41,512 nucleotides of DNA from Candidatus Zixiibacteriota bacterium. GTDB taxonomy: Bacteria; Zixibacteria; MSB-5A5; GN15; PGXB01. Location: NCBI GenBank assembly GCA_026397505.1, contig JAPLUR010000112.1, positions 1 through 41,512 on the forward strand, in the 5' to 3' direction. Positions 1 through 41,512 of this stretch are shown here, in pieces. The notes beneath the pieces were generated by a model. That model did not search any database. It was not told the origin of the DNA and worked only from the letters and a program-made list of their open reading frames with translations. Every line of letters starts with the position of its first letter. Position 1 is the first letter of the stretch. The translations under genes were made by a program, and so were the position numbers.

Positions 1-722
1 TCATCGAATATCAAGAGCGAGCCGTACTCGCGGGTGATTTCTCTTAAGAAACCGAGATAACTCCGCGATTGCAGAAGAAGGCCATTGTTGGCCGGTACCG
101 GTTCAATAATCACCGCCGCTATTTCCGCACCATATTTCTTGAAAATTTCTTCGACACCGTCAATTTCATTTAACGGTACAACGAGCGTATGTTTGGCAAA
201 ATCATCCGGAACACCGGCCGAGGCCGGGATGCCGAGTGTGGCCAGGCCGGAGCCGGCTGAGGCCAGAAGGTAGTCGGAGTGGCCGTGATAACAGCCGGTA
301 AATTTGACAATCTTATCTCGTTTCGTAAAAGCCCGCGCCAGGCGCAGTGCCGACATGACCGCTTCTGTCCCCGATGAGACAAAGCGCAGGAGTTCGATAT
401 GAGGGCAGAGCTTCTTGATCATCTCAGCCAGTAGAATCTCATATTCATGCACTGTCCCGAAACTGGTGCCGTGACGAGCCGTCTGGCCGATCTCTCTTAT
501 TATATCGGGGTGTGCATGCCCAAGGATCAGCGGGCCCCATGAGCCGCAAAAATCAAGGTACCGATTACCGTCGACATCATAAACATAAGCGCCCTCGCCC
601 CACTCCATATAAATGGGCGTTCCGCCAACCGCCTTGAATGCCCGCACCGGGGAATTAACCCCGCCGCTGAGACTTTTCAATGCCCTATCGTAAAGCTCTT
701 TCGATTTTTCGTGCTTAAGCAT
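1..722 (-). CDS. hemL: Glutamate-1-semialdehyde 2,1-aminomutase, C-terminus cut off by the window edge
   Basis: This PLP enzyme converts glutamate-1-semialdehyde to 5-aminolevulinate, the second step of the C5 heme pathway in the cytoplasm. The first 240 residues are present. They begin MLKHEKSKELYDRA and include SLSGGVNSPVRAF, the substrate-binding segment SSGTEAVMSALRLAR, GCYHGHSDYLL and the start of the LLIFDE strand. Those are class III aminotransferase hallmarks of GSA aminomutase. The PLP lysine lies about 30 residues past the cut and cannot be checked. Its ATG overlaps the hemB stop by one base (TAATG), so it is the last visible gene of the leftward operon hemA-hemCD-hemB-hemL and is probably translationally coupled. 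The identification is firm. Confidence 0.95.
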   Translation of the reverse strand, partial: MLKHEKSKELYDRALKSLSGGVNSPVRAFKAVGGTPIYMEWGEGAYVYDVDGNRYLDFCGSWGPLILGHAHPDIIREIGQTARHGTSFGTVHEYEILLAEMIKKLCPHIELLRFVSSGTEAVMSALRLARAFTKRDKIVKFTGCYHGHSDYLLASAGSGLATLGIPASAGVPDDFAKHTLVVPLNEIDGVEEIFKKYGAEIAAVIIEPVPANNGLLLQSRSYLGFLREITREYGSLLIFD

Positions 723-1647
723 TATTCCATCCGTTTTTTGAGTAAATCGCGCAGGTGATAGGTCAGAATCATATCCGCTCCCGCCCGGAAAATTGCCGCC
801 AGATTCTCCATCACCAGATCCCTTTCCACCGCCATCTTCTCTCTCGCCATCAATTTCACCATACTGTACTCCCCCGAGACATTGTAGGCCGCTACCGGAA
901 GCGGGGAGTGCTCTTTGAAAATCCGGATAATGTCAAGATAAGCAAGCGCCGGCTTGACGCCTCACGGGCGTTGCGGAAATCCATCTGGTAGCTTTTCCGG
1001 TCGCCGAATTTCGGGGCGCTCTCGGCGGCATCACGGAACGGCCCATAGTAAGATGAGGCATATTTCGCCGTATAGGCCATGATAATGGCATCATGATATC
1101 CTTTGTCCTCAAGTTTGCGGCGAATATACCCGATACGGCCGTCCATCATGTCTGATGGCCCCAGGCAGTCGGCACCCGCCCTGACCAGCGACAAAGCCAT
1201 CTCCCCCAGCCGCTCCAGGGTAGGGTCATTATTGATCTTGCCGTCCTTGACAAATCCGCAATGACCGGTGTCGGTGTATTCACAAAGGCAGACATCGGCC
1301 GCCACAAAAATCTTCTCACCGTACTTATCTTTCAATCGCCGCACTACCTGAATAACCGGATTCTTATCATGATCGGCCCTGGAAGCCTCCGCATCTTTTT
1401 CTGCGACCACGCCGAACAGCATAATCTTGTTTATCCCGAGTTCATAATCGGCCTGGAACTGCTCCATGAATTTATCTTCGGGATCGCGATAAATCCCCGG
1501 CATCGAGCCGATTTCGGTTCTCCTGGTGCCGGTCTCGGTGACGAAATAGGGTTGTATCATTTTGACGGCATCCACTCTGATTTCAGCCACCAAGTCACGG
1601 ATGACTTTATTCTGCCTGAGTCTTCTAGGACGGTTCAATATCTGCAT
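722..1647 (-). pseudogene. hemB: Delta-aminolevulinic acid dehydratase (porphobilinogen synthase), disrupted by an internal out-of-frame deletion
   Basis: HemB condenses two 5-aminolevulinates into porphobilinogen. The first frame gives a convincing N-terminal part up to about residue 230. It has the zinc cysteines in ADVCLCEYTDTGHCG (C120, C122, C130), active-site K195 in AYTAKYASSYYGPFR, and GDRKSYQMD. Directly after NAREA the frame runs into unrelated sequence and stops at 892. The true C-terminus continues in another frame from about position 958: VKPALAYLDIIR, then VAAYNVSGEYSMVK, ending LLKKRME at 722. Compared with E. coli HemB, about 17 residues between the REA and VKPA motifs are missing, roughly 49 nt, immediately before the second catalytic lysine. 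Either the gene is dead or the assembly collapsed here. It sits mid-operon, two bases downstream of hemCD, and its stop overlaps hemL. Confidence 0.88.
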
Positions 1648-1648
1648 A

Positions 1649-3295
1649 TTACAAACGCTCCCTTATTTTCACGGCTATATCATACAGGTCGGCCTTGGCC
1701 GGCATGTAGTCGGTTTGACGGTTGTGCTCAGCGAGGGCCTCTGCCGTCGGACGCCCGATCGAGGAAACCCAGGCCTTTGCCGGCAGGTTATGTCCCAGCT
1801 GAAAATAATATTTGACCGAAAGGGGACTGGTAAATATAAAAAACTCGATGCTTCGCGAATCAATGGAGGGAAGAGATTCTTTCGGAGTCGGTAAAGTCTT
1901 ATATAGATTGACTCGCGTTACTTGATGTCCCGCGGCGGTCAGCCCCTTTTCCAGATGATCCGGCGCTTCCTCACCCTGCGGCAATAGTATTTTCACCGTT
2001 TCTTTTCCAGTGCTTTTCGGCCACTCCTCAATCAGTCCCGTGGAATCCTCCCTCTGCGGAATGAAATAGACCGGCATATCCAACTTCTCCAGCAACTCGG
2101 CCGTCTTACCTCCCACCGCTGCGATTTTAGTCTCCGGATTTATCTTCAGGCTCCATTTATCCAATATATCTTTAAAGATCCGGACCGTATTCTTGCTGGT
2201 GAAAATTATCCAGTCAAATTCCTCAAAGCGAGATATAATTTCATCAACTACATTTTTATTATAAGCAGGCTGGATCTGAAAAACAGGGTAATAGATGATT
2301 TCCGCCCGCCCGTCAAATGACCTGAAAAATTCGGCTCCTTCATCCTCACTGCGGGTAATTAGAACTTTTTTTTTGATTGCACTCTGTTTTTTGTCGGCTG
2401 CATGCGTCAGAGATAAAAAGGCTTTCTCAATCAATACGCCGACATCTTCGCCATAATCGGCAAAGAGAGCGGGCTTGCCCCATCGGTCCCCATCTCTGAC
2501 TCCCAAAAAGGCCTTAAGGAAAAATCCGTTGTTTCTTCTGACAGAGGTCACCGCCAGGGGTAGCTGGCAGCCGCCTTCAAAACGGGTCAAGAGTCCTCTT
2601 TCCAGAACAGCCGTTAATTCGGCACCGTCCTCATTCAAACGGGAAATCATGTTTTCAATTTCAGGGTCGTTGGCGCGAATCTCTATGGCCAGAATTCCTT
2701 GCCCCGGGGCAGGGATAAATTCCATTCTATCAAGCGGGTAGTATTTCAAATCGCCGGTGTCAAGTTTCAATCTTTCCACGCCAGCCCTGGCAATCAGAAT
2801 GGCATCAAATTTCCCATCCTGGAGTTTCCGCACCCGGGTTGGGACATTGCCGCGTAACGGCTCAATTTTCAGGTCAGGTCGATAATAGGCTATCTGTGCC
2901 TGCCGGCGCACCGAACTGGTTCCAATCGTAGAGCCATGCTTCACGGGAAATTTCTGCTCCGGATCGTAATTATCGGGACGAACAAGAAGTAGTTCCGAGG
3001 GATCCTCCGGATTGCAGTAAGCGCCCGCTTTAAGCCCTTCGGGAAATTGCGTAGAAAGGTCTTTCAGAGAATGAACAGCCAGATCAATTTCCCGGGAAAG
3101 CAGTGCCTCTTCCAGTTCTTTGGTAAAGAAGTTTTTCCCTTCCATCTGGTCAAAACTGAGAGTATCGATCTTATCGCCGGTAGTCTTGATAATCTTTATT
3201 TCGGAGTCGAATCCGAGCCGGGCCAGATAGGTTTTTATGAGATTTGCTTGATACAGGGCCAGGTCACTGCCCCGCGAACCGATTATGAGATGCAT
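1649..3295 (-). CDS. hemC-hemD: Fused porphobilinogen deaminase / uroporphyrinogen-III synthase
   Basis: One 548-residue protein carries two consecutive heme-pathway enzymes. Residues 1 to about 300 are HemC, which joins four porphobilinogens into hydroxymethylbilane. The start MHLIIGSRGSDLAL, the segment DLAVHSLKDL, the substrate-arginine region TSSVRRQAQ, and LEGGCQLP-type cofactor cysteine C243 (here FEGGCQLPLAV) are visible. From about residue 308 a HemD domain begins with KKKVLITRSEDEG and contains FTSKNTVRIF, AAVGGKTAELL, FTSPLSVKYYF and a final SSIGRPTAEAL. HemD closes and inverts ring D to give uroporphyrinogen III. HemC alone is about 310 residues and HemD about 250, so both look full length. 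The gene lies two bases downstream of hemA and two bases upstream of hemB. HemC/HemD fusions are known in several phyla. Confidence 0.94.
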   Translation of the reverse strand: MHLIIGSRGSDLALYQANLIKTYLARLGFDSEIKIIKTTGDKIDTLSFDQMEGKNFFTKELEEALLSREIDLAVHSLKDLSTQFPEGLKAGAYCNPEDPSELLLVRPDNYDPEQKFPVKHGSTIGTSSVRRQAQIAYYRPDLKIEPLRGNVPTRVRKLQDGKFDAILIARAGVERLKLDTGDLKYYPLDRMEFIPAPGQGILAIEIRANDPEIENMISRLNEDGAELTAVLERGLLTRFEGGCQLPLAVTSVRRNNGFFLKAFLGVRDGDRWGKPALFADYGEDVGVLIEKAFLSLTHAADKKQSAIKKKVLITRSEDEGAEFFRSFDGRAEIIYYPVFQIQPAYNKNVVDEIISRFEEFDWIIFTSKNTVRIFKDILDKWSLKINPETKIAAVGGKTAELLEKLDMPVYFIPQREDSTGLIEEWPKSTGKETVKILLPQGEEAPDHLEKGLTAAGHQVTRVNLYKTLPTPKESLPSIDSRSIEFFIFTSPLSVKYYFQLGHNLPAKAWVSSIGRPTAEALAEHNRQTDYMPAKADLYDIAVKIRERL

Positions 3296-3297
3296 AT

Positions 3298-4590
3298 TTA
3301 CCGCGCGCTTTTTACGAAATACGAAAGCCTTATTTCCTGGTCCAGATCAGCATTGGCGATATTCTCGGCAAGCTGCTGGGCCGGAAGGTAACAGGCGCGG
3401 GCGAGGACTTTCTTGCTCCAGTAGAGCAGAAGCTCCTGATCGTCGGTCGAAAGATGAGAAAGTTTTCCTTTGAAAAGACTATTGAGTCCCTCCTGCGCCA
3501 GAGACATCGATTCATTCATGGCGGAGTCAAAGAGGGGAGAGATGTACTGTGTGATTTCCTTCTTAAGATATGCTTTTACCTGCTCTTCAATCAAGTGGCT
3601 GGCCTGATCCACCGTCCGAAACCGGTCACGACGGTTTTTCTGGGCCAGAATATTCAGCTTCTCCAGATTCCAGATTTCGAGTCTCTCGGAATCAACCAGA
3701 TCGGCTGCAAAGTCCCGGGGAATCGCCAGGTCAAAAGCATAGATTTTCTTCTCGTCCGCCATTATTGCCTTTAAACGGGCGGCTGTGAAGATTGGTTCCT
3801 GACTGGAGGTCGATGAGATGATAATATTGACTTTTTGTTTCCCCTCCAGAAAATCACCCAGGCTGACCGCTTTGCCGCTGAATTTCGTGGCAAATGGCTC
3901 CACTTTGGCGGTTGTCCGATTCACAAAGTAAAGCCGGTTGTCGTGCCGTTTCCGGATAATATCGGCCATTTTCGGGGTCATTGCCCCGGAACCGATTATG
4001 GCAATGCCGGCCTCGGGGTTCCGGCCGATAATTTCCGAGAGCCTCAGCGCTACCAGCGAGGCCATGGAAACCGGCTTCTGCCCCAACTCCGTTTCAGTCC
4101 GGACTTTCTTGGCCGCTTTGTAAGCCGCGGAAAAAAGTCTCTCAAGGACAGAACCAGAAAGAGCGCTCTCCTGGCAGAATTGATGAGCATCCTTAATCTG
4201 CCCCAGGATCTGGGCTTCGCCGATAACGATGGAATCCAGCGACGCCGCTACCTCGAAAATATGCCTGACCGCCTCGCGCCCGGAAAAGAGTCTAAAATTG
4301 TCAGGCTCAAAATTTACCTTCGAGTCCTTGTCCTGGGTCTTGAAAAAGAAATCAAGTATCCGATTTCGAATGGCCGCCACATCATGGTCGGCTTGGGGCA
4401 TAACCACCATGAATTCCACCCGATTGCAGGTGGCCAGATAGACTAACTCTAACGCTGCCAGTGTCTTTTTCAGCGCCGACAGCTTTTCGGTCCGCTCGGT
4501 CTCTGGAATAGTCAAAGCTTCCAGAAGTTCCAGCGGGGCTCTCCCCAGTTTGGTCGAGATGCAGGCTATTTTCGAAATCGTCTCTTTCAT
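3298..4590 (-). CDS. hemA: Glutamyl-tRNA reductase
   Basis: HemA reduces glutamyl-tRNA(Glu) to glutamate-1-semialdehyde with NADPH and is the committed, usually regulated step of the C5 pathway. The 430-residue length is normal. The catalytic cysteine is C55 in YLATCNRVEF. It is followed by SLDSIVIGEAQILGQIK, the tRNA/substrate region RVRTETELG-like KVRTETELGQKPVSMAS, a Rossmann segment AGIAIIGSGAMTPKMA, and a C-terminal dimerisation helix region. It is the first gene of the leftward heme operon. No good Shine-Dalgarno site is visible upstream of the ATG (the sense strand reads TTTCCCCCTAAC before it). Translation initiation may therefore be weak or unusual. Its upstream region is shared with the divergent dtxR-feoAB operon. 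Confidence 0.95.
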   Translation of the reverse strand: MKETISKIACISTKLGRAPLELLEALTIPETERTEKLSALKKTLAALELVYLATCNRVEFMVVMPQADHDVAAIRNRILDFFFKTQDKDSKVNFEPDNFRLFSGREAVRHIFEVAASLDSIVIGEAQILGQIKDAHQFCQESALSGSVLERLFSAAYKAAKKVRTETELGQKPVSMASLVALRLSEIIGRNPEAGIAIIGSGAMTPKMADIIRKRHDNRLYFVNRTTAKVEPFATKFSGKAVSLGDFLEGKQKVNIIISSTSSQEPIFTAARLKAIMADEKKIYAFDLAIPRDFAADLVDSERLEIWNLEKLNILAQKNRRDRFRTVDQASHLIEEQVKAYLKKEITQYISPLFDSAMNESMSLAQEGLNSLFKGKLSHLSTDDQELLLYWSKKVLARACYLPAQQLAENIANADLDQEIRLSYFVKSAR

Positions 4591-4606
4591 GTTAGGGGGA
4601 AATTAG

Positions 4607-4786
4607 ATGAAACCATACAAAATTTGTCATAAAATTGTCACAGAAAGCGGCTTTTTGGAATTTTTTATGAAAAAATACAAAATTTGTCATAATAGAGTAT
4701 CACAGTCCTCTAATTTCCACCGTGAACAGAGTGTAATAGATTGAAAAACAACAAAATATCTTCAAATATGAGAAAATTTGTCGTAA
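4607..4786. repeat. Three copies of an AAAATTTGTC(A/G)TAA repeat between hemA and the DtxR-type gene
   Basis: Unit 1 spans 4607-4643 and unit 2 spans 4667-4705. They begin exactly 60 bp apart and share ATGAAA, ATACAAAATTTGTCATAA and a terminal TCACAG. A shorter, diverged third copy (ATGAGAAAATTTGTCGTAA) lies at 4768-4786. The core ACAAA-A-TTTGT is a short inverted repeat. Read on the minus strand, unit 1 contains the best candidate hemA promoter, and unit 3 overlaps a possible -35 of the regulator gene. They could be duplicated promoters or operators. The binding protein is unknown. Confidence 0.7.
4612..4641 (-). promoter_or_regulatory. Candidate hemA operon promoter
   Basis: On the minus strand a GTGACA -35 (4636-4641) and a TATGGT -10 (4612-4617) are separated by 18 nt, placing the start site some 14 nt before the hemA ATG. 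The match to sigma-70 consensus is moderate. The same arrangement is partly repeated 60 bp upstream in repeat unit 2. Confidence 0.4.
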
Positions 4787-4821
4787 TTACTATTGCGAAA
4801 GTTAGAATGTTCTAATATATT
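4778..4821 (+). promoter_or_regulatory. Candidate promoter of dtxR-feoAB with a palindromic operator
   Basis: A perfect inverted repeat TTAGAA-TG-TTCTAA lies at 4802-4815, 13 bases before the chosen ATG. Two promoter readings exist. TTGTCG (4778-4783) pairs with TAGAAT (4803-4808), with a long 19-nt spacer. TTGCGA (4793-4798) pairs with TATATT (4816-4821), with an ideal 17-nt spacer but an almost leaderless transcript. In either case the palindrome overlaps the promoter, the usual place for a DtxR/MntR-family operator. Autoregulation is inferred, not shown. Confidence 0.5.
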
Positions 4822-4828
4822 GGAGATT

Positions 4829-5263
4829 ATGAAACTGACTCTAAAAGAAGAAGATTATCTGGAGACAATCTATCTCCTGTTGCATCGGGGCGAGTTGGTA
4901 GGAATTTCGGACATTGCTCGGGCACGCGGAGTCACCCTGCCGACCGTTTTTTCTGCTGTTAGTCGCTTAAAAGATAACGGCTTAGTTGCCCAGTCACATT
5001 ATGGGAAAGTCACTCTTACCGCTGAAGGGGAGAAAGCGGCCGCCGAAGTCTTTGAAATTCATCGGATTCTAAAAATGTTCTTTATCCAGGTGCTGCAGCT
5101 TCCGGAGGAGCTGGCTGAACAGAATGCCTGTCGAATTGAGCACGGGATCAGCCGCGAGGCTATCAAACAGCTGGAGGGTTTCGTTGACCTTGTCCGCAGT
5201 TGCTCCGGAAAAGGGGAAGGTTGCCTGCTTCGGGGACAGCTCACCGATAAGCCTGAGTTATGA
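4829..5263 (+). CDS. DtxR/MntR-family metal-dependent transcriptional regulator
   Basis: This 144-residue protein matches the iron/manganese-dependent repressor family. MKLTLKEEDYLETIYLL is the typical first helix. It is followed by a winged helix (ISDIARARGVTLPTVFSAVSRLKDNGLV, then GKVTLTAEG) and a dimerisation helix with FEIHRILKMFFIQVL and ENACRIEHGIS-like NACRIEHGISREAIKQL, which normally carries metal ligands (Cys, Glu, His). The SH3-like third domain of DtxR is absent, as in MntR/SirR-type members. I chose ATG 4829 because it begins the family consensus and has GGAG at 4822-4825. An upstream TTG at 4793 would add 12 unlikely residues and run through the operator. The stop overlaps the next possible ATG (ATGA), and feoA and feoB follow, so iron-responsive control of ferrous uptake is the likely job. 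Confidence 0.88.
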   Translation: MKLTLKEEDYLETIYLLLHRGELVGISDIARARGVTLPTVFSAVSRLKDNGLVAQSHYGKVTLTAEGEKAAAEVFEIHRILKMFFIQVLQLPEELAEQNACRIEHGISREAIKQLEGFVDLVRSCSGKGEGCLLRGQLTDKPEL

Positions 5264-5304
5264 TAAATTACATATTGCAATCCTCGAAAGGGAAGAAACT
5301 TGCC

Positions 5305-5547
5305 ATGAGCCTTGATCAATTGAAACCGGGAGAAACGGGAATAGTGATTTCTGTAGCCGGAGCCGGTGCGGTTAAGCGACGTCTTCTGGATATGGGGATT
5401 CACAAAGGGCAAACAATTAAGATGATCAAAGCTGCCCCCCTCAGAGATCCCTTGCAGATATCGCTGGCAGGCGGACATTTTTCTATTCGGCGGAGCGAGG
5501 CTTCCCTGATACAGATCGAAATCGAGTCGGACAGATTCCGTGAATGA
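5305..5547 (+). CDS. feoA: Ferrous iron transport protein A (SH3-like)
   Basis: FeoA is a small cytoplasmic SH3-fold protein that assists FeoB. The 80 residues from ATG 5305 start MSLDQLKPGETGIV and contain the family core VKRRLLDMGIHKGQTIKM and APLRDPLQISLAGGHFSIRRSEA. E. coli FeoA is 75 residues. An earlier in-frame ATG at 5260 overlaps the dtxR stop and would add 15 unconserved residues. GGGAAG lies about 9 nt before 5305, so I prefer the shorter form. Its end overlaps the feoB start by 8 nt, indicating coupled translation. Confidence 0.92.
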   Translation: MSLDQLKPGETGIVISVAGAGAVKRRLLDMGIHKGQTIKMIKAAPLRDPLQISLAGGHFSIRRSEASLIQIEIESDRFRE

Positions 5548-7669
5548 TAGGAAAAAGTTCACTATAGCTCTGGTCGGCAATCCCAATTGCGGCAAGACCT
5601 CAATTTTCAATCATCTCACCGGGGCTCATCAGAAAGTGGCCAATTTTCCGGGTGTCACGGTCGAAAAACGCACCGGCGAGCGTGAGCACAACGGATATGA
5701 CCTGACTTTCGTGGATCTTCCCGGAACTTACAGCCTGACCGCCCATTCGCCCGATGAGAAAGTTGCCCGTGATTTTATCCTGAATGAAAACCCGGCTCTG
5801 GTGATCAATGTCATCGACAGCGGCAGTCTCGAGCGGAGTCTGTATTTGACCATGCAACTTATCGAGATGGGCGTTGATGTTGTCATCGATCTGAACATGT
5901 GGGATGAGGCCGGCAGAGATGGTTTACAAATAGATATACAAAAGCTTTCCGTTCTCCTTGGAGCGCCGGTAGTGACAACGGTCGGTAACAGAGCTGAGCG
6001 GATTGATTCTCTTTTGGAGGCGGCCACATCATTGTTAGCTGATAGAGACAAAGGGCATCGCCATCCGCCGATTACTTATGGACCAAAGCTTGATGACCTC
6101 GTGACCGATTTGTCGAAAGAAGTATCGGTTTGCGGGCATTGTCGCGCCTGCGGCAACCCGCGCTGGCTGGCAGTGAAGCTTCTGGAGGGGGATGCTGAAA
6201 TCAGGAAAAGGTGCCTCGCCGATAATGTCGGAGATACTTCCCTTAAATCGAAACTGGAATATTCCGAGCAGCATATCCTGGCCACGACCAAACAGGACCC
6301 GGAATTCGCCATCTCTGAGGGAAGATATGGATATGTGGCCGGAATAGTCCGTGAGGTGATGAAACGTCCGCAGAGTGACCGTATGGGGCTTTCGATAAAA
6401 ATCGATAACTTTCTCACGCACCGGCTCTGGGGATTCCCGATATTTCTTTTCATCATGTGGCTCATTTTTCAGGCCACATTCAAATTTGGCTCTTACCCGA
6501 CGGACTGGATTGAGGCCGGGGTCACCTTCCTCCAGAATATGGCCGGCCTGCTTCTTCCCGCCGGAGCCCTCTCCGATTTGATCGTGCGGGGCATCCTGGG
6601 TGGAGTTGGCGCCGTGGCCGTATTCCTCCCCAATATCGTTATCCTTTTTGCCGGTATTTCAATCCTGGAGGATTCCGGATATATGGCGCGGGCGGCGTTC
6701 CTGATGGATCGTTTGATGCATTTTCTGGGATTGCACGGAAAATCATTTATTCCGCTCCTGATGGGTTTCGGCTGCAATGTTCCGGCGATCATGGCCACCC
6801 GCACATTGGAGTCTCTTCGCGACCGCATCCTGACCATCCTGCTCATCCCGCTCATGTCCTGCAGCGCCCGTCTTCCGGTCTATATCCTATTTGCCGGCGC
6901 TTTTTTCGGGGCGGCCGCCGGCAATGTTATTTTCTCACTTTACCTGATAGGTATAGCGGCCGCCGTCATCCTGGCCCGGCTGTATGGGAAAACTATCCTC
7001 CGTTCCGACAGCACTCCGTTTGTCATGGAACTGCCCCCTTACCGCTGGCCGACCTATAAATCAATCTTCATCCATATGTGGGAAAGAACGAAAGTCTATT
7101 TGCGGAAAATGGGGGGCGTGATACTGGTCGCTTCGGTAATTCTCTGGCTGCTTGGTTATTTTCCCCGGAAAACCGAGCTTTCTCAGGATTATGACTCTCA
7201 AGTGACACAGCTGTCCTCAATCAAAACTCCGGAGTCGGAAATACAGATCGCGCAGCTTCAGGCCATGAAAGGAAAAGAGGAACTGGAATACTCCATGATC
7301 GGGAAGCTGGGCAAGGCGCTTTATCCTATCTTCCGGCCGCTCGGATTCAGCTGGGAAATGGGCGTTTCGGTCCTCACCGGATTTTTCGCCAAAGAGGTAG
7401 TAGTTTCAACTCTGGGGGTGCTGTACCGCATGGGGGATAATCCGGATACTCTTATGGCCGCACTGCAAAGCCCGGCATCCGGTATAAGTAAGCTGGCCGC
7501 CTATGCTTTCATGATATTCACTCTGCTTTATACCCCCTGCATTGCCGCTATCATGGCGATCAGGCGCGAAATAGGGAACAGGTGGATGCTCTTTTCGGTG
7601 ATCTTTCAGTTCCTATTCGCCTGGCTGGCGGCATTGGCGATTTATCAGCTGGGTACTATATTCCTGTAA
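5540..7669 (+). CDS. feoB: Ferrous iron transporter FeoB with N-terminal GTPase
   Basis: FeoB is the inner-membrane Fe(II) importer with a cytoplasmic GTPase domain. The 709-residue length is usual. G1 is GNPNCGKT (residues 13-20), G3 is DLPG (59-62) and G4 is NMWD (119-122). The membrane part carries the Gate motifs: PNIVILFAGISILEDSGYMAR, LLMGFGCNVPAIMATRTL, PLMSCSARLPVY, and the second gate TGFFAKEVVVSTLGVLY, followed by YTPCIAAIMAIRRE and a C-terminal membrane helix. Between the GTPase and the membrane part lies a cysteine cluster VCGHCRACGNPRW (C198, C201, C204), which could bind a metal. No FeoC follows. Confidence 0.96.
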   Translation: MNDRKKFTIALVGNPNCGKTSIFNHLTGAHQKVANFPGVTVEKRTGEREHNGYDLTFVDLPGTYSLTAHSPDEKVARDFILNENPALVINVIDSGSLERSLYLTMQLIEMGVDVVIDLNMWDEAGRDGLQIDIQKLSVLLGAPVVTTVGNRAERIDSLLEAATSLLADRDKGHRHPPITYGPKLDDLVTDLSKEVSVCGHCRACGNPRWLAVKLLEGDAEIRKRCLADNVGDTSLKSKLEYSEQHILATTKQDPEFAISEGRYGYVAGIVREVMKRPQSDRMGLSIKIDNFLTHRLWGFPIFLFIMWLIFQATFKFGSYPTDWIEAGVTFLQNMAGLLLPAGALSDLIVRGILGGVGAVAVFLPNIVILFAGISILEDSGYMARAAFLMDRLMHFLGLHGKSFIPLLMGFGCNVPAIMATRTLESLRDRILTILLIPLMSCSARLPVYILFAGAFFGAAAGNVIFSLYLIGIAAAVILARLYGKTILRSDSTPFVMELPPYRWPTYKSIFIHMWERTKVYLRKMGGVILVASVILWLLGYFPRKTELSQDYDSQVTQLSSIKTPESEIQIAQLQAMKGKEELEYSMIGKLGKALYPIFRPLGFSWEMGVSVLTGFFAKEVVVSTLGVLYRMGDNPDTLMAALQSPASGISKLAAYAFMIFTLLYTPCIAAIMAIRREIGNRWMLFSVIFQFLFAWLAALAIYQLGTIFL

Positions 7670-7685
7670 CAAAAATTATATCTTC

Positions 7686-7699
7686 ATTGAATATTCAAT
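7686..7699. repeat. 14-bp perfect palindrome between convergent feoB and sdpI-like genes
   Basis: ATTGAATATTCAAT is a perfect palindrome in the 49-bp gap. It is AT-rich, has no GC stem and no clear U-tract, so it is a poor intrinsic terminator. It could be a protein site or chance. Confidence 0.35.
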
Positions 7700-7718
7700 T
7701 TCAGTTGAGTTGATTCAT

Positions 7719-8390
7719 TTAAAGCTGCGGGGCCTGACTGCGTTCGTCACGCTGCAACTTTTTGTACAGCCACAACGGATATATCAGCCCGCAATACAGA
7801 ACCGCCGGACCGAATGTCGCTCCGAGTGCAATGGCCGGATTTACCTTGAACACCGATAGCAGCACCGCTAAAATCCCCGATATGACAAACAGCCAACCGC
7901 CCAGAATATGGGTCCTGCGCCAGACTTCCTCCGAGGCCAGAGTCCAGGGGTTGCGAATCCCAAAAAAGAAATTGCGCGGCAGTTTGGGGAGATAATTCCC
8001 CATGAAGATAAAGAGCAGTCCCAGGGCAATTCCCAGAAGATACGGTTCCAGCTTGCCGTGACGCGCGGCATAGATAATGATTATGTACATGATAAAGAAA
8101 AAGACCAGCGCCATGTCGCGGAATATCAAAAAGATATGGTACTTAGATTGTATCTTTTTCCAGAAAGGGTCTATCATAGGAATGAAAGTAAGCAGTAAAT
8201 ACAAACCGATCGACATACCCAGATAGAGCGCGATGAAAGTTCCTTTCGAGGAATACTGGTCAACTTTGCCGTGGAAATCAAAATGCGACGGCACCTGCGC
8301 GGGGAGCGATGAATAGAAATAGAGCGACAATATCACGAACAGAGCGATTATCGCAAAAGGAAATATCTCTCTTTTAAGATTCCATTTCAT
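7719..8390 (-). CDS. SdpI-like membrane protein (DUF1648 + SdpI domains)
   Basis: This 223-residue protein has about six hydrophobic segments. The first, after KREIFPFAIIALFVI, is followed by PAQVPSHFDFHGKVDQYSSK, typical of DUF1648. The second half has the SdpI-family segment MGNYLPKLPRNFFFGIRNPWTL, then WRRTHILGGWLF. In Bacillus subtilis SdpI is the immunity protein against the SdpC toxin and a signal-transducing partner of SdpR. Here no sdpC-like toxin is nearby, so the role may be general envelope stress or resistance. GAGG lies just before the ATG. The gene starts two bases after the stop of the ArsR-type regulator, so the two form a small leftward operon. Confidence 0.82.
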   Translation of the reverse strand: MKWNLKREIFPFAIIALFVILSLYFYSSLPAQVPSHFDFHGKVDQYSSKGTFIALYLGMSIGLYLLLTFIPMIDPFWKKIQSKYHIFLIFRDMALVFFFIMYIIIIYAARHGKLEPYLLGIALGLLFIFMGNYLPKLPRNFFFGIRNPWTLASEEVWRRTHILGGWLFVISGILAVLLSVFKVNPAIALGATFGPAVLYCGLIYPLWLYKKLQRDERSQAPQL

Positions 8391-8392
8391 AA

Positions 8393-8665
8393 TTACCTCT
8401 TTTTGCCGGTGAATTTGGTCATATATTCGAGGGCGGTTTCAAAAATGCTCATATTTATCGAATAGCGGATAAACTGCCCCTCTCGCTCGGAGTCCACCAG
8501 TCCGGCCCGTTTGAGAATATCGAGATGGTGCGAGAGAGTCGGCTGCGAGACCGCAATCTTTTCCAGAATCTCCGTGGGGGTCAAATCCCGCTCCCGCAGA
8601 AGCTGGATGATTTGCCGCCGGGTCGGATCGCCCAGAGCTTTGAAAAATTCATTCAATGGTTTCAT
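8393..8665 (-). CDS. ArsR/SmtB-family transcriptional regulator, SdpR-like
   Basis: This is a 90-residue winged-helix repressor. FFKALGDPTRRQIIQLLRE is the classic ArsR N-terminal helix, SQPTLSHHLDILKRAGLV the recognition helix, and SEREGQFIRYSIN the wing. It lacks the cysteine metal box (CVC) of metal-sensing ArsR members, which fits SdpR-type autorepressors whose ligand is a membrane partner rather than a metal. It precedes the SdpI-like gene in the same operon, matching the sdpRI arrangement. Confidence 0.85.
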   Translation of the reverse strand: MKPLNEFFKALGDPTRRQIIQLLRERDLTPTEILEKIAVSQPTLSHHLDILKRAGLVDSEREGQFIRYSINMSIFETALEYMTKFTGKKR

Positions 8666-8700
8666 AATTGTATATATCTACATATGTCTACTTATCAATA
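8666..8700 (-). promoter_or_regulatory. AT-rich presumed operator/promoter of the sdpRI-like pair
   Basis: Immediately upstream of the regulator start lies an AT-rich stretch containing the palindrome ACATATGT (8680-8687) and a TCTAC direct repeat 10 bp apart flanking it. The position suits an autoregulatory ArsR site. No precise boxes can be assigned. Confidence 0.35.
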
Positions 8701-8833
8701 TATAGAAAGGTTTCGGCCTGTCAAGGGATTTCTTTATTTTTTTTTCGACCAAACAGCCGGGGACGCCATAAGAGTGATTCCTCATCCGGATAGAAGAGAT
8801 ATTTTATCTGCTATCTTTGTGCTATTATTTATG

Positions 8834-8863
8834 TTGACGTCTGTTTTCCCGGAAATGTATATT
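8834..8863 (+). promoter_or_regulatory. Candidate promoter for the CsgG/OmpA-domain gene
   Basis: TTGACG (8834-8839) and TATATT (8858-8863) are separated by 18 nt, giving a leader of about 55 nt before the ATG at 8926. That ATG has a strong AAAGGAG ribosome site. Confidence 0.5.
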
Positions 8864-8925
8864 CCCTTGACGAAACTGAGGATTATTTTTTCGGAAAAGT
8901 CACAATAAAATCAAAGGAGACTGCC

Positions 8926-10722
8926 ATGTTTAAGGCTCTACTTGTCCGTGCAGCAATTATGGCTGTGGCGATGACAATTCTCTTTGCGCTTCTGGCCGGC
9001 GCCGGAGTCAAAGAGAAAGTAACCTATCAGGGCAATAAGGCCCGGATAGCGGTCGGGACAATCAAAAACAAGTCCGCCGACTGTGATGATGAAATGGCCG
9101 CCTCGATAGGCGAGATGCTTTCCACCGCGCTGGCCAATAACGAGAAATTTATCGTTCTGGCCAGCAAGGAAGAGGTCGAGGAACTGGCCGAGGAAATCGA
9201 TCTGGGCGAATCGGAATATGTGGAGGAGGGACGCGGGGCGGAAAAAGGTTTGATGGAAGGGGCGGATGTTCTGGTAACCGGCTCGGTTACCGGATTTGAA
9301 CCCGAAGCCAGCGGCGGTGGCGGCGGTCTGGGAGCGCTCAAAAAAAAGGCTTTCGGCAAGGTGGGGCTGCAGAGCAAGAGCGCCAAAATATTGATAGATA
9401 TCAAGCTGATTGATATTCGTACCCGGCGGGTTATCAAGGCGATGTCGCTTGAGGGTGAATCGACCAGCTGGGGCGCCGATGTGGCCGGCGGCGGCTTGGT
9501 TGAGGATGTCGCTCTGGTCGGCGGGCTGGGGTCTTATTCCAACCAGCCGATGGAAAAAGCTATTCGTGATGTGCTGGCCAAAGCGGCCAACAAGATCGGC
9601 AAAGATGTCCCCGAGGAGTACTATCGTTACACCGGGCAGGGGCAATACACCCAGCAGTACGGCGAGAGCGGCGCCAAACAGGCGGCCGGGAAGACCGGCG
9701 GTGAAGAAGGAACAACCGGTGGCAAAGCCGCCGCAGGCAGTGAAGGTACCGGTGCGGTCAGAACCGAAAACATGAAGCTTTTCACCAAGTATGATTTTAT
9801 TCCCGGAGATCAGGTTATATTCTATGATGATTTCTCCGGCGAAGAGGTTGGCGAGTTCCCCTCGAAATGGTCGCTTGATGAAGGCGTTTTCGAAATTGCC
9901 GCGAAAGGGGATCGGAAATGGGTCATGTGCACCGACCAGGGTTCAATCCGCCCGAAAATGAAAACCACTCTTCCTTCCAGATTTACCGTCGAGCTTGATA
10001 TATACAGCAACGGCGCCGACCAGTCGGGGCATTACTATTATATTTATATCCTTGATGCCAACGAAAAGAGAATTGCGGAATTCAATGTAACCAGCGGAAA
10101 AAGCACAAGTGTCTCCATTTATGGGAAGGAGATTTCTGCCAAAGAACTTACCTCCAAATTGGGCAAAGGGGCGCATACCATGAGGATCATGGCGACCCCA
10201 AGCACCATGAAATGCTATGTCGATAACGAACGAGTGGCCAATGTCCCGGAAATTGAGGGATTCCAGCCGGCGATGCTTCAAGTTTATTGCGACCCATGGA
10301 AAGAGCAGGGGAATCCGATGCTGATGGGGACGCTGCGGGTGGCCGAGGGGGGCAAGTCGATGCGCCAGCAGCTCGATGAAACCGGCAAGATCGTCACCCA
10401 CGGGATTTTGTTTGATTCCGGCTCCGATGTAATTAAAGGCGAGTCATACAAAACTCTCGCCGAAATCGGGCAGCTTATGACCGATGACCCGGCCTTGAAA
10501 CTTTCTATCGAAGGGCACACCGATAGCGATGGGGAAGAGGCATACAACCTGGATTTGAGCCAGCGCCGGGCCGCCTCGGTGAAAGCATATCTGGTGAGTA
10601 GCTACCAGATTGACGGATCGCGTCTGGAAACCAAGGGATTCGGCGAGAGCAAGCCGATTGATGCCAACACTACGGCTGAAGGGAAAGCCAATAACCGCCG
10701 CGTCGAACTGGTGAAATTATAG
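8926..10722 (+). CDS. Exported CsgG-like / beta-sandwich / OmpA-like three-domain protein
   Basis: This 598-residue envelope protein begins with a hydrophobic export signal (about residues 5-27). Residues ~35-235 resemble the CsgG/FlgO-type periplasmic domain: RIAVGTIKNKSADCDDEMAA, a STALANNEKFIVLAS segment, and ILIDIKLIDIRTRRVIKA. A Gly/Thr/Ala-rich linker (~240-282) leads to a domain with VIFYDDFSGEEVGEFPSKW and LDIYSNGADQSGHYYYIYI, typical of LamG/DUF1080-like beta-sandwiches. The last ~110 residues are an OmpA peptidoglycan-binding domain (ILFDSGSDVIKGESYKTL, IEGHTDSDGEEAYNLDLSQRRA, KGFGESKP, NNRRVELVKL). It is probably anchored to peptidoglycan in the periplasm. The specific role is unknown. 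Confidence 0.85.
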   Translation: MFKALLVRAAIMAVAMTILFALLAGAGVKEKVTYQGNKARIAVGTIKNKSADCDDEMAASIGEMLSTALANNEKFIVLASKEEVEELAEEIDLGESEYVEEGRGAEKGLMEGADVLVTGSVTGFEPEASGGGGGLGALKKKAFGKVGLQSKSAKILIDIKLIDIRTRRVIKAMSLEGESTSWGADVAGGGLVEDVALVGGLGSYSNQPMEKAIRDVLAKAANKIGKDVPEEYYRYTGQGQYTQQYGESGAKQAAGKTGGEEGTTGGKAAAGSEGTGAVRTENMKLFTKYDFIPGDQVIFYDDFSGEEVGEFPSKWSLDEGVFEIAAKGDRKWVMCTDQGSIRPKMKTTLPSRFTVELDIYSNGADQSGHYYYIYILDANEKRIAEFNVTSGKSTSVSIYGKEISAKELTSKLGKGAHTMRIMATPSTMKCYVDNERVANVPEIEGFQPAMLQVYCDPWKEQGNPMLMGTLRVAEGGKSMRQQLDETGKIVTHGILFDSGSDVIKGESYKTLAEIGQLMTDDPALKLSIEGHTDSDGEEAYNLDLSQRRAASVKAYLVSSYQIDGSRLETKGFGESKPIDANTTAEGKANNRRVELVKL

Positions 10723-10732
10723 ATTTTTGTAG

Positions 10733-10819
10733 GTCGGGTTTCGAAACTCCGCGTTAGCGGAGAGGAGAAACCCGACTTGATTGTTGTAGGGGCGACCCGC
10801 CTGCGACGGGCAGTCGCCC
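10733..10819. repeat. Two adjacent composite hairpin repeats
   Basis: The first has 10-bp perfect outer arms (GTCGGGTTTC 10733-10742 / GAAACCCGAC 10767-10776) enclosing a second 6-bp stem (CTCCGC/GCGGAG). The second has GGGCGAC (10790-10796) / GTCGCCC (10813-10819). They follow the stop of the CsgG/OmpA-type gene by 11 nt and may act as terminators, but look like dispersed palindromic elements. Confidence 0.7.
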
Positions 10820-10862
10820 AAAACGGCTGCACAGGGAATAGGATTAGGCAATTATTAACGGC

Positions 10863-12359
10863 ATGAATAAGTTCTTATTATATCTTTGCATCATTTCTGC
10901 AAGCATCTCTATATGTTTCGCGGCAGCCTCTGCCAAAACGATAAATTTCCAAGATACGGTATTTCGGGAAGCAGTAAACCTCGACTATTTTCGGCGGCAT
11001 CCAAGCGATGGCGTAGAAATCGATAGTACTCGGAGTCCTCAAGCTCCCGCTCTAATATTTCACAATCCTATTTCTTTTCGAGACGCGCACTTTGGTTTTC
11101 CTGCTGATTTTGGACATATGCACTTTGATTCGAGGGCAAATTTTATAAATGTGCACGCTGAGAGTTCAGCAGTGTTTGCTTACGTCACTTTTGATTCGAT
11201 GGCCCATTTTGGATTGGCGCAGTTTGCATTTCCTGCAAATTTCTCGCATGCGCGCTTTGAAACATCGGCCAATTTTCAAGGTACTCGCTTCGATAATGCT
11301 GATTTTCAAAGTGCATACTTTGGTGATACTGCACATTTTGGTGCCACCTGTTTCAATTCTTGGGCCAACTTTACGCGGGCTCAATTTGCTTCATATTCTA
11401 TTTTTAAGGATGCGCGCTTTGCTTCATCGGTCTTGTTCTATAGCGCAGTATTTGATTCAACGGCCAATTTTTGGAGCGCCAAATTTGACTCATTGACTTC
11501 CTTTAGGGAAGTGCGTTTCGCCTCATCCGCCGTGTTTTACGGCGCGCGATTCTTGGATGCGGTATCTTTCTACAAGGCTGAATTGCCGCGCGAGTTAGAT
11601 TTCAGATTTGTCACCCATATAAGTGAAGAAATAGATCTTTCCTTTGCCTTGCTTGATAGTGCTGCACCTAAGTGCCAAATTGCCCTTGTGGGTTCCAATA
11701 TTAGTAAGATCAAGTTGGATATGCGGCTTTTTGAGCTATGGTTTCCCGCCGATACAACCTGGGTCAGAGACGCTTTGTACAAAAATACTGATACTGTGGA
11801 AAGCATAGATAGCATTACCTATGACCAACGCATAGGTGTCTATGAGCAGGTTCTGAAGAAATTGAAAGACGACGGTTTTATGGAGAGTTACAAGATGCTC
11901 GACATTGATTATAAGCGACTCAAATATGATCACATGAGCGAGAAATGGTACTTATGGCCTGTGGCCACATTCCTAAACATCTTTCAAGTGATATGGTGGA
12001 ATTATGGCTATAGCCCTGAGTTAGTCTTCCTTTGGACATTTGGATTGTGGCTGGTTATATTCTCGCCTGTTAACCTGTGGTTATATCCGCGCCTAAGCCA
12101 GGAACTCTACGTCATTGACTTCCTTGAAAAGAAAAGAGAATTATATTTAGGCAAAGGTAAAGCACGTAATTATCCATATTATGGAATTCATGTTATCACC
12201 TATACAGCCATTATATTCTTTGGTCTAAAAATGGATTTGGATAAATTCGAAGAAGGAGCGGTAAAAAATCATCCGGCGCTTTTTTCATATTTGATGCTTA
12301 TTTATGCGTCGGGTCTTTTCTGTTTAGGCTTTATTGTCAACATCATTTTCACGAGGTAG
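10863..12359 (+). CDS. Exported pentapeptide-type (11-residue period) repeat protein with C-terminal membrane domain
   Basis: The 498-residue protein starts with a signal-like segment (MNKFLLYLCIISASISICFA). Residues ~66-240 are a regular repeat with phenylalanines spaced alternately 5 and 6 apart, for example F110, F116, F121, F127, F132, F138, F143. This is the Pentapeptide_3 style xFxxAxF pattern that predicts a right-handed beta-helix. A middle region (~245-355) is not recognised. The last ~140 residues hold about four hydrophobic segments (WPVATFLNIFQVIWW, VFLWTFGLWLVIFSPVNLW, ITYTAIIFFGLKMDL, LFSYLMLIYASGLFCLGFIV). Related proteins sometimes carry a potassium-channel-like end, but no TVGYGD-type filter is visible. 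Codons are more AT-rich than in neighbours, suggesting transfer. Confidence 0.75.
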   Translation: MNKFLLYLCIISASISICFAAASAKTINFQDTVFREAVNLDYFRRHPSDGVEIDSTRSPQAPALIFHNPISFRDAHFGFPADFGHMHFDSRANFINVHAESSAVFAYVTFDSMAHFGLAQFAFPANFSHARFETSANFQGTRFDNADFQSAYFGDTAHFGATCFNSWANFTRAQFASYSIFKDARFASSVLFYSAVFDSTANFWSAKFDSLTSFREVRFASSAVFYGARFLDAVSFYKAELPRELDFRFVTHISEEIDLSFALLDSAAPKCQIALVGSNISKIKLDMRLFELWFPADTTWVRDALYKNTDTVESIDSITYDQRIGVYEQVLKKLKDDGFMESYKMLDIDYKRLKYDHMSEKWYLWPVATFLNIFQVIWWNYGYSPELVFLWTFGLWLVIFSPVNLWLYPRLSQELYVIDFLEKKRELYLGKGKARNYPYYGIHVITYTAIIFFGLKMDLDKFEEGAVKNHPALFSYLMLIYASGLFCLGFIVNIIFTR

Positions 12360-12378
12360 ATGTTATATAATAGCCGCG

Positions 12379-12404
12379 TAGGGGTTTGATTTATCAAACC
12401 CCTA
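12379..12404. repeat. Perfect inverted repeat of the GGGGTTTGAT family
   Basis: The 12-bp arms TAGGGGTTTGAT / ATCAAACCCCTA are separated by TT. It starts 20 bp after the stop of the pentapeptide-type gene. The same palindrome, as a degenerate tandem array, recurs at 20403-20490. A second small hairpin (GGGTCGA/TCGACCC, 12425-12446) follows. Both could fold in RNA, but the recurrence points to a dispersed element. Confidence 0.75.
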
Positions 12405-12455
12405 ATGGTGTCCGAAATTTGCAGGGGTCGACCGACATATCGACCCAATAATTCT

Positions 12456-13415
12456 ATGACTCGAAATATCACTATGATTAGACTGACTCCGAATGCCATC
12501 GCATCGTCACGCCAGGCAGCTCTCTGGCTGATGATTGCACTCCTGCTTTCTCTCGTATTGGGCTGCGGCAATAAAGGCAAAACCGATCTGTCAGGAAAAG
12601 TGGTTGCCCCGCCTGCCATCGGGAACTGGAAATTGCAGAATGCCTCCGAAACCTACGACCGTCGCACCATTTTTGATTATATCGACGGCGCCGGTGAGGT
12701 CTATCTGGCCTATGATTTCCGCCGTGTCGAGGTGCATCATTATGCCGGTCAGAATAAACCCGACATAACTCTGGAAATATACGACATGGGCTCTGCTGAG
12801 AACGCCTATGGCATTTTCAGTTACACTCGGGAAAATGATTCTACCGGTATCGGGCAGGGATATGACTATCTGGGAAGCCTCTTCTGTTTCTGGCAGAACA
12901 ATTATTTCGTCAGTATTACCACTGTCGAGGAAACGCCCGATACAAAAGAGGGGTTATACGGCCTGGCGCGCCAAATATCCAACCAACTGCCGAAAGGTGG
13001 CGAAAAACCACGGCTGCTGAAATTGCTACCGCTTGAAGGGCTAAAGAGCTCCAGCCTTCTCTACCTGCATTCTTATCCGGTACTTAATAACGAATATTTC
13101 TTGTCTTCGGAAAATATCCTCGGGCTGGATTCGACTACCAATGCCGTTCTGGCAACCTACGAACCGGATCGCTCTATTCTCCTGCTGATTCAGTACCGCT
13201 CAGCCGAAAAAGCGGAATCCTCGCGAAAGCGGTTTTCGGAGGCGTACACTCCATCGCCTGATCAATCGGGTTTCGCCGTGCGTGAAAACGGCCGGGTGCT
13301 GATGATAGCGCGGGAAGGGAAATATCTGGCCATTGTCCTCGAAGCCCCCTCACGCCAGACAGCCGCCGATTACCTTGAGAAAATAAAAGCGCTTATTATC
13401 CAATATGATCGATGA
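12456..13415 (+). CDS. DUF6599-like lipoprotein
   Basis: This predicted lipoprotein has a hydrophobic stretch WLMIALLLSLVLG followed by cysteine (lipobox LVLG-C), residue 37 from ATG 12456. The mature part has IFDYIDGAGEVYLAYDFR, ITLEIYDMGSAENAYGIFSYTR, LFCFWQNNYFVSI and a C-terminal half with YRSAEKAESSRKRFSEAY. I recognise this pattern as DUF6599, a family of unknown function found in bacterial envelopes. No clear ribosome site is visible. An ATG at 12474 is an equally possible start, and one at 12405 is less likely. The DUF362 gene starts 15 bp after its stop, so the two probably form an operon and may act together outside the inner membrane. Confidence 0.7.
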   Translation: MTRNITMIRLTPNAIASSRQAALWLMIALLLSLVLGCGNKGKTDLSGKVVAPPAIGNWKLQNASETYDRRTIFDYIDGAGEVYLAYDFRRVEVHHYAGQNKPDITLEIYDMGSAENAYGIFSYTRENDSTGIGQGYDYLGSLFCFWQNNYFVSITTVEETPDTKEGLYGLARQISNQLPKGGEKPRLLKLLPLEGLKSSSLLYLHSYPVLNNEYFLSSENILGLDSTTNAVLATYEPDRSILLLIQYRSAEKAESSRKRFSEAYTPSPDQSGFAVRENGRVLMIAREGKYLAIVLEAPSRQTAADYLEKIKALIIQYDR

Positions 13416-13430
13416 CGAAAGAGAGTTGAG

Positions 13431-14327
13431 ATGATGCTCAAAAAAGAAATCACCCGCCGCGATTTTATCAAGTTCACCGGGGCGGCCACCGCCGGACTGG
13501 CGCTGGGACTTCCGTCACTGGCCGAAATCACCGCCGAAAAGGAAGCCTTGAGCCGCGTTATTCTTATTCGCAACCAGAATGTTGTTGCTCCCGACGGCAC
13601 AATTAATGGCGACCTCCTTGGCTCCATGCTTGATGAGGCGGTTATGGCATTTTTCGGCGACAAACAGCCGCTGACCTCCTGGCGCAGAATTATCAAGCCC
13701 GAGGACTATGTCGGTATCAAAACCAATAACTGGAAATATCTTCCCACGCCGCCGGAATTGGAATCGGCCATAAAGAATCGCGTATTGGAGTGCGGTGTCC
13801 CGTCTGAAAATATCGCCATAAGCGATCGTGAGATACTCGAACTCCCGGTCTTCAAAAAAGCCACCGCCTTAATCAATACCCGCCCCATGCGCGCCCATGC
13901 CTGGGCCGGGGTCGGATCCCTTATCAAAAATTATATCATGTTCGTGCCCGATCCCTGGAGTTATCATGATAATTCCTGCGAGAGTATCGGCTCCATATGG
14001 CTGATGCCACATGTGAAGGATCGGACCCGGCTGAATATTCTGGTTATGCTGACACCGCAGTTCCATATCCTCGGGCCGCATCACTTCGACCGAAAATATG
14101 TATGGAACTATGGCGGCTTGCTGGTCGGCACCGACCCGGTGGCGGTCGACACCGTCGGCCTCAAAATCATTCAGGCCAAACGCAAGTTGTTTTTCGGCGA
14201 GGATCAGGGATTGAAACCGCCCGCCCATCATATAGAATTCGCCGATAAAAAATTTAAACTCGGCCAGAGCGATTATTCAAAGATTGAGTTAATCAGGCTC
14301 GGCTGGAATGAGGATATTTTAATCTAA
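13431..14327 (+). CDS. Tat-exported DUF362 protein
   Basis: The 298-residue protein begins with a twin-arginine signal, ITRRDFIKFTGAATAGLALG, so it is exported folded and probably holds or once held a cofactor. The body matches DUF362: PEDYVGIKTNNWKYLPTPPELESAI, GVPSENIAISDRE, ALINTRPMRAHAWAGVGSLIKNYI and YGGLLVGTDPVAVDTVGLKII. DUF362 proteins sometimes carry ferredoxin domains, but this one has no CxxCxxC cluster. The enzymatic role of the family is not settled. It lies directly behind the DUF6599-like lipoprotein gene with GAG-containing leader AGTTGAG just before the ATG. Confidence 0.85.
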   Translation: MMLKKEITRRDFIKFTGAATAGLALGLPSLAEITAEKEALSRVILIRNQNVVAPDGTINGDLLGSMLDEAVMAFFGDKQPLTSWRRIIKPEDYVGIKTNNWKYLPTPPELESAIKNRVLECGVPSENIAISDREILELPVFKKATALINTRPMRAHAWAGVGSLIKNYIMFVPDPWSYHDNSCESIGSIWLMPHVKDRTRLNILVMLTPQFHILGPHHFDRKYVWNYGGLLVGTDPVAVDTVGLKIIQAKRKLFFGEDQGLKPPAHHIEFADKKFKLGQSDYSKIELIRLGWNEDILI

Positions 14328-14377
14328 ATAGTTTTATGAAAAAAGTGTCATGACCACAGCGATAAAATTAACCGTGC

Positions 14378-14401
14378 CCGGTCGACCCTCAAGCCGACCG
14401 G
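14378..14401. repeat. GGTCG-type hairpin upstream of the Yip1-like gene
   Basis: Arms CCGGTCG (14378-14384) and CGACCGG (14395-14401) enclose a 10-nt loop. It resembles the GGGTCGA hairpin at 12425-12446 in core sequence and position between genes. Confidence 0.5.
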
Positions 14402-14438
14402 CGCAGAAAATAGTACATCTCTAAAATCGGAGGATGTA

Positions 14439-15038
14439 ATGAATGTCGTTGATCGCGCAAAAAATATCATAATGACACCTGCCAGGGAGTGGGAGGTGAT
14501 CAAAACCGAGCCGATGACCACCGGTCAGATATACACGCAGTATGTCATGGTTCTGGCCCTGATTCCCGCCATTGCCGGTTTTATCGGGCGGTCGCTGGTC
14601 GGGATGTCGATACTGGGCGAGGAGTTCCGGATTCCCATCGCACGCGGCCTGGCCTGGGCCGTACTCTCTTACCTGCTCACCCTGGTGGGAGTCTATATTC
14701 TGGCGGCCATCATTGATGCCCTGGCGCCCTCGTTCGGCTCAAAAAAAGATATGAGCGCCTCGCTCAAAGTGTCCGCTTTCTCCATGACCGCCGCCTGGCT
14801 GGCGGGGATTTTCTCCCTCATCCCGCTTCTGAGCGTCCTGGCACTTGTCGGTCTCTATTCGTTTTATCTGCTTTATATCGGCATGCGCTCTCTTAAAGAG
14901 GTTCCGCCGGATAAAATGGCCGGATATTATGTGGTAACGCTGATAGTGGCTATCGTAGTCTATGTCGTTATTGCCGTCGTGGTCAGCGCTCTGACTCTGA
15001 CCGGTTATGGCGCCGCGGGGATGATGCGGAGCTGGTAG
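14439..15038 (+). CDS. Yip1-family integral membrane protein
   Basis: The 199-residue protein starts MNVVDRAKNIIMTPAREWEVIKTEP, the diagnostic opening of bacterial Yip1-domain proteins. It then has about five hydrophobic segments, among them YVMVLALIPAIAGFIGRSL, AVLSYLLTLVGVYILAAII, AGIFSLIPLLSVLALVGLYS and a C-terminal VVTLIVAIVVYVVIAVVVSAL. The short motif LYSFYLLYIGMRSLKEVPPD is also typical of the family. Function in bacteria is unknown. GGAGG sits just before the ATG. It is separated from the DUF362 gene by 111 bp with a hairpin, so may be transcribed separately. Confidence 0.85.
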   Translation: MNVVDRAKNIIMTPAREWEVIKTEPMTTGQIYTQYVMVLALIPAIAGFIGRSLVGMSILGEEFRIPIARGLAWAVLSYLLTLVGVYILAAIIDALAPSFGSKKDMSASLKVSAFSMTAAWLAGIFSLIPLLSVLALVGLYSFYLLYIGMRSLKEVPPDKMAGYYVVTLIVAIVVYVVIAVVVSALTLTGYGAAGMMRSW

Positions 15039-15104
15039 GTTTCTGCCGCCTTGGCTTGTTCATGCAACTGAGAAATATCCAAGGGCTTGGCGCGAAATTT
15101 GACT

Positions 15105-16289
15105 CTATCTGAACGAAAGACTGATTTTCATATAATTGGTATTGGTCAGCGTGTTCAGGCCGTTGGCGCGCGCATAGTCAAACTGCAAATCCAGATTCCC
15201 GAGTATCCGGCTGATCAGCGTCTCGTCTCTCTTATCTTGGGGATAAATAAGAGCCATTAATCCTCTGGTTGAGACACCGATCCCGAAAGTACCGCTATTT
15301 TCCGATTTGCCGTTTAATTTCTGCTTTCCAACTCGGAGGTACAAAATATCGGCGACGCCGAACTCCGCGCCGATCCTGGTTGTCAACTCTTCGGAGTTGA
15401 CAAGACTCTTATCGAATTCAAATGCGGGGCGAATAGTGATTACGTTGGCAGTTTTGTCTTTCACGGCAAAAAAAGTCGAAAGGCCGATACGCCGCATTTT
15501 GGGTAAAGAATTTTCTATTGCTTCATTTTCGTCGGCCGGCTTGCTGGCAATCACGAATGCAAACGAAGGAGTCAGCTCAAAACTATATTTCCTCCCGGAT
15601 TTCAAATTGCCTCCTTCCGCTTCATCTCTCAACAACGGAATTTCCACCAGAAGGCCAAAATCGCGTGCGTGCCACTTCATATTGGTCTGCGCCGTATCTT
15701 CGATTGATATCTTCCATTCCGTCGTCTTAAAGGTATAGCCGATGCCAATTTTCAAATAACGGCAGGAGGCGCCCAATCCGAACGAATATCCGGAATACTT
15801 GTCCTCATCTTCACGCCAAAAGGAATGAGGATAGTCAACATAATGCCTTCTTCCATAATCAAGATTTACCTGGTGGTATGCTACAAAAGGTGCCACTTCC
15901 AGATCCCCCCATCGTTCCGACCGGTGCAACAGGAAAGGAGTACCGATCCCCAAATGAAAGGTCTTCACTCCCACCTCTTCGTCAACAACGAAATCCGGAA
16001 AGATTTTCGTTTTGACCGGGAGGGTGACACCGAAATAATGGTTTAGAAAGAAAATGCCGGAGGCGCCGGGGTTGAACTGTGATGATTCCTCATCGGCCAG
16101 ATTAACCGTGCAACTCCCCATGCCGTTGGCGCGGGGAGAGGTGGAAAATGGCAGGAAAGGCACTGTGCCCACTTTGGCTTGTGCCATAACGGATGGCGAA
16201 ACAAAAGTAATCGCCCCGATAAATAGTGGCACGAACCGATAAAAGAAAGACCCTTTGATTTTTCTACCTGAATGGAAAATTCGCAACAT
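15105..16289 (-). CDS. PorV/PorQ-like outer-membrane beta-barrel protein
   Basis: After a signal peptide ending near SVMAQAKVG, the mature protein starts with FLPFSTSPRANGMGSCTVNLADEE and SSQFNPGASGIF. This is the PorV/UPF0164-type opening, in which a conserved Gly-Met-Gly turn and an NPA-like motif precede the barrel. The rest alternates beta strands with aromatic residues, and the protein ends MKISLSFR, with the terminal aromatic expected for a barrel. I chose ATG 16289 (394 residues) because GGAG lies nine bases upstream; an ATG at 16304 has no ribosome site. PorV proteins help type IX secretion in Bacteroidota, but nothing here ties this gene to that system. Confidence 0.7.
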   Translation of the reverse strand: MLRIFHSGRKIKGSFFYRFVPLFIGAITFVSPSVMAQAKVGTVPFLPFSTSPRANGMGSCTVNLADEESSQFNPGASGIFFLNHYFGVTLPVKTKIFPDFVVDEEVGVKTFHLGIGTPFLLHRSERWGDLEVAPFVAYHQVNLDYGRRHYVDYPHSFWREDEDKYSGYSFGLGASCRYLKIGIGYTFKTTEWKISIEDTAQTNMKWHARDFGLLVEIPLLRDEAEGGNLKSGRKYSFELTPSFAFVIASKPADENEAIENSLPKMRRIGLSTFFAVKDKTANVITIRPAFEFDKSLVNSEELTTRIGAEFGVADILYLRVGKQKLNGKSENSGTFGIGVSTRGLMALIYPQDKRDETLISRILGNLDLQFDYARANGLNTLTNTNYMKISLSFR

Positions 16290-16489
16290 ACTTAGTATCT
16301 CCATGGTATGCAGATTAAGAACTACCGTTGATGCTCCAATATAGCAATTTCCGACTTCTTTTTCAAACAGGAATTTGAATCAATTCGCAATTTCGCCATA
16401 TCCACCGAGATAAATCCCGGCATCAAGAAAAGCCGATTTTTGACGAAAATCTATCTATGAAACTATAACTCTACTCACTGAGGAATGAT

Positions 16490-17620
16490 ATGTCTCTTTC
16501 GATTGAAATTATCGAATGGATGGACCCAACCGGCGAGGAAATGATCTACCGTTTGCCGCAGGAGGGCTCAGCAGATTTCAAGATGGGGGCGCAACTGATT
16601 GTCCGCGACAGCCAAACGGCGATCTTCTTCAAGGATGGCCATGCCTGTGACTCGTTTACAGTCGGTCGTCATACCCTTACAACGCTCAATATCCCGATTC
16701 TGACCCGGCTTCTCTCGTTCCCCTTCGGTTTCAATTCCCCGTTCCGCGCCGAGGTCTATTTCATCAACCTGAAAGTTTTCACGAACCTCAAATGGGGCAC
16801 CAAGCATCCGGTTACTTTCAAAGACAGCAAGCTTGGTTTGATCCGCCTTCGCGGGAATGGCGCTTTCACTATCCGGATTGATAATCCGATTCTGTTCCTG
16901 AATTCGATTGTCGGGCGGCAGGCCCGCTATACCACGGTCGATATTCAGGATTACCTTCGCGATCTGACTATCGCCCGCATGAATGACCTTCTGGGCGAGA
17001 AACTCGATACAGTTCTGGATCTCCCTGCGCAGTACACGGAACTGGCGGCACAATTCAAAGAACTGGTCAGGATTGAATTTGAAAAATATGGCATGACCCT
17101 GGTCGATTTCTTTATCTCCTCAATTACGCCGCCGGAGGAAGTTTCGCAGATGATCGACCAGCGCTCGGGTATGGAAGCGGTTGGCGACCTGGATAAGTTC
17201 CTCAAGTTCGAAATGGCCAGAGGATTGGGAAGCACCAATGGTATGGCTCCCGCCGGAGCCGGGATGGGAATGGGGGCCGGAGTGGGGCTGATGATGCCGG
17301 CCATGATGTCGAAAGTATTTTCTCCCGAGCAGACCGAACTGCGCCGTGAGCCGATAGCGACCGTCACCTGCCCAAAGTGCCACACCGATACTCCCGAGCA
17401 GTCGCGTTACTGCTACCGCTGCGGTTACCAGATGATATCGCAGAATCTCTGCCCTTCTTGCAATAAAGAGCTTCCGACCGAGGCGGTTTTCTGTCTCCAT
17501 TGCGGATTCAAGCTGGATGCCAAATTAAAATGCCCCCACTGCTCGGCAGAAATATTCCCCGGCTCGAAATTCTGCGGCTCCTGCGGAAAGGCGATAGAAA
17601 ATGGCAGCCAGCAGACCTAA
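16490..17620 (+). CDS. SPFH-domain protein with C-terminal zinc ribbons (YdjI-like)
   Basis: Residues ~20-245 form an SPFH/band-7-type domain of the virion-core/YdjI class: GAQLIVRDSQTAIFFKDGHACDSF, GRHTLTTLNIPIL, FNSPFRAEVYFINLKVF, WGTKHPVTFKDSKLGLIRLRGNGAF, then ISSITPPEEVSQMIDQRSGM. A Gly/Met/Ala-rich linker (~248-275) leads to three CxxC...CxxC zinc ribbons (CPKC/CYRC, CPSC/CLHC, CPHC/CGSC). There is no transmembrane segment. SPFH proteins form membrane-associated oligomers. In B. subtilis the YdjI counterpart works with zinc-ribbon YdjG and membrane YdjH to recruit a PspA-type protein. GAGGAATGAT precedes the ATG. The following zinc-ribbon gene overlaps by 20 nt. Confidence 0.82.
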   Translation: MSLSIEIIEWMDPTGEEMIYRLPQEGSADFKMGAQLIVRDSQTAIFFKDGHACDSFTVGRHTLTTLNIPILTRLLSFPFGFNSPFRAEVYFINLKVFTNLKWGTKHPVTFKDSKLGLIRLRGNGAFTIRIDNPILFLNSIVGRQARYTTVDIQDYLRDLTIARMNDLLGEKLDTVLDLPAQYTELAAQFKELVRIEFEKYGMTLVDFFISSITPPEEVSQMIDQRSGMEAVGDLDKFLKFEMARGLGSTNGMAPAGAGMGMGAGVGLMMPAMMSKVFSPEQTELRREPIATVTCPKCHTDTPEQSRYCYRCGYQMISQNLCPSCNKELPTEAVFCLHCGFKLDAKLKCPHCSAEIFPGSKFCGSCGKAIENGSQQT

Positions 17621-19007
17621 GAGCGGCTTTTTTATCGGGGTTACCTGTCCCGGATGCGGCGGTGCATTGGAACTCCAATGCGATTTCTTTGTTCTCGCCT
17701 GCTCGCACTGCGGCTCCAACCTTAGAGTCGTGATGCCCGAGATGCCGCCGGCATATCTGATACAGAGCAGGATTTCACGCGCTGAAGTGCAGTTCCATCT
17801 CGACCACTATCTCAAACAGAATCATCTTCCCCTTATCGGCCCCAGCCTCGAGTTTAAGGCTGTGTACTATCCTTACTGGAAAATTGATGCTATTGTGTTG
17901 AAACTCCGCAATCGTATCGAAGAGCGACAGGTGGGATATGAGACACAGTACGACCGTGAGATTACCGTCCAGCAGAAAAAGACCGATATCAACATGGTCC
18001 CTTTCATGGCCACTTTTGCCGCCGGACCGGCCAGTAATGAGATTCCCTATTCCATCGGGCTGCGGGCAGATTATCTTAAACTAATACCTTTCGCGCAGGA
18101 AAACATTGAAGAGGGATTTGAGTGTATTCCGGTGGCCAGGCCGTGGGGCGAAGTGCAAACCAATTTGAAAAAGAATATTGTCGGACTGAGCAATGTCATT
18201 CAGGCCGATTTCGGCCTGAATAAAACCGAGCTGTTCCATCCGGTCGGCGCGGTGGTCTATTTCCCGTACTATATCCTTGAATCCGCCCTGAATGTCAGGA
18301 GGCATTGTTTTGTCATTGATGCGGTCACCGGGCGGGTGGCGGCCGATATTGCCGGGGAAAGCGCTCCGAGTATGGCCGGCCCGGGCGGGTCGTCCTGCAT
18401 GGAGTTCGGCAAGTTGAGCGTGGAGTTTCATCGTTGCACCAACTGCGCCATGGATCTTCCCGCAAAGCAGTCTTATATCTATATCTGCCAGAACTGTCAG
18501 CGGTTGATTACACTGGAACCCAATGCTCGATTTATCCCATCGATCACGGCGGCATTCAATAGTAATAATCGAGCCGACCGGCTATTCCCGTTCTGGAGTC
18601 TGAGACTCCCGGCAGAATCGGCGCGGCGGCTGAAAGTAATGTTCGGCGGGATATATCTGTCCGATAAATTGGTCATTCCGGCTTTCAGGATGCCCAATTT
18701 TGAAGCGATGTACCGTCTGACAAAAAGAATCTCGACAGCGCTTCCCAAAATCGCGTTCTCAGCCGTCGAGAACTTCGACACCCGGTTCCTCCCGGTAGCC
18801 CTCGGTCCCGGTGAGGCGACCGCACTGGCCGAGGTGATTATTTACCGCGAATCGATCGGGCGAGACAACAAGCATGCCCAGAAGGACAGCGCTTTCCAGC
18901 CGGAGAGTATAAGCCTTTTCTATGCTCCGTTCCATCCGGAGAACTATTTCTATGTCGATTCGATTTTGGGTGCGGTGACTTTCGAGAAAAGCCTCGTGGC
19001 AGTCTGA
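17601..19007 (+). CDS. Zinc-ribbon protein of unknown function, partner of the SPFH protein
   Basis: This 468-residue protein begins with a four-cysteine zinc ribbon (CPGC ... CSHC, residues ~16-37). A second ribbon CTNC ... CQNC lies near residues ~278-297. Between and after them are long regions rich in beta strands, for example YYPYWKIDAIVLKLRNR, LFHPVGAVVYFPYYILE and LFPFWSLRLPAE. The repeated short YFPYY/FPFW/YYPYW motifs suggest internally related modules. There is no membrane segment or enzyme motif. It is translationally coupled to the SPFH gene through a 20-nt overlap, and both carry zinc ribbons, so a complex is likely. The layout recalls YdjG/YdjI, but homology to YdjG is not established. 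Confidence 0.65.
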   Translation: MAASRPKSGFFIGVTCPGCGGALELQCDFFVLACSHCGSNLRVVMPEMPPAYLIQSRISRAEVQFHLDHYLKQNHLPLIGPSLEFKAVYYPYWKIDAIVLKLRNRIEERQVGYETQYDREITVQQKKTDINMVPFMATFAAGPASNEIPYSIGLRADYLKLIPFAQENIEEGFECIPVARPWGEVQTNLKKNIVGLSNVIQADFGLNKTELFHPVGAVVYFPYYILESALNVRRHCFVIDAVTGRVAADIAGESAPSMAGPGGSSCMEFGKLSVEFHRCTNCAMDLPAKQSYIYICQNCQRLITLEPNARFIPSITAAFNSNNRADRLFPFWSLRLPAESARRLKVMFGGIYLSDKLVIPAFRMPNFEAMYRLTKRISTALPKIAFSAVENFDTRFLPVALGPGEATALAEVIIYRESIGRDNKHAQKDSAFQPESISLFYAPFHPENYFYVDSILGAVTFEKSLVAV

Positions 19008-19030
19008 CCATTCAACGGTCATGCAAATAA

Positions 19031-19059
19031 ATTGGGGCACGGCGATGCCGTGCCCCAAT
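19031..19059. terminator. Perfect 13-bp stem between convergent genes
   Basis: ATTGGGGCACGGC / GCCGTGCCCCAAT with a 3-nt GAT loop lies between two converging genes. The A/T ends could give a weak U-tract in both directions. A bidirectional terminator is plausible. It may also be a member of a dispersed palindrome family. Confidence 0.6.
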
Positions 19060-19081
19060 AAATCCAAATATCGATAAAAGT

Positions 19082-20347
19082 TTATGTTTTCCGCTCTTTT
19101 TTCTTGGCGGCGGGGAAAAGAACGTTATTCAAAATCAAACGATAGCCGGGGGAATTCTTGTGAAGTGATAAATCGGTCGGCGGGTCCTCCACCATATGCT
19201 GGTAATCCTCGGGGTCATGTCCGGAGAGGAAAGTAAATGTCCCCCGCCCGAAATTGCCGTGAATGTACCGCGTCTCATCAAACCCCTCAACCTCTCCCAG
19301 CACCGTCACATATTTTTTTATGAGTGACTTGCGGAAAGCAGTGTTCTGCCCCATGAATCCTTTGATTCTTCCGACATGATCCTGCACAAGCATGGTCGGT
19401 ACCGGGTCGAGCTTGGCGGAAAACTCAAAAAGATAAAAATAATCATTATCTGCGGTCGGAAATTTGACCAGACGGTCGGGGTAGGTGTCGATATTGCTGT
19501 GGCGGTACTCATAAGGGTCAAGCGATACGGTAAAATTTTCGAAAGCCAGAGTCTTGGAATAATCGAGTTTGGTTTGAGCATTCGGGTCAATCGGGTCGCC
19601 ATCAAATTCACGCGGGCAGATATCATCATTTTCGGCCGCCAGGGCAATATCGAAAGTCTCTGTCGCCGAGCACATGGCAAATAGAAACCCACCGCGGCGC
19701 ACATAGTCGAGAACGGCACGGGCGACCGCTCCTTTCATTTCCGAAACTTTGTGGTACCCCAGTTTCTTGGCCAGCGCCTCGTTGGTCTCGACCTCCTGAC
19801 GGTACCATAACTGATTACGAAATGCCGCATAGAATTTGCCGTACTGCCCGGTAAAATCCTCGTGGTGAAGGTGGATCCAGTCGTAGTCGTCCAGAGCGCC
19901 GGACAAAACCTCCTCATCCCAGATTACATCATACTTTATGTCGGCGTAGTTTAAGGCCAGGGTGACTGCATCATCCCACGGCTCGACATTTTTGGGCGAA
20001 TAAACCGCGATCGCCGGCGGTTTTTCCAGAACAACCCTTTCCATGTTCTCGACGTCGATCGTGCGGAAGATATCGGCCAACTGGGCCGAGCTTACCTGCT
20101 CGGTGACAACGCCGCGGAGAAGGCAGAGGCTTGCAAGCTCATCATTGTCGTCATAAACGAACGACCCGCCGCGATAATTGAGAAGCCATTCCACCTTTTT
20201 CCCCATCTGCAGCGCCTTGAACGCGATACCGTACGCCTTAAGATGATCTGTCTGGGTTTCGTCCATGGGGATCATGATCACCTGGGCCTGCAGCCCCTCA
20301 AAAATAAGCAGGGATAAGAGTAATATCAGAAGAGCTTTTCTTTTCAT
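19082..20347 (-). CDS. Secreted amidotransferase-like protein, often annotated asparagine synthetase B
   Basis: The 421-residue protein has a signal peptide (ALLILLLSLLIFEGLQAQ). The mature start VIMIPMDETQTDHLKAYGIAFKAL and EWLLNYRGGSFVYD match a family of exported proteins in Bacteroidota and relatives that databases often call asparagine synthetase B, although no such enzyme domain is visible. IAVYSPKNVEPWDDAV, HLHHEDFTGQYGKF and the nucleophile-elbow-like GGFLFAMCSATETFD suggest a class I glutamine-amidotransferase/ThuA-like fold with C near the turn. The C-terminal part has FLSGHDPEDYQHMVEDPP and ends with an Arg/Lys-rich tail. The substrate is unknown and the asparagine synthetase name is probably wrong. 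Confidence 0.62.
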   Translation of the reverse strand: MKRKALLILLLSLLIFEGLQAQVIMIPMDETQTDHLKAYGIAFKALQMGKKVEWLLNYRGGSFVYDDNDELASLCLLRGVVTEQVSSAQLADIFRTIDVENMERVVLEKPPAIAVYSPKNVEPWDDAVTLALNYADIKYDVIWDEEVLSGALDDYDWIHLHHEDFTGQYGKFYAAFRNQLWYRQEVETNEALAKKLGYHKVSEMKGAVARAVLDYVRRGGFLFAMCSATETFDIALAAENDDICPREFDGDPIDPNAQTKLDYSKTLAFENFTVSLDPYEYRHSNIDTYPDRLVKFPTADNDYFYLFEFSAKLDPVPTMLVQDHVGRIKGFMGQNTAFRKSLIKKYVTVLGEVEGFDETRYIHGNFGRGTFTFLSGHDPEDYQHMVEDPPTDLSLHKNSPGYRLILNNVLFPAAKKKERKT

Positions 20348-20402
20348 ATCAATCTATGTCCGTCTTTATATTATACGGAGATACCCAATTAAAAAATTAA
20401 AC

Positions 20403-20490
20403 GGTTTGATAAATCAGTCAAACGGGTTTGGTAGATCATATAAAAGGGTTTGATAAATCATACAAAAGGGTTTGATAAATCAAACCCCTA
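20403..20490. repeat. Tandem array of GGGTTTGATAAATCA units, 22-bp period
   Basis: Four units start at 20403, 20424, 20446 and 20468. The first three are followed by a variable 6-7 bp A-rich tail, while the last is completed into the full palindrome GGGTTTGAT-AA-ATCAAACCC. The end of the array overlaps the rarA stop codon (20488-20490). The full form equals the single element at 12379-12404 apart from its two central bases. There are no CRISPR-length spacers. Confidence 0.8.
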
Positions 20491-21834
20491 CTCTTTCTTC
20501 ATAACTTTGGCGCGATAGGCGCGATATTTCTCCAAATACTCGGCGATTTTCGTCTCTTTTCCCGCCTGCCCCGGCTTGTAGTAAACCGTTCCGGCCAATT
20601 CATCGGGGAAATATTCCTGATCGGTGAGTGCATCTTCATACTCGTGGGCGTACTTATATCCCTTGCCGTAGCCGAGCGCTTTCATCAGCGAGCTTGGGGC
20701 GTTGCGAATCCAGAGCGGCACCGGAAGCGACCCTTTCTCGGATACATCGCTCATCGCCTTCTCGAACGCCATATAGGCGGCGTTTGATTTGGGCGCACAG
20801 GCCAGATATATCACGACCTGCGCCAGTGCCTGCTCCCCCTCCGGCGAGCCGAGAAAATGATAAGTGTCTCGTGCATTAAGCGCCACAGTCAATGCATTCG
20901 GATCGGCCAGGCCGATATCCTCGACCGCCATCCGGATAAGACGCCGCGCCAGATACAACCTGTCCTCGCCCGATTGAAGCATCCGCGCCAGCCAGTACAA
21001 TGATGCATCAGGGTCGCCGCCGCGAATCGACTTGTGCAGCGCCGATATCAAATTGTAATGCTCCTCGCCCGATTTATCATACAGGAATGTTCCCCGCTGG
21101 TGAATTTCAATCGCCTTCTCAACCGTGATTTTCGCCTCTCGCTCGATATCCGAGACAATCGCCTCGAGAAGATTCAGCGCCCGGCGGGCATCGCCGTCGG
21201 CAGCCACCGCCATGAATTCGAGCGCTTTGTCATCGATTGTGAGATTCAATCCCCCCAGCCCGCGCTCGGTGTCAGCCAGGGCCGCAACGACAATATTTTT
21301 GATCGCCTCCTCCGAAAGCCTTTCCAATACGTACACTTTCACCCGCGAGAGCAGTGCCGAGATCACCTCAAACGAGGGATTCTCGGTGGTGGCGCCGATC
21401 AAAACTATATCCCCTTTTTCGACATAGGGAAGAAAGGCATCCTGCTGGGCTTTGTTGAATCGGTGGATTTCATCGATGAAAATATAAGTCTTGCGTCCCG
21501 ACATTTTCCGGTAGTTGCGCGCTTTGGAAATGACGACTTTGATTTCTTTGATACCCGAGGAGACCGCCGAGAAGGGGATAAAGAGGCCGCTGGTCGCTTT
21601 GGCGATAAGCTCGGCCAGGGTCGTCTTGCCGGAACCGGGCGGCCCCCAGAACAGCACCGATCCGACCCGGTCCTGCTCGATAGCGCGGCGCAGCGGGGCA
21701 TCTTTGCCGACCAGTTTTTCCTGCCCGTAAAACTGCTCGAATGTTTGCGGGCGCATTCGGTCGGCCAGCGGGGTGGTCAGGTCGGCCTGTCCGCCGGCAT
21801 TCTGATTTTCGTTTTCTTTCTCAAACAGTTCCAT
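20488..21834 (-). CDS. rarA: Replication-associated recombination ATPase RarA (MgsA)
   Basis: RarA is a clamp-loader-like AAA+ ATPase that acts at stalled replication forks. The start ELFEKENENQN is followed by PLADRMRPQTFEQFYGQEKL, Walker A GPPGSGKTT (about residue 64), Walker B FIDEIHRFNKAQQDAFLP, sensor GATTENPSFEV and the arginine region SRVKVYVLE. The C-terminal tetramerisation part has SALHKSIRGGDPDASLYWLARML and MAVEDIGLADPNAL. It ends with a GYKYAHEYEDALTDQEYFPDEL segment, all standard. I chose ATG 21834 (448 residues), because upstream in-frame sequence up to 21936 is not conserved. The stop lies inside the GGGTTTGAT repeat array. Confidence 0.95.
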   Translation of the reverse strand: MELFEKENENQNAGGQADLTTPLADRMRPQTFEQFYGQEKLVGKDAPLRRAIEQDRVGSVLFWGPPGSGKTTLAELIAKATSGLFIPFSAVSSGIKEIKVVISKARNYRKMSGRKTYIFIDEIHRFNKAQQDAFLPYVEKGDIVLIGATTENPSFEVISALLSRVKVYVLERLSEEAIKNIVVAALADTERGLGGLNLTIDDKALEFMAVAADGDARRALNLLEAIVSDIEREAKITVEKAIEIHQRGTFLYDKSGEEHYNLISALHKSIRGGDPDASLYWLARMLQSGEDRLYLARRLIRMAVEDIGLADPNALTVALNARDTYHFLGSPEGEQALAQVVIYLACAPKSNAAYMAFEKAMSDVSEKGSLPVPLWIRNAPSSLMKALGYGKGYKYAHEYEDALTDQEYFPDELAGTVYYKPGQAGKETKIAEYLEKYRAYRAKVMKKE

Positions 21835-22683
21835 ACTTGTTACCAGCTCGACAGGGGGTAATATAATGCAATCGGCGGCAATAGGGTGCGGTTTCTGCGG
21901 AATGTGATGTGATAGAACAGATTGAGGCCTGTGCAAGGAGTATTATAATATGCTGTGTCGGTGATTCTGGTAATTCGTTGTATGGCAGTTGGTTGAGTGC
22001 CGGGCGGAAAAAGCGAAGCCACCGAAAAGAGAGCGAATCGTATGAAAGCCAAGGGGATGGCGATATTTGGCTTTGGTTTTTGAAAATTTCCGGGCGTTTT
22101 CCGGGGTGCCCATAATGGGGGAAACCGTATGTATAGCAGTGAATTGCAGGGAAGTGAAGCGATCGAATAAAATGGGTTTGTTCCCTAATTTTGGCATTTT
22201 TAAAGATTGTCATTCGGGGGTTGGGGGGCCGGGCGGGGTTTAAGAGTTTATAGGATGCGCCGCAACGGATTACGCGGGAATTGGGTGATAATGCGGGGGG
22301 AGTTCGATTCTTCATTTTTGTTTTCCGTTGTAGTGATTCGATGGTGATTTTGAGGGGGGGGCACGAAAGGCCCAATATTGTCTTTCTTTATGCTATTAGA
22401 CATATTTATCACCATGCTTTCATATAAGGGGCGCGAGGGGTAGATCACCATCGGTTTAGTAGTGATTTTGATAGGGGGATGGAATATGGATTGTTATAAG
22501 TGTGAAGCCCCTGACCAAGTGGTCGGGACAGGTGAGGGGTTCGGCCTTGTCTTTACCCAGGTTCCTGGCCAAGAAAGGGATTGCCAATGGTCGAAAGTGA
22601 CACAATATTAACGCCTTGACAGTTCAAAATAGATATCTATATTAGATACCGGCAAAGAGTATAAGCAAGAGGAGCATAAGAGA
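21835..22683. other. 849-bp gene-free region with G-rich tracts
   Basis: No convincing gene was found on either strand. It contains a G-quadruplex-type motif at 22216-22238 (runs of 5, 6, 3 and 4 G with 1-2 nt loops), a run of eight G at 22354-22361, and a palindrome GACCA-AG-TGGTC at 22513-22524. Its right end holds the promoter of the next gene. It separates divergent rarA from an AT-rich accessory block. Confidence 0.6.
22616..22643 (+). promoter_or_regulatory. Candidate sigma-70-type promoter
   Basis: A perfect TTGACA (22616-22621) is followed 16 nt later by TATATT (22638-22643). The predicted start is about 35-70 nt before the first gene of the 22684-25072 pair. Confidence 0.6.
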
Positions 22684-23307
22684 TTGTCGAAGGCCAAGCG
22701 CTTGGGTACACCGGAACCAAATATGAGCAATAAAAGGGATTGGGTAAAATATCTACTTGATAGAATAAGGCAAAATAAGTTGCTGGCGATAATAATAGTG
22801 AGCGGGATAATCATCATGGCGGTCGCCTCCTTGAAGTCAAGTATACTGAGCATATTAACATCTTCGAATGTGGCCCGAAATGCCGACAGCAAGAAACCAA
22901 TGGACAGTGCTTTATGGATTACAGATCAAAAAACGTCTCGATCATTTCGCCTTACCAACTGCAATTTCAGCGAATTGCGACAGGCTATCATAGAGACATG
23001 CGGTCTTACATACGACCCTTCATCCGATGCTACATATGATATATCATTTGGTCAGACGGGTGAGATATATCCAGCCGACAATAGTCAAATGTATCTATAT
23101 AACGGCGGTTCCATAACCATCATGATCGATGGTTCAGAATGTACGTGCTTAGACCAATTGAAACTTATGCCTTGGCATGATTATCCAGGAAATCCAAGGA
23201 ATATATTGGAGAATAGGATTAATGCCCAAATGCAAGAACTCATTAGAACCAATCAAGATGCCATTATTGCTGCAATGGAATCCTGTGTACCTCGCTATGA
23301 CAAATAA
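22684..23307 (+). CDS. Single-span membrane protein of unknown function
   Basis: From TTG 22684 this gives 207 residues; ATG 22723 would give 194 and is equally possible. A basic N-terminus (KRDWVKYLLDRIRQNK) precedes one membrane helix (LLAIIIVSGIIIMAVASL), so the rest is probably outside the cytoplasm. The soluble part has four cysteines, including SECTCLDQL, and a YDISFGQTGEIYPADN segment. I do not recognise a family. The stop overlaps the best start of the next gene by 11 nt. The two genes are likely coupled and form a unit. AGA, ATA and AAT codons are frequent, unlike the neighbouring rarA. Confidence 0.6.
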   Translation: MSKAKRLGTPEPNMSNKRDWVKYLLDRIRQNKLLAIIIVSGIIIMAVASLKSSILSILTSSNVARNADSKKPMDSALWITDQKTSRSFRLTNCNFSELRQAIIETCGLTYDPSSDATYDISFGQTGEIYPADNSQMYLYNGGSITIMIDGSECTCLDQLKLMPWHDYPGNPRNILENRINAQMQELIRTNQDAIIAAMESCVPRYDK

Positions 23308-25072
23308 TACTGGGAAACGAATAATTCTAATATTTACGATTATCATTATATCCACAGGATATATTCGCGCTGATAATCAGCGATTATTGCTATATGCCAA
23401 TGATGTTACTTTCTTGCCACAGATTGAGGATATCCTTTCCAGATTACGTAACCGCGACAACAATAATCGGCTGTTTTCAGAAATCGTAAATCTCAACAAA
23501 TGGTCGATTAATAGATATGATGTAAACCAATTAGAAAATCTTATTAGACTTTATGAGTCGCCCGGTATGCTCAGAAGAAAAAGCGACTTGTCTGTCAAAG
23601 AAGACAGTGCAACTGCTACACTAATTAGACAATGCACTAGTTACATCAGAATTGACGTACTTACCAAGCTACCACTAATTGAGTTTCAGCTTATTGTCAG
23701 CGATTCACTCCCCCCAACTAAGAGCCTTAACGAATACCCCACCATTATTAATGCCTCAAGTAGATATGTGGGCTTTATTGTGGATATTTCGCGAGGTGAA
23801 ATATCCACGCAATTGGAAAATAGTCTAAAAAGGATATTTCCTATAAGCAACCATCCTCCAAACTATATTGTTAAATCAAATAATCCAATGCGCTCCAATA
23901 ATACGTTTTATATAATACGCGGACAAAGGGTATTCTTAGATGCATCGCAATCCTATGATTATGATACGCCGTGGGCATCGCTATCTTACAAGTGGCGGCA
24001 GTTAAACCCAGCAGGTACTAATTTGCCATTAGACCCCGAGGAGATAGTAACTATTGAACAAACAGGTAAGAGAATTGAATTCGTTCCTCGTAATTCGGAT
24101 GCATACTGTTTTGCATTGACAATTACTGATGGTATAGCCAGCAGCAAAGAAGTACTATATCATGTCCTGGTTGTACCGCCCCCCGCTACTTTTGCAGTTA
24201 AGGTATTGAATGTCAAGGGAACTAGCCTATTATTTAATAAACCCGAAATAAGAATCCCATTCGCTATATACAGCAAGCCAGATTGTGATGTCTCCGTGAA
24301 AATAGCCGATGTCCATGCACGGCCGGGCAGGCCTTTGGGGCCGGTCGAGCAAATGCTTTTCTCCACTATTCAATGGGAGTCTATCTTTCATATTAAATTC
24401 TTGCAACTTCGACTGCAATCGGACACTATCCAATTGGTAGGTTTCCGTGGTAGTTTGTTCAATCCATTTGCACCACCTAAAGCGATATTTAGGCCCTCGC
24501 CGGAAGGAAAATTTATTATCCGGCAATATGCTGTTACATCTGACCTTTCAGTTATTCCGTTTATTGGTGACTACGACATTGGGATATTGGCATATAACGA
24601 TAGTATCAGCACTGACACATGCTTCTTCAGTATCCGCATTAAAATAGTCTCCCCTCTGATGCTCGGATATCAAATTGGCGTCCTTCGCATTCCGTCTCAC
24701 AATGAATCAAATAGCGCATTGTTCTATGGTGGTTATATGGGCGTTGAATATGCACTTAGAGATAAGCTAAGGCTGGAAATTGGATTAAATGTGAATACAA
24801 TAAACTGGTCTGCTCCGAAAGTGTCTTGGACAGAGCAGTATAGGCAATTTGGATTCATTGGGCTAGGTTATGATTGGTTCTCCGCTGCAATTCTCTTGAA
24901 CACACTTCCAGGACCTCACGGTTATGACATCGGGATTAAATTTGGATCAGTTTTGCATGGGCGTGTACCGCTGGTCATGCATTTCTCCTATTTCCCCTCC
25001 AGAGATGCATACTTTATCTCATTGGCATTTGATTTTCGAGATTTATTCTCCTTAAGTTATATTCCTGGTTGA
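23297..25072 (+). CDS. Exported protein with PKD/REJ-like domain and barrel-like C-terminus
   Basis: ATG 23297 gives 591 residues with signal peptide IILIFTIIIISTGYIRA. An upstream in-frame start at 23177 would lie deep in the preceding gene. The first ~200 residues are unrecognised. Near the middle, IIRGQRVFLDASQSYDYDTPWASLSYKW followed by ITDGIASSKEVLYHVLVV is the PKD-type pattern. The last ~150 residues (MLGYQIGVLRI, GYMGVEYALRDKLRLEIGLNV, FGFIGLGYDWFSAAILL, YFISLAFDFRDLF) have alternating aromatic and glycine-rich strands like a small outer-membrane barrel. The protein may bridge inner-membrane partner and outer membrane. AT-rich codon use suggests acquisition by transfer. Confidence 0.58.
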   Translation: MTNNTGKRIILIFTIIIISTGYIRADNQRLLLYANDVTFLPQIEDILSRLRNRDNNNRLFSEIVNLNKWSINRYDVNQLENLIRLYESPGMLRRKSDLSVKEDSATATLIRQCTSYIRIDVLTKLPLIEFQLIVSDSLPPTKSLNEYPTIINASSRYVGFIVDISRGEISTQLENSLKRIFPISNHPPNYIVKSNNPMRSNNTFYIIRGQRVFLDASQSYDYDTPWASLSYKWRQLNPAGTNLPLDPEEIVTIEQTGKRIEFVPRNSDAYCFALTITDGIASSKEVLYHVLVVPPPATFAVKVLNVKGTSLLFNKPEIRIPFAIYSKPDCDVSVKIADVHARPGRPLGPVEQMLFSTIQWESIFHIKFLQLRLQSDTIQLVGFRGSLFNPFAPPKAIFRPSPEGKFIIRQYAVTSDLSVIPFIGDYDIGILAYNDSISTDTCFFSIRIKIVSPLMLGYQIGVLRIPSHNESNSALFYGGYMGVEYALRDKLRLEIGLNVNTINWSAPKVSWTEQYRQFGFIGLGYDWFSAAILLNTLPGPHGYDIGIKFGSVLHGRVPLVMHFSYFPSRDAYFISLAFDFRDLFSLSYIPG

Positions 25073-25433
25073 TCTTTATAGTTTTATAGGCCGGGTGGTC
25101 CATCATTCATGATGGGCTTGCTTTCTTTACAATTCATAAGTGTTCGTCGCAACGAGCATTTTTCCCACAATGAAGTGGCGGCCCACCAGTCCACAGACTA
25201 GGACCCGATGCAAATGAGATATTTGCGCCTGCGGCGCAATGTCAAGACCCTAAGGGGTCGTTGACCGACTTCGCTACGACTCAGAGCAATTAAAGCCCAC
25301 CGCAAGCGGGTGGGCCACCTGAGCCGAATTTAGACGATTGATTTTATAAACTTATTATCATATTTTGGGCAATTAAATGAGGCTTATGATGGCCTTTTGT
25401 GTGTCAGGCAATTAAGACAGGGATCTTACATTT
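25073..25433. repeat. 361-bp gap packed with small inverted repeats
   Basis: No gene is visible. Perfect inverted repeats include CCATCAT/ATGATGG (25100-25115), TTGCGCC/GGCGCAA (25223-25239), GACCC/GGGTC (25246-25259) and GCCCACC/GGTGGGC (25295-25315). A further GGCCCACC-containing segment lies at 25180-25187. Several stem sequences resemble each other (GGCCCACC, GCCCACC), suggesting overlapping insertions or decay of a palindromic element family. Confidence 0.6.
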
Positions 25434-26753
25434 ATGTACAAACTCCTTTCAAACGGTATCGTCCGCCTGTTAATAGCGGCGGCGTGCTATGGCCTGCCGA
25501 TAAATGCGATCGCCGAGGGCGCAGAAAAAATTAAATTCGGCTATTCGCAGAGAATTCGTATCGAGACCACCGACAATGCCACTCATCTGGACAACAGTGC
25601 CGCGGCCGGTTCAAGTTATCTCAGGAACCGGACCAGTTTCATGATTCAATATTTCCCGAAGAATCATATCGCTCTTACGGCCAAGTTGACCAATGAATTC
25701 CGCTATTATATGGTTCCGGAAACAAAAAAATTCAATTTCGATGAAGTATTTTTCGATCTTCTGAATCTGAAAATCGACAGTGCCGGCGGGTATCCTATCG
25801 ATTTGATAATCGGCCGCCAGAATATAAATCTTGGCGAGGGTTTTTTGGTGATGGACGGCGGCCCGCTGGATGGTTCCCGCTCAATCTATTTCAACGCCGC
25901 CCTGGCCAATTGGAATATCAGTTCGAAAAGCAAGCTGTCTTTGATATATACAAACCAGCCGAAGGAAGATAATATTCTCCCGATAATTAATAAGCAGCAT
26001 AAGCAATTGGTTGATCAGCCCGAGCAAGCTCTGATCGCCTATTATGCCGGTTCGATAAAGAAGGCCAAAATCGACGGATACTTCATCTGGAAGAATATCA
26101 AGACGACTGCGATTGCAAAGTCGTCCCAGATTTATTGCCCGGGAATACGTTTTCAGATCCCGATTGTCGGGCGTCTTTCCGTGACCGGTGAAACGGCGGT
26201 ACAGTTCGGGAATTGGGGCGGAGATACTCGCCGTGCCCTGGGCGGTTATCTTTATAGCGAATATCAGACCGGCTGGCCGAAGCTTTTTCCGAAAGCGATA
26301 ACAATCGGCGGAATTTTCTTGAGCGGCGATGATCTGGCCACCAAGAACCATGAAGGTTGGGAACCGATATTTGGGCGATGGCCGAAATGGAGCGATTCAT
26401 ACATATACACTCTCTCCCGCGAAAAATATACTTCATCCCGCGAAAAGGACGTAGCGTACTGGAGCAATCTCGCCTCTATTTTCGCCAAAACCTCCGTTGA
26501 GATTATTCCGGATCTGATTTTTTCGTTCGATTATCATCACCTGATGGCGCCGGAGTATGGCGATTCTCAGGCAGAATTTCCCGGCGGCAAAGGAAGAAAC
26601 CGCGGGGATCTTTTTATCGGGAGATTATTATATAAAATGAATACCCATCTGAGCGGCCATGTAATCTGGGAAAGTTTTGACCCCGGCAGTTACTATTTTG
26701 ATGGCGCCGACAGCTATGGATGGATGCGCATGGAATTAATGCTAACCTTTTAA
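25434..26753 (+). CDS. Alginate-export-like outer-membrane porin
   Basis: After a signal peptide (IVRLLIAAACYGLPINAIA) the 439-residue protein starts FGYSQRIRIETTDNATHLD and SSYLRNRTSFMIQYFPKNH, followed by LIIGRQNINLGEGFLV. This is the pattern of Alginate_exp/DUF1302-type beta-barrel proteins, with Arg-rich inner strands. It ends MRMELMLTF, with the terminal Phe of barrel proteins. These barrels often let organic acids or sugars through. A sodium:solute symporter gene begins 14 bases after its stop, so the two likely form a passage route across both membranes. Substrate cannot be read from the sequence. Confidence 0.7.
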   Translation: MYKLLSNGIVRLLIAAACYGLPINAIAEGAEKIKFGYSQRIRIETTDNATHLDNSAAAGSSYLRNRTSFMIQYFPKNHIALTAKLTNEFRYYMVPETKKFNFDEVFFDLLNLKIDSAGGYPIDLIIGRQNINLGEGFLVMDGGPLDGSRSIYFNAALANWNISSKSKLSLIYTNQPKEDNILPIINKQHKQLVDQPEQALIAYYAGSIKKAKIDGYFIWKNIKTTAIAKSSQIYCPGIRFQIPIVGRLSVTGETAVQFGNWGGDTRRALGGYLYSEYQTGWPKLFPKAITIGGIFLSGDDLATKNHEGWEPIFGRWPKWSDSYIYTLSREKYTSSREKDVAYWSNLASIFAKTSVEIIPDLIFSFDYHHLMAPEYGDSQAEFPGGKGRNRGDLFIGRLLYKMNTHLSGHVIWESFDPGSYYFDGADSYGWMRMELMLTF

Positions 26754-26767
26754 TATCGGATATTGAT

Positions 26768-28198
26768 ATGCTGGCAAGAATAATCGTCATCTCTGCTTTT
26801 GCACTAATGACCGTGATTGTCGGGATTATCGGATTCCGGCGGACGCGTTCTTTTTCGGATTATTTTCTTGGGGGCGGAACAATCGGCCCTTTCATGACCG
26901 CTTTCACTTACGGCGCAGCCTATTTTTCGGCGGTACTCTTTATCGGTTTTGCCGGGAAAGTGGGTTGGGATTTCGGGCTTTCAGGGCTATGGATAGTAGT
27001 CGGGAATGCCCTCATCGGGGTGCTCGGGGTCTGGTGGCTTATGGGACATCGGATCAAGCAGATGTCGATTGACTATCAGGTTCAGACCATGCCGGAGTAC
27101 TTTGAAAAACGATATGACAGCCCATTTTTCAAGCTCTTCAGCTCGATAGCGATTTTTGTTTTTTTCATTCCTTATTCGGCGGCCGTGTTTATCGGACTGG
27201 CTTATCTTTTTCAGGTCAATTTTGATATCGCATATTCCGGGGCGCTGCTGTTTATGGGAGGATTTACCGCTCTATATATGGTCATGGGCGGTTATAAATC
27301 AATGACCATGATCGATGTTATCTTTGGGATAATTATGGCGGCCGGTTCGGCGGTTCTTCTGGCCAGCACGGCCGGTGCGGCCGGAGGGCTAGGAGCCCTG
27401 AACGACAAACTGACTTTGATTAACCCCAAATTGACCGAAATTGTCGGACCGCCGGGATTCTGGCCGTTGTTTTCCCTGGTCTTTCTGACCAGTGTGGCCC
27501 CTTTTGCCATGCCGCAACTGGTGCAGAAATTTTACGCCATCAAAGACCGCAGAGCGATTCGAATTGGGATGGGGGCATCAACCTTATTTGCCGTTCTCAT
27601 CGGGAGCGCCGCCTATTTTGCCGGCGCCACCGGCCGGGTCCTGTTATCGCCCGAAAACGCACCTGCGGCATTCAAAGACGGCAAACCGATTTTCGATGCT
27701 CTCATGCCGGAGTTGCTGACCAATGTAATCCCGCCGTCACTTTCCATCCTGATGCTGCTTCTGATTCTATCGGCCTCGATGTCGACTCTGGCGGCGCTGG
27801 TTCTGTTATCCAGTTCATCGATCGCCAAAGACATCTATGCCGGATTCATAAACAAAAATGTTTCGGATAAGAAGCTGACCCTGTATATGCGGATTTTCAG
27901 CTCCCTGTTCATAATCCTTTCGGTAATATTCGCCTATTATAAGCCGGCAACCATCGTAGCCATACTGGGGATATCCTGGGGGGCGGTCGGCTCGACCTTC
28001 CTTGGTCCCTTCTTTTGGGGACTTCTGTCGAAACGTATGAATAAGGTGGGCGCGATCGCATCATCATTTCTCGGCCTGGGTGTCTGTATTGTGCTTTATG
28101 CCACCGGCATGCCCTCACCGCAGGCGGGAACGATCGGCATGATAACATCGCTGGTGGTTAATCCGGTGGTAAGTCTCTTGTATAGGCAGATAAAATAG
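26768..28198 (+). CDS. Sodium:solute symporter family (SSS) transporter
   Basis: The 476-residue protein has about 13 hydrophobic segments. The SSS signature is visible: RRTRSFSDYFLGGGTIGPFMTAFTYGAAYFSA, the core MGGYKSMTMIDVIFGIIMAAGS, and APFAMPQLVQKFYAIKDRRAIR. It also has LLILSASMSTLAALVLLSSSSIAKDIY, the Na2-site serine segment of the family. I chose ATG 26768 because it opens the first membrane helix; an in-frame ATG at 26720 would overlap the porin gene and add 16 residues. Members take up sugars, proline, acetate or similar compounds with sodium. Pairing with an outer-membrane barrel points to a small organic nutrient. Confidence 0.85.
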   Translation: MLARIIVISAFALMTVIVGIIGFRRTRSFSDYFLGGGTIGPFMTAFTYGAAYFSAVLFIGFAGKVGWDFGLSGLWIVVGNALIGVLGVWWLMGHRIKQMSIDYQVQTMPEYFEKRYDSPFFKLFSSIAIFVFFIPYSAAVFIGLAYLFQVNFDIAYSGALLFMGGFTALYMVMGGYKSMTMIDVIFGIIMAAGSAVLLASTAGAAGGLGALNDKLTLINPKLTEIVGPPGFWPLFSLVFLTSVAPFAMPQLVQKFYAIKDRRAIRIGMGASTLFAVLIGSAAYFAGATGRVLLSPENAPAAFKDGKPIFDALMPELLTNVIPPSLSILMLLLILSASMSTLAALVLLSSSSIAKDIYAGFINKNVSDKKLTLYMRIFSSLFIILSVIFAYYKPATIVAILGISWGAVGSTFLGPFFWGLLSKRMNKVGAIASSFLGLGVCIVLYATGMPSPQAGTIGMITSLVVNPVVSLLYRQIK

Positions 28199-28374
28199 GG
28201 AGAGATTCATTCTCTGCGGGTAACCCGTTGTTCAATACATAGCGGCCCTGAGGAAACTCGATTGGCGGGCGGGGTAAGTGCGAAAAATGTCGAAAGCGTC
28301 CATCGGCGGCGGGCTTTTGACCTATCAGAACCGAATTTGCAAAAGGACGATTGCTTGAATTCCTAGCTCGTCTA

Positions 28375-28431
28375 TTGACTGCCGCAATATATTATAATAT
28401 ATTGACATTGGATTTCTATTACCAAAAGGAG
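28375..28431 (+). promoter_or_regulatory. Candidate promoter and ribosome site of the membrane protein/hydrolase pair
   Basis: TTGACT (28375-28380) and TATATT (28398-28403) are spaced by 17 nt. A strong AAAGGAG at 28425-28431 stands 9 nt before ATG 28441 and decides that start over any earlier one. Confidence 0.55.
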
Positions 28432-28440
28432 ATTATCGCA

Positions 28441-29139
28441 ATGAACGATGCTAAGATTCTGAATCTGGTTTTGCCTTATGCCATAAATGCTTGTGCGATC
28501 GGCGTGATCGTCATGGCAATAATTCAGCTCTTCAAGGTGTCAGTCCGAAGCATATTTCATAGTTTTTCGGTGCATAAGTGGTTGCATGGCGGGGGCCTGT
28601 GCAATAGGAATAATATCGAAGGCCCGCGTAATTGCCATATTTTTGATAACTTGATATCACTTTCAACGTCGGGAAATGCAAAATCCCTATTTAAGTTGCC
28701 ATTGGAGCAATTATGCGGGCAGATAGCCACAGCGGCACAGGTGGCGCTCAGTTATCCGGATAAAAATGAAGAATTGCTTTTCGCATTTGTAGGATCAGAT
28801 GAACAGAGCAAGGCAAGTGTGGAAAAATATATAGAACTGAAAAAGAGCCCCTTGTCTACAGAGGGGAATCAAGATGCTTTAATTGAAAGTCGAAACAGGG
28901 TTGGCCATGCTATTCAGAGGAATATTGATTCCCTTCAGGTTTCTGTTGGATATAGGTGGCGATTTTATTTGAAATTGGCGGCCATAGTCTTGAGTGCTCT
29001 GCTGATGAGCAGATTTTCCATATTTAAGAGTGAAGATGTTGGATTCTACATTATATATTTTGCGACGGCGATATTCGCGGGATATGCCGCTTCTATTGCA
29101 CGCGATATTGTGGCAGCCGTGGAAAGGGTACGCAGATGA
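28441..29139 (+). CDS. Membrane protein of unknown function, partner of alpha/beta hydrolase
   Basis: The 232-residue protein has an N-terminal helix (VLPYAINACAIGVIVMAIIQLF) and two C-terminal helices (LKLAAIVLSALLMSRFSIF and GFYIIYFATAIFAGYAASIA). The middle ~130 residues are probably cytoplasmic if both ends are arranged as the positive residues suggest. They include LEQLCGQIATAAQVALSYPDKNEELL and RVGHAIQRNIDSLQVSVGYRWRFYL. I do not recognise a named family. The next gene overlaps by the four bases ATGA, so they form a coupled pair. The AT-rich codon use differs from the symporter upstream. It may anchor or inhibit the hydrolase. Confidence 0.6.
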   Translation: MNDAKILNLVLPYAINACAIGVIVMAIIQLFKVSVRSIFHSFSVHKWLHGGGLCNRNNIEGPRNCHIFDNLISLSTSGNAKSLFKLPLEQLCGQIATAAQVALSYPDKNEELLFAFVGSDEQSKASVEKYIELKKSPLSTEGNQDALIESRNRVGHAIQRNIDSLQVSVGYRWRFYLKLAAIVLSALLMSRFSIFKSEDVGFYIIYFATAIFAGYAASIARDIVAAVERVRR

Positions 29140-30008
29140 TGGATTCGGAGTCGGAGTTGCGCTGCAATGAGATATCTGTAAGGAAAGACGAACATAGTTC
29201 AGAATTGGCCGACAGTGTTCAGCCATTCGGGAATCAGAAGTTCATTATGAATAGAATGATTATTCTGATCCACGGATATAATGTATCTCAGAAAAAAGCG
29301 ACTGATTCCTATTCTGCATTTGTTACTCAATTGAAGAAAACCAATAATTCGACGAACTTACTGAACTCGATCTGGAAATTTCACTGGCCAGGAAACCACA
29401 ACAATAGGGTCCTTTCATTATTCAGTTATCCTTTGCAGATAGACAAAGCGAAAAAGGCTGCTACCTTGCTCTCAAAATATCTGAGAAATAATGTCGCGGG
29501 CGGACAGGAAATTGTTTTTGTGGCGCATTCGCTGGGTTGCCGCCTTGTCTTCGAAACGGTCGGTGAGCTCATAAAAGCGGGTCATCTTAAACTTGCCTTT
29601 AATGCGAAACTGTGTCTTATGGGTGCTGCCGTGCCAGTCTATATGCTCCTTCCGCCAGATAGCCCCTTCATGCCGGTGATAGTAAATACAGGGCGTCAGG
29701 CTGTGTTCTATTCTACAAATGACACTACACTCCGATGGTTTTTTCCATCCGGTCAGACAGTGGCGCGCGAAGGTTTTTTCCCAGTTGCAATTGGACTTGA
29801 AGGCGGGCCACAAGGAGTCTGGAAAGGGCAGAGTGAAAACACCTGGCTTAGACATTCCGAATATTGGGGAAACGAAGATATTTGGCAAAGTTTCAAATTA
29901 TTTCTTGGTGATCAGAAATTTCGTAAATTCCCTGAACGAAGAAATGACGAATGGGAATTGCAGCCTCCCAATGTAATTAATTCATACTGCGGTACAATAT
30001 CCTTATAA
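29136..30008 (+). CDS. Serine alpha/beta hydrolase (DUF900/DUF726-like)
   Basis: The 290-residue protein has the oxyanion-type motif MIILIHGYNVSQ, the nucleophile elbow VAHSLGCRLV, a probable catalytic Asp in FYSTNDTTLRW and a probable catalytic His in WLRHSEYWGN. Such a triad with H-S-x-YW occurs in DUF900/DUF726-type hydrolases. There is no signal peptide, so it acts in the cytoplasm or at the inner-membrane face beside its coupled membrane partner. Lipase, esterase or another acyl-hydrolase activity is plausible. The first ~35 residues may be dispensable; other ATGs lie at 29139, 29247 and 29256. Confidence 0.75.
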   Translation: MMDSESELRCNEISVRKDEHSSELADSVQPFGNQKFIMNRMIILIHGYNVSQKKATDSYSAFVTQLKKTNNSTNLLNSIWKFHWPGNHNNRVLSLFSYPLQIDKAKKAATLLSKYLRNNVAGGQEIVFVAHSLGCRLVFETVGELIKAGHLKLAFNAKLCLMGAAVPVYMLLPPDSPFMPVIVNTGRQAVFYSTNDTTLRWFFPSGQTVAREGFFPVAIGLEGGPQGVWKGQSENTWLRHSEYWGNEDIWQSFKLFLGDQKFRKFPERRNDEWELQPPNVINSYCGTISL

Positions 30009-30196
30009 GAATAATAGTTAATTTTATTAATCTGCACGACCATTTTGCAATTGCATCTGCGTAATAGAATGTGAATAGCATTTCTTTCATAGGTCAACCA
30101 TAATTCAGGGAGATTCCCCAAGTGCCCTTGTTTATCAATGATTTATCCATATATTATGCCCATGAATTATATAAGAATTGAATATCCGCTTTAATT

Positions 30197-30913
30197 ATGT
30201 CTGATAATCCCTGGTTAAAGGCCAGAGACCTCTGCCGGTATTACCGGCGCGGGCGGTATGAGGTTAAGGCGCTTGATGGTGTCACGATCAATATCGAACG
30301 GGGCAATTTTGTCGCGGTGGTCGGCGCCTCCGGCTCGGGGAAATCGACCCTGCTGAATCTTCTGGCCGGGCTGGATACACCAACCTCGGGCGGAGTGACG
30401 CTGGCGGAGGAATCCCTGTACGACTTATCGCGCGGTCAGTTGGCAGCCTATCGGGCACATAAAGTGGGGATGGTCTTTCAGTCGTTCAATCTAATATCGC
30501 ATTATACTGCATTGCAGAATGTGGAAGCAGCGCTCTATTTCAATGATACGCCGCATCGGGAAAGGAAGCGAAAAGCAACCGCTATTCTGGAACAACTGGG
30601 TCTGGCCGACCGGCTGACACATCGCCCGGCTGACCTTTCCGGCGGCGAGCAGCAACGGGTGGCGATGGCGCGGGCGATTGTGAAGGAACCGGAAATCCTC
30701 TTTGCCGACGAACCGACCGGGAATCTCGACCATGATAATGCCCTGCAGATTATAGAATTAATAAAGAGTTTGAACGGTAAGGGCCTGACCGTGGTAATGG
30801 TCACGCATAACCTTGAACTGGCGCAGCAATATGCCGGGACAACCTTCCGGATGAATTACGGACGTCTTGTTGATGCCGGTGCAAAGACAATCGAACGGGA
30901 CGGTGCCCTGTGA
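30197..30913 (+). CDS. ABC transporter ATP-binding protein, MacB/LolD-type
   Basis: This 238-residue nucleotide-binding protein has Walker A GASGSGKST, Q-loop MVFQSFNLI, signature LSGGEQQRVAMARA, Walker B ILFADEPTGNLD and H-loop VMVTHNLELA. The NLIxxxTALxNVExxL stretch and NLD ending of Walker B are typical of the LolD/MacB/FtsE group that drives mechanotransmission rather than classical transport. The permease gene overlaps its stop by 4 bases (GTGA), so they form one exporter. No periplasmic adaptor (MacA-type) gene is adjacent. Confidence 0.93.
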   Translation: MSDNPWLKARDLCRYYRRGRYEVKALDGVTINIERGNFVAVVGASGSGKSTLLNLLAGLDTPTSGGVTLAEESLYDLSRGQLAAYRAHKVGMVFQSFNLISHYTALQNVEAALYFNDTPHRERKRKATAILEQLGLADRLTHRPADLSGGEQQRVAMARAIVKEPEILFADEPTGNLDHDNALQIIELIKSLNGKGLTVVMVTHNLELAQQYAGTTFRMNYGRLVDAGAKTIERDGAL

Positions 30914-32373
30914 CTTTCCGCGATAAACTGGCGGTTTCGATCGGAAATCTGCTCCGCATGAAACTGCGGACTTTTCTGACCACCTCCGGCGTGGTGATCG
31001 CCATTGCCGCTTTTGTGTCGATGCTTTCGTTTGGGGCGGGCAACCAGAAATATATCACCGAGCAATTTGACAAGCTGGGGCTTTTTTCGACCATGCAGGT
31101 CTATCCCAAAAAGAACACGGAAAACGAAAATTCCTCCAAGGCGGCTGTTCTCGATCAGACGGCGTTGGAGAAGTTGTCGCAGTTGCATGGGGTCAACCTG
31201 GCTTACCCTTATGATGCATTCACGGTTACGGCGACGGTTGATGATTCGGTCATAACAAGCAAAGCACAAGCGCTTGGCACCGAGGCGCTCCGGACAAAGC
31301 TTTTTTCGGGAATTCTGGCCGGTGAACCGTTTGCCGATGACAGCGCCCGCGAGGTTCTGGTGACCAAATGGCTGCTGGACACTCTGAAGTTAGGCAGTCC
31401 CGATTCCGTCCTCGGCAAAAAATTGGTGCTCGCCATGCGGGTTTCAAGTATCGATAGTGGCCTGGCCCATATTCTGGCGGATGAGGGGAAGACAGTGCGC
31501 GACCGTTTAGAGAAAATAGCTTTTGACTCGTTGCGCTATGAGTCGTATCGACAGCGGACTATTCGGGGGGAAGTGAACGGTGCCATCAGAAGATTCCTGA
31601 ACGGGTTCCTGAATGCCCGCGATGAAATCCGCGACACTTTTACTATCTGCGGCGTTCTGGGGCAGGAGCATATGGGGGGATTGCGGATCGAGCCGATAAT
31701 CGTGCCGACCGCCACAGCGCTCAAGTTCAGCAGTTCCGGTTTCAGCAGCGATCCGGCCGAGCTTTTTACCGCCATGAGCAGCGGCACACTTTTGCCGGCG
31801 GAGGGTGAAACCGACGCCCGAAGTTTCAGTCAGGTGACACTGGACCTTGACCCACGAGTGCCGTTCAAGCTTGTAAAAGATTCGGTCGAGGCGATGGGGT
31901 TCCGTGCGTTCAGTTTTGCCGAACAGTTCAGCGAGATACAAAAATTCTTTTTCTATTTCGACCTAGCCCTGGGGGTAATCGGATTGATTGCACTGGTTAC
32001 CGCCTCGCTGGGAATAATCAATACCATGGTAATGTCGATTCTGGAGCGGAAACGTGAGATTGGGGTCCTCAAGTCGTTGGGCGCGGATGACAGCGACATT
32101 CGTTTCCTCTTTCTGGTCGAATCGGGTGTGATCGGCGCCATCGGCGCATCCGCCGGGATATTTTTCGGGTGGGTTATCACCAGAGTGGCCTCGGGCATGG
32201 CGCATATCGTAATGCAGCGCGAGGGAATCCCGCCGATGGAACTCTTTGCTCTCCCGCTCTGGTTGATTCTAATCGCACTGGCGATCGGTATCGGGGTGAG
32301 TCTTCTGGCAGGCGCATACCCGGCCGGTCGGGCGGCGCATGTCGATCCGGTCGAGGCGTTGAGAAACGACTAG
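30910..32373 (+). CDS. MacB-like ABC permease (FtsX domain)
   Basis: Starting with GTG at 30910, the 487 residues have an N-terminal membrane helix (LRTFLTTSGVVIAIAAFVSMLSFGAGNQ), the MacB_PCD opening. A large periplasmic region follows, and three C-terminal helices contain the FtsX signature: LGIINTMVMSILERKREIGVLKSLGADDSDI, then a GAIGASAGIFFGWVI helix and GIGVSLLAGAYPAGRAAHVDPVEALRND. This topology is a type VII ABC transporter. With its ATPase partner it likely exports a lipid, peptide or antibiotic, or moves lipoproteins. The substrate is not evident. Confidence 0.9.
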   Translation: MTFRDKLAVSIGNLLRMKLRTFLTTSGVVIAIAAFVSMLSFGAGNQKYITEQFDKLGLFSTMQVYPKKNTENENSSKAAVLDQTALEKLSQLHGVNLAYPYDAFTVTATVDDSVITSKAQALGTEALRTKLFSGILAGEPFADDSAREVLVTKWLLDTLKLGSPDSVLGKKLVLAMRVSSIDSGLAHILADEGKTVRDRLEKIAFDSLRYESYRQRTIRGEVNGAIRRFLNGFLNARDEIRDTFTICGVLGQEHMGGLRIEPIIVPTATALKFSSSGFSSDPAELFTAMSSGTLLPAEGETDARSFSQVTLDLDPRVPFKLVKDSVEAMGFRAFSFAEQFSEIQKFFFYFDLALGVIGLIALVTASLGIINTMVMSILERKREIGVLKSLGADDSDIRFLFLVESGVIGAIGASAGIFFGWVITRVASGMAHIVMQREGIPPMELFALPLWLILIALAIGIGVSLLAGAYPAGRAAHVDPVEALRND

Positions 32374-32581
32374 TGCTGCCATAAATTCTTTCATTTCGGA
32401 AAATCATTAAACTGGAGTGCCAATTGCCAAAAGATCCCTCGCGGCAATATCGCTGAAAGAGGAGATGTTATCGTGCAATGTAAAAGAGATCGAAAACGCC
32501 GGGTTTCCGACCTGTCATATTCTATAACTCCCGTTCCAGTCTCGATTGTAGCCTTAATAAGGCCGGAGTTGCCACTCAGGA

Positions 32582-33055
32582 TTATTCCGGAAGATACTTT
32601 ATTACAACCGTGAAAGTATCGGATCCAAGATCGATTACATTCATCAAGATTAGCGTATCGCCTGTTATATTCCAAATACCGGAGGATGTATCAATTGTCG
32701 GTTCCGGGATGCCGTTGGTAATTTTCATTATGATCTTAAGAGTATCGCTCTTGACCCATAAAGTCCCGCTCCGGGTAAAGACTACCTGGCTGTTGTAGGT
32801 CTCGGCGCTGTTCCATGTATCGTTGGAGTGAAATGTAACAGATCCTGCCTGGGAAGTATCGGTCATGCTGATCTCGGCAAATGATCCTATCGGAACCCCG
32901 TCCTGCGTGCCTGAGTGATACCACCACGTGCCGACAAGATTTGAGGGAATGGTATATTCGGGATTGGTGATTTTCTTATCATCATCGCCGCAACCAATTC
33001 CAATCAGAAGGGTTAACAATAAAATGAATCCCGTAATTAACATTGAAGTTTTCAT
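32582..33055 (-). CDS. Small lipoprotein, lipocalin-like
   Basis: The 157-residue protein has a lipobox after LLTLLIGIG with cysteine at residue 22 and a DDDKK patch right behind, suggesting outer-membrane sorting. The mature part starts LVGTWWYHSGTQDG and ends DTLILMNVIDLGSDTFTVVIKY, a strand-rich pattern like Lipocalin_5-type domains that begin GTW. AAAGGATTCTG precedes the ATG. It stands alone between the ABC permease and the radical SAM gene. No specific ligand can be named. Confidence 0.7.
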   Translation of the reverse strand: MKTSMLITGFILLLTLLIGIGCGDDDKKITNPEYTIPSNLVGTWWYHSGTQDGVPIGSFAEISMTDTSQAGSVTFHSNDTWNSAETYNSQVVFTRSGTLWVKSDTLKIIMKITNGIPEPTIDTSSGIWNITGDTLILMNVIDLGSDTFTVVIKYLPE

Positions 33056-33360
33056 CAGAATCCTTTGTCTCTTGAGTTTCAGATAATACTCCTATATAAA
33101 TGGATATACAAGGGATGTCAAGCAATTTCAGGCAGGAAAATTTCCGATTTCTGCGGATGAGGGCGAAAACTGGACAAGATTAGAGTCATATAATACCGAC
33201 ATAACATAGGTTTACTGATTGATAATAACGAATGACTATCCGATATGAAAAGAGGGTCAAGTCACCCTTCAGCGACTCAGCCGCTGTATATTACAGACCA
33301 GTTTAATCCGGCGCATCAGGGTTTTTGTAGGCGCCATATTAATTTATATTTCCGGAAAAT
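33056..33360. other. 305-bp gap between lipoprotein and radical SAM genes
   Basis: No gene is convincing here. The left end upstream of the lipoprotein is AT-rich and presumably holds its promoter. The rest has no strong repeat or stem. Confidence 0.4.
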
Positions 33361-34779
33361 TCATAACGTCCCAAAGCGAGGGTCGTCGCGCCAGCGGGGA
33401 AAGAAAGAGTCGGCGCCGAATTTGAACGCCGCATCAGTCAGGCAATCCTTGAGACGCCGCTCGCGCTCGTTATACATTTGCCGCCAGAGGCGGGCCCGCT
33501 CGCCGGTCAGATCGCGTGAAGGATATATATTGCGGCTGGTGCCCAGAATATCCTCGTCCTCATGCCACCAGTTGGGGTGGAGAAAAACTGTACCGTACTC
33601 CTGCTCATAGAATTCCTGCCGCCGGTCGATGTCGCTTCCGGGGAAATGCATGTAATCATGGCAGGCCCAGATAAGACTGGATTGATTGATCTTTGATTCC
33701 TCATCCACAAAGGCAAAACTCTCCTCCAGGGTCTGCTGTGTCTCACCGGGATGATTCAGGATAAGATTGGCCACATGAATTATGCCATAGTTATTGAGAA
33801 GCCGGCTCATTTTCCGGAAGGAGGCCAGGAATTTATCGGGGGTGCGGGTCTTGTTCATTATTCGGAGCATGGTCGGCGAACAGCTCTCCAATCCGATTTC
33901 GATGGCGACTTTGAGCTGTGATAGAAGCTTGATATCCTCCTCATCAAGGTATTCCGGGCGGGTTTCGAACGTAATCCAGTAAGATGGTTTGAGGTCGATC
34001 AGTCTCCGGAAGAATTCTTTACGCCAAGAAGGGCGGACTCCGAAACAGGCGTCACCGATAGCGATGGCATAAGCACGGTTATGCTCCGCGCCGAGTTGTA
34101 TCTGTTCAATCGCTGCCTCCGGAGAATAAGGCCGCCAATGGTGATCCTTGAGCGATTCCATGCAAAAACTGCAGGAAAAGGGACAGCCACGGGAAAGATA
34201 GATGGCCAGATCGCCGACACCATCGGGAAAGGCATCTTTTACGATCGGGTCGGAGAGTTCCCAATTGATATCGACAAACTGCTCCGGATAAAGAGTTGGG
34301 GAGTCCACGATTTTGGTTTCTGCGGGTCTTCCGGCCGTGGAGAGAGATTGGGCAATGTCGCGCATGGCCAGTTCCCCCTCGCCGCGGATTACATAATCGA
34401 TTATCCTGTCTTTGCTGAAGAAATCACCCGGACGGGCCGAGGGATGATAGCCGCCGACGACCATAAGACAATTGGGATAGAGCTCGCGGGCGATCCGGGC
34501 GACGGCGATCGTGGCTTTGTATGACAGGCTGGTCCAGCAGGAAAGAGCCAGAATATCGAAACGGCGAGTCGCAAGATATTCCCTTACCTTCCGCTCGAAC
34601 CGTTTGGTTTGCACATTGCTGGCAGGGCGGGCGATACTTATTTCAAAATCCGCATATTCCACCGGATAAAACTGTGCCAGATAAGAGGCCAGGAGGAGTT
34701 GTGAGGACTTAATTTTGACCTTATCCCAGGCGGTCGGATAATTATAACTTGATGGGTAAACAAGCAGCATGGACGGCAT
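33361..34779 (-). CDS. B12-binding-type radical SAM protein
   Basis: The 472-residue protein has an N-terminal Rossmann-like B12-binding-type domain (MLLVYPSSYNYPTAWDKVKIKSSQLLLA ... LALSCWTSLSYKATIAVARIAREL ... MVVGGYHPSARP). A radical SAM core follows with the iron-sulfur cysteines in RGCPFSCSFCME (C199, C203, C206), GEGE-like VIRGEGELAM before it and IEIGLESCSPTMLRIMNK after it. Members do methylations or other radical chemistry in lipid, cofactor or natural product paths. ATG 34779 has GAGGAG just upstream; TTG 34785 is less likely. No neighbouring gene indicates the substrate. Confidence 0.83.
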   Translation of the reverse strand: MPSMLLVYPSSYNYPTAWDKVKIKSSQLLLASYLAQFYPVEYADFEISIARPASNVQTKRFERKVREYLATRRFDILALSCWTSLSYKATIAVARIARELYPNCLMVVGGYHPSARPGDFFSKDRIIDYVIRGEGELAMRDIAQSLSTAGRPAETKIVDSPTLYPEQFVDINWELSDPIVKDAFPDGVGDLAIYLSRGCPFSCSFCMESLKDHHWRPYSPEAAIEQIQLGAEHNRAYAIAIGDACFGVRPSWRKEFFRRLIDLKPSYWITFETRPEYLDEEDIKLLSQLKVAIEIGLESCSPTMLRIMNKTRTPDKFLASFRKMSRLLNNYGIIHVANLILNHPGETQQTLEESFAFVDEESKINQSSLIWACHDYMHFPGSDIDRRQEFYEQEYGTVFLHPNWWHEDEDILGTSRNIYPSRDLTGERARLWRQMYNERERRLKDCLTDAAFKFGADSFFPRWRDDPRFGTL

Positions 34780-35003
34780 AGCCAACTCTCTCCTCAGGTG
34801 TTCCGACTGTTATCCGCCGGCAAAATACATCAATCTCACGGCCAATATCGTAACAAATATAAGCTCGAAGCGTAAAACAGTCAATGCCTAACCGGATTGT
34901 GACAGGGAAAGGAAAGTTGATTTTATCTGTCCTGCGGGAATCAGTTGACAAATTCGTTGCATCTTGATATTGTTGCTTTTGGCCAACTGAGAAGGATAAG
35001 GGT

Positions 35004-35390
35004 ATGAATTGTATAGTCTGCAATGAGCCGATGGTAGTTCTGGAACTGGATGAAGTCGAAATCGACCATTGTCTTGCCTGCGGCGGCACCTGGCTTGATT
35101 CCGGTGAACTGGAGGCGATTCTCGAAAATCCGCGGGAGGTCAGGGAGATGCTGGGAGAAATGGCGAAGGGAGCCGCGCATAAACGGAGCGATCGTAACTG
35201 CCCCATTTGCCTGAAAAAGATGGAATATGTAACGGTCGGGAAATCGGTGGAAGTCCGCCTGGATAAATGCCCGCAAGGACATGGTTTATGGTTTGATAAA
35301 GGAGAGCTGGAGCAGATTCTGCATTTGTTCGATACCGACCGCCATAGCAAGGTGCACGGTTTATTGAGAGAGATGTTCAAGAATAAGTAA
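35004..35390 (+). CDS. zf-TFIIB-type zinc-ribbon protein
   Basis: The 128 residues hold two copies of the TFIIB-like zinc ribbon. The first, CIVCNEPMVVLELDEVEIDHCLACGGTWLDSGELEAIL, is the standard zf-TFIIB module with CxxC ... CxxCGGxWLDxGEL. The second is CPICLKKMEYVTVGKSVEVRLDKCPQGHGLWFDKGELEQIL, with one Cys of the last pair replaced by His. Function is unknown. It stands first in an operon with lemA and the htpX-like protease (21 bp to lemA), where zinc-ribbon partners recur. Confidence 0.85.
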   Translation: MNCIVCNEPMVVLELDEVEIDHCLACGGTWLDSGELEAILENPREVREMLGEMAKGAAHKRSDRNCPICLKKMEYVTVGKSVEVRLDKCPQGHGLWFDKGELEQILHLFDTDRHSKVHGLLREMFKNK

Positions 35391-35411
35391 ATAGTGGAAA
35401 GGAAGGTAGCG

Positions 35412-35969
35412 ATGTCATCATTGCTTATTATTCTGGGTCTGTTGGTCGTGCTGGTTTTTGTTCTGATCGGCATGTACAACACGCTGGTACGGCTTCGCAA
35501 TCAGGTGAAGAATGCCTGGTCGCAGATTGATGTCCAATTAAAACGGCGACACGATTTGATACCGAATCTGATGGAAACGGTCAAAGGTTATATGGTGCAT
35601 GAGCGGACGACGCTGGAAAATATCACGGCGGCCCGCAGCCGGGCGATGAGCGCCGAGACGGTCGGCGACAAAGCCAAGGCCGAGGGGGAACTGAGCGGCG
35701 CCATGAGTAAGTTTTTCCTGGTCGTCGAAAATTATCCCGACCTGAAGGCCAACCAGAATTTCCTGGCTCTGCAGGAAGAGTTGACCTCGACCGAGAACAA
35801 GATTGCTTTTTCGCGGCAGGCATACAATGATCAAGTCCTGTACTATAACAACAAGATTCAGATGTTTCCCTCCAGTGTGATTGCCGGGATGTTTGGATTC
35901 CAGCAGTCGGAATTCTTTGAGGTGGAGGACAAAGGGGAGCGTGAAGCCCCGAAGGTCAGTTTTTCCTAA
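35412..35969 (+). CDS. LemA family membrane protein
   Basis: An N-terminal membrane helix ([22 protein letters not shown]) is followed by the LemA signature: [79 protein letters not shown], and NPF-like [20 protein letters not shown]. The helical domain probably faces the periplasm or outside. ATG 35412 follows GGAAGG, so the GTG at 35394 is rejected. LemA genes stand next to htpX-type proteases in many bacteria, suggesting a shared membrane-quality role. Confidence 0.93.
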
Positions 35970-36033
35970 ACCCATTGAATAGAATGAGGTTTTTTATAGT
36001 GATGAAATGGGCGCTTGAGAGGAAGACAGCGGC

Positions 36034-37443
36034 ATGTGGGAATTAATTCAACAGAATAGGACCAAATCGCTGGTTTTATTTGTACTGATGGGGTGCTGCC
36101 TGGTGCTCCTGGGGTACTTCATTGGCGCCGCCTATATGCCCAAGAACGGCGGCGCAGCAGGAATCACCATTGCGCTGGCGCTATGGCTGGTGCTGTCGCT
36201 GATCAGTTTTTTTGCCGGGGATTCGATTGTGCTCTCCAGCAGCGGCGCGCGGGAGATAACCCGCGACATTCATCCACAGCTTTTTAATATTGTCGAGGAG
36301 ATGAAAATCGCCGGGAGTCTTCCGGCGATGCCGAAGATCTATGTCATTGATGAGGCGGCGCCCAATGCCTTCGCCACCGGACGCAAGCCGGAAAAAGCAG
36401 CTATTGCGGTCACGACCGGACTTCTCTCGCGCATGAACCGGGATGAACTTCAGGGAGTGATCGCCCACGAAACCTCGCACATTCTCAACCGCGATATTCT
36501 GTTCATGACTTTCGCCGGTGTCATGCTGGGGGGGATTGTACTTATATCGGAGGTATTCCTGCACGGGCTCTGGTTTTCGGGCGGGTCGTCGCGACGGTAC
36601 CGTTCGGGCGATTCCAAGGACGGGGGGCAGGCGATAATCATGATTGTCGCCATCGTCTTTGCCATACTGGCGCCTATCCTGGCCCGGCTTCTCTATTTCG
36701 CCATTTCGCGTCGGCGGGAGTATCTGGCGGATGCCTCGGCGGTGAGGTTGACACGCTATCCGGAGGGGCTCGCTTCGGCCCTGGAAAAAATATCCACAAG
36801 CTCCGAGGATATGCGGCGTGTGAGCAAAGCGACGGCACCGCTCTATATTGTCAATCCCCTTAAAGCAAAAGGGATGAAGATGGCTGACTGGACCAGCACT
36901 CACCCGCCTATTTCGGAACGAATTAGAATCCTGCGGGCCATTTCGCAGGGGGCAAGTCTGATTGCCTATCAGGAAGCCTTTGGTGCGGTCAAGGGAAAAG
37001 GTGCACGGGTGATACCGGCCTCGGGTTTGAAAGACACGACGCCGATTCCGATACGTCCGGCTTCCGGTGCGGGAGCGGAGCCATTGAAGAAACCGAAACG
37101 GACCGACCTGGGCGATCTTACCCGTGCCATCAACGGTTTTCTCTTTCTGACCTGTCTCTGTGGTCTGAAAATAAAGGTGCCGCCCGATTTCAAGAAAGCG
37201 TCACTTCCCTGCCCGCGCTGCGGACGTACCGTCTCCGTCCCGGTCGCCGAACTCGCCACGGTAGGTGCGGTTCTGGATACGGTCACGCAGAGCGCTGCGC
37301 AGCCCCTTTCCAATTACACGCGCAAGGGAAGAGGATGGGAGTCATTTGCCTGCGCCTGCGGGAATACGCTTCAGGTGTCACCGACTTCGGAGAGTACTTC
37401 TGTCACTTGCGGCAAATGCGGCCGCGAAACAGTCATTAAATAG
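36034..37443 (+). CDS. HtpX-like M48 membrane metalloprotease with two C-terminal zinc ribbons
   Basis: The 469-residue protein has two N-terminal membrane helices and a zinc protease site HETSH (145-149) with the third ligand Glu in RREYLADASAVRL (E229). Two further helices (GVMLGGIVLISEVFLHGLW and IIMIVAIVFAILAPILARLLYFA) make the HtpX/M48B layout. Residues ~310-360 are a linker. Then two CxC...CxxC zinc ribbons appear (C374, C376, C393, C396 and C440, C442, C459, C462), which ordinary HtpX (about 290 residues) lacks. It cleaves membrane proteins under stress in E. coli; here ribbons may bind a partner. It follows lemA by 64 bp. Confidence 0.88.
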   Translation: MWELIQQNRTKSLVLFVLMGCCLVLLGYFIGAAYMPKNGGAAGITIALALWLVLSLISFFAGDSIVLSSSGAREITRDIHPQLFNIVEEMKIAGSLPAMPKIYVIDEAAPNAFATGRKPEKAAIAVTTGLLSRMNRDELQGVIAHETSHILNRDILFMTFAGVMLGGIVLISEVFLHGLWFSGGSSRRYRSGDSKDGGQAIIMIVAIVFAILAPILARLLYFAISRRREYLADASAVRLTRYPEGLASALEKISTSSEDMRRVSKATAPLYIVNPLKAKGMKMADWTSTHPPISERIRILRAISQGASLIAYQEAFGAVKGKGARVIPASGLKDTTPIPIRPASGAGAEPLKKPKRTDLGDLTRAINGFLFLTCLCGLKIKVPPDFKKASLPCPRCGRTVSVPVAELATVGAVLDTVTQSAAQPLSNYTRKGRGWESFACACGNTLQVSPTSESTSVTCGKCGRETVIK

Positions 37444-37456
37444 AGAGAAGATTCAT

Positions 37457-38023
37457 ATGTTTTCAATCCCCATCATACTGGGAAGTACCCGTCGCGGGCG
37501 GCAAAGCCCCAAGGTGGCACGGTTTATATATGATAGAATGAAAAGGACCGGCAAGATTGAAACGGAGATTCTCGACCTTCTGGAGTACAATCTCCCGATC
37601 ATGGAAGAGCGTTTGAAGTTTCGTGATGATCCGCCGCCGCGGCTTCAGGAGTTCGCCGACAAGATTATTGGGGCCGATGCCGTTGTCGTTGTCTCGCCGG
37701 AGTACAACAGCGGCTATCCGGGTGTACTTAAGAACTGTATCGATTATCTTCAGTCGGAGTGGAAAAGAAAGCCGATAGGAATTGTCTCGGTTTCCGGCGG
37801 GCCGTTTGGAGGGCTGAATTGCCTGGCGCAGTTGCGGTTGGTTTTCCTGCAGATGGGTGCATGGCCGATTCCGGTGGGGCTGCCGATTCTGAAAGTGCAG
37901 GAGAGTTTTGCCGACGACGGCACACCGGCGGATCCAATATATGAAAAGTCGGCAGCATCTTTCATTGAAGAGCTGCTTTGGTTCACCGAGGCTGTCACCG
38001 TGCAGAAAAATAAGTCATTATAG
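37457..38023 (+). CDS. NADPH-dependent FMN reductase (flavodoxin-like)
   Basis: The 188-residue protein starts IPIILGSTRRGRQSPKVARFIYDRM, the FMN-phosphate loop of the NAD(P)H:FMN/azoreductase family. It continues with VVVVSPEYNSGYPGVLKNCIDYL (flavin-ring motif SPEYN), IGIVSVSGGPFGG and a final helix. These cytoplasmic enzymes reduce quinones, chromate or azo dyes with NADPH. ATG 37457 is preceded by GAGAGAAG. It begins 13 bp after the protease stop and may be last in the zf-TFIIB-lemA-htpX operon. Confidence 0.9.
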   Translation: MFSIPIILGSTRRGRQSPKVARFIYDRMKRTGKIETEILDLLEYNLPIMEERLKFRDDPPPRLQEFADKIIGADAVVVVSPEYNSGYPGVLKNCIDYLQSEWKRKPIGIVSVSGGPFGGLNCLAQLRLVFLQMGAWPIPVGLPILKVQESFADDGTPADPIYEKSAASFIEELLWFTEAVTVQKNKSL

Positions 38024-38091
38024 ATCAATAACGGGCCGCGGCGGGCGCACCTGACAATGAGTTTCCCCGCAAAAATTGTTTGAGAAAAGAC

Positions 38092-38120
38092 TTGACAGGG
38101 CAATGGGCTTGGCCTATATT
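38092..38120 (+). promoter_or_regulatory. Strong sigma-70-type promoter of the leader RNA and surface protein
   Basis: A perfect TTGACA (38092-38097) and TATATT (38115-38120) are spaced by the ideal 17 nt. The start site should lie near 38127, about 300 nt ahead of the next ATG. Confidence 0.7.
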
Positions 38121-38126
38121 CTACTT

Positions 38127-38428
38127 TAGACTAAGAGTTAGACATCAACGAGAATTCATCTCATCATTGCATTGCAGCTATTTTTTTCGTTTTGAGAGAA
38201 AAGTATATCAAAAATTTCTTGTAAGGCAGGCCCGATACGGCCCGCTATAGGTCCAGGTTGGGAGTAGCCCGTGAAGGGACCGAGGACAGATGAGCACCGG
38301 GCGCTCCCTGTGACAACAACCGACTTGCGACAGACCTTTTGAGAATGCAGCGTTGGCCTTCGGGCGCGGCCTATCAGGGGGCGTCACGGGTTATGATATC
38401 CTAAAATCAAACCCTAAGGAGGGACAAG
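38127..38428 (+). ncRNA. Long structured 5' leader of unknown class
   Basis: The leader has a closed domain at 38227-38310. CAGG CCCG (38227-38234) pairs with CGGG (38298-38301) and CCTG (38307-38310), with a small bulge. Inside it a stem GGTCC/GGACC (38250-38254/38277-38281) is topped by GGG/CCC around an AGTAG loop (38260-38270). Nearer the gene a GCC-TTCG-GGC hairpin lies at 38356-38365. AAGGAGG at 38416-38422 is the ribosome site. Nothing here matches the SRP, 6S, tmRNA, RNase P or c-di-GMP riboswitch motifs that I can recall. It may be a riboswitch, attenuator or stand-alone RNA, and no function is assigned. Confidence 0.5.
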
Positions 38429-41308
38429 ATGAAACGGATCTTGTTAACGAGCGTTTTGCTCACAATTGGGATGCTGGTCATGGCGGCGATGGTCACGGCC
38501 GGGGTACCAAGCTTAATCAATTACCAGGGGCGACTGACCAATTCCTCGGGCAATCCGCTGGACACGACGGTATCAATTACATTTTCCATCTACACGGATT
38601 CAGTCGGCGGGGTGGCAATCTGGTCTGAAACATATCCGGCCGTGAACGTGGCCAACGGCTTGTTCACGGTCAAACTTGGGTCAATGAGCCCCGGTAACTG
38701 GGATGAAAATCTATTCCTCCACAGTTATCCTCCCGGCAGATGGCTGGGGATCAAAGTAGGGGGGAATGCCGAAATGGCCGCGCGATCCATGTTTACCACG
38801 ACACCCTTTGCGGTGCAGGCAAGTTGTGTCGACGGTTTCAATCCGGGGAGCCAGAATGTTGATTCGGGAGAATTCACATTTGTTGCCGGCGATAGCAACA
38901 CTGTCTTAGGTGACTATGGATCGATTGCCGGGGGATACGGCAACTTAGTGAGCGCCGCTATTAGTCCTGACACTACTGTTGATACTACCATTCCCCCTCC
39001 GAGTCCTAGTTTCGAGCAGGCTATTGAATTCCCGATTACGGATCTGTTCCACCCCCCTGCGAATTGTGACAGCCCGACAGGCATAGTGGTAGGCGGCAAG
39101 AATAACTCGGCTACATTCGTAGGCAGCGGCGTTGGCTGGGGCGCGTGCAACAAGGCACTAAGCAATTTTGCAGCTATTGTAGGCGGCTGCAATAATGTTG
39201 TGGCTGCGCAATACTCCTTTATCGGCGGTGGTTATCATAATCATATAGCTGCTAACCCCAATAATTCCGGATTCCAGACGATTGCGGGAGGGCTCGAAAA
39301 TACTTCAAATGGTGCTTGGTCGACTATTGGGGGAGGCGTTCGAAATATCGCGGGATCCCCCGGCGGTACGCCCTCATACTCCACAATTAGTGGCGGAAGA
39401 GAAAATCAGGCACTTGGGCTTTTCTCGGCAATAGGCGGTGGATATAACAACCGTGCAACAGCGTATGCTTCAACTATACCCGGTGGATCGAACAATGAAG
39501 CGGCAGCATGGTTTTCAATTGCACTCGGCGGAGCTTTTAATAAAGCAGCGGGGAACTACTCCTATGCTGCTGGATTTAGAGCGAAAGTCCTTACTAATCA
39601 TCATGGTACCTTTGTATGGGCAGACCATACTAACGCCGATTTTTCATCAACCGGTCCGGACCAATTTCTTATTCGGGCCACAGGGGGTGTGGGAATTGGA
39701 GTCAATAATCCTTCTGTCTCTCTTGATATTGTTGATAAGATTAGAATACGCGGCGGCAGTGCCGCGGCCAATCGGGTCTTGACTTCAATCGATGCCACTG
39801 GCACAGCCGAATGGAAGGATATTGGCGCTGTCGCCTCTGATGACGATTGGGATAAAGAGCCTTCAGCCGGCCCAACAGAAGTTTTGGAAACCCATGGCGC
39901 CTGGGGTATTGCCAGACATGACAATTTTACTGCCGGCAGAATGTATGGAACCGCTAGGAATACTCATGTTAATCTTGGACTTAACAGTACTACGGGAAGA
40001 AGCGGCCAGAACTACCAGTCGGCAGTTGTCGGCGGCGGGGTTAGTAACCAAGCCATAGGTCATTACACAACGATAGGAGGCGGTCACTCCAACGTTATTG
40101 GAAATGGCAACGTTCCCGCTGGGGACGAAGCGCGCCTTGCCACAATTGCCGGTGGTTACATGAATGAAGTCTACGGCGCCATCGGTTTTGTTGGGGGCGG
40201 TGAAAAAAATAAGGCTTATGATTTGGGTACTGCCATTGGGGGCGGCTCGGGCAATGAGGCCGGGGTTTCGGGAGGTACTCTTTCCGAAGGAGCATATGCT
40301 TCTATAAGCGGCGGCCTGCGGAATTATGCGCAGGGCTATATGTCCACCATTGGCGGAGGATATGAAAATCAGGCCGCGGGTATAAAATCAACCATCGGCG
40401 GCGGCGACAGCAACTATGTGGCCGCAGGCGCTCTGAGCGGGACAATCAGCGGTGGTCATTTTAATGCGGCGAACGATATTGGAGCCACCATCAGCGGTGG
40501 ATATTACAACATCACAGAAACTTCTGCCCCGTACGCGACAATTGGCGGTGGCAATTACAATCGGGTGACCGATTATGCCGGGACAATTGCCGGCGGCGAG
40601 CTTGATACGGTGTTGGCCGAATATGGCACAGTTGGGGGTGGTAATGAACACTATATAAATACCAACGCCATTTGGGGAACGGTCGCGGGCGGTAATGATA
40701 ATAGGATAACAGACTCCGGCGGCGCTATCCTCGGCGGCCAAAATAACACAGCTGCTGGATCCTTTGCCGGCATTGGCGGCGGAAAAAACAATATGACTCT
40801 CGGTCATTGTTCAGTAATCCCGGGCGGTAATGATAATCGTGCCAATGGACGTTTTTCGCTGGCCGCAGGACAGCAGGCGCAGTCCCTTCACGACGGTTCA
40901 TTCGTCTGGAACGATAATGCCGCCGGCATTTTTGCATCAACGGCCCCAAACCAATTTCTTATTCATGCCGCCGGCAATACCGGGATCATGACCAACGCCC
41001 CGCATTCGACATTGCATGATAATGGTTCGATTGCAGTTGGCTTTCAGTCGACCGCCGCAAGTATCGTGGCGACATCTTCCAACTGCATCATCGAAGGCAC
41101 AGCGAATCTCACCATTACCCTACCGACAGCCGTAGGAATCACCGGCAGGATTTATACCATAAAGAATACTGGAGGCGTGGGGATAATTGTGACAGTCGAT
41201 GCCAACGGAGTGGAGTTAATTGATGGAGCTCTCACATATCCGGTCGCTTCAATGATGTGGGTAACCATTGTTTCCAATGGTATTAAATGGCTGATCATTG
41301 GGAATTGA
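38429..41308 (+). CDS. Large exported surface protein with YadA-head-like GGG-N repeats
   Basis: The 959-residue protein has a signal peptide (ILLTSVLLTIGMLVMAAMVTA), then a domain beginning SLINYQGRLTNSSGNPLDTTVSITFSIY, found in many surface proteins. Two blocks of head-type repeats, about 11 and 18 units, follow, each about 15 residues long with the pattern xxIxGGxxNxA (for example STIGGGYENQAAGIK). Each block ends with the same cap: FVWADHTNADFSSTGPDQFLIRATGGVGI and FVWNDNAAGIFASTAPNQFLIHAAGNTGI. This is a duplication. The C-terminal ~60 residues (LTITLPTAVGITGRIYTIKNTGGVGI) form a trimer-like beta cap. There is no membrane anchor of trimeric autotransporters and no endosialidase chaperone. 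Likely an adhesin or fibre. Confidence 0.82.
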   Translation: MKRILLTSVLLTIGMLVMAAMVTAGVPSLINYQGRLTNSSGNPLDTTVSITFSIYTDSVGGVAIWSETYPAVNVANGLFTVKLGSMSPGNWDENLFLHSYPPGRWLGIKVGGNAEMAARSMFTTTPFAVQASCVDGFNPGSQNVDSGEFTFVAGDSNTVLGDYGSIAGGYGNLVSAAISPDTTVDTTIPPPSPSFEQAIEFPITDLFHPPANCDSPTGIVVGGKNNSATFVGSGVGWGACNKALSNFAAIVGGCNNVVAAQYSFIGGGYHNHIAANPNNSGFQTIAGGLENTSNGAWSTIGGGVRNIAGSPGGTPSYSTISGGRENQALGLFSAIGGGYNNRATAYASTIPGGSNNEAAAWFSIALGGAFNKAAGNYSYAAGFRAKVLTNHHGTFVWADHTNADFSSTGPDQFLIRATGGVGIGVNNPSVSLDIVDKIRIRGGSAAANRVLTSIDATGTAEWKDIGAVASDDDWDKEPSAGPTEVLETHGAWGIARHDNFTAGRMYGTARNTHVNLGLNSTTGRSGQNYQSAVVGGGVSNQAIGHYTTIGGGHSNVIGNGNVPAGDEARLATIAGGYMNEVYGAIGFVGGGEKNKAYDLGTAIGGGSGNEAGVSGGTLSEGAYASISGGLRNYAQGYMSTIGGGYENQAAGIKSTIGGGDSNYVAAGALSGTISGGHFNAANDIGATISGGYYNITETSAPYATIGGGNYNRVTDYAGTIAGGELDTVLAEYGTVGGGNEHYINTNAIWGTVAGGNDNRITDSGGAILGGQNNTAAGSFAGIGGGKNNMTLGHCSVIPGGNDNRANGRFSLAAGQQAQSLHDGSFVWNDNAAGIFASTAPNQFLIHAAGNTGIMTNAPHSTLHDNGSIAVGFQSTAASIVATSSNCIIEGTANLTITLPTAVGITGRIYTIKNTGGVGIIVTVDANGVELIDGALTYPVASMMWVTIVSNGIKWLIIGN

Positions 41309-41360
41309 AATATTTAATGCATGATATTGACATAGACGTTACTTTTCTTGAGGGAATGAT

Positions 41361-41512
41361 ATGAAACAAAAAACGCTGTATATATTAGTACTCGCAGTCC
41401 TATTCTTTGTTTTGGCTGTGGCCGATTCTGATGCCAAAGCACCCCGGCCGGTCAAGGAGGGCACGACTCCGGTTAAACCGGCGGTTGTGCAAACTGCCAA
41501 GCCGGTGCAAGA
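41361..41512 (+). CDS. Exported protein, cut off by the window end
   Basis: Only 50 residues are present. The start MKQKTLYILVLAVLFFVLAVADSDA is a signal peptide, followed by a Pro/Lys/Val-rich segment (APRPVKEGTTPVKPAVVQ). GAGGGAATGAT precedes the ATG. It begins 52 bp after the surface protein stop and may share its transcript. No family can be named. Confidence 0.75.
   Translation, partial: MKQKTLYILVLAVLFFVLAVADSDAKAPRPVKEGTTPVKPAVVQTAKPVQ

What the first reader, a model, noticed from the sequence alone, without database searches (positions are those of the whole stretch)
28441..30008. Coupled membrane protein and serine hydrolase: candidate effector or defence pair
The ATGA overlap, own promoter, strong ribosome site and AT-rich composition mark a compact cassette. 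The hydrolase triad (Ser in AHSLG, Asp in STNDTTL, His in LRHSEYW) is intact and has no export signal. A membrane partner could hold it inactive or guide it to lipids, as in toxin-immunity or abortive infection pairs.
Basis: inference. Interest (0 to 1): 0.6.

Follow-up and report, generated by a model that had tools for sequence, protein, structure and literature searches.

The report
Mobile membrane-protein plus lipase-like gene pair
Two neighbouring genes, one for a membrane protein and one for a lipase-like enzyme, travel together as a unit between distant bacteria and in at least one bacterial virus, which makes them a candidate, still untested, for a new kind of anti-virus or rival-virus exclusion system.

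Summary
In detail: two overlapping genes (28441-29139, 232 aa, predicted three membrane helices; 29136-30008, 290 aa, alpha/beta hydrolase of Pfam DUF900, intact Ser132/Asp196/His240 triad, no export signal). I found the same two genes, same order, abutting or overlapping, in 14 further places: an Ignavibacteriales genome, two genomes of its phylum, rhizobia and other Alphaproteobacteria (one on a plasmid typed conjugative), and a bacteriophage contig. All 8 places newly found by the membrane gene alone carry the hydrolase next door. The two gene trees match (r=0.97). Within the window's own phylum the pair is in 1 of 132 genomes. In the phage it is an AT-rich insert between tail genes, and two TIR-domain genes follow the tail module. 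The membrane family matches no Pfam, NCBIfam, PHROG or PADLOC model and no solved fold; DUF900 has no known function. Best reading: a mobile accessory cassette in which a membrane protein tethers and controls a cytosolic lipase-like enzyme, most likely for phage defence or exclusion. The unit, its mobility and its active site are well supported; the defence role rests on context and is untested.

The parts
28375..28403 (+). promoter-like site TTGACT-17-TATATT upstream of the pair
   Evidence: consensus match only
28424..28431 (+). ribosome-binding site AAAAGGAG, 9 nt before the start codon
   Evidence: read directly
28441..29139 (+). membrane protein, 232 aa: predicted N-out TM1, helical cytosolic domain, C-terminal two-helix hairpin, cytosolic C-terminus; no known family
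28468..28524 (+). TM1, residues 10-28
   Evidence: hydropathy
28975..29025 (+). TM2, residues 179-195
29050..29100 (+). TM3, residues 204-220, followed by the conserved SIARD motif (R/K-D)
29136..29139 (+). ATGA overlap, stop of gene 1 and start of gene 2
29136..30008 (+). alpha/beta hydrolase, 290 aa, DUF900 (PF05990, 30.9 bits, cut-off 20.5), no export signal
29271..29282 (+). HGYN motif (residues 46-49); H46, G47 and N49 invariant in 12/12; likely oxyanion region
29529..29531 (+). catalytic Ser132 codon (AHSLG)
   Evidence: invariant 12/12
29721..29723 (+). catalytic Asp196 codon
   Evidence: invariant 12/12
29853..29855 (+). catalytic His240 codon
   Evidence: invariant 12/12

Best explanation
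The two genes form a self-contained, horizontally moving cassette. The first protein sits in the inner membrane (predicted N-terminus out, about 140 aa of helical domain in the cytosol, C-terminal hairpin). It recruits the second protein, a cytosolic lipase/esterase-like serine hydrolase, to the cytosolic face of the membrane and keeps it in check. On a trigger, probably phage infection or membrane disturbance sensed by the membrane protein, the hydrolase is released or activated and attacks membrane lipids or another acyl ester, stopping the infected cell or blocking an incoming phage (abortive infection or exclusion). Shown by sequence: the unit, its conservation, intact triad, mobility, phage carriage. 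Inferred: topology, tethering, lipid substrate, trigger and defence role.
For: Same pair in 15 loci from distant bacterial groups and a phage. All 8 loci newly found with the membrane gene alone have the hydrolase directly downstream. Gaps about -4 to +24 nt. Gene trees agree: r=0.973, Mantel p=1e-4. Triad invariant 12/12. The pair is sporadic: 1/132 in its own phylum, 7/395 in a rhizobial family sample, 4/385 in that class. The Ignavibacteriales pair groups with the window and phage copies, not with the two pairs from its own phylum, pointing to transfer. Phage contig: cassette of 54% GC in 63% GC surroundings, between tape-measure/tail genes, with a TIR_2 gene and a TIR-TPR gene after the tail module. 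Hydrolase fold hits include thioesterases, phospholipase PlaB and monoglyceride lipases.
Against: No PADLOC, PHROG or NCBIfam match. In the bacterial genomes the cassette mostly stands alone among housekeeping genes, not in defence islands. Only one phage copy was found; no match in 50,697 GenBank phages. Substrate, toxicity and interaction are untested. Homology of the two membrane-protein subfamilies rests on collinearity and a modest profile match (E=3.9e-4 for one comparison, hhalign probability 35%). The hydrolase model is only moderately confident (pLDDT 64).
Confidence: 0.48

Rival explanations
1. A membrane-tethered lipase or thioesterase for ordinary lipid turnover or stress repair: the membrane protein anchors a housekeeping-type enzyme that happens to move horizontally.
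For: DUF900 is a broad family with many partnerless members; fold neighbours include thioesterases and monoglyceride lipases; bacterial copies sit among housekeeping genes.
Against: Sporadic distribution, no shared neighbours, and a copy inside a phage tail module.
Confidence: 0.27
2. Toxin-immunity pair: the hydrolase is toxic inside the cell and the membrane protein neutralises it, acting as an addiction module or inter-bacterial effector with immunity.
For: Tight translational coupling and co-evolution; two-gene mobile units fit addiction modules.
Against: No export signal on the hydrolase and no secretion-system, VgrG, PAAR or Rhs-type gene seen beside the loci inspected.
Confidence: 0.15
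3. A phage lysis or cell-envelope cassette taken up by bacteria: a holin-like membrane protein plus an esterase comparable to Lysin B.
For: Phage-borne copy; Lysin B proteins are among weak fold hits (E 8e-3).
Against: The hydrolase has no export signal; the membrane protein has a large cytosolic domain; in the phage it lies among tail genes with its own composition.
Confidence: 0.05
4. Chance neighbours or an artefact of gene prediction.
For: None found.
Against: 14 further loci with the same order and coupling; mirror-tree r=0.973.
Confidence: 0.01

Closest known systems
DUF900 alpha/beta hydrolases (PF05990)
   Same: Hydrolase passes the family cut-off in the window; all 12 members match it at E<0.01; same serine hydrolase core.
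   Different: The described rhizobial DUF900 protein has an N-terminal TM helix or lipoprotein signal, and the family's function is unknown (PMC11878206); the cassette enzymes lack it and have a separate membrane partner instead.
Hydrolase plus transmembrane protein system of P4 satellites (Rousset et al. 2022, PMC9122126; I take it to be the 'Hydrolase-3Tm' of later lists, from memory)
   Same: Two genes, hydrolase plus membrane protein, carried by phage-related elements; the authors suggest abortive infection.
   Different: Its hydrolase is HAD-like, a different fold and chemistry; no profile match to PADLOC models.
Lipase-type effectors of CBASS (CapV patatin phospholipases; general knowledge)
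   Same: Lipid-attacking enzyme as proposed executor.
   Different: Different fold, and no cyclic-nucleotide synthase gene recognised beside the cassette.
Type VI secretion lipase effectors (Tle) with immunity proteins (general knowledge)
   Same: Lipase-like enzyme next to a membrane-associated partner.
   Different: No secretion genes or export features seen here.

Membership tests
DUF900 (PF05990) | Profile score above the curated cut-off | tested here: met
   30.9 bits vs 20.5; all 12 homologues match at E<0.01
DUF900 (PF05990) | Ser-Asp-His triad of an alpha/beta hydrolase | tested here: met
   invariant 12/12
DUF900 (PF05990) | N-terminal membrane helix or lipoprotein signal, as reported for a rhizobial member (PMC11878206); not a strict criterion of the family | tested here: not met
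   no hydrophobic segment in any cassette hydrolase tested
DUF726 (PF05277) | Profile score above the curated cut-off over the family length | tested here: inconclusive
   26.5 vs 22.6 bits but only profile positions 192-292, and only 3 of 12 homologues match
P4-satellite hydrolase + TM system | HAD-like hydrolase | tested here: not met
   window enzyme is an alpha/beta hydrolase; system described in PMC9122126
P4-satellite hydrolase + TM system | Paired transmembrane protein | tested here: met
   three predicted TM helices; sequence relation not shown, no PADLOC match
Known anti-phage systems in PADLOC-DB 2.0 | Profile match of either protein | tested here: not met
   none at E<=1; none at 0.1 for three homologous pairs
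Anti-phage defence system (function) | Reduces phage propagation | not testable with these tools
   needs a plaque assay
Type VI lipase effector with immunity | Secretion-system delivery genes or export signal | tested here: not met
   none seen in the neighbourhoods inspected
Toxin-antitoxin module | One protein toxic alone, neutralised by the other | not testable with these tools
   needs expression

The most novel reading that the evidence does not exclude
An undescribed family of mobile immune cassettes, carried by bacteria and at least one phage, in which a three-helix membrane sensor of a new family tethers and triggers a cytosolic DUF900 lipase against the cell's own inner membrane; this would give DUF900 its first function.
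Probability: 0.35. Interest if true: 0.72.

Novelty: new variant of a known kind. Interest (0 to 1): 0.55.

Why it matters
The membrane family is not in any profile library searched, and DUF900 has no known function (PMC11878206). A conserved two-gene unit that moves between phyla and rides in a phage that also carries TIR genes gives a direct, small and cloneable test of both: two genes, one active-site mutation, a phage panel and a lipid assay. If it works as proposed, it adds a sensor-plus-lipase design to bacterial immunity that sits outside defence islands, where neighbourhood-based discovery cannot see it.

Tried and rejected
Empty-site test: the downstream ABC/MacB-like operon is conserved in relatives, but the upstream symporter is never beside it in the loci read, so no clean insertion boundary could be drawn. 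GenBank phages gave no match. Fold search of the membrane protein gave nothing below E=0.38; scattered bestrophin and TolQ hits (E 2-4) were treated as noise. Profile search of PDB sequences gave only generic lipases and chance hits. A DUF726 fusion idea (membrane part plus hydrolase in one chain) was dropped: the Haloarcula DUF726 protein carries an export-type N-terminus, not the partner, and human TMCO4 of DUF726 is reported to lack TM helices (PMC11878206). Many DUF900 hits in plasmids and in the Ignavibacteriales phylum are other, partnerless lineages. No Rfam element lies in the window. The Python one search failed on a file name and was repeated.

Full report
WHAT IS THERE. Gene 1 (28441-29139, 232 aa) and gene 2 (29136-30008, 290 aa) overlap in ATGA; AAAAGGAG precedes gene 1 by 9 nt. 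A promoter-like site lies at 28375-28403. Cassette GC is 43.3%, the window's 49.4%; 7.5% of equal tiles are as low. Gene 2 passes the DUF900 cut-off and weakly that of DUF726. Gene 1 matches nothing in Pfam, NCBIfam, PADLOC or PHROGs.

THE PAIR IS A UNIT. In the own phylum only this genome has it (1 of 132; 1 of 60 relatives for the hydrolase). A plasmid search led to a Sinorhizobium fredii plasmid, typed conjugative, with a 223-aa membrane protein directly before a 284-aa hydrolase. Genome searches gave an Ignavibacteriales genome (34% and 35-36% identity), two Rhizobium genomes, two more genomes of the Ignavibacteriales phylum, four further rhizobial genomes and three further genomes of the same class. 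A scan of viral contigs with the membrane protein gave a phage contig with the hydrolase next door. In all 15 loci the membrane gene comes first; where starts could be set, the gap is about -4 to +24 nt. Loci found with the membrane gene alone are the fair test: 8 of 8 new ones carry the hydrolase. Trees of the two proteins (12 pairs) are nearly identical (r=0.973, Mantel p=1e-4). Window, Ignavibacteriales and phage pairs form one branch; the two other pairs of the Ignavibacteriales phylum fall with the rhizobial side, which points to horizontal transfer. The two membrane subfamilies are far apart: profile comparison gave E=3.9e-4 (probability 35%) over the last 80 columns, so their homology is likely but not proven by sequence alone; same position, size, topology and the final R/K-D motif support it.

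ANATOMY. The membrane protein has one N-terminal helix, about 140 residues of helical domain and a C-terminal hairpin. Basic residues lie mostly after TM1, before TM2 and at the C-terminus, with 0-1 in the hairpin loop, so the domain and tail most likely face the cytosol. The AlphaFold2 model is all-helical, pLDDT 80.4, with no solved fold like it (best E 0.38). The hydrolase triad is invariant in 12 of 12; Ser132 sits between a predicted strand and helix as in a nucleophile elbow. The model is only moderate (pLDDT 64) but hits thioesterases, phospholipase PlaB and monoglyceride lipases. No cassette hydrolase has an export signal, unlike the DUF900 protein described in PMC11878206, whose authors state that the function of the family is unknown.

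CONTEXT. Bacterial copies sit among unrelated, mostly housekeeping genes that differ from genome to genome, except for close relatives such as R. deserti and L053. Flanking genes of the window do not give a clean empty site. The phage contig has a head maturation protease, a minor tail protein, a tape-measure gene, then the cassette, then more tail genes. Cassette GC is 54% against 63% around it. After the tail module come a TIR_2 protein and a TIR-TPR protein. This is the layout of accessory 'moron' cargo, and TIR genes are common in anti-phage systems (general knowledge; both match PADLOC TIR models).

INTERPRETATION. Shown: a conserved, co-inherited, mobile two-gene unit with an intact hydrolase. 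Inferred: tethering of a cytosolic lipase to the membrane, control by the membrane partner, and a role in phage defence or exclusion. The nearest functional parallel is the P4-satellite system of a HAD-like hydrolase with a membrane protein (PMC9122126), but the enzyme fold differs, so the window pair is not a member. Ordinary lipid turnover remains the main rival. The searches were pattern-limited and sampled, and the PADLOC copy dates from 2023, so frequency is a lower bound and the absence from known systems is provisional.

Noticed in passing
L092:7285-7953 and 7950-9740 (phage contig IMGVR_UViG_3300035696_001549): A TIR_2 protein and a TIR-TPR protein follow the tail module of the phage that carries the cassette, apparently a second piece of defence-like cargo.
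   Followed up: partly
window 22684-25072: AT-rich stretch (38-45% GC) with two overlapping unknown genes, a 207-aa protein with a hydrophobic N-terminal segment and a 631-aa protein with a weak PKD-like match.
   Followed up: no
L047, L048, L050, L051: A different DUF900-like hydrolase (283-289 aa) conserved inside what looks like an export operon (efflux-like protein, TetR-like regulator, two ABC ATPases, two ABC-2-like permeases) in four genomes.
   Followed up: no
L094:2134-3870: Sulfitobacter plasmid DUF900-like hydrolase with an export-type N-terminus, flanked by a caspase-family protein and a WD40 protein.
   Followed up: no
L013:3153-6301: Rhizobium plasmid DUF900-type hydrolase followed 11 nt on by a mechanosensitive ion channel gene.
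   Followed up: no
L004:2101-9711: In S. fredii the pair sits between a peptidoglycan-binding-domain gene and a hypothetical plus di-heme cytochrome c peroxidase gene, with an IS66 transposase gene close by.
   Followed up: no
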